Assembly (NCBI GenBank): GCA_016463705.1
Contig: JAEMQU010000001.1
Span: 39,986 to 103,985, forward strand
Length of the DNA: 64,000 bases
Source of the DNA: Opitutales bacterium
GTDB lineage: Bacteria; Verrucomicrobiota; Verrucomicrobiia; Opitutales; UBA953
Reading direction: 5' to 3'
The notes beneath the pieces were generated by a model that did not search any database, was not told where the DNA came from, and saw only the letters and a program-made list of their open reading frames with translations. Positions 1-64,000 of the stretch are shown here, piece by piece. Each line of letters opens with the position of its first letter. The stretch's first letter is position 1. The position numbers and the translations under genes are program-made.

Positions 1-2
1 GC

Positions 3-86
3 GAAATCTCAAACCACTGTGGTGGTTGTGAGAAAAAAGACGGAGAAAAGTGCCCACCTACCCCTACTGAAACTCCTAAGGTCTAA
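3..86 (+). CDS. C-terminal fragment of an unidentified protein truncated by the window edge (…EISNHCGGCEKKDGEKCPPTPTETPKV*)
   Basis: Open frame 3 from the window edge to TAA at 84-86, Cys-rich tail, directly followed by a strong terminator hairpin. Confidence 0.4.
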   Translation, partial: EISNHCGGCEKKDGEKCPPTPTETPKV

Positions 87-107
87 TTCAGTTTAGCCAT
101 TGATTTT

Positions 108-135
108 AAAGGGCGAACTTTCGAGTTCGCCCTTT
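108..135. terminator. Bidirectional intrinsic terminator with TTCG tetraloop between convergent genes
   Basis: AAAGGGCGAACT-TTCG-AGTTCGCCCTTT perfect hairpin flanked by T/A tracts. Confidence 0.8.
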
Positions 136-690
136 TTATTTATGCCAATTCAAGCCGAGATCCTGACGAACAAACTCAGGGAAATCTTGGCGAATGGTGA
201 ATTTCATTTTCTCGGCATAAATAAAATCTTCGACGCGACCGGCTCCACTGCGCACGGCACAAGATTTTATTCCCGCATTTAATCCCGCATCCCAATCGGT
301 GATACGATCGCCCACCATCCAACACCTTGTTTCATCTAGTTGGTGAAGCTCGATCATTTCTAAAATAAATTGAGGACTGGGCTTACGGTACAAAGATGGC
401 TCATCCGGTTTTTCGGGGGCGGCTTTGATTTCTAAAATTCCTGGGGCTGGTAAATCCAGCAATTCGAGCATGCGTTGATTGCAGGCATGGTATTGCTCCC
501 AGGTAAAAATCCCCCGATTAATTCCACTTTGGTTAGTTAGAATAAAAAGCTTATAACCGGCCGATAAACAGGCCTTAAGGGCTGGTTTTACCCCAGAAAT
601 AAGGATTACTTGGTCAACTTGGCAGGTGTGGTGGTGGTCTTCGATGAGATTTCCATCCCGATCGAGGAAAAGGGCGGGCGATTTGGCCAT
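136..690 (-). CDS. HAD-IIIA family phosphatase (GmhB/HisB-N-like)
   Basis: LFLDRDGNLIED, ILTNQSGINRG and MVGDRITDWDAGLNAG motifs; likely start at MAKSP. Confidence 0.8.
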   Translation of the reverse strand: MAKSPALFLDRDGNLIEDHHHTCQVDQVILISGVKPALKACLSAGYKLFILTNQSGINRGIFTWEQYHACNQRMLELLDLPAPGILEIKAAPEKPDEPSLYRKPSPQFILEMIELHQLDETRCWMVGDRITDWDAGLNAGIKSCAVRSGAGRVEDFIYAEKMKFTIRQDFPEFVRQDLGLNWHK

Positions 691-792
691 ACCCCAGCCA
701 ATCGGGACAATTAAGTAGAGCAAGCCATTGAATGGGGGCTTGACCGTGGGGGCAGGGAGACTCTACATCTGACCCTCAACCAGAGCAAAACC

Positions 793-972
793 ATGGCAAA
801 TCCGAAACGCAAACAGTCTAAACGCCGCAGTCGCCTTCGTCGCGGAGCCAATCAGTTCCGTGCTCCCAAGCTCGTACGCGATGCTGAATCAGGCGCCCTC
901 CGCCGTTCACACCGTGTCGACCCAACCACCGGTAAATACCGTGGTCGTCAAGTCCTCGACACCGAGGCTTAA
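793..972 (+). CDS. rpmF: 50S ribosomal protein L32 (59 aa; below the ORF-track cutoff)
   Basis: Translation MANPKRKQSKRRSRLRRGANQFRAPKLVRDAESGALRRSHRVDPTTGKYRGRQVLDTEA; classic position upstream of plsX-fabH. Confidence 0.95.
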   Translation: MANPKRKQSKRRSRLRRGANQFRAPKLVRDAESGALRRSHRVDPTTGKYRGRQVLDTEA

Positions 973-1002
973 GCAATTTTTACGGGCAACGCCCGTGCAA
1001 TC

Positions 1003-2073
1003 ATGAGCGAAGAAATCACGCCCACTGGAAAAAGGATCGCCCTCGATTGTATGGGTGGCGATTTAGGTCCATCGGAAGCCGTCGCGGGTGCAGCCCTTGC
1101 ACTGCGTGAAGGCTTTGTCGGGCCCAACGATAAACTTATTTTAGTAGGTCACGAAGATAATTTGCGCCAACTCGCCGCCGAGCACCGCATTCTTAAATCT
1201 AAGCGCATTGAATTTAAACATGCTGCAACGGTGGTGAATCCCGATGACGCGGCGATGACGGTCATTAAATCGAAACGCGATTCATCCATGTTGATTGCTT
1301 TAGATATGCTGAAAGCAGGTCAGGCTGATCTCGTTATTTCTACCGGTAATACTAAAGCACTAGTCGCAGCTGGAACCATTAAAGTGCGCCCGATGGAAGG
1401 CGCCGAACGTCCTGCCCTCGCCGCTATTATGCCACGCCGCGAAGGCCACTTCGTGATGCTTGATGTGGGCGCAAATCCTGAAGCCAAACCTGAACATTTA
1501 GTCCATAATGCCGTATTCGGATCCATCTATGCACAAAGCGCATTAGGCATCGCCCACCCACGAGTAGGTTTATTATCCGTGGGCACCGAAGAAGGTAAAG
1601 GCGGGGCCAGAATTAATCGTACGCACACTTTATTAAAAGCGATGGGTGATAAAATTAATTACATCGGACCCGTGGAAGGGTTTGATGTATTTGGCGACGC
1701 TTGTGATGTCGTGGTCACCGATGGTTTCACCGGAAATGTTATTTTAAAAACGCTGGAAGGTCTGGTTTACATGGTGAGAGACATGGTCGGTAAAAAAGTA
1801 AAAAGTAATCCCGTCTACCTCGCAGGCGGTATCGCCATGTTCCCTCTCTTGCGTGAACTTAAAGGAAAACTTAAGCCTGAAAAATACGGCGGAGCTCCTT
1901 TATTAGGACTCTCCAGTTTAGTCATGAAAGCTCACGGTTCGAGTAATCGTCAAAGTATCGCCAGTGCCATTCGCTTAGGCCTCGAAGCCGTGGGACATGA
2001 TGCAAACCGCCGAATGTTAGTCGCCTTAGCGGAAGCAAATGCCGTAATTTCTTCGACTCCGGAAGAAGAATGA
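1003..2073 (+). CDS. plsX: Phosphate acyltransferase PlsX
   Basis: IALDCMGGDLGPSEAVAGA and VVTDGFTGNVILKTLEG motifs. Confidence 0.96.
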   Translation: MSEEITPTGKRIALDCMGGDLGPSEAVAGAALALREGFVGPNDKLILVGHEDNLRQLAAEHRILKSKRIEFKHAATVVNPDDAAMTVIKSKRDSSMLIALDMLKAGQADLVISTGNTKALVAAGTIKVRPMEGAERPALAAIMPRREGHFVMLDVGANPEAKPEHLVHNAVFGSIYAQSALGIAHPRVGLLSVGTEEGKGGARINRTHTLLKAMGDKINYIGPVEGFDVFGDACDVVVTDGFTGNVILKTLEGLVYMVRDMVGKKVKSNPVYLAGGIAMFPLLRELKGKLKPEKYGGAPLLGLSSLVMKAHGSSNRQSIASAIRLGLEAVGHDANRRMLVALAEANAVISSTPEEE

Positions 2074-2122
2074 GGTTTTAGTGTTCCCTTCCTCCCCGCG
2101 CAGGGCTTACTTCGACTACTTG

Positions 2123-3136
2123 ATGAACCCGGCTCAATCCTCAGTCTTCATCCGTTCACTCGGCGTCCATACACCCGAGCGAAAACTGACCAACGATGAC
2201 TTATCAAAGATCGTCGATACGAACGATGAATGGATTAAAACACGCTCAGGAATTGCCGAACGTCGCATCGCTGGACCCAACGAAAATCCTTCCGACATGG
2301 GAGCAAAGGCGGCCGCCCACGCCCTTAAAAATGCCGGACTGAATCCTGAAGATATCGACCTTCTGATCGTCGCGACCATGACGCCCGACGTCCCTTTCCC
2401 TTCAACGGCTTGTATTCTTCAAGCTAAACTCGGACTCCGTCGCGACATCCCCGCCTTCGATGTTTCCGCCGCTTGTTCTGGATTTATTTTCGCCCTTCAA
2501 GTGGGCACCGACATGTTGCGTTCGGGAAATTACCGACGCGCTCTCGTTGTCGGAACCGAAAAACTTTCCGGAGTTCTCGACTGGCAAGATCGCACCACGT
2601 GCGTACTTTTTGGCGATGGAGCAGGAGCCGCTATTTTAGAATTAACCGACACTCCTAATGTGGGCATTCTCGGAAACATGTTAGGCTCCGATGGAACTAA
2701 CGCTGAACTTATTCATAGCGTGGCGGGCGGCTCCGCTAAACCTTCGACACCTGAAACGATTCAAAATCGCGAACACTGCCTACGCATGAATGGCAAAGAA
2801 GTTTTTAAACTCGCCGTGCGAGTGATGTCCGAATCCTGTCAGCGCGTTTTAAACAAATGTGGAGTAACCTCCGATCAAGTGGCCTGGTTCATCCCCCACC
2901 AAGCGAATGCGCGTATTCTTGAAGCGGTGGCGGGCCAATTGAATGTTGGGCTTGAGCGATTTCCTTCGAATTTAGACCGATTTGGGAATACTTCGGCTGC
3001 CTCTATTCCCCTGGCCCTCGAAGAGGCTTGGCGGGAAGGCAAAATCAAACACGGTGACCTTGTCCTGCTCGTCGCTTTCGGCTCAGGATTAACCTGGGGC
3101 GCAACACTCCTTCGTTGGCATGAACCTAAAAAATAA
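2123..3136 (+). CDS. fabH: 3-oxoacyl-ACP synthase III
   Basis: DVSAACSGF active site, WFIPHQAN, GFGNTSAASIPLAL motifs; start inferred at internal ATG. Confidence 0.96.
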   Translation: MNPAQSSVFIRSLGVHTPERKLTNDDLSKIVDTNDEWIKTRSGIAERRIAGPNENPSDMGAKAAAHALKNAGLNPEDIDLLIVATMTPDVPFPSTACILQAKLGLRRDIPAFDVSAACSGFIFALQVGTDMLRSGNYRRALVVGTEKLSGVLDWQDRTTCVLFGDGAGAAILELTDTPNVGILGNMLGSDGTNAELIHSVAGGSAKPSTPETIQNREHCLRMNGKEVFKLAVRVMSESCQRVLNKCGVTSDQVAWFIPHQANARILEAVAGQLNVGLERFPSNLDRFGNTSAASIPLALEEAWREGKIKHGDLVLLVAFGSGLTWGATLLRWHEPKK

Positions 3137-4244
3137 ATTCTTCAGCATCCTCGCTCTCGCCCTCACACTCACGTGTCAGGCCGAACTGATTCACACCGGA
3201 CCTCGCTGGACGCTCAAAGAAGGTACCACTTCTGTCGCCATCGCACCGACCACGTTACCGGAATTATTAAATCAAATTAACGAAGCCCAGGCCGCGACGG
3301 ATGCGAAAGATTATTCCACAGCTTTATCACTCTGGAATAAAATTGCGGAAACCCAGTTTGGTCACGAAGGCGAAGCGATTGCCCTGATTGCGAGAGCAAA
3401 AATTCATATTGCGCGTAATCAGTTTGAACCAGCCGAGCGCGAAGACTTGGATGAATTTTTCAAACGTCACACCAACTACGTGAATTTCCAAGACGCCATC
3501 GATTTAGATTTTATTATCGCTTCACGTTTGGCGGACGGAGCTCGCCCGCAATTGGGTGGTTGGTTTCCTTGGTTTAGAGACCGATTACACGCAGTCGTCG
3601 TTTACGAAAAAGTCGTGAAAGTCGCGCCCAATGGACCACTCGCTGACATCGCCCTAATCCGCATCGCGCGCCTGAATGCGGAACAAGGTCGTACGGCCGA
3701 AAGCCTTGAGGCCCTCGAACGTATTGTGAGTGACTATCCCACTTCGAAATACGCACCCGAAGCCCTCGAAAGACTGGCTAAACTACGCAGCGAAGAATCA
3801 CTCGGTCCCGATTGGGATCAAGCGAGCACCATCGATTCGGCAGACCACTGGAAGACTCTCGCCGACCAATATCCAAACGATCCACGCGCGAAAAGCGCAC
3901 CGGAACAAATTAAAATCTTACGCGATCGCGCGGCACGGGCCCGACTCAATCTCGGAAAATTCTACTGGTACAGCCGCAACAATCCTGAAGCCGCTAAACT
4001 CATGGCCAATGCCTGCCGAAGTATTTCGCCAGAATCCGCCGCCGCGGTGGAAGCCCAAAATTTACTCACGGAAATCGAGAAAAATCCTAGTCCACCCACG
4101 ACCCTTGCGGATAAATTACTCGGCGCTTATCCACGTCCCACGTCCCGCACCGACAACAAACCCGTCACGGTGGGTGATGAATTAGATGCACTGGGTTTCC
4201 GTAAAGAAACGATTAATCCGGCGACCGAAAATTCCCGTCCATGA
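3120..4244 (+). CDS. TPR-containing outer-membrane/envelope protein (BamD/YbgF-like repeats)
   Basis: N-terminal signal peptide, TPR-like repeats; 17-nt overlap with fabH. Confidence 0.65.
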   Translation: MNLKNKFFSILALALTLTCQAELIHTGPRWTLKEGTTSVAIAPTTLPELLNQINEAQAATDAKDYSTALSLWNKIAETQFGHEGEAIALIARAKIHIARNQFEPAEREDLDEFFKRHTNYVNFQDAIDLDFIIASRLADGARPQLGGWFPWFRDRLHAVVVYEKVVKVAPNGPLADIALIRIARLNAEQGRTAESLEALERIVSDYPTSKYAPEALERLAKLRSEESLGPDWDQASTIDSADHWKTLADQYPNDPRAKSAPEQIKILRDRAARARLNLGKFYWYSRNNPEAAKLMANACRSISPESAAAVEAQNLLTEIEKNPSPPTTLADKLLGAYPRPTSRTDNKPVTVGDELDALGFRKETINPATENSRP

Positions 4245-4741
4245 GCTTGCGCACACTCTTTTTATTTCTGGGCCTGAGTTTAACCATCAGCCAAACCGGC
4301 TGCTCATCCTATGAGCTCGGTGGACCTAAACCCGTGTTCACGACGATTGAAATTGCTCCCATAAAAAATACTACTTCACGTATCGGGACGCAGGTTGTGC
4401 TTGAACAAAAATTAATTGAATCCTTTACCGCCGATCCTCGCATTAAAATCGGTCCAGGTGGTGCAAGATTAGAAACCGTCGTCACACGCTACACCCACCA
4501 AGGTCTCACCACGAAATCAATCGACAGCTATACTTACAGTAGCTTTAACATTTCGATCACCGTGCGTTGCACTTTGACCACCCATAACGGAACTAAAGTT
4601 TTATTTAAGGACCGAGAATTTAGTGCCTCCTCAACCTTGCAGCCCAAGGGCGATGCTTCCGCGGAAGAGCGCAGCATCGCACCGGGTTTGTTTACGGATA
4701 TCGTTAGCCAAATACGAGAAGCTGCGACCACGGCTTGGTAA
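4241..4741 (+). CDS. LptE-like LPS-assembly lipoprotein
   Basis: Lipobox TGCSSYELGG followed by an LptE-like FTTIEIAPIKNTTSRIGTQVVLEQKLIESF region; ATGA overlap with upstream gene. Confidence 0.7.
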   Translation: MSLRTLFLFLGLSLTISQTGCSSYELGGPKPVFTTIEIAPIKNTTSRIGTQVVLEQKLIESFTADPRIKIGPGGARLETVVTRYTHQGLTTKSIDSYTYSSFNISITVRCTLTTHNGTKVLFKDREFSASSTLQPKGDASAEERSIAPGLFTDIVSQIREAATTAW

Positions 4742-4743
4742 AT

Positions 4744-5394
4744 ATGAACTCGCCCATCATTGCCCCTTCCCTGCTGGCCGCTAATCACGGTGAATTTGCA
4801 CTCGGGATTAAAGCGATTGAAGAGGCCGGATTAAAGTGGGTTCACCTCGATATTATGGACGGACACTTTGTGCCAAATATTAGCTTTGGTCCACAGGTGG
4901 TGGCCGATTTAAGATCGCGGACCAAACTGCATTTCGATGTGCACCTGATGTTACAAAATCCGGATCGTTACGTTGCACCGTTCATTAAAGCGGGTTCGGA
5001 AACGATTACCGTTCATGTCGAAGCCGACCATGACGTCACCAAAACTCTGAAAACGATTAAAGACGCTGGTGTACATGCGGGTATCGCAATGAATCCCGAT
5101 TGCGACCCGAAGAGACTTTTACCCTATCTAGATTCGGTTGACCTCGTATTGTGTATGACAGTTTTTCCTGGTTTTGGCGGACAGTCTTTTATGCCATCCG
5201 TACTTGAGAGCATTAAATTCTTAGACAACGAACGAAAAAATCGCGGTTTAAATTTCCGCTTAGAAGTCGACGGCGGAATCAACCACGAAACTGGTTTACA
5301 ATGTCGCGCCGCCGGAGCAGACACCTTGGTGGCAGGTACCGCTTTTTACAAAGCACCTGATCGCCGAGCTTTTATCGCTGGATTAACTGCTTAA
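4744..5394 (+). CDS. rpe: Ribulose-phosphate 3-epimerase
   Basis: IIAPSLLAANHGEF, HLDIMDGHFVPNISFGP, VDGGINHET motifs. Confidence 0.96.
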   Translation: MNSPIIAPSLLAANHGEFALGIKAIEEAGLKWVHLDIMDGHFVPNISFGPQVVADLRSRTKLHFDVHLMLQNPDRYVAPFIKAGSETITVHVEADHDVTKTLKTIKDAGVHAGIAMNPDCDPKRLLPYLDSVDLVLCMTVFPGFGGQSFMPSVLESIKFLDNERKNRGLNFRLEVDGGINHETGLQCRAAGADTLVAGTAFYKAPDRRAFIAGLTA

Positions 5395-6524
5395 GCTTCC
5401 GCGACTGGCGTCGAATCTGCGCCTAAACTCTTCTCCTTCTGCAGTCTTAACTGACCACAGGCGGCATTGATATCATGCCCTTTTTCCCGACGTAAAGTCG
5501 CGGTAACACCCAGGGCACGTAGTTCTTTAACGAAGCGATCTTGGCGGGTGATGGAAGGTCGACGCCAATCCAGTCCCTCCACCGTATTGTAAGGAATTAA
5601 ATTAACGTGGGCGTGTAGTTCTCGAGCAATCACCGCTAATTTTTGGGCCTGTTCGAGTGAGTCATTAATCTCTTCGATGAGAATAAATTCTAGCGTTAAC
5701 ATACGGCCGTGTTCACGGGCAAAAGTTTTAGCGGCGGGAATTAATTCTTCCAGCGGGTACTTTTTATTTATGGGCATGATTTTTTCCCGCACTTCATTGG
5801 TCGCTCCGTGTAAACTAATCGCCAAACGAAAGCCTAAAGTCTCTTCCGCTAATTTTAAAATTTTGGGAACAACGCCCGAAGTAGAAATCGTCACACGGCG
5901 AGCGCCAAAACCAAAGCCCCACTGGGCGTTTACAATTTTTAGGGCCGACATCAAATTATCATAATTAGCCAAAGGCTCCCCCATGCCCATGACCACAATA
6001 TTATCAAACGAAGCTAAACCTTCGGCGGCACGAGCGGGATCGGCTTGATCTTCAATGCGACAAACTTGCACAAGTTGCGAAACGATTTCGCCAATACTCA
6101 AGTCACGCTTCCAGCCATCGAGACCTGAAGCACAGAATTTACAACCGTAGGCGCAGCCGACTTGGGTGGAGATACAAATCGTACGACGGGATTTATCTTG
6201 GCCGACGCCTTCCATGGGAGCGCGGATGATGACGGTCTCGATTAAAGATCCGTCGCGGAGTCTTTGTAAAAGTTTCTGGGTCACATCTTGGGACGTTTTG
6301 TGTCCAAGCACCTCGGTTGAGGTAAAATCATAATTTTCGGCCAGCCAAACCCGCAAATTAGCCGGCAAATTAGTCATTATCTCCGCGGATTCGGCACGGC
6401 GGGGATAAATCCACTCAAAAATCTGCCCAGCCCGGTATTTGGGGTGACCGGCTTCAGCGAGCTTAAGCCCCAAGGAGTCGGGGGTTTCGCCATGAATGGA
6501 GGGTTTTAAAGGCTTAAAGGCCAT
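5391..6524 (-). CDS. rlmN: 23S rRNA (adenine2503-C2)-methyltransferase (radical SAM)
   Basis: CISTQVGCAYGCKFCASG radical SAM motif, GMGEPLANYDN. Confidence 0.96.
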   Translation of the reverse strand: MAFKPLKPSIHGETPDSLGLKLAEAGHPKYRAGQIFEWIYPRRAESAEIMTNLPANLRVWLAENYDFTSTEVLGHKTSQDVTQKLLQRLRDGSLIETVIIRAPMEGVGQDKSRRTICISTQVGCAYGCKFCASGLDGWKRDLSIGEIVSQLVQVCRIEDQADPARAAEGLASFDNIVVMGMGEPLANYDNLMSALKIVNAQWGFGFGARRVTISTSGVVPKILKLAEETLGFRLAISLHGATNEVREKIMPINKKYPLEELIPAAKTFAREHGRMLTLEFILIEEINDSLEQAQKLAVIARELHAHVNLIPYNTVEGLDWRRPSITRQDRFVKELRALGVTATLRREKGHDINAACGQLRLQKEKSLGADSTPVAEA

Positions 6525-6624
6525 GGTTGATTAGGACGAGTTGCACTTATTTAGGTGGCAAAGACGATGGGCCTTCCTTCCGGCTTGCAAGTAAGTTTTG
6601 TTACCCTCAAAACCACAATTTGCA

Positions 6625-8592
6625 ATGAGTAACAAGGCCCTTAACCCACACGGTGGCAAAAACCACCTCATCCCAGAAACCATCAGCCTGGTCACGGCTG
6701 GTAAAAACGGTTTTTGCTTACACCAAGCTTGGGGTATCGGAATCATTCGTGCGTACGAAGAAGCGACAAAGCGCTTCACCATCGACTTCCCTGAGCAGTC
6801 CAAAAAAGGACACGTCATCGACGTGGCCTTTTTCTCCAACGGCAAAATTGAGATTTTAAATCCCGAGAGCATCCTCTCCCAATCTTACGCAGACGGCAGC
6901 AAAGAAAAAATTGCGAAATTGGTCGCCGACGATGTACCGACTTTAATCAAAAGCATCTTAGCTGAATACCCAACCGGCGAATGTTCTTCCTACGCTCTCG
7001 AAGCACAATTAGATCGCATCTATTTCGCCTCTCTGGCCGCTGGTAAAGATCGCGCAACGGCCTTCAAAAATTGGTGGACCAAAGGTCGCGCCGCCATTCG
7101 CAAAGATCGCGCTATTTTAATCCCTGAACGCAAAGGGGGAGCCTACGCTTTACTCGAAGCGCCGAAGGACGTGGGGGAAGATCTTTTCGCACAGTACGAA
7201 ATGTCACCCATCTTCGAACGCAAAATTGCCATCCTCGAAGAACTCGCCGACAGCCCAACCAACGAAACACGTTCCGCAGCGAATGAAGCTAATTTAGCTA
7301 AAGTTTCCAGCGACCTCAGCAAAGCCCTCAAAGGTCTCACCGGTTCCCGTCGAAGCACCCATTTACCTAAGATTTTATGCGCTATTTGGAATCGCGATAA
7401 GTTCTTCCGCACCGCGGTTGAAACCGTCGACACCCAAAGCCCAACGGCTTCGGAAATCATCGCTGAAAGCAGCGACTCCGACCTCGCCACCATCGCCTTA
7501 AACATCCCTCACACCAGCGAAAAAATCCGTGCGTTACTCGATTTAATTCGTGCACACAGTGGCGAACGCTGGGCCGATCGCGCTTTCGATTTACTCCGCA
7601 ATCGTGATATCGGTGGAACCAAAACGGGTTCCGCTAAATTAGTTTCCGAATGCATCTCTTATCTCTGCGACGCGGAACTCGCCGAAAAAGTTGCGAAACG
7701 TTTCAGCGAATGGCTCGATTCACGCGACCTCCGCCCACCAGTCATTATTTGGATCATCAAAAATCGTGAGTCCAAAAAATATGCAGAGATTGTCGCCCCC
7801 TTAGTTAATCCCAACCTGCTCGGTGCCATCTTAAGCAGCATCGACATCGAAGCGCTCGAGTCTAATTCAACCGCGCGTATTCCTCTCGTCACTGAGTTGA
7901 TCAACGACAAAAATATTCTGTCCGATATCCTCATGCCCAATGGCAATAAAGTAGATATCGAAACCATCTTCGACCTCGTACGTATCATGTTACGCAATCA
8001 AGGTTTCGACGAGACCACCAAGAGCAAACTTAAGGCCCGCTTCCACCATATCGAACCAAGCGTCGAACAAATCTGGAAGAGCCAACAAGACGAAAACACC
8101 ACAGAAGAAAGCACTCTCAAGGTTTCTAATGAAAGTAAATTAGCCCGCGAAGCTGAGCTTATCGATATCGTTCAGGTCAAACTTCCCGCCACGAAAGAAG
8201 CGATTCAGATCGCAAAAGAGCACGGTGACTTACGCGAAAACTCTGAATACAAGATGGCTCGCCAAGATCACGACACTCTAACCGGACGTCGCGCTGAATT
8301 AGAAGCGATGCTCAAGAAGGCTGAAGTTTTTGATTTCGCTACCGCCAAGACGGATAAGGTTTCGATCGGCACCAATGTTAAATTACATCGCGAGTCTGAT
8401 CAGACTGAAATCACCTACACCATTCTGGGTGCATGGGATGGCGAACCCGAGCGTAACATTCTGGCCTACATCACTCCTTTAGCTCGTCAGTTCTTGAACA
8501 AGAAAACCGGCGAAGAATTTGCCACCAATATCAAAGGTCGCACCGAAAAGTGGAAAGTCCTTTCGATTACGCGCTGGGCCGATAAAAAATAA
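6625..8592 (+). CDS. Long GreA/GreB-domain transcription elongation factor with ~500-aa N-terminal extension
   Basis: C-terminal EAIQIAKEHGDLRENSEYKMARQDHDTLTGRRAELEAML matches the GreA coiled-coil; start at MSNKALN. Confidence 0.85.
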   Translation: MSNKALNPHGGKNHLIPETISLVTAGKNGFCLHQAWGIGIIRAYEEATKRFTIDFPEQSKKGHVIDVAFFSNGKIEILNPESILSQSYADGSKEKIAKLVADDVPTLIKSILAEYPTGECSSYALEAQLDRIYFASLAAGKDRATAFKNWWTKGRAAIRKDRAILIPERKGGAYALLEAPKDVGEDLFAQYEMSPIFERKIAILEELADSPTNETRSAANEANLAKVSSDLSKALKGLTGSRRSTHLPKILCAIWNRDKFFRTAVETVDTQSPTASEIIAESSDSDLATIALNIPHTSEKIRALLDLIRAHSGERWADRAFDLLRNRDIGGTKTGSAKLVSECISYLCDAELAEKVAKRFSEWLDSRDLRPPVIIWIIKNRESKKYAEIVAPLVNPNLLGAILSSIDIEALESNSTARIPLVTELINDKNILSDILMPNGNKVDIETIFDLVRIMLRNQGFDETTKSKLKARFHHIEPSVEQIWKSQQDENTTEESTLKVSNESKLAREAELIDIVQVKLPATKEAIQIAKEHGDLRENSEYKMARQDHDTLTGRRAELEAMLKKAEVFDFATAKTDKVSIGTNVKLHRESDQTEITYTILGAWDGEPERNILAYITPLARQFLNKKTGEEFATNIKGRTEKWKVLSITRWADKK

Positions 8593-8618
8593 GCCGAAGT
8601 TCATTCTTTGGACGCGAC

Positions 8619-8642
8619 GAAGCCCTAGTTTTCTGGGGCTTC
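8619..8642 (+). terminator. Intrinsic terminator after the greA-like gene
   Basis: GAAGCCCTAG-TTTT-CTGGGGCTTC followed by CTCTTTT. Confidence 0.6.
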
Positions 8643-8682
8643 CTCTTTTGACACGGACCCAAACCTACTGCAATCTCGCCAC

Positions 8683-9621
8683 ATGCCCGACCCTTGGGAG
8701 TCCATCCGCCTTCTTTCTGATCCCACCCGGGCACGGATTCTTTTCCTCATCAGCCGAGGCGAACTTTCTGTAGGCGAACTTCAAGAGATACTCGGCATGC
8801 GCCAATCACGTATTTCGACGCACCTCGCACTGTTAAAAAAATCCGGACTGGCCCATGACCGTCGCGATGGAAAAAATTCCTTTTACGTTTTAGCTGAAAA
8901 TTTACCGAGCGGGGTGCAGAAAATGATTGAGGCGACCCAGCAGGCCACCGCCCAAGAATCGCAAACTCAGGCCGATCAACGAGCCCTCAAACGCTTGGCG
9001 GAAAAACGTCGCCGCAAAACTGAACAGCATTTTAACCTCGTCGCCGAACGCCTCGGTAAAAACTATTGTCCGGGTCGCTCCTGGGAATCCATCGGCCAAA
9101 TGCTTTTTTTATTAACCCCGAAAGTTAAAATTGCCGACCTCGGTGCGGGCGATGGTACGCTCTCCCGATTACTCGCCCGCCAAGCAGAATTTGTTTACTG
9201 TATCGATAACTCATCTCGCATGGTGGAGTTGGGTCGCAGCTTAGCGAAAAAAGAACAGATCAAAAATCTGGAATATGTTTTAGGAGACATCGAAAAAGTT
9301 CCCCTACCCGATAAGAGCGTGGACCTCGCCCTATTGAGCCAAGCGTTACACCACGCCGAAAATCCGAAAAAAGCTTTGGCTGAAGCCTATCGTATTCTTA
9401 AACCGGGTGGCCGATTACTGATTTTAGATTTGCGTGCGCATAAGTTCGAAAAAGCACGCGAACTCTACGCCGATCGCTGGCTCGGTTTTAATGAAAATGA
9501 TTTGCATGATTGGCTCGAAGAATCTGGGTTTATTAAGACCGAAGTGAGAATTGTCACAAAAGAGTCACAAGAGCCTGGCTTTGAGACAATTTTGGGCACG
9601 GCGATACGGCCGACTAAGTAA
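8683..9621 (+). CDS. ArsR-family winged-helix regulator fused to a class I SAM methyltransferase
   Basis: HTH (SVGELQEILGMRQSRISTHLALLKKSGL) plus VKIADLGAGDGTLSRLLA SAM motif. Confidence 0.9.
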   Translation: MPDPWESIRLLSDPTRARILFLISRGELSVGELQEILGMRQSRISTHLALLKKSGLAHDRRDGKNSFYVLAENLPSGVQKMIEATQQATAQESQTQADQRALKRLAEKRRRKTEQHFNLVAERLGKNYCPGRSWESIGQMLFLLTPKVKIADLGAGDGTLSRLLARQAEFVYCIDNSSRMVELGRSLAKKEQIKNLEYVLGDIEKVPLPDKSVDLALLSQALHHAENPKKALAEAYRILKPGGRLLILDLRAHKFEKARELYADRWLGFNENDLHDWLEESGFIKTEVRIVTKESQEPGFETILGTAIRPTK

Positions 9622-9753
9622 TATTTTAGGGTTAATACTCATTTATCACTGCGGATAAGTTTAGGTATGGGGGCCCTGTTAAGACTTGGCAAAATTCGGC
9701 CGCAACGGCACTTTTACAGCCTACTTCCGAGAGTTCCCCAACTCCTCACCCCG

Positions 9754-12700
9754 ATGGCTTTATTCGCTCCACGATCCTTTCGATTTTTAGTAATTGCGAC
9801 CTTTGTTGCCCTCTTCACTGGAAACCTTGGTTCCACGCTTTGCCTGGCTCAAAATAAAGCGGTAGCGACGAAACCAGCTGAAGACCCCCTCACTGTTCTT
9901 TTTTCCAAAGCCATGTTGGCGATGGATCAGAAAAAGTATGATGAGGCTCTGAAAAATTTAGAGGAGCTTGAAAAGAAGGCACCGAAACTGGAAACCAAAT
10001 TGGCGGCGGTCGTGCAATTCAAACGTGCCTCCTGTTACTACCTCAAAAAAGATTGGGCCAAGGCCGAAGGCGCCATCAATTTATTTTTAACTAAGTTCCC
10101 CAAGGGTACGGAAGATTTTTTTGATATTAATGATAACAAAATCGGTGTCGCTCGTTTAACCTTAGTTGAAGTGTACGGCGGGCAGTCGAAATGGGAAGAG
10201 GCCTTAAAACTTTTAGGCGAATTACGCACCAGCCCACTCGTGCAGCCCCAAGACCGCGTGAGCGCCTACGCTCTCTCCGGTCGCATCATCATCGAACAAG
10301 CCAAGAGTGGCACCGATGCGGAAAAGAGAAAAGCTTACGGCCAAGCTTTAGAACTTCTTAAGAAAGCCATCGCGGGTGGCTTGGGTACACCTGAAGCGCG
10401 TGAGGCCGGCAACCAACTCGTCGAAGTTTACACCAAACTCGGCCTCGTTAAAGAAGCTGAACAATTAAAAGCCGAGATTGATTCCAAAGGATCAGGTTCA
10501 CCCGCCGAAATCGTCAGAGCCAATTTCCAACGCATCGAAATCGGTGATGCTCGTTTCGCGAGTGCCGAAGCCAGCACCGACGAAAAAACTAAACTCGAGC
10601 TGTACCGTCAGGCCTTAGCCAGTTACCAAGGCGTGCTCCGTCGAAATAATATTACTCGCTCGATTACGAAGGCGCTGGAGCAAAAACAGAACGAACTGGA
10701 TAACCTGCTACGGGTGACCGGCACCGTGAGTGATGAAACCAAAGCGAAAATTGACATAGTCAACGGCGAACTCGCCCAGTTCCAGAAAATCGAAAGTGAA
10801 TTTTCGAAGAATAAAGATTACGACGCACTCATCGCCTATCGGATTGGCCTTTGCTTATTAGAATTAAAATTACCTTGGGAGGCCTTCGTCGGCTTCCGTG
10901 ATATTTTTGATAACTCTCCTAACTTCACGAAAGTAACTGGAGCCTATTACTATTACATTTTAGCCCTTCGTGAAATCGGACGAAACACTGAAGCCCAAGC
11001 GAAGTGCAAAGAGTTCTTACAAAAATTCCCTGAAGCCGAACAAGTTTCCGAAGTCGCCGTGATTCTCGGATCCATCTCCCAAGATCGCGAAGAATACCCG
11101 GAAGCCATCGAACATTATAAATGGGCGAAGCAGAACGTTAAGAAGATGGACCCTTTTACGATGGAGGAACTCGATTTCCGCATCGCTTCATCGCACTTTG
11201 CACAAGTCGACTGGGAAAAGGCACGCGTTGCCCTCGATGAATTTGCCCGCAAGTATCCGAAGTCACTCGGCAAGGAACAAGTCACCTACATGCGTGCCCT
11301 CTGCTGGTTCTATCAGGGTAAATACAAGGAAACCAAACAGGGGTTTGATGATTATCAGAAACAATATCCCAAAGGTGCGTTCTTGCCCGACGTCCGCTAC
11401 CGCCAAGCGATTATCAAGTACGGACTGAATCCACCCGAAATTGCGGAGTGTCAAAAAATCTGCCAAGATTGGTTGAAGGACTACAGCACGAGCAGCGTCT
11501 TCGAAGTACAAAATCAAGTTCCCGAAGTACATACGTTAATCGGCGATTGTGAAACTCGCTTAAGCACTGATCTCGATAATGCGATTCGTACCGCAGATAA
11601 TAATATTAAAACCAACGGCGATCCTGCGATTAAAAAGAAATATACTTTAGAAAAACAACGCCTCGAAAAAGAAAAAGAAGTCCATCTCGTAAAATCCATT
11701 GAGGCTTACATTGCTGCCACAAAATCGAGTAAAAATAATGCCAGTGCTTTGGAATTCGTTGTACAACAACTCAACAAGCTTCTCTCGGGTCGCGGCGAAC
11801 ATCAAAAACTTAAAAATCTTTACCAAGAAATCTACGACTGGGATCACAACAGCCCTAAGGCGATGTCGTACCTCTACGAGATTATTAAAGCGACCGAGCG
11901 CATGGGCGATAAGCCTGAATTCTCGCAACGCACCGAAGCCACTCAGAAGAAATACAGTGCACTCCTCGCGGGGGCTCGCCGGAAGGTAGATGATTTAACG
12001 AAAGCAGATAGTACCACCCCGGGCGTATTAGCTGCTGCTAAGGCTGAAGTCGCTAAACTCTCCGATGTGCTGGCCGCTGAACTCGATCAAATCGAGAGGG
12101 ACCGACAAGTCAGCATCCTGGCCGCGAAAACTGAAGCACTCGCGATGCTTTCAAAGTCCGTCGCCGAGTCCATCAACGACCGGAAACAAGAAGGCTCGGA
12201 AAAGCTGATTATTTTCTTAGCCGAAAAAATTTCGCGCAAAGTAAAACGCGTGAAACCAGGTATCGCACTCGACCCTAAAGCCTATACCGCCGAGAAGGCC
12301 GAACAGGAAATGACTCAGTTACTTAAACTCGAGCAAAACAAAGACTCTTTAATCGCCCAGGCACGCGGCTATTTCGCGCTCGCGCAACTCTCCGCCTTCT
12401 TACGCAATCCCGAGAAGACTGATCTGTATTTCCGGAAGATTTCCAATAACTATAAAGCCGAAGAACTCAGTTCTACCCTCTTAGGTGTGGTGGGAGATCA
12501 TCTCGCTGCGAAAAGAAATTATCCCGCTGCCGAAGGTCTTTATCAGTACCTGCTCGAGCACCATCGCTCATCCGAGTATGCTGACTTTGGTTTTGCTGGT
12601 ATGGCGGAAGTTCGCCTCAACCAAGGTAAATTTAAAGAAGCACTCGAGCTCTGTAATGAGGCCACGGACAACAACATCGTGATGTCCAAGGAAAAGGATA

Positions 12701-13074
12701 TCAAATTTGCTCACGCTCGTGCTTTAGCAGAATTAGGACGCTACGAAGAAGCACGTAAAGGCTTTGAAGACATTGTTAAGACCAAGGAGTGGAAAGGTGA
12801 GACCACCGCGGGTTGTCTTTACTGGATTGGACTCATGGAAGAGCGCCAAGGAAACTCCGCCGAAGCCGTCGCCTTCTATCGTCGCTGTTACCAAACCTGG
12901 AAGAAGTATGAATTCTGGTCAGCCAAAGCGTATCTTGGTACGGCTAAAATTTTAGCCGGAAAATTAGACCAAAAACCTGAAGCTAAACTTCTCCTCGTGG
13001 AAATGCTCTCCAAGGACCGCATCAAGGACACCCCAGAAGCTAAAGAAGCAAAAATTCTAATGCTATCACTCTAA
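9754..13074 (+). CDS. Large secreted TPR-repeat protein
   Basis: Signal peptide at MALFAPRSFRFLVIATFVALF…CLAQ; many TPR-like repeats; start inferred. Confidence 0.75.
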   Translation: MALFAPRSFRFLVIATFVALFTGNLGSTLCLAQNKAVATKPAEDPLTVLFSKAMLAMDQKKYDEALKNLEELEKKAPKLETKLAAVVQFKRASCYYLKKDWAKAEGAINLFLTKFPKGTEDFFDINDNKIGVARLTLVEVYGGQSKWEEALKLLGELRTSPLVQPQDRVSAYALSGRIIIEQAKSGTDAEKRKAYGQALELLKKAIAGGLGTPEAREAGNQLVEVYTKLGLVKEAEQLKAEIDSKGSGSPAEIVRANFQRIEIGDARFASAEASTDEKTKLELYRQALASYQGVLRRNNITRSITKALEQKQNELDNLLRVTGTVSDETKAKIDIVNGELAQFQKIESEFSKNKDYDALIAYRIGLCLLELKLPWEAFVGFRDIFDNSPNFTKVTGAYYYYILALREIGRNTEAQAKCKEFLQKFPEAEQVSEVAVILGSISQDREEYPEAIEHYKWAKQNVKKMDPFTMEELDFRIASSHFAQVDWEKARVALDEFARKYPKSLGKEQVTYMRALCWFYQGKYKETKQGFDDYQKQYPKGAFLPDVRYRQAIIKYGLNPPEIAECQKICQDWLKDYSTSSVFEVQNQVPEVHTLIGDCETRLSTDLDNAIRTADNNIKTNGDPAIKKKYTLEKQRLEKEKEVHLVKSIEAYIAATKSSKNNASALEFVVQQLNKLLSGRGEHQKLKNLYQEIYDWDHNSPKAMSYLYEIIKATERMGDKPEFSQRTEATQKKYSALLAGARRKVDDLTKADSTTPGVLAAAKAEVAKLSDVLAAELDQIERDRQVSILAAKTEALAMLSKSVAESINDRKQEGSEKLIIFLAEKISRKVKRVKPGIALDPKAYTAEKAEQEMTQLLKLEQNKDSLIAQARGYFALAQLSAFLRNPEKTDLYFRKISNNYKAEELSSTLLGVVGDHLAAKRNYPAAEGLYQYLLEHHRSSEYADFGFAGMAEVRLNQGKFKEALELCNEATDNNIVMSKEKDIKFAHARALAELGRYEEARKGFEDIVKTKEWKGETTAGCLYWIGLMEERQGNSAEAVAFYRRCYQTWKKYEFWSAKAYLGTAKILAGKLDQKPEAKLLLVEMLSKDRIKDTPEAKEAKILMLSL

Positions 13075-13078
13075 GACC

Positions 13079-14095
13079 ATGCGTATTGCTCCATTAGTTC
13101 TCATCGCCCTCTTCGCCCCCTTGGTCAGCGAAGCCCAAACCCTCTTCTTCAAAAATAACGAACGCTGGGAAGTGAATGATCCATTCAAAATGGATAAGTC
13201 TCTGCCACCTAAGCCGCTAATCGATTCCAAGAAAGCTATTATCAGTACGACCAAAGGAACCATCGAACGTACCAGCCGCCAAGGTGACGTGGACATAGTT
13301 TTAACCAAAAAAATCAGCGAAGTGGAAGGCATTGTCTGGGCTCAGCCTGAAAAAATCGTCCAAGCCCAAATCTATGTCAGCCGGGGCGAACCCAATCTGG
13401 CCCTCGATGAAATTGAGCCGGTGATTAAATTCTTTGAGCCCTTAAAGAAGGTTCCTGGTTCGTGGTGGTTAAAAGCATCGATGATTAAATTAGATGCGTT
13501 GGATCGACTCGAAAACGATGCCGCGATTTCGAGTTTCTTAGAAAATCTCGAACGCGCCGATGATGGTACCCAGCCTGAACTCAGCACCAAAATTAAATTA
13601 GCCCGACTCGTGCAAAGCTACCGCAAGGCTGACTACGAAAAAGTCATTACCGAATCCGCTGAGCTCATTAAGAATATCGACGACGTAGAAATTCTCGCTC
13701 GCTTACACATTCTCAAAGGAAGTTCCCTGCTCGTAACTAAAAAATATGAAAACGCGATGAACACTTTTTTACGTGTTCCTGTTTTCTATGGCTCCCAAGT
13801 CGAACAAATCCCCAAAGCACTTTTAGGTGCCGCCAAAGCCTTCCGCGGCATGGATGGTCCAACCACTAAAGAACAAAAGCTCGAAGAAGTTTCCAATCGT
13901 TACCTGCGTAACCTTATCACCAACTACCCTCTTTCCAAAGAAGCCGAAGAAGCCAAAAAACTTCTGCCCAAAGAGGAACGCCTCGAAGCTGAAGCCGATG
14001 CTGGGAAGATTAAGGATGCTGAATTCATCCCCGAAGCCCCCGTGACACCCTCTACCGATGCAACAGAGGAAAAACCTCAGGAAATGAGCAAGTGA
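13079..14095 (+). CDS. Secreted TPR-like protein
   Basis: Signal peptide MRIAPLVLIALFAPLVSEAQ; helical repeats; 4-bp gap from the upstream TPR gene. Confidence 0.7.
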   Translation: MRIAPLVLIALFAPLVSEAQTLFFKNNERWEVNDPFKMDKSLPPKPLIDSKKAIISTTKGTIERTSRQGDVDIVLTKKISEVEGIVWAQPEKIVQAQIYVSRGEPNLALDEIEPVIKFFEPLKKVPGSWWLKASMIKLDALDRLENDAAISSFLENLERADDGTQPELSTKIKLARLVQSYRKADYEKVITESAELIKNIDDVEILARLHILKGSSLLVTKKYENAMNTFLRVPVFYGSQVEQIPKALLGAAKAFRGMDGPTTKEQKLEEVSNRYLRNLITNYPLSKEAEEAKKLLPKEERLEAEADAGKIKDAEFIPEAPVTPSTDATEEKPQEMSK

Positions 14096-14151
14096 ACCCT
14101 TGCCCCCTTTTTAATCTCAACCTAAATAAAATCTAACTCCCCCTATTTACC

Positions 14152-14937
14152 ATGAAGACAATCCGCCTCCCCCTCCTCACGATGGCCTTCCTCGGAATGA
14201 TGACCATCCTCGCCTGCGCTGAAGAAGCTGCCGGCGTAAAAGAAAAAACCATGATGCACCTCTTCGTCGAAGGTGGCTGGGTCATGTACCCAATCACTCT
14301 TTGCTCGGTCGCCATGATCTGGTTCATCGTCGATGGCACCATCCGCACCAGCGCGCAAAAACTTTATCCCGCCAGCCACGTCACCCAATTACGCGAACTC
14401 TTTAAGCGTGGTGATTACGTCGGTGCCTACAACTTCGCCAAGACCGCAGGCTCACCCGTCGCCGAAGTCGTACGTGCAGGGGTTGCCCTCGCACCCGATG
14501 GTAAAGTGATGACCGAAGAAGCGGTCATCTCAGAAATTTCTCGCATTCAATCCGAACTCATGGGCCGCGCGTCCTACCTCTCGGTAATCGGAGTTTGTAC
14601 TCCGATGATTGGTCTGACTGGTACCGTGACGGGTATGATGAAAGCGTTCGATAAGCTCGGCACATCAGGCGTAGGCGATCCTTCACAACTCTCGGGGGCG
14701 ATTGGCGAAGTTCTCGTCGCAACCGCTTCGGGTCTCTTCATCGCAATTCCTGCATTCATCTGCTACTACCTCTTGCGTAATCGTATCCAAAAAGGAATTC
14801 ACGACGTTCAAGAAATCGTCACCGGTCTCTTCCGCTCCTTCCCTTACGATGAGGTCCAAGGTCGTGCCATTGGTGATGAAGAAATCTACGCCGCTAAGCC
14901 TAATTGGGATGCCTCCAGCACTCCACCCTCCGCTTAA
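14152..14937 (+). CDS. MotA/TolQ/ExbB proton channel family protein
   Basis: VCTPMIGLTGTVTGMMKAF…ATASGLFIAIPAFICYYLLRN motif. Confidence 0.95.
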   Translation: MKTIRLPLLTMAFLGMMTILACAEEAAGVKEKTMMHLFVEGGWVMYPITLCSVAMIWFIVDGTIRTSAQKLYPASHVTQLRELFKRGDYVGAYNFAKTAGSPVAEVVRAGVALAPDGKVMTEEAVISEISRIQSELMGRASYLSVIGVCTPMIGLTGTVTGMMKAFDKLGTSGVGDPSQLSGAIGEVLVATASGLFIAIPAFICYYLLRNRIQKGIHDVQEIVTGLFRSFPYDEVQGRAIGDEEIYAAKPNWDASSTPPSA

Positions 14938-14965
14938 GTTCACCCCTTAAACACCAAGACTAACC

Positions 14966-15406
14966 ATGGCAGGAGGAGGCGGAGGCGGGGACGGAGAACC
15001 AGAATTCCAAGTAGCACCGATGATCGACGTGCTCCTGGTCTTACTGATTTTCTTCATGTCCATCACCTCAGCCCAAGTCTTGAAGGTCGATAAAAATATT
15101 AAACTCCCCGTCGCCGTCCATGGTGTAAAACGCGACGACAAAGCTGCTGCGGGATTAATCAATATTTCTTGGGATGCCAGCACCGGTCAGGCCAAATATA
15201 AACTCGATGACCGCGAGTTAGACATCAACGACAAGGACGGCATCTCGAAAGAACTCGCTGCCCGCAAAGGGACCAACGAAAAATTCCGTCTACTCATTCG
15301 GGCCGATCGTCAATGTCAGGCCAAATTTATTTCCAAAGCACTCGAATGGGGTGCCGAAGCTGGCATCGATAACATCGCCTTCTCAGGCCTTAACCGCGAC
15401 GAATAA
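14966..15406 (+). CDS. ExbD/TolR family biopolymer transporter
   Basis: FQVAPMIDVLLVLLIFFMSI TM with conserved Asp. Confidence 0.94.
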   Translation: MAGGGGGGDGEPEFQVAPMIDVLLVLLIFFMSITSAQVLKVDKNIKLPVAVHGVKRDDKAAAGLINISWDASTGQAKYKLDDRELDINDKDGISKELAARKGTNEKFRLLIRADRQCQAKFISKALEWGAEAGIDNIAFSGLNRDE

Positions 15407-15408
15407 AA

Positions 15409-15852
15409 ATGCGCCTCGCCCCTAAAGAAGTTCCATCGGACGCCGGATTCCAAATCGCCCCGATGATTGATGTGGTTTTCGTAATCATGCTTTTCTTCAT
15501 GGTCATGGCCGGTGCCGTCAAAGTGGAACATGAATTAAAAACCACTCTTCCTGGTAATGCCGAAACCGCCAAGGAAACCGACATGCCTGATGAGGTGACC
15601 ATCGGCGTCTCAGAGAGCGGACAAATCACCATCAACGAGGATCCTGTAGGTCAGCCGCAAGACCGCGAACTCGAAGGTCTCTTCAATGAGATGACCAAGA
15701 TGGCCCAAGCCGCTAAACAATCTAAGACCAAACTTCTGATTACCGTACAAGCCGAAGAAGCAGCCCGTTATGAGAGAGTCATCAATGTTCTCGATATTTT
15801 AGCCAAGGCCGACATCAGTAACATCACCTTCTCGGTTGCTGAACCAGAATAA
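15409..15852 (+). CDS. Second ExbD/TolR family protein
   Basis: FQIAPMIDVVFVIMLFFMVMAG TM with conserved Asp. Confidence 0.94.
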   Translation: MRLAPKEVPSDAGFQIAPMIDVVFVIMLFFMVMAGAVKVEHELKTTLPGNAETAKETDMPDEVTIGVSESGQITINEDPVGQPQDRELEGLFNEMTKMAQAAKQSKTKLLITVQAEEAARYERVINVLDILAKADISNITFSVAEPE

Positions 15853-15870
15853 TTAATTTTAATAAGAAAT

Positions 15871-16008
15871 ATGAAACTGCCCGCCCTCTTCTTCTCTTTA
15901 ATCGCATTAGCACTGTCTGGTTGCATCGTCGTCATCGAAGCCCCTCAGAAAAAAGACGGCGCTAAAGCTGAAGCCGGTAAGGCTCTGACTGACAACACGC
16001 AGAAGTGA
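15871..16008 (+). CDS. Small lipoprotein (45 aa; below the ORF-track cutoff)
   Basis: MKLPALFFSLIALALSGCIVVIEAPQKKDGAKAEAGKALTDNTQK with LSGC lipobox. Confidence 0.65.
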   Translation: MKLPALFFSLIALALSGCIVVIEAPQKKDGAKAEAGKALTDNTQK

Positions 16009-17334
16009 TTATCTGAAGCCAGCTTCGGATTCTAAAATAGTACGAATCGCTTCGTAATCATTACCAGTGCGCAGGGGTTCTGGGCTGGGTAAGGCGTAAG
16101 GGAAGGTGGAAGCGTTGCGATCGCCGAAGGCTTGTTCTAGAATCTCTGGGAACTTGGCAGGATGTGCAGTGCCAAACACGACCACTTGGGTGTTCTGATT
16201 ATTTTTAATATAATCTTCGGCGGCCTTCCAACCGACGGCGGTGTGCGGACAGAGAACATAACCACCCTGCTGACGAACACGACGCATGACATCGAGCGTT
16301 TCAGCGTCAGTGACGGTCACCGCATGCACGGCTGGTCCACCTTGGTGCCAAGCTAAGAGACGAGGTAAATTATTAGGGTCACCAATATCCATCGCATTCG
16401 AAGCGGTGGGTGTGGAGCGACGAGGCTGATACTTACCCGTCGCAAATAAATCAGGCAGCGGAGAATTAATATTAGTCGCAGCGATTAATGAATCAACCGG
16501 CAGACCCATGCGACGGGCCAATTGAACGGCTCCGACATTTCCTAAATTACCCGAAGGAACAATAATCGCGAGGCGTTGATTTTTTGCTAATAAACGACGG
16601 ACATGAAAAGCGAAAGGAATCTGGGCAATTAAACGAACAGGATTAATAGAATTGGCCGTGAGTAATGGACGGCGCTGACTGAGTGATTGATCAGCTAAGG
16701 CGCGTTTCACCAAGGCCTGACAGTCATCAAACGTACCATCTACTGAAATGGCTACCACGCCCGGACGACGGCGTGCGATTTGCGATTCCTGCACCGTACT
16801 CACACCGATACGTGGATAGAGAACCACCGCACGAACACCGGGAACATTAGCACAAGCTTCAGTCACCGCACCACCGGTATCACCCGATGTCGCTGCGAGG
16901 ATGGTGAGTTCTGGAAAATCTTTTCCTAAGACATGCGCTGTGATACGTACAAGTAGTCGTACGGCAAAATCTTTAAAGGCTGCGGATGGACCTTGGAATA
17001 ATTCGAGCACACTAATCGCGCTCTCGGGTTTACCTTGGTAACCCTCAGGATAGATGAGGGGTACTGGGAAATTAAAAGCTTCGTGGCAAAGACGCTTTAA
17101 AACATCGGGACCTAACTCATCAGCGAAATAAGGCGCGGTGACGGCTTCAGCGAGTTGCGCGTAAGTATCGTTGCGATGTTGTTCAATGAAGTCGGGCGTG
17201 ATTTGTGGAATCACTTTCGGCACCCACAATCCACCCTTCCCTGGCATCGACGAAAGTAAGACCTCTCTTAAAGAGGCACTTTGCGAAGCATCGGCCGTGG
17301 ATATAAATTCTAACTTATTTTTCGGAGATGACAT
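16009..17334 (-). CDS. thrC: Threonine synthase
   Basis: PSAAFKDFAVRLL PLP-Lys motif, ATSGDTGGAV. Confidence 0.95.
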   Translation of the reverse strand: MSSPKNKLEFISTADASQSASLREVLLSSMPGKGGLWVPKVIPQITPDFIEQHRNDTYAQLAEAVTAPYFADELGPDVLKRLCHEAFNFPVPLIYPEGYQGKPESAISVLELFQGPSAAFKDFAVRLLVRITAHVLGKDFPELTILAATSGDTGGAVTEACANVPGVRAVVLYPRIGVSTVQESQIARRRPGVVAISVDGTFDDCQALVKRALADQSLSQRRPLLTANSINPVRLIAQIPFAFHVRRLLAKNQRLAIIVPSGNLGNVGAVQLARRMGLPVDSLIAATNINSPLPDLFATGKYQPRRSTPTASNAMDIGDPNNLPRLLAWHQGGPAVHAVTVTDAETLDVMRRVRQQGGYVLCPHTAVGWKAAEDYIKNNQNTQVVVFGTAHPAKFPEILEQAFGDRNASTFPYALPSPEPLRTGNDYEAIRTILESEAGFR

Positions 17335-18259
17335 GGACGCCCTTAGGATTGATGCGTGAAACGTAGGGGGTTACTTTAATCGGTATCGAAGCAAAAACTT
17401 CGGTGACGGCTTTAGCGACTTCTTGGGCAACCTTCTCACCTTCACAGAGTGCAAAAACGCTCGGACCCGCACCAGAGATTGAAAATCCTAATGCACCAGC
17501 AGACATCGCTGCGCGTTTTGCTCGATAAAATTCAGGAATGAGACGCTGACGGTGAGGTTCAGCAATCGCATCATGCAATGATCGACCGATTAAAGCGTAA
17601 TCATTTTGGTAGAGACCAGAAATCAATCCTCCCAAGTTTCCGCTTTGTTGAATCGCGGTTTCTAATTGAACGTGGCGAGGCATAATTTCGCGCGCGACTT
17701 TGGTTAGTACAACGATGTCAGGATGCACGACCGCGGCCCAAAGATTATTGGGAATCGGAATATTATGAACATCGAGTTCCGCGTTCGAACGAATTAAAGT
17801 GATTCCGCCTAATAGACACGGGCCAACGTTGTCCGCGTGCCAAGCACCATCAGCGGCGGCTTCACCCGCGACAACGAAAGGTAAGAGCTGACGACGGGTA
17901 AGAGGCTCACCGAGTAAATGATTTACGGCAAAGGCACCGGCGACCGCACTCGCAGCACTGGAACCAAGTCCGCTACCGAAAGGCATCTTCTTGTGAATTT
18001 CCATTTCGATTCCGATATCACCCAAACCGAGGTGGCGAAGAAGATCGAGAACAGCGACTCCGGCGGTATTCAATTTGGGCTCTAAAGGCAGTCGGCCATC
18101 ATCACCGGTAATCTTGGTGATGCGGAACCCGGGCTTGTCGGATCGACGGACAATAATTTCGTCGCCCGGCTTCTCGATGGCGAAACCAAGCACGTCGAAT
18201 CCGCACGCCACGTTTGCGACCGTGGCGGGGGAGAAAACAGTGACTTCTTTTAGTGACAT
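17315..18259 (-). CDS. thrB: Homoserine kinase (GHMP family)
   Basis: FSPATVANVACGFDVLGFA, MPFGSGLGSSAASAVAGAFAVN; start inferred at MSLKEV. Confidence 0.95.
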   Translation of the reverse strand: MSLKEVTVFSPATVANVACGFDVLGFAIEKPGDEIIVRRSDKPGFRITKITGDDGRLPLEPKLNTAGVAVLDLLRHLGLGDIGIEMEIHKKMPFGSGLGSSAASAVAGAFAVNHLLGEPLTRRQLLPFVVAGEAAADGAWHADNVGPCLLGGITLIRSNAELDVHNIPIPNNLWAAVVHPDIVVLTKVAREIMPRHVQLETAIQQSGNLGGLISGLYQNDYALIGRSLHDAIAEPHRQRLIPEFYRAKRAAMSAGALGFSISGAGPSVFALCEGEKVAQEVAKAVTEVFASIPIKVTPYVSRINPKGVHVISEK

Positions 18260-18353
18260 TTTTGACATATCAGCCCCAAAACGAGGGATGGGTAGACCTT
18301 TCGGGTTGCCTCGCCAAGGGTCAACGGTGAACATACTCGTTACCGAGCCAAAA

Positions 18354-20297
18354 ATGGCAAAAAGTACACATCCATTCGGTTTTGTAACCGTTGCAGCCGC
18401 CTCCCCAGCCCTGCGACTAGGAGACCCCGCAGCCAATACTCAGCTCATTATCCAAGCGCTCGAGAAGGCTGCCGCCGAAGGATCTGAAATCGTAGTGCTA
18501 CCCGAACTTTGCCTTACCGGTTACAGCTGCGGTGACTTATTTGGCCAACGTACTCTGCTTAACAGTGCCCTCGTCGGGCTCTCCAAAATCGCCGAAGCGA
18601 CTGCACGACTCTCCCTCACGGCCCTCGTCGGGTTGCCTCTAGAAATTTCGGGACGTCTCTACAACGTCGGCGTCTTCGTTTCGCACGGAAATATTTTAGG
18701 TGTCGTTCCCAAAACTCACTTACCCAACTCGGGAGAATTTTATGAACAACGCTGGTTCGCTTCGAGTCGCGTCGCTCATTTTCAAGAAGTCGAATTATTT
18801 GGAAAAAAAGTTCCCTTCGGCATCGATTTACTTTTTCAAGCTAAGGATGTTCCGGATTGCGTCGTTGGAATTGAAATCTGCGAAGACCTCTGGGCGGTCG
18901 AACCTCCGAGCGGCGCGCAAGCTTTAGCGGGTGCTACCCTGCTCTGTAATCTTTCGGCGAGTGATGAACTTCTCACTAAAGCGAATTACCGTCGCGATCT
19001 CGTACGTTCGCAATCGGCTCGTTGCCTAGCCGCCTACATTTACGCTGCTGCGGGTGCAGGAGAATCGAGCACCGACATCGTTTATAGCGGACACGGTTTA
19101 ATTGCTGAAAATGGCCTTATTCTGGGTGAATCTGAACGTTTTCGCTTCGAATTATCCCTGTTAGTATCGCAGGTCGATGTCGACAAGCTCCAGGCCGAAC
19201 GTCGCCGCAATAGCACTTTCTTTGGTCAGATTCCTTCGTATCAACCGCGTTTGATTAGTTTCGAAGTTAAACATCCAACTGGCACTACGCCCAAACTTCG
19301 TCGTCGCTTCTCACAACATCCCTTCGTTCCATCGGACGCTCAACGTCGCGACGAAAACAGTCAGGAAATTTTTGCGATTCAATCGACCGGCTTAGCGCGT
19401 CGTCTTCGTCACACCGGAGTTAAGCATGCCGTCATCGGAGTATCGGGCGGACTCGACTCTACCCTCGCTCTCTTGGTCATGCTCGAAGCATTTGGTCGCT
19501 TGGGTTTAGATCGCAAAGGAATTATCGGCATCACTCTACCTGGACCTGGCACCACCGAGCGTACACGCATCAATGCACTTAAATTAATGGATGCGCTGGG
19601 CATCACGGCACGTGAGATACCCATTGGTATGGCGGTAGATAATCACCTTAAAGATATCGAACACCCGACAGGAAAATTTGATATTACTTTTGAAAACGCC
19701 CAAGCACGCGAACGCACCCAAGTGCTCATGGATGTTGCTAATCAAACCCAAGGCTTAGTGGTCGGTACGGGTGATCTTTCGGAAGCCGCTTTAGGTTGGT
19801 GTACTTTCAACGCGGATCACATGTCGATGTACCATGTAAATATCGGTGTTCCTAAAACTTTAGTGAAACACTTGGTCTCGTGGGCCGCCCACGCTCGTCA
19901 TGTCGGTAATGAACGCGCGCTGCTTGAAGATATTGTTGCTACACCCGTTAGTCCCGAACTCTTACCGATTGGAGCCAACGGCGAAATGACTCAGCAAACC
20001 GAACTCTTGGTTGGTCCGTATGAGTTACACGATTTCTTCCTCTTCCACTTCATTCGCAATGGATTCCGCCCGGCTAAAGTTCTTTGGCTCACGGAACATG
20101 CCTTCGCCGGTAAGTACGATACCGTAGAAATTAAATATTGGCTAAAAACCTTCCTGACTCGCTTCTTCAGCCAGCAATATAAGCGTTCTTCCATGCCAGA
20201 CGGGCCCAAAGTCGGCTCGGTGGCCCTTTCCCCGCGTGGCGATTGGCGTATGCCTTCGGATGCGGAAGCCACGGCGTGGCTTGCAGAATTAGGCTAA
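18354..20297 (+). CDS. nadE: Glutamine-dependent NAD+ synthetase (nitrilase domain + synthetase)
   Basis: VLPELCLTGYSCGDLF, GIEICEDLWA, GVSGGLDSTLALLV motifs; start inferred at MAKSTHPFG. Confidence 0.95.
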   Translation: MAKSTHPFGFVTVAAASPALRLGDPAANTQLIIQALEKAAAEGSEIVVLPELCLTGYSCGDLFGQRTLLNSALVGLSKIAEATARLSLTALVGLPLEISGRLYNVGVFVSHGNILGVVPKTHLPNSGEFYEQRWFASSRVAHFQEVELFGKKVPFGIDLLFQAKDVPDCVVGIEICEDLWAVEPPSGAQALAGATLLCNLSASDELLTKANYRRDLVRSQSARCLAAYIYAAAGAGESSTDIVYSGHGLIAENGLILGESERFRFELSLLVSQVDVDKLQAERRRNSTFFGQIPSYQPRLISFEVKHPTGTTPKLRRRFSQHPFVPSDAQRRDENSQEIFAIQSTGLARRLRHTGVKHAVIGVSGGLDSTLALLVMLEAFGRLGLDRKGIIGITLPGPGTTERTRINALKLMDALGITAREIPIGMAVDNHLKDIEHPTGKFDITFENAQARERTQVLMDVANQTQGLVVGTGDLSEAALGWCTFNADHMSMYHVNIGVPKTLVKHLVSWAAHARHVGNERALLEDIVATPVSPELLPIGANGEMTQQTELLVGPYELHDFFLFHFIRNGFRPAKVLWLTEHAFAGKYDTVEIKYWLKTFLTRFFSQQYKRSSMPDGPKVGSVALSPRGDWRMPSDAEATAWLAELG

Positions 20298-20317
20298 TCG
20301 TGCTTGATGGGTGAGCG

Positions 20318-21781
20318 ATGGCTCCTCTTCAAACTCATCCCGCTGCAACGCAAGAGCTCAGCAAACTTCTCGGACCCGAGAGAGTTTTTACTGATGAAGC
20401 AACCTGCTTCGCTGCGTCGTTCGATAACATGCGTTTATCGTTCATGCCCGAAGCGGTCATTCGTCCAAAAGTTGAAGAGGATATCGGTACGGTTTTAAAA
20501 TTAGCCAACCAACATAAAGTTCCGGTCACCGTCCGCGGACGTGGCACCGGCAACACAGGCGGGAGTTCACCGATTAAAGGTGGATGGGTTATTCACTTGG
20601 ATCACTGGGATAAAATTGAAATCGATCCCATCTCCGCCATGGCGACTGTTCAACCGGGAGCCATCACGGCGCATATCAATGATTTAGCCGCACCGCACGG
20701 ATTATTTTTCCCACCCGATCCTTCATCGCTGAAATATTGTAGCATCGGCGGAAACATTGCGACCAATGCGGGTGGACTTCGGGCCGCTAAATACGGGGTT
20801 GTTCGCGACCATGTCTACGCCCTCGAAGGATTTCTTCCCACGGGCGAAAAAGTAAGATGGGGCGCTCCTTTAAGAAAATTTGTCAGCGGAATTAATTTAC
20901 GCGACCTCTGGATCGGATCCGAAGGCACCTTAGGAATCATCACCAAAGCGACACTCAAGCTCGTGAATAAACCTTTAGCGCGTCGCACCTTCTTGGTTGC
21001 CTGTCGCACCGACGAGTTGGCACTCGAAGCCGCAGCAGAACTAATGGGCTCAAGAATCAACCCATCGGTCTTTGAGTTTTTAGACACGCAAACCGTTGAA
21101 GCCGCAGAAAAACAACGCGGTAGCCGAGTATTTACCACCGAAGAGCTGGGCGGCATCAAAGAAACCTGTGCGATTTTATTAGTCGAAATCGACGGACATC
21201 CTGCGGCACTCGCGGATGACGCCGTTAAAGTTAATCTGTGGATTAAGAAATTCGGTGCGGCGTCACGTGAAACCGATAACGAGGTCGAAGCGGAAAAGCT
21301 TTGGGATATTCGCCGCACTTGTTCGCAGGCCATGTACTCGCTGGGCAATGCGAAGTTAAATGAAGACATCGTGGTACCTTTTAAGAGCTACGTTGCGTTA
21401 ATTAAATACACTCGAGAAGTCCGCGATAAAATCGGCCTACCTACTCCAACGTTTGGTCACGCTGCCGATGGAAACTTCCACGTGCACATCATGTACAATC
21501 GGGATAATCCTGAAGATTGTAAGAAAGCCGAAAAGGCCATCCATGAGGTCATGAAGAAAGTAGTCGAACTCGGTGGAGCCATTACCGGCGAACACGGGAT
21601 CGGCATCGCCAAGTCTCCTTTCCTAAGTCTGCAACACTCCCCCGCTGAAATTGCAGCGATGATAGCGGTCAAGAAAGCCTTGGATCCTAATAATATTTTA
21701 GCACCCGGACAAATTTTTGAGCCACTGAACGTTTGGGAGCATCGCCCAGTAAAAGTGACTCTATCCTGGGACAAACATTAA
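20318..21781 (+). CDS. FAD-linked oxidase, glycolate/D-lactate dehydrogenase GlcD-like
   Basis: VPVTVRGRGTGNTGGSSPIKGG, FGHAADGNFHVH, GEHGIGIAK motifs. Confidence 0.9.
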   Translation: MAPLQTHPAATQELSKLLGPERVFTDEATCFAASFDNMRLSFMPEAVIRPKVEEDIGTVLKLANQHKVPVTVRGRGTGNTGGSSPIKGGWVIHLDHWDKIEIDPISAMATVQPGAITAHINDLAAPHGLFFPPDPSSLKYCSIGGNIATNAGGLRAAKYGVVRDHVYALEGFLPTGEKVRWGAPLRKFVSGINLRDLWIGSEGTLGIITKATLKLVNKPLARRTFLVACRTDELALEAAAELMGSRINPSVFEFLDTQTVEAAEKQRGSRVFTTEELGGIKETCAILLVEIDGHPAALADDAVKVNLWIKKFGAASRETDNEVEAEKLWDIRRTCSQAMYSLGNAKLNEDIVVPFKSYVALIKYTREVRDKIGLPTPTFGHAADGNFHVHIMYNRDNPEDCKKAEKAIHEVMKKVVELGGAITGEHGIGIAKSPFLSLQHSPAEIAAMIAVKKALDPNNILAPGQIFEPLNVWEHRPVKVTLSWDKH

Positions 21782-21782
21782 G

Positions 21783-22448
21783 ATGTCATCTACCGTTGCT
21801 GTATTTGATTGGGACGGCGTCGTCATCGATTCCTCCATCGCCCACGAACGTGCGTGGCAGAGTTTAGCGAAGGAAGAAAATCTTCCGCTCGTCCCCAATC
21901 ATTTCAAATTAGGATTCGGAAAGTTAAATGAAGTCATCATTCCCCATATCTTAGGCTGGTCCAAAGACCCTCAAGAAATTCGCCGTCTCTCTGAGAAAAA
22001 AGAAGCTCATTACCGTACCATCGCACGGACTGGACATATTCGATTACTCCCCGGGGTCAAAGAACTCACCAATGCCCTGAAATCATTGGGTATTCCCTGT
22101 GTGATTGGCACCTCTACCCACAAGGCCAATCTCGCACTTTCTTTTGAACTCTTTGACTTGGCTGATCACTTCCAAGGAGCGATTTCAAGCGAAGATGTGA
22201 CTCAAGGAAAACCGAATCCTGAGGTATTTCTCAAAGCCTGTGCACTCGCGGGCGGTGATCCTAAAAAATCTTTCGTCTTCGAAGATTCCTTCTCGGGAAT
22301 TCAAGCGGGGCTCGCCGGTGGCTTCACCACCATTGCTTTAGCGACCACCCACACCCGCGAAATTTTACTAGCCCAGAACGCTCATCATATCACTAATAAT
22401 TTATCTGAAGTAAATCCACAGTGGATTCTCCAAGGTAAGATTTTCTAA
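21783..22448 (+). CDS. HAD hydrolase, beta-phosphoglucomutase/phosphatase type
   Basis: AVFDWDGVVIDSS, GTSTHKAN, GKPNPEVFLKA, FEDSFSGIQAGLAGG motifs. Confidence 0.88.
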   Translation: MSSTVAVFDWDGVVIDSSIAHERAWQSLAKEENLPLVPNHFKLGFGKLNEVIIPHILGWSKDPQEIRRLSEKKEAHYRTIARTGHIRLLPGVKELTNALKSLGIPCVIGTSTHKANLALSFELFDLADHFQGAISSEDVTQGKPNPEVFLKACALAGGDPKKSFVFEDSFSGIQAGLAGGFTTIALATTHTREILLAQNAHHITNNLSEVNPQWILQGKIF

Positions 22449-22454
22449 GTCAGC

Positions 22455-24440
22455 ATGGAGTTTCGTCTAAAGTCTAACTATGTCCCTGCGGGCGATCAGC
22501 CTGGGGCGATTGCTGCTTTAAATAAATCCATCGAAGCAGGAAATCTCCGCCAAACGCTTCTTGGTGTTACCGGTTCAGGAAAAACATTCACCATGGCGAA
22601 TATCATCGCCCGCCAACAACGTCCGGCGCTGATCGTTTCCCATAATAAAACTCTAGCGGCCCAGCTTTATTCTGAGTTCAAAAATTTCTTCCCAGAAAAC
22701 GCCGTCGAATACTTCGTCAGTTATTACGATTATTATCAACCCGAAGCCTACGTTCCTTCGACCGATACCTTCATTGAGAAAGACTCAGCCATTAATGAGG
22801 ATATTGAACGTTTACGTATCAGTGCGAGCAGTGCCCTACTCTCCCGCCGCGATGTCATCGTCATTGCCTCGGTTTCTTGTATCTACGGATTAGGCTCACC
22901 CGAAGACTTCCTGGCGTTAATGATTCCTCTGCACAAAGGCTTGGTCATTAAACGTGATGAACTATTAACCCGACTGGTAAACAATCAGTACTCACGTAAT
23001 GATGCGATTTTAGAACGTTGTAATTTCCGAGCGCGCGGAGAAACCATTGATATTTGGCCTGCCTATATGGAGTCAGCGATTCGCTTAGAATTCTGGGGCG
23101 ATACTTTAGAAAACATACGTGAACTCGATGCCGTCACATTAAAAGCAGGAAAGTCCCTCGATAAATTTGATCTCTATCCAGCGAATCAATACGTCACGTC
23201 GGCTGCTCGTGTAAAAACCGCTGCCGATGCGATTCGTAGCGAACTTGAAGAACGCGTCGCTACTTTCGAGAAAGCTAATCGACTCGTGGAAGCGCAACGG
23301 ATTCGGATGCGGGTGGAACACGACCTAGAGATGCTGCGTGAAACAGGATTCTGTTCTGGCATCGAGAACTACTCGATGCACATGTCGGGACGCAAACCGG
23401 GTGAACGTCCGCATTGTTTGCTCGATTTCTTCCCTGACGATAAGCTCATATTTATTGATGAAAGTCACGTTTCTGTTTCGCAAATCGGCGGCATGTATCA
23501 CGGTGATCGTGCACGGAAAGAAAAGCTCGTAGACTTCGGATTCCGTCTGCCCTCGGCGATGGAGAATCGCCCCCTCCGCCCCGAAGAGTTCGACACTATA
23601 TCGGGTCAGACCATTTATGTTTCGGCAACTCCTGCGGCTCACGAATATAAAGTTTCGACCGTCATTGCTGAACAAGTCATCAGACCGACTGGACTGCTCG
23701 ACCCCGTCATGGAAGTCAGACCGATTAAAGGTCAGGTCGAAGATATTATTGGTGAAGCCAAAGCGGTAGCCGCTAAAGGCTATCGTACACTCGTAACCAC
23801 TTTAACGAAACGCATGTCAGAAGACCTCTCGCAATTCATGCGTGAGAGCGGACTCAAGGTTGAATATTTACACTCGGATATCGATGCGATTGAGCGCGTG
23901 GAAATATTACGTCGTTTACGTGCTGGAAAATTTGACGTACTCGTCGGCGTCAATCTTCTCCGTGAAGGACTCGACCTTCCTGAAGTTGCCCTCGTCGGCA
24001 TTCTTGATGCGGACAAAGAAGGTTTTTTACGCAGTGAAACCAGCCTCATTCAAACATCGGGACGCGCGGCACGACATGTAGAAGGTAAAGTCGTATTGTA
24101 CGCAGACGTCATGACTAAATCGATTACTAAGGCGTTAACCATTTGTGGCGATCGCCGCAAACGTCAGGCGGCCTACAACCTCAAACACGGAATCACTCCG
24201 AAGAGTACGGTTCGGGCTATTGAAGAAAGCCTCGTTGATGAAGAAGAGGAAATCTTAGAAGTCACCGAGGGCACGAGTGACCGCGACATTGCCCATGTGT
24301 TGGCTGATTTAGAAACTGAAATGTTAGAAGCAGCAGATGAATTACAATTTGAAAAAGCAGCACAGCTGAGAGATCAAATTGAAGCCCTCCGCACGGGCAA
24401 ACCAGCGGCGGCGAAAAAACGTCCGAAGGGGCGACGCTAA
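22455..24440 (+). CDS. uvrB: Excinuclease ABC subunit B
   Basis: GVTGSGKTFTMANII, SYYDYYQPEAYVP, C-terminal UVR motif FEKAAQLRDQI. Confidence 0.97.
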   Translation: MEFRLKSNYVPAGDQPGAIAALNKSIEAGNLRQTLLGVTGSGKTFTMANIIARQQRPALIVSHNKTLAAQLYSEFKNFFPENAVEYFVSYYDYYQPEAYVPSTDTFIEKDSAINEDIERLRISASSALLSRRDVIVIASVSCIYGLGSPEDFLALMIPLHKGLVIKRDELLTRLVNNQYSRNDAILERCNFRARGETIDIWPAYMESAIRLEFWGDTLENIRELDAVTLKAGKSLDKFDLYPANQYVTSAARVKTAADAIRSELEERVATFEKANRLVEAQRIRMRVEHDLEMLRETGFCSGIENYSMHMSGRKPGERPHCLLDFFPDDKLIFIDESHVSVSQIGGMYHGDRARKEKLVDFGFRLPSAMENRPLRPEEFDTISGQTIYVSATPAAHEYKVSTVIAEQVIRPTGLLDPVMEVRPIKGQVEDIIGEAKAVAAKGYRTLVTTLTKRMSEDLSQFMRESGLKVEYLHSDIDAIERVEILRRLRAGKFDVLVGVNLLREGLDLPEVALVGILDADKEGFLRSETSLIQTSGRAARHVEGKVVLYADVMTKSITKALTICGDRRKRQAAYNLKHGITPKSTVRAIEESLVDEEEEILEVTEGTSDRDIAHVLADLETEMLEAADELQFEKAAQLRDQIEALRTGKPAAAKKRPKGRR

Positions 24441-26147
24441 TTAACTTAGGCGACGGGTAAGATCAGCGTCGGTCCACTCGATATAAGTCTTATGACCACG
24501 TGGGTCTACTCCGGGCTGAGATGTTTGGAAAAGTTTGTGCACTAACTGTAAAAGTTCGTGGTCGGATAAGGCATCTCCTTTTTTCCGAGCTTTAATAACT
24601 GCCAGGCGAGCTAGGGCATCATAGGCTAAGGCCGGCTTACCAAAATCGCCCTCCCGTCGGGCCATTTCAGCCAATAAATCTCGGATAAATATCAAGGATT
24701 CATCAGGATTTAACCAAGTCGGCAGCGCATTAATTCGCCAGAAATTTCGACCGTATTCTTCGAAAGAAAATCCAGCAGCCGTGAGTAAATCATTCTTTTC
24801 CTTTAACACCGCAGCGGGCAGTGGCTCGAGTTCGAGATTTAAAGGGATCAGCAGTGGCTGACTTAGCGGAGTTTGTTCGGAGAACTGTTTTAAGATATCT
24901 TCGTATAAAATTCTTTGGTGGGCGGCACCAATATCTAAAATAGCTAAGCCAGTGGGAGTTTCAAAAACGGCACGCTCTTCGCGGAGTCGGGATAAAAACT
25001 TCCAACCTAACTTTAGACTCTGAGAATTAGTCGACACTGCAACGGGTGAAGGTGCAGAAGAATTTATTGGATTATTAAAGGAGCTATTTACCGTAGGTGT
25101 AGTGGTAGGTGCGAGAGCCGTGGGTATGATGGTTTCAACGGGCAAGCCATCGCCACCTTTTGAGCGTAATACCGACAGCAGAGATTGGATAATAAATCCT
25201 CGTACACTGGCTTCATCACGAAAACGTACTTCGCGCTTGGCGGGATGCACATTCACATCAACCCAGGCGGGATTAATTTCGAGAAAGATAAACGCTAAGG
25301 GATATCGACCTTTAGGAATGAGAGTATGATAGCTCTCCGTAGTCGCAAAGGCCATGGTACGACTATCAACAGGACGTCCATTCACTACAGTGACAAGATC
25401 TTGGCGGGTGCCGCGACTCACCCCTGGTTTTCCGAGTAAGCCCGTAATACGCATGCCTTTAACTTCAAATAACGGCATCACACTTACTTCCACGGCCACT
25501 TGTTTACCCCAAATCACTCTTACTCTCTCGAGCAATGGGACGTGTCCAGGGGAACGAAAAATTTCACGTCCATCTTCTTTTAATAAAAATCCAACTTCCG
25601 GATGCGCGACAGCGTAGAGACGAACTAAGCGTACAATGTGGGCAGCTTCCGTTTCATCTGACTTTAAAAATTTCAGTCGCGCCGGAACTGGATGAAATAA
25701 ATTAGCTACTTCAATGCGCGTGCCGACGGGCATTCCGTGGTCGCGCTGGTGAATGACTTTTCCGCCATTAATATAAATTTCGGTACCCGATGCGGCATCG
25801 GTTGAGCGCGTTTGTAAAGTAAAGCGCGAGACGCTCGCAATCGAAGGTAAAGCTTCACCACGAAATCCGAAAGTGGCGATACGATCCAAGTCAGCAGCGA
25901 GACGGATTTTGCTGGTGGCGTGGCGTTCGAGACTGAGCAACGCATCGGTAGGACTCATGCCCATTCCATCGTCCTCGATAATCACATAGGCTTTACCACC
26001 TCTTGAAAAATCGATGATGACTCGTTTCGCTCCCGCATCGAGGGAGTTTTCCAATAATTCCTTCGCCACCGCAGCGGGGCGTTCGACGACTTCGCCGGCC
26101 GCGATTTGATTGGCGACCGTTGGGGTTAAAATCTGAATTTTAGACAT
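24441..26147 (-). CDS. mutL: DNA mismatch repair protein MutL
   Basis: [40 protein letters not shown]; start inferred at MSKIQIL. Confidence 0.95.
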
Positions 26148-26257
26148 CGGACAGAATCTCGAAAAACAAAGAATTACGCACAAATTTAGCCGCGGGCAAG
26201 TCGAAGCCTGTGCAAGGACAGACTTGCACCTACCGACTCTTTGGCAAGGTTAGAGCC

Positions 26258-28276
26258 GTGCCTAATCGATTAGACAAAGAGCCTTCGTTATATCTCCGTC
26301 AACACGCCGAGAATCCAGTCCACTGGTGGCCTTGGTGTGCCGAAGCTTTTGCGGAAGCGAAGGAACTCAATAAACCCGTATTAGTATCCGTCGGTTATTC
26401 TTCCTGTCACTGGTGTCACGTCATGGCCCGTGAATCTTTCGAACAGGCCTATACTGCAGAATTAATGAACAAGCACTTTGTCTGCATCAAAGTGGATCGC
26501 GAAGAAAAACCCGAAGTAGATAAGTTAATGATGGATGCAGTGCAGATGATTCAAGGACAAGGTGGCTGGCCGTTGAATTGTTTTTGTCTACCCGACGGAC
26601 GACCCTTCTTCGGTGGAACTTATTTTCCACCCGAGGATCGCGGACAAGGACAAGTTCCCTGGCCACAATTACTCATGCGTGTCGCCGATTTTTATCACAG
26701 TAACAAAAATGAATTAGCAGCAAACGCAGATGCTATTGCGAAAAACCTGCTTCATTTAACCGTCGCGCCTGATGCCAATGGTCTATCCCCTACTCCCACC
26801 GATTTAGTCGAGGCAGCTCAACGGATTTGTGAAAATCATGATGACACTTACGGAGGCTTTAGCGGGGCTCCTAAATTCCCCAATCCGCCAGTTATTGATT
26901 TTTTATTAGGCATTCGTGCCACCCAGGCGGCAGATAATGATCGGGCTTTAGCGACCCGACTGGATGCCGTGATTACGGTCACTTTAGGTGCGATGGCACG
27001 TGGTGGGCTTTATGATCAAATCGGAGGCGGGTTTCATCGCTACTGCGTGGACCGTGATTGGACGGTGCCGCATTTCGAAAAAATGCTTTATGACAATGCC
27101 CAGCTCATTGGCACCTACGCTGAAGCATGGTCGCGTTATCGCGACCCACTTTACTTGGCGGTCGTTGAAGAAACCGTCGAATGGTTAAATCGTGAGATGT
27201 TAACCGAGAGTGGACTCTTTGCAACATCACTGGATGCAGATACTGATCACCACGAAGGGACGACCTATATTTGGAAGCCCATTGAAATTGTCGAAGCACT
27301 CGGCGAAGAAGCTCGAGAGTTTGCACAGGCCTACGGGATTACGGATCAAGGTAATTTCGAAGGAGCCAATATTCCCAAACTAAGAGGAAATATTAAAGAA
27401 CGGGAAAAATTTAAGTTCGCCCGACAAAAGTTATTAAAAATTCGCGAGCAAAGACCACAACCACTGCGCGATGACAAAATTCTGCTCGGTTGGAATGCCT
27501 TAGTAGTTAAAAACTTAGCTAAGGCAGGTTGGATTTTTGGCCGTAAAGATTGGATAAAACTCGCAGCCAAGGTAGAAAATCTTCTTTGGAAGAACATGGC
27601 GCAGGAGACCGAGGGTGAAATCAATTTATTTACCACCTGGTATAAAGACAACGCGAGCGGCGAAGGCATCATGATCAACTATGCGAGTTTGGCGGAAGCC
27701 GAACTAGCGCTTGGTGCCTATGCGGACTGGGCACTCGGCGCGCAACACACTGACTATCTTGGAAGAGCCAAAAAAATATTAGAGACGGTTGAAATTAAAT
27801 TCCGTGATTCGCATGCTATGGGCTACTTCATGGTTTCTGAAAATCGCGAGGATCTTTCGGTGAGACAAAAAGACTGGTTTGATAATGCGGTACCCTCGGG
27901 AAATTCCATGCTTCTCCAAGCTTATGCGCAATTAGAAGTTTTGTCTGAGGAAACCATTCACTCTAAACATTTCTCTGATTTAAGTAAGGCCTACGGAGGA
28001 TTGGTAAAAAATGTGCCGCACGGTGTGGCTCATGCATTGGATGCGTTTACACGCCAGGCAACGGGCTGGGTGGTCGTTAAATATCAAAGAGCCGATCTAC
28101 TCGATCAACTCCATGAAAAAATTACGGGGGTGAGTGGTACAAATTCCCCGGCAAAGGCTTATCGACCCCTCATCCTGCGCCGGGACGACTCAGTCATCGG
28201 ATTCCAAATTTGCATAGGGAAAAGCTGTCTTAATCCCACCGAATCTGTCGAAATTGCTGCAGATTTCATTTCGTAG
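26258..28276 (+). CDS. Thioredoxin-domain DUF255 protein (YyaL/spermatogenesis-associated protein 20-like)
   Basis: [43 protein letters not shown]; likely GTG start. Confidence 0.9.
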
Positions 28277-28323
28277 ACTCCTCTCTTGCCTCATTTCTCA
28301 ATTGTTTGGTTAATGTGCCGTCC

Positions 28324-30081
28324 ATGAAAAAGAAAGAAGATAAATATACTTACGGCGTCGACCCCAATACGAAGCGCACTCGGGCTATTTTATTCGGTAC
28401 TGTTTTCGTTGAACAATTCGGATATAGCAAAAAAGTTTATAGTTTAAACGTCCGACGGATCGCGGGCATTCTGCCTTTTTTACTTTTTGGCCTCTGGCTG
28501 ATGGCTTCCGAATTTATGTATTTTCGGGAACGTTACATGTATGGAATTACAACCACCCGTCGGTCTGATATTTATTTGTTTTATTACGACTCAACTATCG
28601 ACTCTACGGTTAATTTCTTTCTCAAACCCGAGGAGGTTAGCCTGCGGAGTCGTCAAAAAATCATCGATTATAATCCTGAGAAAGATCACGGAAAAGTCGC
28701 CCACTTAAATCACAAAGGTGAATATTTTGTCAGTGTAGCGAAGGCCGCGTTGGAACGTGGCGATTTTGCGGAATTTGCGAAATATATTGGCACGGGCGCG
28801 AGCCTGACGCCGCGTAATGCGGAAGCACAAAAACTCTGCGCCGACTTATACTTTGCGTTTGGCCGTTCGATTGACGCATTCCAAATTTTGGAAAATTCGC
28901 TCGATTTCGGATTAAATGATCCGGAAATTTTTAGAAACTACCTGACACGTTGCTTCATGCTCGACCAAGACATCCGAGTCATCAACACCGCTAAAAAATA
29001 CCTACCCAACAAACAGCTCAGCCCCGTCATTCGGGAAGATCTTAAACTCGCCGAGGCTCAGGCCAACTTTTTCCGCGGTAATTACAGTGAAGCCTCCAAG
29101 TTAATTCGCGACTACACGCTGGAGACTAATCCAGAGGGATTCCTCTTACGCTGTCAGTTAATGTATGAATTGGGGGAAAAACCCGAGGCGATTAAGCTGC
29201 TGAATACCGCCATCAAAAATTATCCCGGGGTAATGAGGCTCCTGGAAATTAAGGCACGCTGGCTTAAAGACATGGGTAAACTTAAAGAAGCACGCGATTG
29301 TTTAGATTTAATTGTTATTAGTAACCCAGAAAATTTTAGCCCCTACATCCAGTCGCTTCACCTAACATTGGGTCCAGAAAATCAAGAAAAACGTAATAAT
29401 GAAATAGAGAAAATTATTAAAAAATACGGCAAGAGCGAGCAGGCGATGCTCGAGTTGGCGCAGTACGCGAATGATATTTTTGATGCAAAACTCACAGCCC
29501 GATTACTCACCTTGGCAGAGCAAAATCGTTTTCCGAGTCGTACCAAATTTGCCCTCACCCATGCGGAGTGTCTGATTAATGCTAATCGTCCGCACGAAGC
29601 GATTTTGCTCATCGATGAACTCTTGTCCCAAATCGAACGCGAACAATGGTTGGCCGATACCAAAATCGCCCTCGATGCTTTGAAATGTATCGCGTACTTC
29701 GCCGATGATCAGCCGGAGATTGGTTTAATTAATTTAACCCGCCTCTTGGAGAATCGACGCATTCCGCCCCAACTCCTCATCGCCACGGGTAAAAAATTGA
29801 TTCAGGCCAAACGATTCGTGGAAGCGAATAATATGCTCATTCAAGCTCACTTAATGAATGAGAATAACCAGCCGTTATTACTCCAGATTGTGAAACTGAA
29901 AATCGAGCACCCCGAAATCGCTAACGACGTTGAAGTGTATATCCGTCGACTGATGGATACGCGTCGTCCTCCGCGCGATGTTCTCATCTCCGCCCTGAAT
30001 TGTGTATCCTCTGACACTTATCTCTTCTCCGATAACCGCGAAAAGCTGCAGTTGGATATCGAGAAGATGATTAATCAGTAA
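28324..30081 (+). CDS. Membrane-anchored TPR protein
   Basis: Single TM (ILPFLLFGLWLMASEFMYF) followed by TPR-like repeats; start inferred. Confidence 0.65.
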   Translation: MKKKEDKYTYGVDPNTKRTRAILFGTVFVEQFGYSKKVYSLNVRRIAGILPFLLFGLWLMASEFMYFRERYMYGITTTRRSDIYLFYYDSTIDSTVNFFLKPEEVSLRSRQKIIDYNPEKDHGKVAHLNHKGEYFVSVAKAALERGDFAEFAKYIGTGASLTPRNAEAQKLCADLYFAFGRSIDAFQILENSLDFGLNDPEIFRNYLTRCFMLDQDIRVINTAKKYLPNKQLSPVIREDLKLAEAQANFFRGNYSEASKLIRDYTLETNPEGFLLRCQLMYELGEKPEAIKLLNTAIKNYPGVMRLLEIKARWLKDMGKLKEARDCLDLIVISNPENFSPYIQSLHLTLGPENQEKRNNEIEKIIKKYGKSEQAMLELAQYANDIFDAKLTARLLTLAEQNRFPSRTKFALTHAECLINANRPHEAILLIDELLSQIEREQWLADTKIALDALKCIAYFADDQPEIGLINLTRLLENRRIPPQLLIATGKKLIQAKRFVEANNMLIQAHLMNENNQPLLLQIVKLKIEHPEIANDVEVYIRRLMDTRRPPRDVLISALNCVSSDTYLFSDNREKLQLDIEKMINQ

Positions 30082-30084
30082 GTG

Positions 30085-30984
30085 CTAGTTTCGACTCGTT
30101 AAATCCAGATTCTTAAACATTCCGAGACACTCGCCGCCGGGCAGCCAAAGTCCACGGGTAGAAACTCGCGTCAGTAAATTTTCGCTTTCGGATTGAGACA
30201 ACAAGACACCCACCGTCGTCAATGCCTCGGCTTCTAAGGCCGTATTTGCCACCGCACGAATCGCTTCCAGACTTAAGGGCACGGAGAGACCCGTCAGAGG
30301 ATTCACCAAACAAGACTTCATGGAGTTATTGGGCTTACTCGCGAGTGCGGTACGACATAACTTAAGCTCCAGGGTGTGACCTAGGCCGACACGCCAACCT
30401 CGGGCTTCTCCTGGAGGATCCAACGCTAAAATAACATTACTGCCTGCACCTAAAATCGCCCGGTGAATTCCCCAATTACTTTCTAACATCTCCGCCATAC
30501 GATCACAGGCATACCCATGAATGATTCCGCTGAAATCGATGGTCCTTCCGTTTTCTTGGCGTCTTAGTTCATTTCCCTCCAACTCAAATTTTCCGGTTTT
30601 ATAATCCTGAAAAGTTTTTTCCCAAACGTCGTCATCAGGATTAAATTCATCCGAACCGCGCTCGGTCCAATAGCGAAAGAGAGTTCCCGCCGATACATCA
30701 AAGATCCCGGCAGTTTCTTTTTTAAAGGCTTCGGCGAATTTCCAGAGAGTACAAAAATCTTCACTGACTGAAATCATTTCGCCTTCCGGCAGTTGATTAA
30801 TCAACGCAAGGATTCCGCCAGCATCACGCCCATTTAAATCATAATGTAATCGATCGAGGGTAAAGAAGACCGACTCAGCAGCCCGTTCGGCAAAGGCATA
30901 ATCCTCATCGGCAATCCGAATCCAAAATCGTGTACCCAGTGCTTGATGACTAAAATTATGGATTACACCTGAATCACTCATCAC
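30085..30984 (-). CDS. ApbE-like FAD:protein FMN transferase
   Basis: ALGTRFWIRI, IFDVSAGTLFRYW, TIDFSGIIHGYACDRMAEML, ILGAGSNVI motifs. Confidence 0.8.
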   Translation of the reverse strand: MMSDSGVIHNFSHQALGTRFWIRIADEDYAFAERAAESVFFTLDRLHYDLNGRDAGGILALINQLPEGEMISVSEDFCTLWKFAEAFKKETAGIFDVSAGTLFRYWTERGSDEFNPDDDVWEKTFQDYKTGKFELEGNELRRQENGRTIDFSGIIHGYACDRMAEMLESNWGIHRAILGAGSNVILALDPPGEARGWRVGLGHTLELKLCRTALASKPNNSMKSCLVNPLTGLSVPLSLEAIRAVANTALEAEALTTVGVLLSQSESENLLTRVSTRGLWLPGGECLGMFKNLDLTSRN

Positions 30985-30990
30985 ACCTGG

Positions 30991-31410
30991 TTACGCCTTA
31001 AAGAAGTTTTCAAACGTCGTTTTGGTTTCTAACGGTACGAGTGCCGCAGACATCGGTCCCTGACCTTCGCGCCAAGCGTAGACCGTCGTCAATGCACCAT
31101 TGGCTACTTCTTTCTCTCCGACCTTCGCCTTAAAATTCCAAATAATTTTTTTATCCCCTAACTCGCGGGGCGATAATTCAATCACCACTAAGTCTTCACG
31201 ATAAATGGGGGCGAGATAATCGCACTCCACCCGCACTCGAGGAAAACCCATTAGCTTCGTTCCATCGGATTTAAGAAACGGTAATTTAAGTTGGCGATAC
31301 AAGGCCTCCTCGGTGGCTTCGACCCAGAAAAAGATGGTCGAGAAATGGATAATGCCTGCGGCATCGGTATCCGAAAAATTCGCACGGTACTCTGCCTTAA
31401 ATATTGCCAT
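30991..31410 (-). CDS. Acyl-CoA thioesterase, YbgC/4HBT-like hotdog
   Basis: YRANFSDTDAAGIIHFSTIFFWVEATEEALYRQL. Confidence 0.85.
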   Translation of the reverse strand: MAIFKAEYRANFSDTDAAGIIHFSTIFFWVEATEEALYRQLKLPFLKSDGTKLMGFPRVRVECDYLAPIYREDLVVIELSPRELGDKKIIWNFKAKVGEKEVANGALTTVYAWREGQGPMSAALVPLETKTTFENFFKA

Positions 31411-31453
31411 GACTTTATCCAAACCATCTTAAGCCGGGGTGCAACCGCCAAGC

Positions 31454-32521
31454 CTAATTGGGAGGGCGGCCTGACTTCAGCCAACCCACCGACAGTGAGT
31501 CGCCCCCCGAGGCCTCCACGCAGGCCTTTAAGAGCCCTTGCGGCGGCTGTTGCAGGGAGAATAGATACAGTTTAGGACCTTGTCCTACTGCCCCCTTTTT
31601 AAAGGCTTCCATCCACTTAGCCTGCCACGGTTTAACCGGCATGACCCTTCCGACCTTGTGATAATTACTATCGGAATAAATCAACGTCGGGGCGCCTTTA
31701 TTATTTTCCTCATAAATTCGGATACCGTCTTGAAAATCAGAAAACACCACGAGCGCATCATAGTCCTCGCTCAGCAGTCGATCAATCCAAGCCCCCAACG
31801 AACCCTTTTCGCAAGAAGACCGAATGCGACTCAAGAGCTGGCGGCCGTCATCGGTTAATTCCGCATCAATCGTTTGAGTAGGCGCCTCGGTTAAGCGTGG
31901 GGCATCGCCGTGAAAAGTTTTTCCGTAGACAATATTATTTTCCAAACTCACCACGCGGGCACCATCAAAGCGAAACACATCCGCATCGGGATATTCTTTT
32001 TTAATTTCGGCGGTTACTTTTTCTAAATAGGGTCGCATCGAACCAGAGCAGTCTAAATAAACAGCGACGCGTTGCGCTTTGATCGCGGCACCCATTACAA
32101 ATTTTCCGACCAAGCTCCGCGAGTCGCCCAGTCCACCTCCGAAGGATATTCCCCGGCCCTGGCCAAACCCTTCACGCCCCATCCCTTTCTCCATGCTAAA
32201 GTTGGCACTCATCATATCGGAAGCACCGGTCAGCTCAGGCAAAGCGATAGAGGCATTGTTATTATTGACGGAAATACGAGTCGCCCCCTGAATTTTCCTC
32301 GGAGTATTTTTGATGGTGTAAGCCTGCGTGGTGCTCGCTGGTTTGGACGAACCACTGGCCGTGACAAATAAATCAGGGTCTTGATGGGGCTTCACGGCGA
32401 TCGGCGAAGCCAAGACAATCCAACAAGCTAGGCCTAATAAAATTCCATGCACGCCGAGCGAGGTCACAAAACCTTTCCAATTCTGTAGTGACTTGCGCTG
32501 ACGAACGGTGGCGTGCGACAT
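31454..32521 (-). CDS. Membrane-anchored VWA-like protein (copy 2)
   Basis: N-terminal TM, Gly-rich linker, MIDAS-like VYLDCSGSMRPYL, VVFSDFQDGIRIYEE. Confidence 0.75.
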   Translation of the reverse strand: MSHATVRQRKSLQNWKGFVTSLGVHGILLGLACWIVLASPIAVKPHQDPDLFVTASGSSKPASTTQAYTIKNTPRKIQGATRISVNNNNASIALPELTGASDMMSANFSMEKGMGREGFGQGRGISFGGGLGDSRSLVGKFVMGAAIKAQRVAVYLDCSGSMRPYLEKVTAEIKKEYPDADVFRFDGARVVSLENNIVYGKTFHGDAPRLTEAPTQTIDAELTDDGRQLLSRIRSSCEKGSLGAWIDRLLSEDYDALVVFSDFQDGIRIYEENNKGAPTLIYSDSNYHKVGRVMPVKPWQAKWMEAFKKGAVGQGPKLYLFSLQQPPQGLLKACVEASGGDSLSVGWLKSGRPPN

Positions 32522-32594
32522 GCATGACCATTCAACGACCCACAGCCAACCGACAAGATTGGCGTACTAGGCACATTGACCTAATACCTTCTTA

Positions 32595-33869
32595 CTATCG
32601 ATTAGTGTTAGCAGGCGCACTCACCGAACTCTTTTTAATTTCCGTGGGGTCTTCATCAGTAACCGCTGGTGGATTTCCTCCCGTTCTTAACCATTCCACC
32701 ATTTTACTTTGGCCACCCGAAGACTTTACACATTTTTCAAAAATAGCCTGAGGCTCAGTTTCCGTTGAAAATAAATAGAGTCGTGGTCCCTTGCCTGAAT
32801 TCGCTTCGCCGAATACCTTCAGCCATTCCTTTTCCCATCCCTTTTCTTGTTCAGTACGATCATCAGTAGGATGCCTTGCTCTCACGCCATCGGCATAAAC
32901 CGTTTCAAACTTATCGCTGCCATAATAGTATTTCGATCCGCCATTTTTATCCTTTTCGCGGTACTGCGTTACTCCGTCTTGGAAGTCAGAGAAAATAATC
33001 AAGGCGTCGTATTCTCTCTGATTCTTCATAATATCAACCCACGCGCCCACGCACCCCGTCTGGAAACTCTTATCATGTTCTCTAAAAATACTTTTACCTT
33101 TGGTGGTTAATTTTTCTATGTCGGTATTTTTCGCACCGCCTTTTGTTTTATCGCTATAAGTGCCTTTATATTTACTCCCACCCATCACCACATTGCCGAC
33201 CGTATTGGTCCAAATTCCACTGTACATAAAGACATCAGCGTCTGGGAATTGTTTACGAATCTCACTCTCCACTCGGTCTAAATAACGGGCCATCGATTTC
33301 GAGGAGTCCATAAACACCGCCACTTTGGTGGCTTGGATTTTGGCGCCCATCACGGGCTTAAATTTACCAATCATATTTTTACCATTACCGACGCCGATAC
33401 CTTGGCCTGAGCCGATACCACCACCTGAGCCTCCGCCGAAGCCCTTAGAAGAACCACCCATGGTTGCGCCGGAGACCATGGACGACGTCGACACATTAGG
33501 AATGTCAGGTAACGAAATAGAAGCGTTAGGGTTCTTGGAAGTCAGGCGTGGTGTGCTCTTCGCCAGCGACTTCATATTTTTCTGCTGCAGACGGTGCTGA
33601 TAAATTTTTGCGCGATCGCCGTCGTTACCACCACCCGCACCGGTCGCAAATTGGGTCGGCTCGCGCTTCGTGGAATCGGTCCAGGTTGAAACTACCCAGA
33701 ACACCGCGACGACGATTAAGAAAAAGTGAATCATTAACGAAACCATCAAACCACCACCACCGAGGCGCGCCCAGAATCCTTGCTTTTGACGAATCGCTGC
33801 CTGTTCACCATTGGCATCGATATTATCATCAACATTTGGCGAGGGAGGATTGGGAGGGGTGGCTGACAT
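32595..33869 (-). CDS. Membrane-anchored VWA-like protein (copy 1)
   Basis: N-terminal TM (MVSLMIHFFLIVVAVFWVV), Gly-rich linker, MIDAS-like VFMDSSKSMARYL, IIFSDFQDGVTQYRE. Confidence 0.75.
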   Translation of the reverse strand: MSATPPNPPSPNVDDNIDANGEQAAIRQKQGFWARLGGGGLMVSLMIHFFLIVVAVFWVVSTWTDSTKREPTQFATGAGGGNDGDRAKIYQHRLQQKNMKSLAKSTPRLTSKNPNASISLPDIPNVSTSSMVSGATMGGSSKGFGGGSGGGIGSGQGIGVGNGKNMIGKFKPVMGAKIQATKVAVFMDSSKSMARYLDRVESEIRKQFPDADVFMYSGIWTNTVGNVVMGGSKYKGTYSDKTKGGAKNTDIEKLTTKGKSIFREHDKSFQTGCVGAWVDIMKNQREYDALIIFSDFQDGVTQYREKDKNGGSKYYYGSDKFETVYADGVRARHPTDDRTEQEKGWEKEWLKVFGEANSGKGPRLYLFSTETEPQAIFEKCVKSSGGQSKMVEWLRTGGNPPAVTDEDPTEIKKSSVSAPANTNR

Positions 33870-34055
33870 AACAGGGAACAGCTATGAACATCAATTTTCA
33901 CAACGAAAGTTCCAACCCCAATTAACACCCCAGTTGGGTTGGCACAAATCTGTAACAATCGCCATTTATAGATTGATCAAATTACCTTAAAAGGATCCAC
34001 GCAGAAATGGCTTGCGACTCGTCCATTTAGGCTTTCTGTTGCACCTCCCACTTAT

Positions 34056-34133
34056 TGCAGGGTGGAGCAGCCCGGTTAGCTCGTCAGGCTCATAACCTGA
34101 AGGTCGTAGGTTCAAATCCTACCCCTGCACCCA
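34056..34133 (+). tRNA. tRNA-Met(CAT), initiator-like, CCA encoded
   Basis: Cloverleaf TGCAGGG/CCCTGCA, GAGC/GCTC (A11:U24), TCAGG-CTCATAA-CCTGA, GTAGG-TTCAAAT-CCTAC, C73, CCA. Confidence 0.93.
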
Positions 34134-34142
34134 ATTTTAAAG

Positions 34143-34167
34143 TCCTATAAATCAAGCACTTATAGGA
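34143..34167. repeat. Inverted repeat just downstream of the tRNA-Met gene
   Basis: TCCTATAA-ATCAAGCAC-TTATAGGA. Confidence 0.6.
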
Positions 34168-34281
34168 GGTGGTTGTGAGAATATCTGGAAAATTCTTGCA
34201 AAAGCCCAAAAATCGCTAAACTATTAGTTATAAATTTGTCCTACGGGGCAATGGGGTAAGTAAGTTAAAATAGTAATAAAA

Positions 34282-34313
34282 AGCCGGCATACGTAGGGGT
34301 ACGTATGCCGGCT
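34282..34313. terminator. Strong bidirectional intrinsic terminator (14-bp stem)
   Basis: AGCCGGCATACGTA-GGGG-TACGTATGCCGGCT flanked by A and T tracts; lies downstream of pilC on the minus strand. Confidence 0.9.
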
Positions 34314-34343
34314 CCTTTTTTGGGCAATGAATTCGGGCCCTAA

Positions 34344-35582
34344 TTATCCACCCGTCATCTGCGTGATGAGTGCGATGAGCGGCAGGAACATCGCCAGAAC
34401 GATGGCACCGACCACGACCGCGAGAAACACGATCAGTACTGGTTCAATAATGGAAGTGAGCGCGGTCACCGCGTTGTCCACTTCTTCGTCATAAATATCG
34501 GCCACGCGATTTAACATCTCGGGTAGCTGACCGGTTTCTTCGCCGACTTGAATCATCGAAGTAACCATTTGGGGAAACACTCCGGTTTGTTCGAGAGGAA
34601 TAGAAAGCGGTTCACCATCACGCACGCGATCATGCACGCGCTCTAACGAATTAGCGATGACGACGTTGTCTAAGGTATCACGTGTAATATTAATGGCTTG
34701 GAGAATGGGAACACCTGAAGCCATCAAGGTTCCGAAGGTACGAGCGAAGCGAGAAACAGAAACAATTTGGACGAAGCCACCGATCTTAGGTAACTTGAAA
34801 ATAATCCGATCGAAAAGTTCCTTACCCTTAGGAGACGACAACCAAAGCTTCATGCCGTAGTAGATACCAAAGATAACGAAGGGCGTCACATACCAGTAAT
34901 CCGTTAGTGCAGTAGAAATACCGACGACGAATTGGGTTAAAGGGGGTAAAGCCAACTTCTGACTGCTCAAAAGTTTTTGGAACGAGGGAACGACTTTAAC
35001 CATCAGAATATAAACGATGACGACGGCCACAGAAACCACGACGCCTGGATAAACCATCGCGGATTTAACTTTCTTCTGAATGCGCTGAGCTTTTTCACGG
35101 AACTTTGCCAGACGATCCAATACTTTATCAAGTACCCCACCAGCCTCCCCTGCTTTCACCATGTTAATGAAGAGACGGTCAAAAACTTTTGGGTGAGCGG
35201 CGAGCGCTTCGGATAAATTATTACCTTGAGAAACACTTTCCGCAATCAAGCCCAAGACTTCTTTGAAGTGAAGATTGCGTTCTTGTTTATGAATCAACTC
35301 CAGTGCACGTAATAATGGTAAACCAGCCACGATCAAGGTCGCCAACTGACGGGTCATCGTGGTGACGTCTTCCGCAGAAACTTTTGAGCCGAAACTAAAA
35401 GATTTCTTGGCCGGGGCGGCCGCAGTAACGGGTTTGGCAGCACCCGTATCACCCACCAGGGAAGTGACCATGAGGCCACGAGCCATTAATTTCTGACGAG
35501 CTTGTTCGTCGTTCGGCGCTTCGATTTTACCGGTGGTTTGGGCACCATTACGATCAATAGCGTTGTACTTATATTCAGGCAT
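34344..35582 (-). CDS. pilC: Type IV pilus/T2SS inner-membrane platform protein
   Basis: MPEYKYNAIDRNGAQTTGKIEA, TRQLATLIVAGLPLLRALE, VGEETGQLPEML motifs. Confidence 0.92.
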   Translation of the reverse strand: MPEYKYNAIDRNGAQTTGKIEAPNDEQARQKLMARGLMVTSLVGDTGAAKPVTAAAPAKKSFSFGSKVSAEDVTTMTRQLATLIVAGLPLLRALELIHKQERNLHFKEVLGLIAESVSQGNNLSEALAAHPKVFDRLFINMVKAGEAGGVLDKVLDRLAKFREKAQRIQKKVKSAMVYPGVVVSVAVVIVYILMVKVVPSFQKLLSSQKLALPPLTQFVVGISTALTDYWYVTPFVIFGIYYGMKLWLSSPKGKELFDRIIFKLPKIGGFVQIVSVSRFARTFGTLMASGVPILQAINITRDTLDNVVIANSLERVHDRVRDGEPLSIPLEQTGVFPQMVTSMIQVGEETGQLPEMLNRVADIYDEEVDNAVTALTSIIEPVLIVFLAVVVGAIVLAMFLPLIALITQMTGG

Positions 35583-35603
35583 GGGAGTGGTTGTGGAGAA
35601 AGA

Positions 35604-37289
35604 TTAGGTGTATTTCAGAACTTCTTCAATAGTAGTTAAGCCATCGAAAATACAGCGTAAGCCGTCATCGCGCAAGGGACGCATGCCGACTTCGATGGCC
35701 TTTTGCTTCAGTACTAAGGTCGGAGAGCGCTGTGTGATGAGAGTACGAATCGAGTCCGAAATAGTCATTAACTCAAAGAGACCTTGGCGACCTTTATAAC
35801 CGGAGCGGTTACAATCAGGACAACCTTTACCGAAGTAGAATTTCTTGTTGGCGATTTCGAGAGCGTCGACGTCGAGCATGCTGATGACTTCTTTGTCTGG
35901 CTCGTAAGCAGTGCGACAGGTTTTGCAAATGCGACGCAGTAATCGCTGAGCTAAGATCCCTTCGATGGATGCAGAAATTAAGAATGGCTCGAGACCCATA
36001 TCGATCAGTCGAGTCACCGCACCCGGAGCGTCATTGGTGTGGAGTGTGGATAAAACCACGTGACCCGTGAGCGATGCTTGCACGGCAATTTGCGCAGTCT
36101 CGATATCGCGAATTTCTCCCACCATGATGGTATCAGGATCTTGACGGAGGAACGAACGAAGCGCGGCGGCGAAAGTTAAGCCGACTTGGTGATTAATCGG
36201 AACCTGCATGATCCCTTCGACTTCGTATTCGACCGGGTCTTCCGCGGTGAGAATTTTTACGTCCTCCGTATTTACTTCACGCAACGCAGAATAAAGTGTG
36301 GTGGTTTTACCCGAACCGGTAGGACCAGTAACAATAAAGATCCCATTAGGTTTGTTCACCATCGCGCGAATGCCCTCTTTGATATCTTCCTGCATCGAGA
36401 GCGCATCGAGGCTCAGATTGACGACCGTCTTATCGAGAATACGCAACACGACCGACTCACCAAATTGGGTGGGCAGAGTCGAAACACGCAGGTCGATTTG
36501 GCGGCCGCTAATCGTGGTTTTAATCCGTCCATCTTGTGGAATTCTTCGCTCGGCAATATTGAGTGCCGATAAAACTTTCACCCGAGCAGTCACTGCGTTG
36601 GCTAAATTCTTAGGCGGTGGAGCCATCTCGTAGAGCGAGCCGTCGATACGGTAACGAATACGGAATTGGTCTTCAAAAGGTTCGAAGTGAATATCGGACG
36701 CTTTAGCTTTCACGGCTTCCTGGAGAACTAAATCAACGAAGCGAATAATCGGTGCCTGGCTGGCGGCATTGGCGACATCATCATCGGCCACCGCAGCAGT
36801 ATCAATTTGGTCAAACTCACCCAACAAGTCATCCATCGATGAAGCGGAAGGCTCACCATAAACACGGATGACAGCTGCATCGACCATGTCCGGATCAGCG
36901 ACGGCTAACTCAATATTTTCGCGCTTCAGGATAAAGGTCAGCTCATTGACAATGGCTGAGTTGAAAGGATCTTTCGCAACGAGGGTTAATTTACCGGCTT
37001 CATCAGCCACGGGGACTACCGCGTACTTATGGGCTTGGGCTGGTTTGAGAACTTTAGAGATATCATCCTGATCGGTTGTCGGAATAACTGAATAAAATTG
37101 TACGCCTAAGTGATCCGCAATCGCTTGGAGTAAAGACGGACGATCGGCGAGGTTGGCGTCGACTAAGCTGTCGGCGAAAGATTTTCCGGTGGTCGCGTGG
37201 GACTCCCATATTTCATCTGCTTGCGTTTGATCGAGGAGTTTTCCCTCGATGGCAATGTCGCGCATGATATCGCTGTGATCTTCAAACAT
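35604..37289 (-). CDS. pilB: GspE/PilB-type assembly ATPase
   Basis: [15 protein letters not shown] Walker A, tetracysteine CKTC…CPDC, N-terminal MshEN-like domain. Confidence 0.9.
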
Positions 37290-37303
37290 GGTAAATCGTA
37301 AGT

Positions 37304-38374
37304 TTAAATTTTAGTTTTAGGGTTAAGACGCGAACGCACCATTTCGCTGTCTTGGCAATAAGTCATCACCTCGTCTTCACTGATTTTACCCTGATTAAAC
37401 AGAGCTAATAAATCAGCATCGAGCGTGCGCATGCCGCGACCGCCGCCCGTTTCGATGTCGGAGGTAATTTGGAAAGTTTTATTTTCGCGAATCTTTGCGG
37501 CAATACCATCCGTACGTACCATGATTTCGTAAGCGGCCACACGTTTATCATCCACGGTGCGCGGTAAGCACTGTGAAATAATCGCAATGATTGAGGAAGA
37601 AAGCTGCACGCGAATCTGATCACGTGCGCCCGCAGGAAACGCATCTAAGATACGATCTACCGTCCGCGCTGCACCGGTGGTATGGAGTGTCGCAAAAACA
37701 AGGTGACCCGTTTCGGCGGCGGTGATGGCAGCTTCAATCGTTTCCAAGTCACGCATTTCACCGATAAGAATTACGTCAGGATCTTGACGCAGAGACGCCC
37801 GTACGCCTTCGGCAAACGAGGGAACGTCACTATGCACTTCGCGCTGGGTAACCACACAACCTTTATGGGTATGGAAATATTCAATCGGATCTTCGATGGT
37901 TACAATGTGTCCATCGATATTGTCGTTAATCCAATTCACCATCGAAGCGAGTGTGGTGGATTTACCTGAACCCGTCGGGCCGGTTACTAAAATCAAACCA
38001 CGTGGGCGACGGAGTAAGTCTTTTACAATCGGCGGCAGACGTAAGTCTTCGAGCGTGTAAATATCTGCAGGAATTAAACGAAAAACGATTCCTAACTCTC
38101 CCTTCGCACGATGGACATTAACGCGTAAGCGAGCTTTGCCTCGGAAAGACATACCGAAATCGCAACCGCCCTCTTGTTTCAGTCGGTCGACATGCACCGC
38201 AGGAATAATGGAGTTAACAATATTTTTAGTATCTTCAGAGGTTAGGGCCGAACCTTCGACGGAAATCACACTTCCACTCACGCGCAAACAAGGCGCACGA
38301 CCCACGTGCAAATGGAGGTCGGAGGCCCCATTTTCAATCATGGCTTCCAGCAGTTGGTTAAGATCGTAGGCCAT
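37304..38374 (-). CDS. pilT: PilT-type twitching ATPase
   Basis: [54 protein letters not shown]. Confidence 0.93.
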
Positions 38375-38382
38375 TTTATTAA

Positions 38383-40098
38383 TTATAGAACGTCGTCCGC
38401 GACGGTGGCGCCCATGACTTCTTCGATGGTGGTCATACCTGAAGCGACCTTACGCTGGCCGTCTTCACGCATCGTGCGCATGCCGGCTTCACGGGCTTTG
38501 CGACGGAGTGCGACGAGCGTGGCACCTCCGTAAATCATTTCTTGGACTTCTTCCGTGATGACAAAAAGTTCGAAGACACCGCGACGGCCTTTGTAGCCGC
38601 GTTCATTACATTTTGGACAACCCGCACCCTTCATAGGCGTGGCACCCGCAATATCCTGTTCGGACATACCAATCGTATAAAGTTCTTTCGCCGTGGGTTT
38701 GTAAGGTTGCGCGCAGGCCTGGCAGACGCGACGCACAAGACGTTGGGCGAGCGCTCCACGCAACGCGGCCGAAACTAAGAAAGGTTTCACGCCGATATCG
38801 ACGAGACGAGTCACCGCACTGACGGAATCATTAGTGTGCAAGGTTGAGAAGACCATGTGACCAGTAAGCGCGGCGTTAATCGAAATTTCAGCGGTTTCTA
38901 AATCTCGAATTTCACCGATCATCACGATGTTGGGTGCCTGACGTAACATCGCACGAAGGGCGGCGGCGAAAGTCATTCCCACATCACGTTTGACTTGGAC
39001 CTGATTGATCCCAGCCATCTGATACTCAACCGGATCTTCGACGGTAATAATTTTACGGTCGGGCTTATTAATATAATTCAGCGCTGAATAAAGGGTGGTC
39101 GATTTACCAGAACCGGTTGGACCCGTCACGAGGAACACGCCATCGGAACCGGAAATAAGACCTTGGAATTTAGCTTGGTCATCCGCGAAGAATCCTAATT
39201 CAGGAAGACCTAATTTCAGACCTTCTTTATCGAGAATACGCATGACGATTGATTCGCCATAAACGGTTGGTAAAACGGATACACGTAAGTCGATATCCCG
39301 TCCACCCGTCCGAGCCTGAATACGTCCGTCTTGCGGAATACGTTTTTCCGCGAGTGACACTTCGGCCATTAATTTAAGGCGCGAAATGACGGAAGCTTGT
39401 AAGCGCTTGGGTGGGCCTTTCATTTCTTGGAGCACACCATCGATACGGAAACGAACCCGGAATCTTTTTTCTAAAGGTTCTAAGTGAATATCTGAAGCCT
39501 TCCGACGAATCGCATCCACAATCAGAGAATTCACATAGCGAATAATCGGAGCGTCATCTTCTTTAACTTCGCCTCCTTGAGGAAGATCAACCGACATACC
39601 ATCTTCACTCTTACCAAAAACATCCTCGTACGATACATTCACCGCGCCTCCGCCGTAACAGCGATTGATCGCGCTCTTCAGTTCATCAGGCGGTGCGAGT
39701 TTGGGATTTAAAGTAAGTTTTAAGACACGCGAAAGTGAATCGAGTGTTTCGGTATCGAGCGGATCCGAAATCGCAACCAGCAGCTCCACCCCATCCATCT
39801 GCAGTGGTAAAATATTGTGACGCTCAGCCTGTTCGCGACTAATCAGTTTGAGTAATTCTTCCGCCGGTGAAACTTGGGCCAAGTCGACAACTTCCATGTC
39901 GAATTCCTTACCCAGCGCTTTGCAGATAACCGCCCAAGTGACCTTACCCGTCTCAACTAATTTCGCGATCGCTAGGGTATCGGGATTCTGGCCATCAGGG
40001 ATAGCACCAAGCGCCTCGCGGGCCTCGGATACTAGAGCAGAGGACACCAGTCCCTTGTCTTGTATGAATTGAATGACGAAATCGTCGGCGGTCGTCAC
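38383..40098 (-). CDS. Second GspE/PilB-type assembly ATPase
   Basis: [24 protein letters not shown]…CPKC zinc motif; GTG start inferred at 40098. Confidence 0.9.
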
Positions 40099-40226
40099 AG
40101 GGTATGGGTTCCTAAATGGGGTTGGGGGTATTGAACCTGGCTCTCGGTAAGAAGAAACAGGGAAATCGGAAAGTAAATCTACCCACCCCATCGGCAATCG
40201 CAAACTATCCAGAAATCAGCCAATTC

Positions 40227-40799
40227 TTAGCCTTTTAATATCTGCACACATTTATCCACTTCGGACTTCAAAAACTCTAGGCTGCCATCATTCCAAATCA
40301 TGTAATTAGACTTCTTAACCTTCTCACTGATAGGCATTTGCGAATTTATACGCTTCTGGGCCTCAGCTCGACTTAACCCCCGGGATTCCAAGCGATGTAA
40401 TCTGATTTCATCTGAAGACGCGACGCACACCGTAGCGACCAATCCTTGAGTGAGGCCCAACTCGAATAAAAGTGGGATTTCTAGAATGTACGACTTGGAT
40501 GAATCGGCCATCGCCGCTTGGCGCAGGGCGGCAATGCGAGGGTGGATGATGGATTCCAAAAAACTTTTCTCCGTCGGATCAGAAAATACTTTTTTACCAA
40601 TCCACTCTCGATCTGCTGTACCATCATTCTGAATACAGGCCGAACCCCAGCGAGATTTTAATTGGGAAAGAATACCCGATTCGTGCAACGCTTGGTGAGC
40701 CAAGACATCGGAATCAATCACGACAAAACCATGAGACTTAAAAAAGCCGGCGGCCGTGGATTTTCCACAACCAATGCCGCCAGTGAGTCCGATGACCAT
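40227..40799 (-). CDS. coaE: Dephospho-CoA kinase
   Basis: VIGLTGGIGCGKSTAAGFF, VIDSDVLAHQ. Confidence 0.95.
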   Translation of the reverse strand: MVIGLTGGIGCGKSTAAGFFKSHGFVVIDSDVLAHQALHESGILSQLKSRWGSACIQNDGTADREWIGKKVFSDPTEKSFLESIIHPRIAALRQAAMADSSKSYILEIPLLFELGLTQGLVATVCVASSDEIRLHRLESRGLSRAEAQKRINSQMPISEKVKKSNYMIWNDGSLEFLKSEVDKCVQILKG

Positions 40800-40837
40800 A
40801 GCAGAGTTCTAAGCCTTAAAACCTTCGAGGGCAAACC

Positions 40838-42808
40838 TCAAGCAGGGGTCGGCGTGGCTTGGGAGCCTGGCTCTGGTGGGGGACCATCAGGGCTCGGCTC
40901 GCGAACTAAGTTAGGTACAGGTGATCCCACAATCGGGGTCTGCATCGAACCCGTCTTGAGAATTTCCATCACATGAACGCCGTCTAAAGTCTCATGCTCG
41001 AGTAAAGCTTCGGCAATCTTGCGATGGGCATCCGCGTGCTCGGCAATGATTTTTTCGGCGCGGGCATATTGTTCGCTGACGATTTTCGCAACAGCATCGT
41101 CGATACGACGAGCCGTCTCATCGCTGTGCGATTGCGTGCGAGAAATTTCGCGACCCAAGAAAACGGTGTCAGAATTTTCGTTATAAGAAATAGGGCCGAG
41201 CTCGCTCATACCCCAATCGCAGACCATTTGACGGGCCATACGGGTGGCTTGTTTGATATCCGAGGAAGCACCATTCGACACATCGCCGGTGACGACTTTT
41301 TCTCCCACGCGACCAGCCATCGCCGTACAAATATAAGTCAGCAAACGGGCTTTAGAATATCCGAGAATATCTTTCTTCGGAAGGAACATGGCCATACCTA
41401 GGGCGCGACCACGAGGAAGAATCGTTACTTTGTGAATGGGCATCATGCCATCATCGACGACGGCCTGAACAATCGCGTGGCCCGCTTCGTGGTAGGCAGT
41501 GCTGCGACGATCCTCTTCATCCATCGCACGACGACGCTCACGACCATAGGCAATTTTGTCGCGCGCTTCTTCGATGTCAGACATCTCAACCTTATCGCGA
41601 TTGCGACGACCAGCATGCAGGGCACCTTCGTTTAATAAATTGGCTAAATCAGCACCCGACATTCCGGTGGTGATGCGAGCGATACGATTTAGATCAACCG
41701 AGGGAGCTAATTGAAAACGTTTAGCGTGAACGGCGAGAACGGCTTCGCGGCCTCGCAAGTCTGGTAAATCAACAAAGACTTGGCGATCAAAGCGACCTGG
41801 ACGTAAGAGAGCTTGGTCGAGCACATCAGCACGATTGGTCGCACCGATAACAATGACGCCAGCCTGACCATCAAAGCCATCCATCTCCACGAGTAATGAG
41901 TTGAGCGTTTGTTCGCGCTCATCATTTCCACCACCAACACCAGCGCCGCGTTGACGGCCAACCGCATCGATTTCATCAATAAATACAATACAAGGAGCGA
42001 GCTTACGGGCTTGTTCAAATGTGTCGCGAACGCGAGCGGCGCCCACACCAACAAACATTTCAACGAAGTCAGAACCACTGATACTTAAGAAAGGAACTTT
42101 CGCTTCTCCGGCAACGGCACGAGCGAGCAGCGTCTTACCTGTTCCGGGAGGTCCGACCATTAAAATTCCTTTGGGAATAGACGCACCAATTTTAGTGAAG
42201 CGTTTGGGATCACGGAGAAAATCGACAATCTCTTTCACTTCTTCTTTGGCTTCATCACATCCGGCTACGTCTTTAAAAGTAGTACCTTCATTTTCGTTGG
42301 CATTTAAACGAGCGCGTGATTTGGCAAATTGCATCGCACCTTTGTTCGCATTACGTAAAAAGCGAAACATCATATACAGTACTAAACCCGAGATGAGCAA
42401 GGTCGGCAGAACATTATAAAGGAACATCGTTAAGCCCGTCTGTTCTGGAACTTCCTTAAACGCGTCTTTGGCTACCGCACCACGCAGGCCTTCAAATTCT
42501 TTTTCGGTTAAACGACCTTTGGCCTGGAACCTGGTCTTATCATCCGCGGCCGCACCTTTAACTTCTAATTCTCCAGTGACTTCGTACCAGCTATTCGAAC
42601 CAGCGGTAGAGTCCGATTTAATCGAAAGATTTTTCACCTTCTTCTCTTGGGCGAGAGAGAGGACTTCGGTCACGCTCAACTTCTGAACGCTATTGGCGGG
42701 CGGAGCACTGTAGTTAACTAGCAGCGCAACTAGACCAATTAAAATGATCCATACGATTAAAGGCTTAGCTTTAATCCGGTTGTTATCCTCGTTGTTGTCT
42801 TGGCTCAT
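40838..42808 (-). CDS. ftsH: ATP-dependent zinc metalloprotease FtsH
   Basis: [21 protein letters not shown] region, [10 protein letters not shown] zinc site. Confidence 0.97.
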
Positions 42809-42819
42809 CGGGGGAAGGT

Positions 42820-44223
42820 TTAGATTAAGCAGGGGTTAAGCCAAGTCAATCGGAGAGCCCCTTTAACGGGTCCATTTAACCTGTATAATTCCGCCGGCGG
42901 ATTAGAAGGAACCCAGATAATTTCTTGATTTAAAAGAACAACGGGAAGGTTTTCGCGTAACTCTGACGGCACTTTCCTGTTAATTAAAAGGTCGGAAACC
43001 TTAGCCGTGCCACTCGAACCAAGAGGCTGATAGCGGTCCCCTTCCATTCTCCCCCTCCAGAAAATGGGGCCGACCGCCGCGGGCGATAAATAGACTTCTT
43101 TGGTGGGCGGAATGTCTCCCCGTGACAATTTTGCCCACAGGTTTTCATCCACGGTCACGATTTCTGCTAACAAACCCGTTTCGCCATCGAGCACACCTAA
43201 GGTCAAACTTCGCATTTGTGTTCCCAGAGGCGCCAAGGCTTCGGGCGTCAAAAAACATTTTCCGTTTTTAATTTTAACTAATTTTGAAAGCACCGACATC
43301 TGTATATCCGTGCCTGCGCATAAATGTTTTACTAAAAGTTCTAAAGAGGCGCCCTGCACGGCACCCAATCCGCACTCCTGCAGAAATTCATGGATCACGA
43401 CATAGGCCAATGCTACGGGGCGATTTTTCAGAGCACTCACATCCAAAACTCCGTCCGCATTTTTCACGCATCCTAAATCTTTCGCCCAAGTTAATAACGC
43501 CGTGCGCGCCTGTTCAATAATATCTGCCGACTGGGCAAAGCCTTTCGTGTAATCAGGCCCTAAAGCTTCTTCAGCATTTTGATTTAACCAACGACGAATC
43601 CGATTGCGCTTAACAATAGGCAGTTGGTTAGTGGCATCCTCGCGCCAGGGAATGTCTGCGCGTTGCAGGCCTTCTAAAATATCTTTCTTACCCAAACGAG
43701 CGGCAATCAAAGGACGGTATCGCAAATGCCCATCACGAAAATTCTGCAAAACGCGGGGCGCCGAAAGGCCCGTTAATCCAGCCCCGCGAGCCAATCTCAT
43801 TAATAATGTTTCAGCGACGTCATCAAGGTGATGCGCCGTACAAATAATATTAAAGTCGTGAAGTTTTCGCTGTTCGGCAAAAAAAGCATTTCGGGCTTCA
43901 CGTAATGTCGCTTCGGAGGCCGGACCTTCTTCGGTTCGGCGACCGAGGTAACACGGAACGCCCAAGGACTGACAAACCTCCTTCACGAACAAGGCATCAT
44001 GTGTAGACTCAATGCCACGTGCCGCGTGATCAAAGTGTAAGACCAATAAATTGGGGCGAATCGCCGGATTCACCGAGAGTGCACACAATAAATAAATCGA
44101 GTCAGCGCCACCCGAAACTGCCACCGCAACTTTTTTACCTAAGAGTAAACTGGGCAGTGACAATTCGGGTAATTGTGACGCCGTGGTTTTGATTTTTTGT
44201 AATGAGGCTGGAGCTGAGAACAC
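42820..44223 (-). CDS. tilS: tRNA(Ile)-lysidine synthase
   Basis: VAVSGGADSIYLL PP-loop, ICTAHHLDDVAETLLMRLARG; GTG start inferred 1 nt after the serS stop. Confidence 0.9.
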   Translation of the reverse strand: MFSAPASLQKIKTTASQLPELSLPSLLLGKKVAVAVSGGADSIYLLCALSVNPAIRPNLLVLHFDHAARGIESTHDALFVKEVCQSLGVPCYLGRRTEEGPASEATLREARNAFFAEQRKLHDFNIICTAHHLDDVAETLLMRLARGAGLTGLSAPRVLQNFRDGHLRYRPLIAARLGKKDILEGLQRADIPWREDATNQLPIVKRNRIRRWLNQNAEEALGPDYTKGFAQSADIIEQARTALLTWAKDLGCVKNADGVLDVSALKNRPVALAYVVIHEFLQECGLGAVQGASLELLVKHLCAGTDIQMSVLSKLVKIKNGKCFLTPEALAPLGTQMRSLTLGVLDGETGLLAEIVTVDENLWAKLSRGDIPPTKEVYLSPAAVGPIFWRGRMEGDRYQPLGSSGTAKVSDLLINRKVPSELRENLPVVLLNQEIIWVPSNPPAELYRLNGPVKGALRLTWLNPCLI

Positions 44224-44224
44224 T

Positions 44225-45493
44225 TTAGAATTTGATAGTTTCCTTGCCGTACCATCTCCGTAGGGCTTCCGGAACAACGACACTGCCATCGGGCTGTAAA
44301 TTATTTTCGAGAATCGCCGCCAACACCCGAGGTAAGCCTAGAGCTGAACCATTTAAGGTGTGAACGTATTCTACTTTTCCATCTTTGGGACGATAGCGAA
44401 TACCCGCCCGACGCGCCTGGAAATCAGTGAAGTTAGAACAGCTGGAAACTTCTAACCAACGCTTCTGTCCGCCCGCCCAAACTTCGAGATCGTATTGTTT
44501 GCTATGCGAGAAACCAATGTCTCCAGCACAAATCAATAACACGCGGTAAGGTAAATTGAGTTTTTGTAAAATACGCTCTGCATCACCGCGTAAGTTTTCT
44601 AATTCATTAAACGATTCACTGGGATGCGTCCATTTAACCAATTCCACTTTATCGAATTGGTGTAGGCGATTCAGGCCACGCACGTGCGCACCCCAACTGC
44701 CCGCTTCACGACGGAAACAAGGCGTGTAACCTACCCGTTTTACGGGCAACGATGCTTCGTCTAAAATTTCGTCACGGAAAAAATTTGTCACGGGAACTTC
44801 GGCGGTCGGAATTAAATAAAAATCATCCGTTTGGGCGTGATACATTTGTCCTTCTTTATCAGGCAACTGACCGGTCGCCGTCGCACTCGCCGCATTCACC
44901 AATAAGGGAGCGTGGACTTCGGTGTATCCGGCGGAATTGGCTTCCTCTAAAAAGAATTGAATCAGCGCACGCACTAAACGTGCCATATCACCAATATAAA
45001 AAGGGAAACCTGCGCCGGCGACTTTGACGCCGCGCTCGAAATCAATGGCTTTGGAAAACCAAGCGATATCCCAGTGGGGCTTGGCGGCTGGGGAAATTAA
45101 TTGACCTACGTCACCCCAAGTAGAGTGAACTTTATTATCATTTTCGGTACGACCTTCGGGCACCGAGTCATGAGGAATATTCGGGACCGTTAAGCTAACC
45201 TGTTTCCAAACTTCTTCCGCTTCGCTGACTTTCTTTTCTAATTCCTTAACGCGAGCCGAAGCCTCTTTCATCTCTGCCAACTTTGCTTGAAATTCAGGCG
45301 AGCCCTTAGGCATGGTGGCCATCTCTTTATTCGCTGCGTTTTGTAAAGCGCGGGCGTTTTCAAATTCCGCAACGGCGTGACGGCGAACTTCATCGGCAGC
45401 TAAGACGGCCTCGAGATCCACTTGAAATTTTTTACGAGCAATGCCTTTACGGACAATGTCGATTTGCTCACGAAATAACTTAGGGTCTAACAT
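44225..45493 (-). CDS. serS: Serine--tRNA ligase
   Basis: MLDPKLFREQIDIVRKGIARK, YLIPTAEVPVTN, CFRREAGSWG motifs. Confidence 0.97.
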   Translation of the reverse strand: MLDPKLFREQIDIVRKGIARKKFQVDLEAVLAADEVRRHAVAEFENARALQNAANKEMATMPKGSPEFQAKLAEMKEASARVKELEKKVSEAEEVWKQVSLTVPNIPHDSVPEGRTENDNKVHSTWGDVGQLISPAAKPHWDIAWFSKAIDFERGVKVAGAGFPFYIGDMARLVRALIQFFLEEANSAGYTEVHAPLLVNAASATATGQLPDKEGQMYHAQTDDFYLIPTAEVPVTNFFRDEILDEASLPVKRVGYTPCFRREAGSWGAHVRGLNRLHQFDKVELVKWTHPSESFNELENLRGDAERILQKLNLPYRVLLICAGDIGFSHSKQYDLEVWAGGQKRWLEVSSCSNFTDFQARRAGIRYRPKDGKVEYVHTLNGSALGLPRVLAAILENNLQPDGSVVVPEALRRWYGKETIKF

Positions 45494-45660
45494 GATTAGA
45501 CTTTGCTTAATTTACCCGCCCAAGGGCAACGGGGAAGTCACAGAAGAACTCAAAAAAGTTACCCCGGCGGGGGTTAAGCACCCTTTTAACGACAACTTCC
45601 TGTGGCCTCACTGGCCTCGCTACCCTTTTACAACCTCGAAAAATTTAGAAAGCAAGAGAC

Positions 45661-46074
45661 TCAGAAAACTTCAGTCGCACTGAAAAAGCGCTTAATCTCA
45701 GCAGCGGCAGCTTCCGGACTATCGGAGGCGTGACAAACATTACGCATCATCTCCGTTCCGAAATCTCCGCGAATGGTACCCTTAGGAGCGACCTTTGAAT
45801 TCGTGGGTCCGAGCAATTCACGCACGCGAGCGATCACGTTTTGACCGCTTAAAACCGCAATAATCACTGGACGGGAAGACATGAAAGTTTCGATCTCAGG
45901 ATAAAAAGGTTTTTCTGCAACGTGCGCGTAGTGTTCGCGTAATTGACCAGGCGTGAGGCGGGCGAGTTTGCAGGCTTGAATATCAAATCCAGCAGCTTCA
46001 AAGCGCGCCAGCACAGTGCCATAATGGCGGTGCTCCATACAATCGGGTTTTAAAATAATAAGGGTCTGCTCCAT
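45661..46074 (-). CDS. ndk: Nucleoside diphosphate kinase
   Basis: EQTLIILKPDCMEH, RNVCHASDSPEAA active-site His. Confidence 0.94.
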   Translation of the reverse strand: MEQTLIILKPDCMEHRHYGTVLARFEAAGFDIQACKLARLTPGQLREHYAHVAEKPFYPEIETFMSSRPVIIAVLSGQNVIARVRELLGPTNSKVAPKGTIRGDFGTEMMRNVCHASDSPEAAAAEIKRFFSATEVF

Positions 46075-46137
46075 AGATTTAATTGGAGAGAGTTTGTTTA
46101 GACCGATTTGACAAGAGGAAAGGACTAAACCCGCTAT

Positions 46138-46629
46138 TTAGGCTTTCAAAAGCAGGCAAATAGCCTGAACCGCCATGGCCCGTCCCTGGCCAATCGAGTC
46201 CATCCCTTCATTCGTCGTCGCCTTGATTCCTACTTGATCTTCGCCCACTTCTAAAAGTTCGGAAATAGATTTTTTGATTTCGGTAATGTGTTCAGAAATT
46301 TTGGGACGCTCTGCGATGACGACCACATCGATATTCCCCACGATCCATCCCAACTTTTTTATCTCCTCGAGAGCCTTTTTAACAATCAGGCCGGAATTGA
46401 TATTTTTGATATTTGGATCGGTGTTCGGAAAATAATATCCGATATCGCGGAGTCCAGCTGCACCCAAAAGAGCGTCGGCGACCGCGTGCAGTAAAACATC
46501 GGCGTCGGAATGCCCATCGGGGCCAATGGTTGAAGGAATGGTGACCCCTCCCAGAATACAGGGACGGCCGGGGACGAGCGGATGAATGTCGTAACCGAGT
46601 CCAATACGATAGGGAGGTTGGGCTGACAT
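46138..46629 (-). CDS. ispF: 2-C-methyl-D-erythritol 2,4-cyclodiphosphate synthase
   Basis: RIGLGYDIHPLVPG, GHSDADVLLHAVADALLGA, DIGYYFPNTDP. Confidence 0.96.
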   Translation of the reverse strand: MSAQPPYRIGLGYDIHPLVPGRPCILGGVTIPSTIGPDGHSDADVLLHAVADALLGAAGLRDIGYYFPNTDPNIKNINSGLIVKKALEEIKKLGWIVGNIDVVVIAERPKISEHITEIKKSISELLEVGEDQVGIKATTNEGMDSIGQGRAMAVQAICLLLKA

Positions 46630-46725
46630 ATCCCTGTTTTAATGGATAATTTGGGAAAGGGAAGCCATTGCATAAAACCCTTGAAAGAAAGTTAACAAGT
46701 GGCAGAGTACGCCCTGTAAGTGTTA

Positions 46726-46800
46726 GGCGCGGTAGCCAAGTGGTAAGGCCGGGCTCTGCAAAAGCCCCATGCGTCGGTTCAATTCCGACCCGCGCCTCCA
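46726..46800 (+). tRNA. tRNA-Cys(GCA), CCA encoded
   Basis: GGCGCGG…CTGCAAA anticodon loop…CCGCGCC-T-CCA cloverleaf. Confidence 0.96.
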
Positions 46801-46812
46801 ATTTAAAGTAAC

Positions 46813-46841
46813 AAAAAAGGCGTCCACTGGACGCCTTTTTT
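46813..46841. terminator. Bidirectional intrinsic terminator between tRNA-Cys and argG
   Basis: AAAAAAGGCGTCC-ACT-GGACGCCTTTTTT. Confidence 0.85.
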
Positions 46842-46859
46842 AATCGGTGTGTCTGAGTG

Positions 46860-48116
46860 TTATCGAACGGTCTTACTTAAGTTCTGCACACCATTAACCT
46901 TTGAGTTCACGCGTAAGCGTAAGCCATTGAGGCGAATGAATCCCGTAGCGTCGTCTTGATTGTAAGCCTTCGTTGGATCGGCTTCCATCGTCGCGATGTG
47001 TGGATTGTACAACGAGCGAGGACTCTTTCGACCTGCGACATAAGTACCACCTTTATAAAGTTTCACACGAACGGTACCAGTCACATTGCGCTGCGATTCG
47101 GTAATGAGTGCCTGTAATGCTAAGCGCTCGGGAGCATACCAGAAACCATTGTAAACTAAGGTCGCGTAACGCGGAACCAGGGAATCGCGCAAGTGCATGA
47201 CTTCGCGATCCATCGTTAAAGATTCAATCTGACGGTGAGCGAAATGTAAGATGGTACCACCGGGCGTTTCATAAACACCGCGACTCTTCATCCCGACGAA
47301 ACGATTTTCTACCATGTCGACTCGGCCAACGCCATGACGTCCACCGATTTTATTCAGTGTGCGCATGACTCCGAGAGGATTCATCTTCTTGCCGTTGACG
47401 GCGATACAATCACCTTGGCGGAATTCGAGTTCAACGTACTCCGATTTATTCGGAGCATCTTCAGGTGAAACGGAAAGTTTGAACATAGCCTTGTTCGCAG
47501 GCGCAAAGGCATCCATCCAAGGATCTTCTAAAATCCCAGCTTCATAAGAAATATGAAGGAGGTTTCGATCAGAAGAATAGGGCTTTTTCGCACTCGCCTC
47601 GACCGGAATTTTATTCTTCGAGCAATAAGCAATCATCTCGGCGCGACCAGGGAAATCAGCACGGAATTCTTCATTACGCCAAGGCGCAATGATTTCTAAA
47701 TCTGGCGCTAAAGCCGCACAGGTTAATTCAAAACGTACTTGGTCATTACCCTTACCGGTGGCACCGTGAGCAATGGCGGTCGCACCTTCTTTACGTGCAA
47801 TCTCAACCATGCGCTTAGCGATGAGTGGACGGGCGATCGACGTACCAAGGTAGTATTGACCTTCATAAATCGCACCCGCTTGCATCATCGGGAAAATAAA
47901 ATCACGGGCGAACTCCTCTTGGAGGTCATCAATGTAAAGTTTGGATGCGCCGGTCTTGAGCGCTTTTTGCTTCAAGCCCTTCAACTCATCTTCTTGGCCG
48001 ATGTCGGCGCAGAATGCGATCATTTCAGCATTATGCTTATCCTTAATCCAAGATAGGAGGACGGAGGTGTCGAGTCCGCCCGAATAGGCGAGGACGATTT
48101 TCTTTTTCTTACTCAT
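46860..48116 (-). CDS. argG: Argininosuccinate synthase
   Basis: [34 protein letters not shown]. Confidence 0.97.
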
Positions 48117-48134
48117 GGTATTTTAAATAATAAA

Positions 48135-49079
48135 TTAGCGGTGACGGGTTAAATGGGCGAGTATCGCTTTTTGGACGTGGAGACGATTTTCAGCTTGGTC
48201 AAAAATAATACTTTGCGGACTCGCTAAAACATCGGCGGTCACTTCTTCGCCCGGGTGAGCAGGCAAGCAGTGCATGAAGTAGGCGTCTGGTTTAGCCAAG
48301 GCCATCAGCTTAGAATTCACTTGGTAAGGCTGCATGGTTTTAAGTCTTTCGACTTTTTCCGCCTCCATACCCATACTTACCCAAACATCGGTGTAGACCA
48401 TATCAGCACCTTTCACGGCGGCCGCAGCATCGGTGGTGAAAGTAAAGGTTTCCTTCAATCCGTCTTTTTTAAGCTGTTGTTTAATTTCTGCAGTGGGCTC
48501 GTAGCCGGCTGGACCCGCTAAAGCAATTTCCACACCGAGAGCAGCTCCGCCGAGAATAAATGAGTTCGCCATGTTACAGGCCGTGTCACCCAGGAAAGCA
48601 ACCTTCCGTCCTTTTAAGGAACTCGCAAAATTTTCTGGTTTCCCCTTCGACCAACGCTCGGCGAGTGTGAACATGTCCGTCATGAACTGACAGGGGTGAA
48701 GAAAATCCGATAACGCATTCACCACGGGCATTGTTCCGCTTTGAGCAAAATCTTCTAAGAGTTTGTGTTCATGACACCGAATAACCATGCCATGCAAATA
48801 ACGTGATAAAACTTTTGCGGTATCCGCTACCGTTTCGCCCCGCGAGATTTGCATGTCATCCGCATTCAGCATGACGGGCTGTCCGCCAAGTTCATGAACG
48901 CCGACCTGAAAAGAAACCCGCGTCCGGGTGCTCTTCTTGAAAAAAAGTAAACCCCAGGACTGCTGGGCGAGATCCTGAGACTTAGCCTGACCCCTTTGCG
49001 ATTTCAACAAAGCCGCCTGGGCAAAAATCGATTGGATTTCAGCCAAACTTAAATCGGTCTCTTTGAGGAAGTGACGCAT
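48135..49079 (-). CDS. argF: Ornithine carbamoyltransferase
   Basis: FFKKSTRTRVSFQVG, FMHCLPAHPGEEV motifs. Confidence 0.94.
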   Translation of the reverse strand: MRHFLKETDLSLAEIQSIFAQAALLKSQRGQAKSQDLAQQSWGLLFFKKSTRTRVSFQVGVHELGGQPVMLNADDMQISRGETVADTAKVLSRYLHGMVIRCHEHKLLEDFAQSGTMPVVNALSDFLHPCQFMTDMFTLAERWSKGKPENFASSLKGRKVAFLGDTACNMANSFILGGAALGVEIALAGPAGYEPTAEIKQQLKKDGLKETFTFTTDAAAAVKGADMVYTDVWVSMGMEAEKVERLKTMQPYQVNSKLMALAKPDAYFMHCLPAHPGEEVTADVLASPQSIIFDQAENRLHVQKAILAHLTRHR

Positions 49080-49147
49080 GAGAGAAGGTGTTTAAATTAT
49101 CTAGCGAAAGGATTTTGGACAGACGAAAATACGTGGAAATAATTGTT

Positions 49148-50377
49148 TTAAGCGACTTTCCACGTACTTAACACCCGGTCAAAAATTTCGATAGCCTCAT
49201 TTAACTCGGCGACTGTGGCATTCAAGGGCGGCAGCAACCGAATCGCAATTCCACTAGCTGGCACGGCCAACAATCCTGCTTCACGTAGAGCAGCAACGAC
49301 GGGAAGCGGATCAACATTCATACCCACACCCACCATATATCCTGCGCCCCGAATTTCTTTGATAATCGCTGGATACTTTTGTGCTAAGTTTTTTAAAGAT
49401 TCATGCCAGGCAGGAGATTGGGCAGCCACCCGAGCAACGAGATTTTCACTTTCAATAATTTCAATCACGGAGAGGGCGGCGGCCGCTGCTAAAGCACCAC
49501 CACCGAACGTCGTGCCGTGCGAACCAGGCTGAAAAAGTTCATCATAGGGTGGAGCCATCCAAATAGCACCAATGGGAAATCCGCCACCGAGGCCCTTGGC
49601 CATCGCAATTGCGTCAGGTTTAATTCCCGAAAATTCATAGGCAAAGAATTTACCAGTCCGCCCAATACCGCACTGAATTTCATCAATCAGTAAGAGGACG
49701 TTTCTTTCCTGGCAGATTTTTTGCAGTTGTTGTAGGAAAACGGGATCAGCGGGGAAAATGCCGCCCTCCCCTTGAATAGTTTCTAATAAAACTGCGGCGG
49801 TGTCGGTGGCACTGATAGCCTTATCCCAAGCAGCGATATCATTCAGTGGAGCTGAAGAAAAGCCCGTCAATAAAGGCCTAAAGCCTGATTGGATTTTTTC
49901 CTGAGGAGTTGCTGACATACCCCCAAAGGTCCGACCGTGGAAGGCTTTTTCGGCAACCACGACTCCGATACATTTTCCTTCAACGCCTGATTTTTTCTTA
50001 CCGTGAAGCCGAGCGAGTTTTATGAGTGCTTCATTAGCTTCGGCGCCGCTGTTACAAAATAAAAATCTTCCGGAGCCACAATATTTAGAAAGTGATTCAA
50101 CCAACTGAGCTTGAGGCTCATTCCGGTAGAGATTGCTGACGTGAATTAATTTTTCAGCCTGCTCACTGATTCTTTTAACCATCACCGGATGAGCATGACC
50201 GACTGAGTTGACCGCAATGCCTGAAGCAAAATCTAAATAGGCCTTACCGTGTGCATCCCACACCCGAGTGCCCTTACCCTTCACCAAGGTAATGGCTTGA
50301 GTCGAATAATTTTTAGCCAAAAATTGGCTATAGATTTTCGCAGACTCGTCGGAAGAATGAGCAGAGTCGTGTGACAT
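49148..50377 (-). CDS. argD: Acetylornithine aminotransferase
   Basis: FCNSGAEANEALIKLAR, LLIDEIQCGIGRTGKFFAYE, AMAKGLGGGFPIGA. Confidence 0.95.
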   Translation of the reverse strand: MSHDSAHSSDESAKIYSQFLAKNYSTQAITLVKGKGTRVWDAHGKAYLDFASGIAVNSVGHAHPVMVKRISEQAEKLIHVSNLYRNEPQAQLVESLSKYCGSGRFLFCNSGAEANEALIKLARLHGKKKSGVEGKCIGVVVAEKAFHGRTFGGMSATPQEKIQSGFRPLLTGFSSAPLNDIAAWDKAISATDTAAVLLETIQGEGGIFPADPVFLQQLQKICQERNVLLLIDEIQCGIGRTGKFFAYEFSGIKPDAIAMAKGLGGGFPIGAIWMAPPYDELFQPGSHGTTFGGGALAAAAALSVIEIIESENLVARVAAQSPAWHESLKNLAQKYPAIIKEIRGAGYMVGVGMNVDPLPVVAALREAGLLAVPASGIAIRLLPPLNATVAELNEAIEIFDRVLSTWKVA

Positions 50378-51258
50378 TATCCGTGAATAATCTCCGTGCC
50401 GATACCCTTATCGGTAAAGACTTCGAGGAGCAGTGAATGGGGAACCCGACCATCAATAAAGTGAATTCTCCGGACGCCTTCTTTTAATGCCTTCACCGCG
50501 CTATCTACTTTAGGAATCATGCCACCAGCAATCACGCCCTTCTTTTTCAGCTCATCTACTTCGCCCACCTTTAAGGTAGTAATTAAGGTCGAAGGATCTT
50601 TCGAATCGGACAATAAACCGGGGACATCGCTCATGAAAATGAGCCTTCTAGCCCGCAACGAGTTAGCAATTGCGGCCGCCGCAACATCCGCGTTGGTATT
50701 ATAGGGTTGGTCATCTCCATCCAACGCTATCGGTGAAACCACGGGAAGAAATCCATCCGCTAAAGCTTTTTTTATTAATTTGGCTTTTACAAATTTAATA
50801 TCACCGACGAAACCGAGATCGATAGGGTTACCCGCTTCGTCCACACTTAAAAGTTTTTCGCACAAGTTGACGTGATTCCCTGGCATGCCGAGAGGATTAG
50901 CACCCCGCGCCCGCAGTGAATCGCAGATCTGGCCGTTAATTTCTTTATTTAAAGTTTCTTCGACAATTTTTACGGTGGCGGCGTCAGTTACCCGCATTCC
51001 GCCACGGAATTCAGATTTTATTCCCGCCGTTTCCATGGCCCGAGTAATGGCCTTACCGCCGCCGTGAACGACGACGACTTGAATGCCGACAGCAGCTAAA
51101 AATGCAATGTCTGTAGCAACCGTGTCTCGGCCTTCAGGATTGGGATCGTCCATAAAGCTTCCGCCGTATTTAACCACGAAGGTGGAGCCACGGAATTTTT
51201 GGATATAGGGAAGTGCTTCAAGAAGAACTTCAGCTTTATGTTCAGCAGGCGTACTCAT
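50377..51258 (-). CDS. argB: Acetylglutamate kinase
   Basis: [33 protein letters not shown] overlap with argD. Confidence 0.96.
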
Positions 51259-51311
51259 CGGACAGATTTAAAAGTGAGGGTGGAAAGCCAACGGGCAATT
51301 GGAAAATAATC

Positions 51312-52541
51312 TTACTCGCTCTTGTTGTAGTTCACGTATCCGTCCGTGAGATCCGAGGCCAGTAAACGGAAATGGGCCGGACCAAGGTTCAGGTTGATTC
51401 TGACCTTAAACTGCCGAGCTTTGACCACTTCCTTCCACTGAGGCTTATTTTCAGGAATCGGACGTCCACCCACCACGGCGGGCACGTCGTTATAATGGAT
51501 GTCTAATTTAGCTTCGTCCAAACCCGTCCGGGCGTAGCCAGCCGCGTCCGCCAAACGTCCCCAGTTGGGATCTTCACCGAACCAAGATGATTTAACGAGT
51601 AGCGAATTGCCGATAGCCCGCGCAATTTTTTCGGCGTCTTCACGAGTCCGCGCACCGTGAACCTCGACCGAGACAACTTTCGTAATTTTTTCACCATCGC
51701 CGACAATTTTTTCCGCCAACGCAAAACAGATTTTATCTAAAGCGGCTTGGAAAAGTTTTTGCAAATCTGGATCAGCTTTTTCATCAACGACTACTTTAGA
51801 AACCCCTGAGGCCATCAGGATAACTGTGTCGTTAGTCGACATATCACCATCGACACTCACGCAATTAAACGATTGTTGAGTCGCGGATAATAAAGATTTT
51901 TTGAGAGTGACGGCGTTCACCTCGGCATCGGTAGCCACAAAGGCCAACATCGTCGCCATGTTCGGCTCAATCATACCAGCACCTTTAGCAAAGCCTGCTA
52001 ACGTTACCTTTTTACCCTGCCAGACAAATGAAGCGGTCGCTGTTTTAGGTCTGGTATCAGAAGTTAAAATAGATTCAGCCACTCTCCGACCTTCGGTCGC
52101 TTTATTCGATAAATTTTGGCTAGCGGTGTTTATACCTTGAGCGACTTTCGCCATGGGCAGTAACTCGCCAATTCTTCCCGTTGAACAAACGAGAAAAGCT
52201 TCACTGGGTGCGCCGACGGCTTTGGCGGAAAGTTCCGCCATCCGTTGAGCGTCAACATCACCTTGTTGGGAAGTACAAGCGTTTGCGTTGCCACTGTTTG
52301 CGACGACGCCCCTGATTTTTCCTTTGGAAAGTAATAAGATATTTTGTGAATACCGGACGGGTGCGGCCTTGACGTCGTTCGTCGTAAATACCCCAGCAGC
52401 ATGACAGGGTTGGTCAGCGACGATCAAAGAGAGATCGAGCCGATCCAAATTCTTATTTCTAATATCGCACCCCGCGGCGCCGACCCGGAAACCGGGGACG
52501 TCGGACAGACCTGCCGAATCATCAATAAAATCGATAGCCAT
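51312..52541 (-). CDS. argJ: Glutamate N-acetyltransferase/amino-acid acetyltransferase
   Basis: KGAGMIEPNMATMLAFVATDA autoprocessing Thr motif, ANSGNANACT. Confidence 0.96.
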   Translation of the reverse strand: MAIDFIDDSAGLSDVPGFRVGAAGCDIRNKNLDRLDLSLIVADQPCHAAGVFTTNDVKAAPVRYSQNILLLSKGKIRGVVANSGNANACTSQQGDVDAQRMAELSAKAVGAPSEAFLVCSTGRIGELLPMAKVAQGINTASQNLSNKATEGRRVAESILTSDTRPKTATASFVWQGKKVTLAGFAKGAGMIEPNMATMLAFVATDAEVNAVTLKKSLLSATQQSFNCVSVDGDMSTNDTVILMASGVSKVVVDEKADPDLQKLFQAALDKICFALAEKIVGDGEKITKVVSVEVHGARTREDAEKIARAIGNSLLVKSSWFGEDPNWGRLADAAGYARTGLDEAKLDIHYNDVPAVVGGRPIPENKPQWKEVVKARQFKVRINLNLGPAHFRLLASDLTDGYVNYNKSE

Positions 52542-52555
52542 AGTGATATGATAAA

Positions 52556-53605
52556 TTAACGTAAACCGGTGGTTTCATTCCAGCCCATCATCAGATTAAG
52601 AATTTGCACGGCCTGACCGCCCGCGCCTTTCAATAAGTTATCGATAACTGAAGTGATAATTAAATTTCCGGTCCGTTCATCGGCGACCACGGAAATCTCG
52701 ATTTGGTTCGAGTAGGCCACGTGAGCGGTGTCTGGAAAATCACCTGATTTTAAAATCGAGATAAAAGGCTTATCGGCAAAAGCTTTTTGCCAGCAGTTTT
52801 CGACTTGGGCGGCCGTGGCTCCATTGGCCGGAACGACAATCGTGGTCGAAATACCCCGATGCATCGGGGCGAGGTGTGGATTAAATTGTACGACAACCGC
52901 TTTACCCGCCGCACCGCTGAGTTGTTCTTCGATTTCCGCGATGTGCCGGTGATTCGAAATACCGTAAGCTTTCATCGACCCATCCCGCTCGCAGAAAAGG
53001 TAATTTACATCGGCTTTTTTTCCAGCTCCCGACACGCCGCTGTAGGAATTAATAACACACCGACCAGGTTCGGGCTTAATTAAACCAGCCCGCAATAAAG
53101 GGATGACGGGGATTTGAATGCTGGTTGGGTAGCAACCAGGGCAAGCGACGAGCGAAATTTTCTTCCAACTATCATCGAGTTGTAATTCAGGAATTACATA
53201 CTTTGCCTGCGAAGTGAGTTGGGGCGCGGGATGTTCGTGGCCGTAATATTTTTTATAAATCTGTAAATCCTTCAGCCGGAAATCAGCCGAGAGATCCAAA
53301 ACCTTTTTTCCGGCAGCCACGAGAGGCTGGGCGTATTCCGTCGCCACCCCGTGAGGCAGAGCTAAAAACCAAACGCCGACCGCGGAAGCGGCGCACTCTT
53401 GAGGCGAGGATGCAGAAAAAACTAAATTCGCATTTACCCGGCCCCGCAGTCTGGGCAGTTCATCCACCACTTTTTTTCCAGCGAGGGACCGCGAGCAAAC
53501 CATCGCGAGTTCGACGTGGGGGTGTTGGGCGAGGATACCAACGAGCTCTTCGCCTGTGTAGCCAGAGGCGCCAACGATGCCGACTTGGATCAGTGATTGA
53601 GACAT
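52556..53605 (-). CDS. argC: N-acetyl-gamma-glutamyl-phosphate reductase
   Basis: VGIVGASGYTGEELVGIL, LVACPGCYPTSIQIP. Confidence 0.96.
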   Translation of the reverse strand: MSQSLIQVGIVGASGYTGEELVGILAQHPHVELAMVCSRSLAGKKVVDELPRLRGRVNANLVFSASSPQECAASAVGVWFLALPHGVATEYAQPLVAAGKKVLDLSADFRLKDLQIYKKYYGHEHPAPQLTSQAKYVIPELQLDDSWKKISLVACPGCYPTSIQIPVIPLLRAGLIKPEPGRCVINSYSGVSGAGKKADVNYLFCERDGSMKAYGISNHRHIAEIEEQLSGAAGKAVVVQFNPHLAPMHRGISTTIVVPANGATAAQVENCWQKAFADKPFISILKSGDFPDTAHVAYSNQIEISVVADERTGNLIITSVIDNLLKGAGGQAVQILNLMMGWNETTGLR

Positions 53606-53671
53606 GGTGTGATTGATAAAGAGTTAAGGGAGGAATGGTCGTTTGGACATAGAAAAACTCGCCAACAAAAA

Positions 53672-53691
53672 GGCCCCGGGGTGCCGGGGCC
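53672..53691. terminator. Intrinsic terminator of rplM-rpsI
   Basis: GGCCCCGG-GGTG-CCGGGGCC flanked by A5 and T6. Confidence 0.85.
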
Positions 53692-53716
53692 TTTTTTCTT
53701 CCTTTTTCGAGGCGGT

Positions 53717-54118
53717 TTAGCGCTTCGAGAACTGGAAGCGCTTGCGGGCGCCTGGCTGACCGGGCTTCTTACGTTCGCGCATACGACCATCGCGGGTAAG
53801 GAGGCCTTCTTTCTTAAGTGGAGCACGAAGAGTCGCATCCATCTTTTGGAGGGCGCGAGCTAATCCGTGGGAAATGGCACCAGCTTGGCCGTTAGGGCCT
53901 CCGCCAATAACATTAACCGAAACGTCTACTTGGCCTTCGAGACCCGCTGTTCGCAATGGAGCAGTGGCCGCTTTAACGAGGGCTTCAGTGTAAAGATATT
54001 CTTCTACAGGTTTTCCATTAACGGAAATAACTCCCGTTCCGCGGGAAAGACGGATACGAGCCGAAGCGGTCTTGCGACGGCCGACGGCAGTGATGGCGGA
54101 TGACTTAGTGGCGCTCAT
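53717..54118 (-). CDS. rpsI: 30S ribosomal protein S9
   Basis: AVGRRKTASARIRLSRGTG, C-terminal RERKKPGQPGARKRFQFSKR. Confidence 0.97.
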   Translation of the reverse strand: MSATKSSAITAVGRRKTASARIRLSRGTGVISVNGKPVEEYLYTEALVKAATAPLRTAGLEGQVDVSVNVIGGGPNGQAGAISHGLARALQKMDATLRAPLKKEGLLTRDGRMRERKKPGQPGARKRFQFSKR

Positions 54119-54134
54119 TGAGTAATATTAAAAA

Positions 54135-54578
54135 TTAGACCTTAGGAAAGGCGGGGAATGGAACGGGGTTCGAAGCAGCTTGATCGTGCTTTTCACCAGC
54201 GTAGACGCGAAGCTTCAGGAGCATGTCATTCGCTAAACGGTTTTTAGGAAGCATACCTTTGACGGCGTGCTTGACGATAAATTCGGGACGACGTTCGCGC
54301 ATGGCAGAAACCGTGCGGCGGTAAGCAGTGCCGACCCAACCGGTGTAGAACATGTAAGTTTTGTCGGTTTCCTTGGTGCCGGTTAAGCGCACTTTGTCCG
54401 CGTTGATCACGATGACGTAATCACCCGTGTCTACGTGTGGAGTGTAGGTGGGTTTATGACGTCCGCGGAGGACGTTGGAAATTTTGACTGCGAGGCGTCC
54501 GAGGACTTGGTCCTTGGCATCAATAATGTACCAAGTTTTGTCTTTGAGCTGCACATTCTTAGCTAGCGTGGTCTTCAT
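54135..54578 (-). CDS. rplM: 50S ribosomal protein L13
   Basis: WYIIDAKDQVLGRLAVKISNVLRGRHKPTYTPHVDTGDYVIVINADKVRLTG. Confidence 0.97.
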   Translation of the reverse strand: MKTTLAKNVQLKDKTWYIIDAKDQVLGRLAVKISNVLRGRHKPTYTPHVDTGDYVIVINADKVRLTGTKETDKTYMFYTGWVGTAYRRTVSAMRERRPEFIVKHAVKGMLPKNRLANDMLLKLRVYAGEKHDQAASNPVPFPAFPKV

Positions 54579-54712
54579 AAAAAGAGGGAAAGTCGGAAAA
54601 TGAGGCTTGAGTCCCCTCCGTCAACACCCGAATCGGCAAATCATCCGGTGAGAGTGCTTTTAATTAGAGAGAGGATGTTTAGGCGATTTAGCCAAAAACC
54701 TTACTTTACCCC

Positions 54713-55480
54713 TTAAAAGCGGAAATTAGCAAAAAAACGGTACCAGAATACTCCACCCTCAGTATTTACCGCATTATCGCTATTATAGGCAAAGTTAAGC
54801 CCCGTGCCCACGCTAGCGTTCGGGTTGATGGCATAAATGAAATCTGCCGAAGCGCCTGCATAGAGGTAAGAGTTGGCCGTATCCGCATTAGAGTCCGAGG
54901 CGTAAATCGAACCAGCGTAGAGTTTAGTCACAATATTGATCGCGGATAAGCCAATATCACTTCCGTCGAAATCCTTACGGGCCGAAACGACGAAGTTATA
55001 CTGTTTTAACTCATCGCTATAAAATAGGTAAGCTGAGGGACGGAGAAAAACATCCTTCGCTAAAACGAGGCCGATGTAATATTCATTGTCCGACGGTGCC
55101 AAAGTATAACCCGCAACGCCATTGGTATTCACGAAGTGACTATTAGCCTTGGTGTGCTGATAGCCAATATCAAGCGTGCCGCATTCCATGCTGCGACGAA
55201 CACCCGCCCCGTAAACTTTTTCAAAACTATCTGCACTATAGCCACTGAAATAAACAGAGGTGCCGATGATTGTGGGGACGGCGTACTCTAAAGTTAATTG
55301 AGATTGAAATAAACCTTCATCGCTGGAGCGCTCTTTACCCCGGGCGACATTTTTTGAAGCCCACGAAAAATTAGCACGAACCGAAAGGTCGGAACCTAAG
55401 GGGCTAGTCGGAGTGTTTTGAGCTTGGGCGACGCCCAGTGTAAATACGGTTAAAGCGAGGGCCCGCAGTGAGTTTTTCAT
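54713..55480 (-). CDS. Putative outer-membrane beta-barrel/porin-like protein
   Basis: Signal peptide MKNSLRALALTVFTLGVAQAQ, alternating beta-strand pattern, terminal aromatic F. Confidence 0.65.
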   Translation of the reverse strand: MKNSLRALALTVFTLGVAQAQNTPTSPLGSDLSVRANFSWASKNVARGKERSSDEGLFQSQLTLEYAVPTIIGTSVYFSGYSADSFEKVYGAGVRRSMECGTLDIGYQHTKANSHFVNTNGVAGYTLAPSDNEYYIGLVLAKDVFLRPSAYLFYSDELKQYNFVVSARKDFDGSDIGLSAINIVTKLYAGSIYASDSNADTANSYLYAGASADFIYAINPNASVGTGLNFAYNSDNAVNTEGGVFWYRFFANFRF

Positions 55481-55506
55481 GAAAGGCAATTTGTCTTATA
55501 AAAAAT

Positions 55507-55540
55507 AACAGGGCAAGCCTCAAGAAGGCCTGCCCTGTTT
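55507..55540 (-). terminator. Intrinsic terminator downstream of icd
   Basis: AACAGGGCAaGCC…GGCcTGCCCTGTT imperfect stem; T-rich tract on minus strand. Confidence 0.65.
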
Positions 55541-55568
55541 GAATTTATATAATAAAATATAGTCTAAA

Positions 55569-56828
55569 CTACATTTTCGCGATAATCGCGTCAGCAAACT
55601 CCGAGCACTTAATTTCCTTCGCACCTTCCATCTGTCGGGCGAAATCGTAAGTCACTCGGCCGCCACCAATCGCACCATTCAAACCTTTAAGAATGAGATC
55701 AGCCGCTTCGGTCCAACCCAGGTAGCGGAACATCATTTCGCCACTGAGCACAACGGAGCCAGGATTGACGACGTCCTTATCGGCATACTTCGGTGCCGTA
55801 CCGTGAGTCGCTTCAAAGATGGCATGTCCGGTGAGATAATTAATATTTCCACCAGGAGCGATACCGATGCCGCCCACTTGCGCAGCAAGGGCGTCGGAAA
55901 GATAATCGCCGTTAAGATTGAGGGTTGCGATAACGTCGAAGTCAGTCGGACGAGTCAGAATTTGTTGTAGGGTGATATCAGCAATCGCGTCTTTAATCAC
56001 GAGGCCAGCCCCGGGCTTACCTTCGGGAATTTTGCACCAAGGTCCGCCATCAATTTCTACGGCACCAAATTCATTTTTCGCCAAATCGTATCCCCATTTC
56101 ATGAAAGCCCCTTCGGTGTATTTCATGATATTACCTTTATGAACTAAGGTCAGAGATTTGCGCTTATTCTCGATGGCGTATTGAATCGCCGAACGGATTA
56201 AACGTTCAGAACCAGGCTTAGAAACGGGCTTAATCCCAAGGCCGACAGTCGCGGGTTGCTCTCCGCCAAAGCGGATCTTCTTAAACTCTTGGGGGAAGTT
56301 CGTCTTGATAAACTCCAAAGTTTTGAGCGCGATTTCCGAGCCCGCTTCAAAATCAATTCCGGCGTAAATATCTTCGGTGTTCTCGCGGAAAATTACCATG
56401 TCTACTTTACCAGGATTTTTTACAGGCGAAGGAACGCCGGTGAACCATTGCACTGGACGGAGACAAACGTAGAGATCCAATTGTTGGCGGAGCGCGACAT
56501 TAAGCGAACGAATGCCACCACCGGTCGGAGTGGTGAGTGGTCCTTTGATTCCGACGAGATAATCTCGGAAGGCCGTGAGGGTAGCTTCGGGCAACCAGTC
56601 GTTCGTTTTCTTGAAAGATTTTTCGCCTGCTAAAACTTCGAGCCATTCAATTTTACGTTTTCCGTGATAAGCTTTGGCTACGGCAGCGTCGAAGACACGA
56701 ACCGAGGCGCGCCAGATATCCGGACCCGTACCGTCACCTTCGATAAAAGGAATGATGGGGTGATCAGGTACATTAAGTTTGCCGTTCGTGATTGTGATAC
56801 GACCAGCGCTGGCGGAGGAAGGTGTCAT
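55569..56828 (-). CDS. icd: Isocitrate dehydrogenase (NADP-type)
   Basis: [57 protein letters not shown]. Confidence 0.95.
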
Positions 56829-56877
56829 GGATGGGGAGACTCAAACTTCCCTCTCGCCGCTTTTCAAGCCAACAGAA

Positions 56878-56901
56878 AAGGACCCCCTTACGAGGGTCCT
56901 T
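56878..56901 (-). terminator. Intrinsic terminator downstream of the tandem RHH gene
   Basis: AAGGACCC-CCTTACGA-GGGTCCTT followed by TTTT on minus strand. Confidence 0.6.
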
Positions 56902-56960
56902 GTTTTAACTGGTAATGAAACCAGTGCCATCCGCCTTAGCGACGGAGAGTCCGAGAAGAA

Positions 56961-57347
56961 TTATTTCTTCTTGGATTTGGCTTTTTTAGCTACTGATTTC
57001 TTAGCAGCTTTTTTCTTTTTTGCCATAGTTGTGATGTTCGTTGTTGGGTTAGAGGGCAGCGACTGAAGCGCCACCCTGACGATGCGCCCTACACTCACCC
57101 GGGCCTGACGAGCCTGACGGGTAATACGAGTGCGGAGCTCCGAGGGGACTCGGAAAGACACTTGGCGGGAGTTGATTGGTTCAACGTTCAAACGATTCTC
57201 AGGACAACTCTCTAAAGCATGCCTGATCACTTCGCTCAAATTAGACAAGCCGGCGCGTTGCTGAAAAGCGATTGCTTCAATGTGTAACTTCACAGGAAGG
57301 GACACGGTGATAAGACTTTCGCTGATGGTTTCGGTTCGGTTAGTCAC
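56961..57347 (-). CDS. Tandem ribbon-helix-helix protein with Lys/Ala-rich C-terminal tail
   Basis: Two RHH-like segments (LITVSLPVKLHIEAIAFQQRAGLSNLSEVIRHALE; RQVSFRVPSELRTRITRQARQARVSVGRIVRVALQ) plus MAKKKKAAKKSVAKKAKSKKK tail. Confidence 0.65.
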   Translation of the reverse strand: MTNRTETISESLITVSLPVKLHIEAIAFQQRAGLSNLSEVIRHALESCPENRLNVEPINSRQVSFRVPSELRTRITRQARQARVSVGRIVRVALQSLPSNPTTNITTMAKKKKAAKKSVAKKAKSKKK

Positions 57348-57363
57348 GTTGCGGTTAACTCTT

Positions 57364-57478
57364 AATGACGATTGATAGTCATTTATCCGCAGAGCGCAAG
57401 AGGAAATTCACTCAGTGATGTTAGTGAAAAATTCCTCACTCGTTTTTCGAAAAAATTCTGACCAAAAAACGAATCACT
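57364..57478. promoter_or_regulatory. Putative operator region with multiple TCACT/AGTGA half-sites and an AATGAC/GTCATT inverted repeat
   Basis: TCACT 57408, AGTGA 57414, AGTGA 57423, TCACT 57436, TCACT 57474; AATGAC 57364 / GTCATT 57378. Confidence 0.4.
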
Positions 57479-57549
57479 TGAGCAGAAATTTTCTCTGCGG
57501 ACACCCCAATGGTTGACCAATATTATTTTTAGAGTTAAATCATATAAAT

Positions 57550-59445
57550 ATGAGCGATGAACATCATGATGAGTGGAAAAAACTCGCAGTATTCGCCGTG
57601 ATAAGTGGTTTATTCGGACTTCTCGCGCTTCTCGTCAGTCATTCCTATCCGCCCGAAAATTCACTACACTGGATCTCCACATTATTACTCGCCCTCTCAT
57701 GTCTGGCTGGTGGATGGGATGCACTCATCGACGGTTGGGCATCACTGCGCGAAAAACGTGTCGATGTGCACACTTTGATGATCCTTGTTGCAGGTGGTTC
57801 ATGGATTATTGGTCACCCCGAAGAAGGTGCACTGCTGCTCTTTCTATTCTCCACGGCAGGGGCGATTGAACACTACGCAATGTTCCGCACCAGAGGGGCC
57901 ATTGATGCCCTCTTAGATCGCGCTCCCAAGCAGGCCCGCTTGATTGAAAGTGATGGTAAAGAAAATATTATTTCGGTCAGTGCACTGAAACCTGGGCATC
58001 AAATAATCGTCCTCCCTGGCGAGTTAGTTCCTGCCGATGGTCAGGTTGTATCGGGAGAAAGTTCGGTCGATGAAAGCACTCTAACGGGTGAAGCAAAACC
58101 GGTGGATAAAAAAACAGGCAGCTTAGTTTCCAGTGGTACCTTAAATAGTTGGGGACGGCTGGTTGTTTTAGTCACCAAGGCTGAAAAAGATAGTTCCCTG
58201 CAACGCATCATTACGCTGATCCGTGAAGCACAAGAAAGTAAAGCCCCGGCCCAGCGTGCCATTGATCGTTGGGGCGATATCTATGCTATCTTTACGCTCT
58301 CCGCCTCTCTCATTTTCTTTCTCTACCAATATTACGTCCTCCATAATCCCATCATGGGCGGAGAGACGTCGGCACTCTATCGTGCAATGACTCTCATGGT
58401 GGTCTTAAGCCCCTGCGCACTCGTCCTCTCGGTTCCATCCGCTATCTTAGCCGCCATCGCTGCAGGTGCTCGCCAAGGAATCTTATTTCGAGGTGGCGCT
58501 GCGGTTGAACGACTTTCCGGAGTGAATACTATCTGCTTTGATAAAACAGGAACGTTAACTTCAGGTGAACCTGTCGTCGCCTCGCTCGAAGTTTATCCGC
58601 CCGAAAATCGCAAAAAAACCCTGTCTGCATTGCTTTCTGTTGAGTCTAATTCGACGCACCCTTTTGCGGGTGGAATCCTTAAAGCGTGTCGGGCCGAGGG
58701 CGCACAATTACTTTCAGTCAACGGTCTCGCTAACTTCCCAGGCAAAGGAATTTCTGGAGAGATTGATGGAGTGACCTGGAAAATTGGCGGACGTGACTTC
58801 GTCGGCTGTGCCGCACTGCCTTCCACCAATACAGACAGCGGTGCCATTATTAGTGAAGTTTGGGCATCGGATGGCACATCCATCGCTCGCGTCACCTTGG
58901 TCGATGAAGTTCGCGAACAAAGCGCCGCCACCCTCTCCGCTCTCCACCAGTTAGGCATTCACACTATCATGCTTACCGGCGATCGCGAAGAGGCGGCTGC
59001 CGTGGCTGCAAAAAAAGTAGGGGTAGAGAAATTTGCAGCGGCACTCTCGCCCGAAGCAAAAATGCAAACGGTTCGAAAGATTTCATCGGAAGGACACATC
59101 GTCGCCATGGTCGGTGACGGCGTGAATGACGCCCCTAGCTTAGTCGCCGCCGATATCGCCATCGCGATGGGTAGCCGAGGAAGCGATGCCGCTCTCGAAT
59201 CCAGTGATGTCGTTCTGATGGACGATAAAATCGAGAAACTTCTAAATGCCATCGAACTGAGTAAGGCTGCGCGTACCGCCATTCGTATTAATATTATAAT
59301 CTCGGTCGGCGCCGCATTAACCATGGCCACCATTGTCATCTTCCAAGGAGCCACCTTATCCCTCGGCGTGATGGTTCATGAAGGCAGTACCGTTATCGTC
59401 TGTTTAAACGGGCTACGCTTATTGGCCCACCGCCCGAAGGCTTAG
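57550..59445 (+). CDS. P1B-type heavy-metal ATPase, P1B-4-like (Co2+/Zn2+/Fe2+ class)
   Basis: DKTGTLTSG phosphorylation site, LSPCALV (SPC) TM motif, HEGST motif, no N-terminal HMA domain. Confidence 0.88.
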   Translation: MSDEHHDEWKKLAVFAVISGLFGLLALLVSHSYPPENSLHWISTLLLALSCLAGGWDALIDGWASLREKRVDVHTLMILVAGGSWIIGHPEEGALLLFLFSTAGAIEHYAMFRTRGAIDALLDRAPKQARLIESDGKENIISVSALKPGHQIIVLPGELVPADGQVVSGESSVDESTLTGEAKPVDKKTGSLVSSGTLNSWGRLVVLVTKAEKDSSLQRIITLIREAQESKAPAQRAIDRWGDIYAIFTLSASLIFFLYQYYVLHNPIMGGETSALYRAMTLMVVLSPCALVLSVPSAILAAIAAGARQGILFRGGAAVERLSGVNTICFDKTGTLTSGEPVVASLEVYPPENRKKTLSALLSVESNSTHPFAGGILKACRAEGAQLLSVNGLANFPGKGISGEIDGVTWKIGGRDFVGCAALPSTNTDSGAIISEVWASDGTSIARVTLVDEVREQSAATLSALHQLGIHTIMLTGDREEAAAVAAKKVGVEKFAAALSPEAKMQTVRKISSEGHIVAMVGDGVNDAPSLVAADIAIAMGSRGSDAALESSDVVLMDDKIEKLLNAIELSKAARTAIRINIIISVGAALTMATIVIFQGATLSLGVMVHEGSTVIVCLNGLRLLAHRPKA

Positions 59446-59446
59446 A

Positions 59447-59941
59447 CTAAGCTAATTTCTTTTCTAAGAAAAGCGCAGAGCCCGCGGCGGGGTCGAGTTG
59501 ATACGAAACAAAACCCACTGCCGCATAAAGTTTTCGGGCGTGTTGATTATGCTCCAAGACTTCGAGCGTGAGCTTACAACACCCGCGCCGCTGCGCCTCA
59601 GCCTCGACCGCAGCCATTAACGCTTTACCCACGCCGCGACATTGAAACTTGGGTAACACCGCCAAATCGTGGATATTAATTAAGGGGCGACAGGCAAAAG
59701 TGGAGAATCCTTCAAAGGCGATGACCAGGCCGACCGCTTGGCCGCCTAACCACGCTAACAGAACCAGGGCCTGCGGACGTTTGGCGAGTTCAGCACTGAG
59801 ATTGGCTCGTACCTCGGATGACAAGGGCACACCGCCACCCACGGCGTGTGAGGCGTAGGAATTTAAAACTTCAACGACCGCCTGAGACTCGTCCGACTTC
59901 AACCAATCGACCGGACGAATCTCTAGGGCTGTCGCCGACAT
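59447..59941 (-). CDS. GNAT family N-acetyltransferase
   Basis: IHDLAVLPKFQCRGVGKALMAAVEAEAQRRGC, ARKLYAAVGF. Confidence 0.9.
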   Translation of the reverse strand: MSATALEIRPVDWLKSDESQAVVEVLNSYASHAVGGGVPLSSEVRANLSAELAKRPQALVLLAWLGGQAVGLVIAFEGFSTFACRPLINIHDLAVLPKFQCRGVGKALMAAVEAEAQRRGCCKLTLEVLEHNQHARKLYAAVGFVSYQLDPAAGSALFLEKKLA

Positions 59942-59944
59942 CGC

Positions 59945-61669
59945 TTAGCGCAATTCTTTACCCGAACCGTCGAATAATTTAAACGTCTCAATGCTGTAAG
60001 TAGCGTCAGGCTTAGTGCCCAGACGAACCTTACATGACTTCATTAAGTCGCGGAAATATTCGCGGTCTTCTTTCACGATGCGATCCAAGTTAATCGGGTG
60101 AAGTAGAATATTAATTTCCAATTCTTTATCCGGACCCACTTGTTCGCGTAGACGACGGATCACGCTTAAAAGCTTACGTTGAATTTCTACGGAAACGGTT
60201 CGAGGATTTTTAACGATACCGCGACCCTGACAATGCGGACAATCCATGTACATCGAGGTCGTGTTCGACTCGGTGTGACGCTGACGTGTCATCTGCAACA
60301 CGCCTAATTGGGAAATCGGTAAAATCTGGTGCTTGGCTCGATCGTCTTCCATCGCCTCGCGCAAAGTATCGTAAACGGTTTTACGATCTTTGGGGTTTTT
60401 CATATCGATAGTATCAATCATGATTAAGCCCCCTAAATTGCGCAGCTTGATTTGGCGGGCCCCTTCGGTCACGGCCTCGATATTAGCCTGTAAAATATAG
60501 TCTTTACCATCTTTGGTCGTACCGCGGTGCGAGCCGGTGTTAACGTCGATAGCGGTCAGCGCTTCGGTTTCATCAATCACAATTTCGCCACCGCTGGGCA
60601 GCGGAACGCGACGTTGGAAAAGTTGTTCAATCTGACGTTCGATATTGTAGCGTTCGAAAACGGGAATCGGATCTTTATAAAGTTCGACTCGTGATTTTGA
60701 ACGCGGAGAAATCTCGGCGACTAATTCTTGGACGATTTTGAAATCCTCAGGATTATCGACCAGAATACGATCCACTTCTTCGGTGAGGAAATCGCGAACG
60801 GTTCGTTCAATTAAACCTGGCTCGGTGTAGAGCAAGATCGCCTTCTGTTCCGACTTGTTAATCTTCTCCACAATCGATTGCCAGCGACGAAGTAACATAT
60901 GGAGATCGCGCACAAACCATCGCGCTTGCTTGCCTTCACCCGCCGTGCGGATGATTACACCCATACCTTCAGGAATCGTGAGTGAGCGTAAAATATCCTT
61001 CAAACGTTCACGCTCGGGAGCTTCTTCAATTTTACGGGAAACACCGCAAGCGCCACTGAAGGGCATTAAGACTAAAAATCTTCCAGGGAGGGCGATGTTG
61101 GTTGTCGAACGCGGGCCCTTAGTTCCGATGGTATCTTTAACCACCTGAATGACGATATCAGACCCCGCAGGAAACAGCGTCGGAATGTCTTTCGCTTGGT
61201 AGCGCGCTTTACGTTGTTTTTGTTCAGCCGATTCATTGTCGCGGATGAATTCAACCTGCGAGTCATTCGCGGCCGGCAACATATCCCAGTAATGCAGGAA
61301 GGCATTTTTAGACTGACCGATATCGACGAAGGCGGCTTTTAATCCGGCTTCGAGATTTTGCACGCGACCTTTAAAGATTGAACCGACCATGCGGTTTTCC
61401 CCTTTGTGTTCGATTTCAAATTTATCGAGTACGCCGTTCGTGAGCAGGGCGACGCGCTTTTCGAGCGTCTCGGCATTAATCACGAGTTCGTGATAATTAG
61501 CACGGTCTTTGGAGAAGTGCTTCACGATGCGTTGCAAGAGGGGTAACTCTTTGCGACGTTGCGCGGCTTCTTCAGCTAGTTGCTTAGGATCAACCCCGGA
61601 AGAAGTCGGCGGTGTGCTTTCTTCAGGGAGGTCGTTGAGGTTGTCGTCGGAATTATTTGGGTCGGTCAT
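59945..61669 (-). CDS. rng: Ribonuclease G/E family endoribonuclease
   Basis: GSIFKGRVQNLEAGLKAAFVDIGQSKNAFLH S1 motif, TAIDVNTGSHRG, CPHCQGRGIV. Confidence 0.93.
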   Translation of the reverse strand: MTDPNNSDDNLNDLPEESTPPTSSGVDPKQLAEEAAQRRKELPLLQRIVKHFSKDRANYHELVINAETLEKRVALLTNGVLDKFEIEHKGENRMVGSIFKGRVQNLEAGLKAAFVDIGQSKNAFLHYWDMLPAANDSQVEFIRDNESAEQKQRKARYQAKDIPTLFPAGSDIVIQVVKDTIGTKGPRSTTNIALPGRFLVLMPFSGACGVSRKIEEAPERERLKDILRSLTIPEGMGVIIRTAGEGKQARWFVRDLHMLLRRWQSIVEKINKSEQKAILLYTEPGLIERTVRDFLTEEVDRILVDNPEDFKIVQELVAEISPRSKSRVELYKDPIPVFERYNIERQIEQLFQRRVPLPSGGEIVIDETEALTAIDVNTGSHRGTTKDGKDYILQANIEAVTEGARQIKLRNLGGLIMIDTIDMKNPKDRKTVYDTLREAMEDDRAKHQILPISQLGVLQMTRQRHTESNTTSMYMDCPHCQGRGIVKNPRTVSVEIQRKLLSVIRRLREQVGPDKELEINILLHPINLDRIVKEDREYFRDLMKSCKVRLGTKPDATYSIETFKLFDGSGKELR

Positions 61670-61684
61670 CGCAGTAGTATGGCG

Positions 61685-63013
61685 TTAAATGCCAGTTACC
61701 GGAGTCCCCCTATTCTCACCGCCATCCACCGAATGTCGGTGAACGCTCTGGACTAATCCGAGAAGCAAAAAGCAGCTGAGAATAAAGGACCCCCCGTAAC
61801 TGAGGAAAGGTAGTGGAACGCCCGTGACGGGCATTAAATCGATATTCATGCCGATATTAATAACGACATGGGTGCCAATAATCACCGCGGCACCAATGGC
61901 CAACAAAGATCCAAATCGGTCGATGGCTAATAATGCAGTTCGCACAACGCGCCAGAGCAACAACGCAAAAGCGACAATGACGAAGACTCCACCGCGGAAA
62001 CCAATTTCTTCAGACATTCCAGAAAATAGAAAATCATTATGCGCCGCGGCTTCGGGAAGGTAGCCATACTTCGCTTGCGTGCCCTTACCGATGCCCTGTC
62101 CTTCTAATCCACCACGACCGACGGCGATGACAGCCTGTTTCACATTCCACGTCGCCCCGCGTCCACGCGGATCAATGATGGAAGGTGCGACAAAGGAAAG
62201 TAAGCGTTCGCGTTGGTAATCCCTCAAAAGAAAAAACCAGGCAGTTTCTTCATGTTTTCCGCGTATCGCTTTGGCGGGATTTAAATCATCTGCATGCGCT
62301 TTAGCGTACGCCGTCACTTTCGAAGCGTAAGAAACTAAATCTACGGCCACCACGGCTCCCAATAAAACGGCACTCAATCCCGCCACCATGAAAAACCTGG
62401 AACTCAGGCCGGCAACAAACAATAAGGCAAATGACAGTGGAAGGTAGATGAGGGCAGAGCCTAAGTCCGGCTGCACAAAAATCAAGACAAAGGGTAGGCC
62501 GGCCGCGGCTAAAACCTTGACCACCGTGGGCCACGACTTACGCCACGACCCAATCGGATTTAAGACCAAGACCGCCGCAATAAAAATGAGGACGGAAACT
62601 TTGGCGAATTCGGAAGGCTGAATGGAAAACGGACCGAAATCCATCCAACGGCGCGCCCCGTTAATACTCCGAATAAATGAACCAATATTTATTTTAAAAA
62701 TTGCACATAACGATATCGGTACCAGTAGGAGTGCCCCGATTAAATAAATGCGGCGGGCGTGGACACGCAGTTTGCGATAGTCCAATGAGGAAATCATCCA
62801 ATAAGCCACCCAACCAACGCCCAAATAAATCATCTGCGGCGTTTCAAAATTGGTCTGCCGGTACGAGCCTGCTGATTTAATTGCGACAACGCCTAAGGTA
62901 CTTAAAAATAAAATAATGACCACCTGCGTCCAGTCCGTCCGCCAAGAAAAATTGGCAAATTTATCCCACCAGGCGGACACCTGAGCTCCTTCACTCTCAA
63001 AAAGGCGGGACAT
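61685..63013 (-). CDS. rodA: Rod shape-determining protein RodA (SEDS family)
   Basis: FSIQPSEFAKVSVLIF, VQPDLGSALIYLPL, GVPLPFLSYGGSF motifs; start inferred at MSRLFES. Confidence 0.93.
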   Translation of the reverse strand: MSRLFESEGAQVSAWWDKFANFSWRTDWTQVVIILFLSTLGVVAIKSAGSYRQTNFETPQMIYLGVGWVAYWMISSLDYRKLRVHARRIYLIGALLLVPISLCAIFKINIGSFIRSINGARRWMDFGPFSIQPSEFAKVSVLIFIAAVLVLNPIGSWRKSWPTVVKVLAAAGLPFVLIFVQPDLGSALIYLPLSFALLFVAGLSSRFFMVAGLSAVLLGAVVAVDLVSYASKVTAYAKAHADDLNPAKAIRGKHEETAWFFLLRDYQRERLLSFVAPSIIDPRGRGATWNVKQAVIAVGRGGLEGQGIGKGTQAKYGYLPEAAAHNDFLFSGMSEEIGFRGGVFVIVAFALLLWRVVRTALLAIDRFGSLLAIGAAVIIGTHVVINIGMNIDLMPVTGVPLPFLSYGGSFILSCFLLLGLVQSVHRHSVDGGENRGTPVTGI

Positions 63014-63122
63014 TTCTAAAATCAAACATCTAAAAGACAATGTGCAAGGCGAACCTCCCGAAAGGGCTTGCGGACTGGGCGGAGCTGGTAACTTTTAAAG
63101 CCGACCACACCGCTTCAACTGC

Positions 63123-64000
63123 ATGGCTTTTGCCACCGATCAAAGTACCATTTCCGTAGTCATCTTTTTTGCAGGGATGGTGGTCGCTTACGTTTTCTTG
63201 AAATGGCGAGCGTCAACCCTGCAGGCCATGTTCGAGCAGCGTTTAAAAAATGAAATCGAGCTCGCGAAACGAGAGGCCTCACTGGAAACCTCTGAACTAC
63301 AAGTTAAAGTGGCAGCCTCGCAACGTGAGGCAGGTCGACTCCTGGCGCTCGCTCAATCCGAGGCCGAAGCCGTCGACGCCTTAAAAACCGCCAATGAAAA
63401 AGAGCGTGAGTTTTTACAAAAAGAAATATTACGTCTCTCGGGCTTAAAAGCCGATGAAGCTAAACGTCTCGCGTTTGAATCATTACAAAAAAAATATGAG
63501 GGTGAAGCACGACGCTTGCGTGAAGAAACCCTCAACCGTCCCGAACAAGAAACCGAAGAAGAAGCTCGTCGGATTTTAATCACGGCGATGCAAAGGTTGA
63601 CGACCACGACGACGCAAGATGCAACCGCCGTTTCCGTTTCTATTCCCAGCGAAGACATGAAGGGACGTTTAATTGGTCGTGAGGGTCGCAACATTCGTAC
63701 CTTCGAACAAAGCACGGGGGCCACCCTGCTCGTCGATGAAACTCCGGGCATGGTTTTAATTTCTTGTTTCGATCCCGTCCGTCGCGAAGTCGCTCGTATC
63801 GCCCTAGAAAGAATGGTTAAGGATGGTCGAATCACCCCCACTTTAATTGAGGATTTTGTCCTGACGGCAGAAAATGAAGTCACGCGTCACGCTCAACATC
63901 TCGGCCACGAAGCGGTGAGAGATTTAGGTCTTCCCCCGATGGATGTGAAGGTCGAAGAATTATTAGGCCGCCTGCACTTCCGTTTATCCTCCAATCAAAA
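63123..64000 (+). CDS. rny: Ribonuclease Y, 5' portion truncated by window end
   Basis: N-terminal TM, coiled coil, KH domain SIPSEDMKGRLIGREGRNIRTFEQSTGATLLVDETP. Confidence 0.93.
   Translation, partial: MAFATDQSTISVVIFFAGMVVAYVFLKWRASTLQAMFEQRLKNEIELAKREASLETSELQVKVAASQREAGRLLALAQSEAEAVDALKTANEKEREFLQKEILRLSGLKADEAKRLAFESLQKKYEGEARRLREETLNRPEQETEEEARRILITAMQRLTTTTTQDATAVSVSIPSEDMKGRLIGREGRNIRTFEQSTGATLLVDETPGMVLISCFDPVRREVARIALERMVKDGRITPTLIEDFVLTAENEVTRHAQHLGHEAVRDLGLPPMDVKVEELLGRLHFRLSSNQ

Follow-up and report, generated by a model that had tools for sequence, protein, structure and literature searches.

In the 64,000-nucleotide stretch of Opitutales DNA analyzed here (the window), a 128-aa ORF with a GTG start on the minus strand (56961..57347) encodes two consecutive ribbon–helix–helix (RHH) units followed by a Lys/Ala-rich tail, and we propose, with a probability of about 0.6, that this is one gene with two products: a TraY-like DNA reader carrying a histone H1-like clamp and, probably, the tail as a free peptide. 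The proposal draws on the architecture of the protein, its conservation, the context of an internal start codon, nucleotide constraint and a covarying hairpin, all established from sequence and structure prediction. For the further claim, that this is a conserved two-product chromatin locus in which a covarying intragenic RNA hairpin controls the internal start of the free H1-like tail, we would put the odds at about even. If true, the family would provide an order-specific candidate nucleoid protein of Verrucomicrobiota, built from a single-chain RHH reader and an H1-like clamp, as well as a testable bacterial chromatin gene with two products, nested starts and an RNA structure maintained inside coding sequence.

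Conservation and genomic context

The preliminary description of this DNA reported a 128-aa ORF with two RHH-like units and a Lys/Ala tail, and this holds: the coordinates are exact, two AlphaFold2 (AF2) predictions contain both units, and homologues read across the order keep the arrangement. The ORF is not a chance one, since the architecture is kept in 53 of the 54 other same-genus genomes, as intact or contig-cut copies, and in many families of the order. Order-wide, 207 of 370 genomes gave a match at E <= 1e-5, with the closest matches in metagenome-assembled Opitutales/Opitutae genomes, several of them from fresh water. Searches of the class and phylum returned only members of the order, save five weak matches to the unit 2 portion in two further families of that class, and no match to the family was found in plasmid and phage collections.

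Apart from copies truncated at the end of a contig, and from two separate matches that are weak and cover one unit, the tandem copies read across the order contain both units. The tail is 21 aa long in the window protein and ranges among relatives from a few residues (family f14; genus g7 of f3) to ~250 aa; several families, long- and short-tailed, share the same downstream aminotransferase gene, which supports the orthology of long- and short-tailed copies. A Lys/Ala-rich, disordered basic segment of the kind seen in H1-like proteins (Hc1/Hc2/AlgP) is present, and the relatives with long fused tails support the earlier view of it as H1/Hc1-like. The proposed survey of homologues bore out the conservation of both units within the order; the basic tail is mostly conserved as well, though a few homologues have no real tail.

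The host genome is 1.47 Mb in size. On the same strand, the 3' neighbor of the tandem RHH gene is a 419-aa ORF that reads as icd, and the 5' neighbor is a divergent gene for a P-type ATPase, likewise named by reading its sequence. A sequence scan places an intrinsic-terminator-like site 3' of the gene (56878..56901, minus strand). The interval between the stop codon and this site (56903-56960) looks hairpin-capable by eye and is similar among same-genus relatives. An Rfam search gave matches far below gathering scores and nothing better. A scan of 56800-57560 for sigma-70-type promoters came up empty on the strand of the gene and so lends no support to an internal promoter for the tail.

Two RHH units in a single chain

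Both units have the β-α-α form of the RHH (MetJ/Arc/CopG) superfamily, as judged from profiles and AF2. Unit 1 spans residues 10-47 (57207..57320, minus strand) and is placed by its AF2 strand and helices and by similarity of the family profile to ParD, NikR and CopG; unit 2 spans residues 60-95 (57063..57170, minus strand) and is placed by Pfam RHH_1, AF2 and invariant columns. In the window protein, RHH_1 matches unit 2 (residues 63-95, E = 6e-4, falling slightly short of the curated cut-off), and unit 1 goes unmatched by Pfam. RHH_1 does match each of the 16 family members tested, a diverse set, and the CopG_antitoxin profile also gave a weak match in that search of family members. Against solved RHH proteins, the family profile finds ParD, NikR and CopG with unit 1 and VapB26 and HP0222 with unit 2, all weakly (E 0.03-0.2). 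A phmmer search of the protein against PDB sequences returned no match.

Of two AF2 models, one was built from the single sequence and the other from five sequences, and both have the order β-α-α-β-α-α, with a strand at residues 10-18, helices at 19-32 and 37-47, a second strand at 60-68 and helices at 69-82 and 86-95; residues 100-128 are disordered or of low confidence in both. Confidence is moderate (mean pLDDT 64-68, pTM under 0.5). Both RHH units were predicted, so the outcome that would have told against the earlier reading, a fold with one unit or none, did not occur. In a Foldseek search with the single-sequence model, the top 11 PDB matches are chains E, F and G of the F relaxosome (TM as high as 0.56 by query, 0.67 by target), which we infer to be TraY because the complex has three TraY molecules and TraM is absent from one of the matching entries. 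The single-sequence model superposes on TraY with an rmsd of 2.2 Å over 90 columns; the five-sequence model, which has the higher pLDDT, fits the same chains more poorly (TM ~0.4, rmsd 6-7 Å), so that we are surer of there being two units than of how they pack. The two-unit architecture, taken by itself, is very probably correct, and these models, with TraY as the best structural match of the chain, lend support to the covalent pseudo-dimer suggested in the preliminary description.

Paired within one chain, the two units would make up an entire DNA reader of two strands, on the pattern of F TraY. The strands of the units differ (L12/T14/S16 in unit 1 vs Q62/S64/R66 in unit 2), and for that reason the reader would probably be asymmetric and favor nonpalindromic sites. 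The Q62-x-S64-x-R66 motif is invariant in 16 family members, and its three residues occupy strand positions expected to face DNA, which by sequence suggests a role in DNA reading. Residues 63-71 (alignment columns 65-73) also form a mid-gene stretch of low synonymous diversity (0.106), the third in the gene. The flexible Lys/Ala tail may add sequence-independent contact with DNA (or RNA) in the manner of H1/Hc1, so that reader and tail together could act in global regulation or as a nucleoid-associated protein, the kind of function already proposed in the preliminary description.

Several known proteins share parts of this design. Agrobacterium VirC2 resembles it in having a single-chain RHH-type fold. 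In F plasmid TraY, a single chain accommodates the entire RHH dimer fold (PMC12117103), and all elements of such a dimer are likewise predicted in the chain of the window protein; the window family differs in being chromosomal and order-wide, in its basic tail and in having no conjugation genes seen adjacent, and identity to TraY is 12-20%. CdbA of Myxococcus xanthus is an RHH protein proposed, in the text available, to be nucleoid-associated (PMC7156744); unlike the window protein, it has one RHH per chain, is tetrameric and binds c-di-GMP, and that text describes no H1-like tail. Chlamydial Hc2 (PMC2848022) and AlgP (PMC9239181) contain lysine-rich repetitive basic segments, with size variation reported for Hc2; in the accessible parts of these sources, the difference from the window family is that here the basic segment is attached to what is predicted to be a folded RHH reader in one chain. 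Among titles and abstracts on RHH proteins with lysine-rich tails and on H1-like proteins of Verrucomicrobiota, none describes the family, and no description of an internal-start tail product for such a protein was found in the searchable literature.

A proposed start codon at the junction of units and tail

The Lys/Ala tail opens with an ATG of its own, which encodes residue 108 and lies at 57026, and the tail alone constitutes a proposed nested in-frame ORF, MAKKKKAAKKSVAKKAKSKKK (56961..57026, minus strand), suggested by start context, constraint, the junction Met and free-standing counterparts. Met occupies the junction in 53 of the order's 71 distinct long basic tails, compared with a Met frequency of 0.47% among core residues. 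In those 53 tails the residue after it is Pro in 27, Ala in 21, Val in 4 and Lys in 1, so that Ala or Pro accounts for 48. Families f8 and f6, genus g3 of f1 and many members of f14 lack the junction Met, and genus g2 of f1 has it without G depletion or a hairpin at that place.

Starts in the host genome are marked by G depletion, and Shine–Dalgarno (SD) sites are hardly used. In most families, G is scarce in the 20 nt 5' of this codon (Wilcoxon test at the family level, p = 0.009), and in the window an A/C-rich, G-poor leader lies immediately 5' of the ATG (57027..57046, minus strand). Under a start-context model built on 303 kb of the host genome, the tail ATG scores 4.72 and outranks 99.7% of the 1167 internal Mets and 75% of the 192 starts from the same genome, though the amino-acid composition of the disordered linker could account for part of this score. 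Most members of the genus have AAGGA(7 nt)ATG, and a g4 relative has AAAGGAG; the window's own lineage is without the SD-like AAGGA of its relatives.

The sequence leading up to this ATG is constrained at the nucleotide level (57027..57089, minus strand; residues 87-107, alignment columns 89-112). Among 34 distinct same-genus sequences, synonymous diversity over the ~20 codons before the ATG is 0.071 vs 0.434 in icd, where the lowest 20-codon window reaches 0.365; in the codons after the ATG it is 0.188, relaxed but still below icd. Within the segment lies an RNA hairpin, AGGGUGGCGC-UUCAG-UCGCUGCCCU (57053..57077, minus strand), identified by folding and by compensatory changes in three genera (g1, g4 and g5). 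Pairing holds in 88.2% of cells over 17 sequences and 13 cells are double-changed, compared with 5.0 in shuffles (0/500), and pairing falls to 37-64% when the partner is slid. Two stem positions keep G-U wobbles within the genus and are A-U or C-G in other genera, and the conserved wobbles argue for pairing at the RNA level. A g3 relative has neither the hairpin nor the junction Met. Other families show no consistent hairpin 5' of the tail, and the hairpin was rejected as an order-wide feature; it is consistent only in the window's family.

An internal start codon with initiation signals under selection, as expected of a nested in-frame gene, is present. The tail's own start codon, the constrained upstream hairpin and the free-standing counterparts described below point to a second product, and by sequence the tail is probably made separately from the same gene via the 57026 ATG. 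Ribosomes would initiate there, behind the G-poor leader and the conserved hairpin, to yield a free 21-aa basic peptide. The interpretation in the preliminary description is supported in part; it overlooked the tail's own ATG, the constrained hairpin and the free-standing counterparts.

Alternative explanations

It is conceivable, if doubtful, that only the full-length fusion is made, with the junction Met a relic of gene fusion and the constrained segment put to another use, such as slowing the ribosome to let the RHH part fold before the tail. No copy read has a stop codon between units and tail, so any translation of the RHH part carries on through the tail and yields the full-length protein, and in several families the tail is long but lacks a Met at the junction. 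Were this Met a relic, it ought to be lost from a linker that otherwise changes freely, yet most families keep it, followed by Ala or Pro; in addition, constraint peaks up to the ATG and relaxes beyond it, and the context of that ATG is start-like. The constrained segment and hairpin might instead constitute a DNA site, for example an intragenic operator for the gene's own protein, with the start-like features as by-products. RHH proteins often autoregulate their genes, the hairpin is also an imperfect DNA inverted repeat, and a second constrained block lies at the start codon. This block, near-invariant over ~45 nt in the genus by synonymous diversity and same-genus sequences, spans the GTG start and contains AACCG repeats (57318..57363, minus strand); by its sequence, it is possibly an autoregulatory site or a mark of start-region constraint. 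We consider the DNA-site explanation improbable, however, as the exchange of G-U for A-U or C-G in the stem preserves RNA pairing and not a DNA palindrome.

A role as a CopG/ParD-like antitoxin, or as an accessory factor of conjugation with no more than a resemblance to TraY, seems highly improbable. Weak profile matches to ParD, CopG and CopG_antitoxin and the TraY-like fold speak for such a role, and the neighbors speak against it: icd and a P-type ATPase gene in the window, and in other families the gene for an aminotransferase. A type II antitoxin of the CopG/ParD kind was rejected, with no small partner or toxin recognized beside the gene, either here or in the neighborhoods read by eye; an F TraY relaxosome factor was also rejected, given the chromosomal neighbors, the absence of a recognized relaxase and the lack of plasmid or phage matches.

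Free-standing tails and other KAK-rich proteins

Returning to the two-product reading, free KAK mini-genes, ORFs of 13-19 aa, occur in genera g51 and g80 of family f14. These encode MAKKKKAKKAGKKKKK, MAKKKKAAKKKKK and MAKKKAAKKATKKAGKKKK (loci L177, L219, L220 and L222), and each is directly followed by a strong terminator-like hairpin and T run. The strict MAKKKK mini-gene pattern was found in one genome only, and a looser pattern found more. Some mini-gene genomes also hold a tandem RHH gene, with a tail that lacks the junction Met; in two others, G135 and G229, the tandem RHH gene was not found. In genome G000, the looser KAK pattern picks out the tandem RHH gene of the window and, besides it, a single larger protein, at C59. 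The mini-genes are consistent with a useful free tail peptide, and with the window's lineage making its tail from a nested start.

KAK-rich segments were also seen in other settings. The larger protein from the same genome (L223, G000:C59) has a KAK-rich N-terminus (MPKKTPPKKPAAKK...) and a C-terminal part that by eye is of the DksA/TraR type. Two further proteins (L180 and L187) combine KAK-rich N-termini with a domain resembling, by eye, a carbohydrate-binding module, and C-terminal KAAKKAAKK tails are present on two proteins (L168 and L169) that by eye resemble topoisomerase I.
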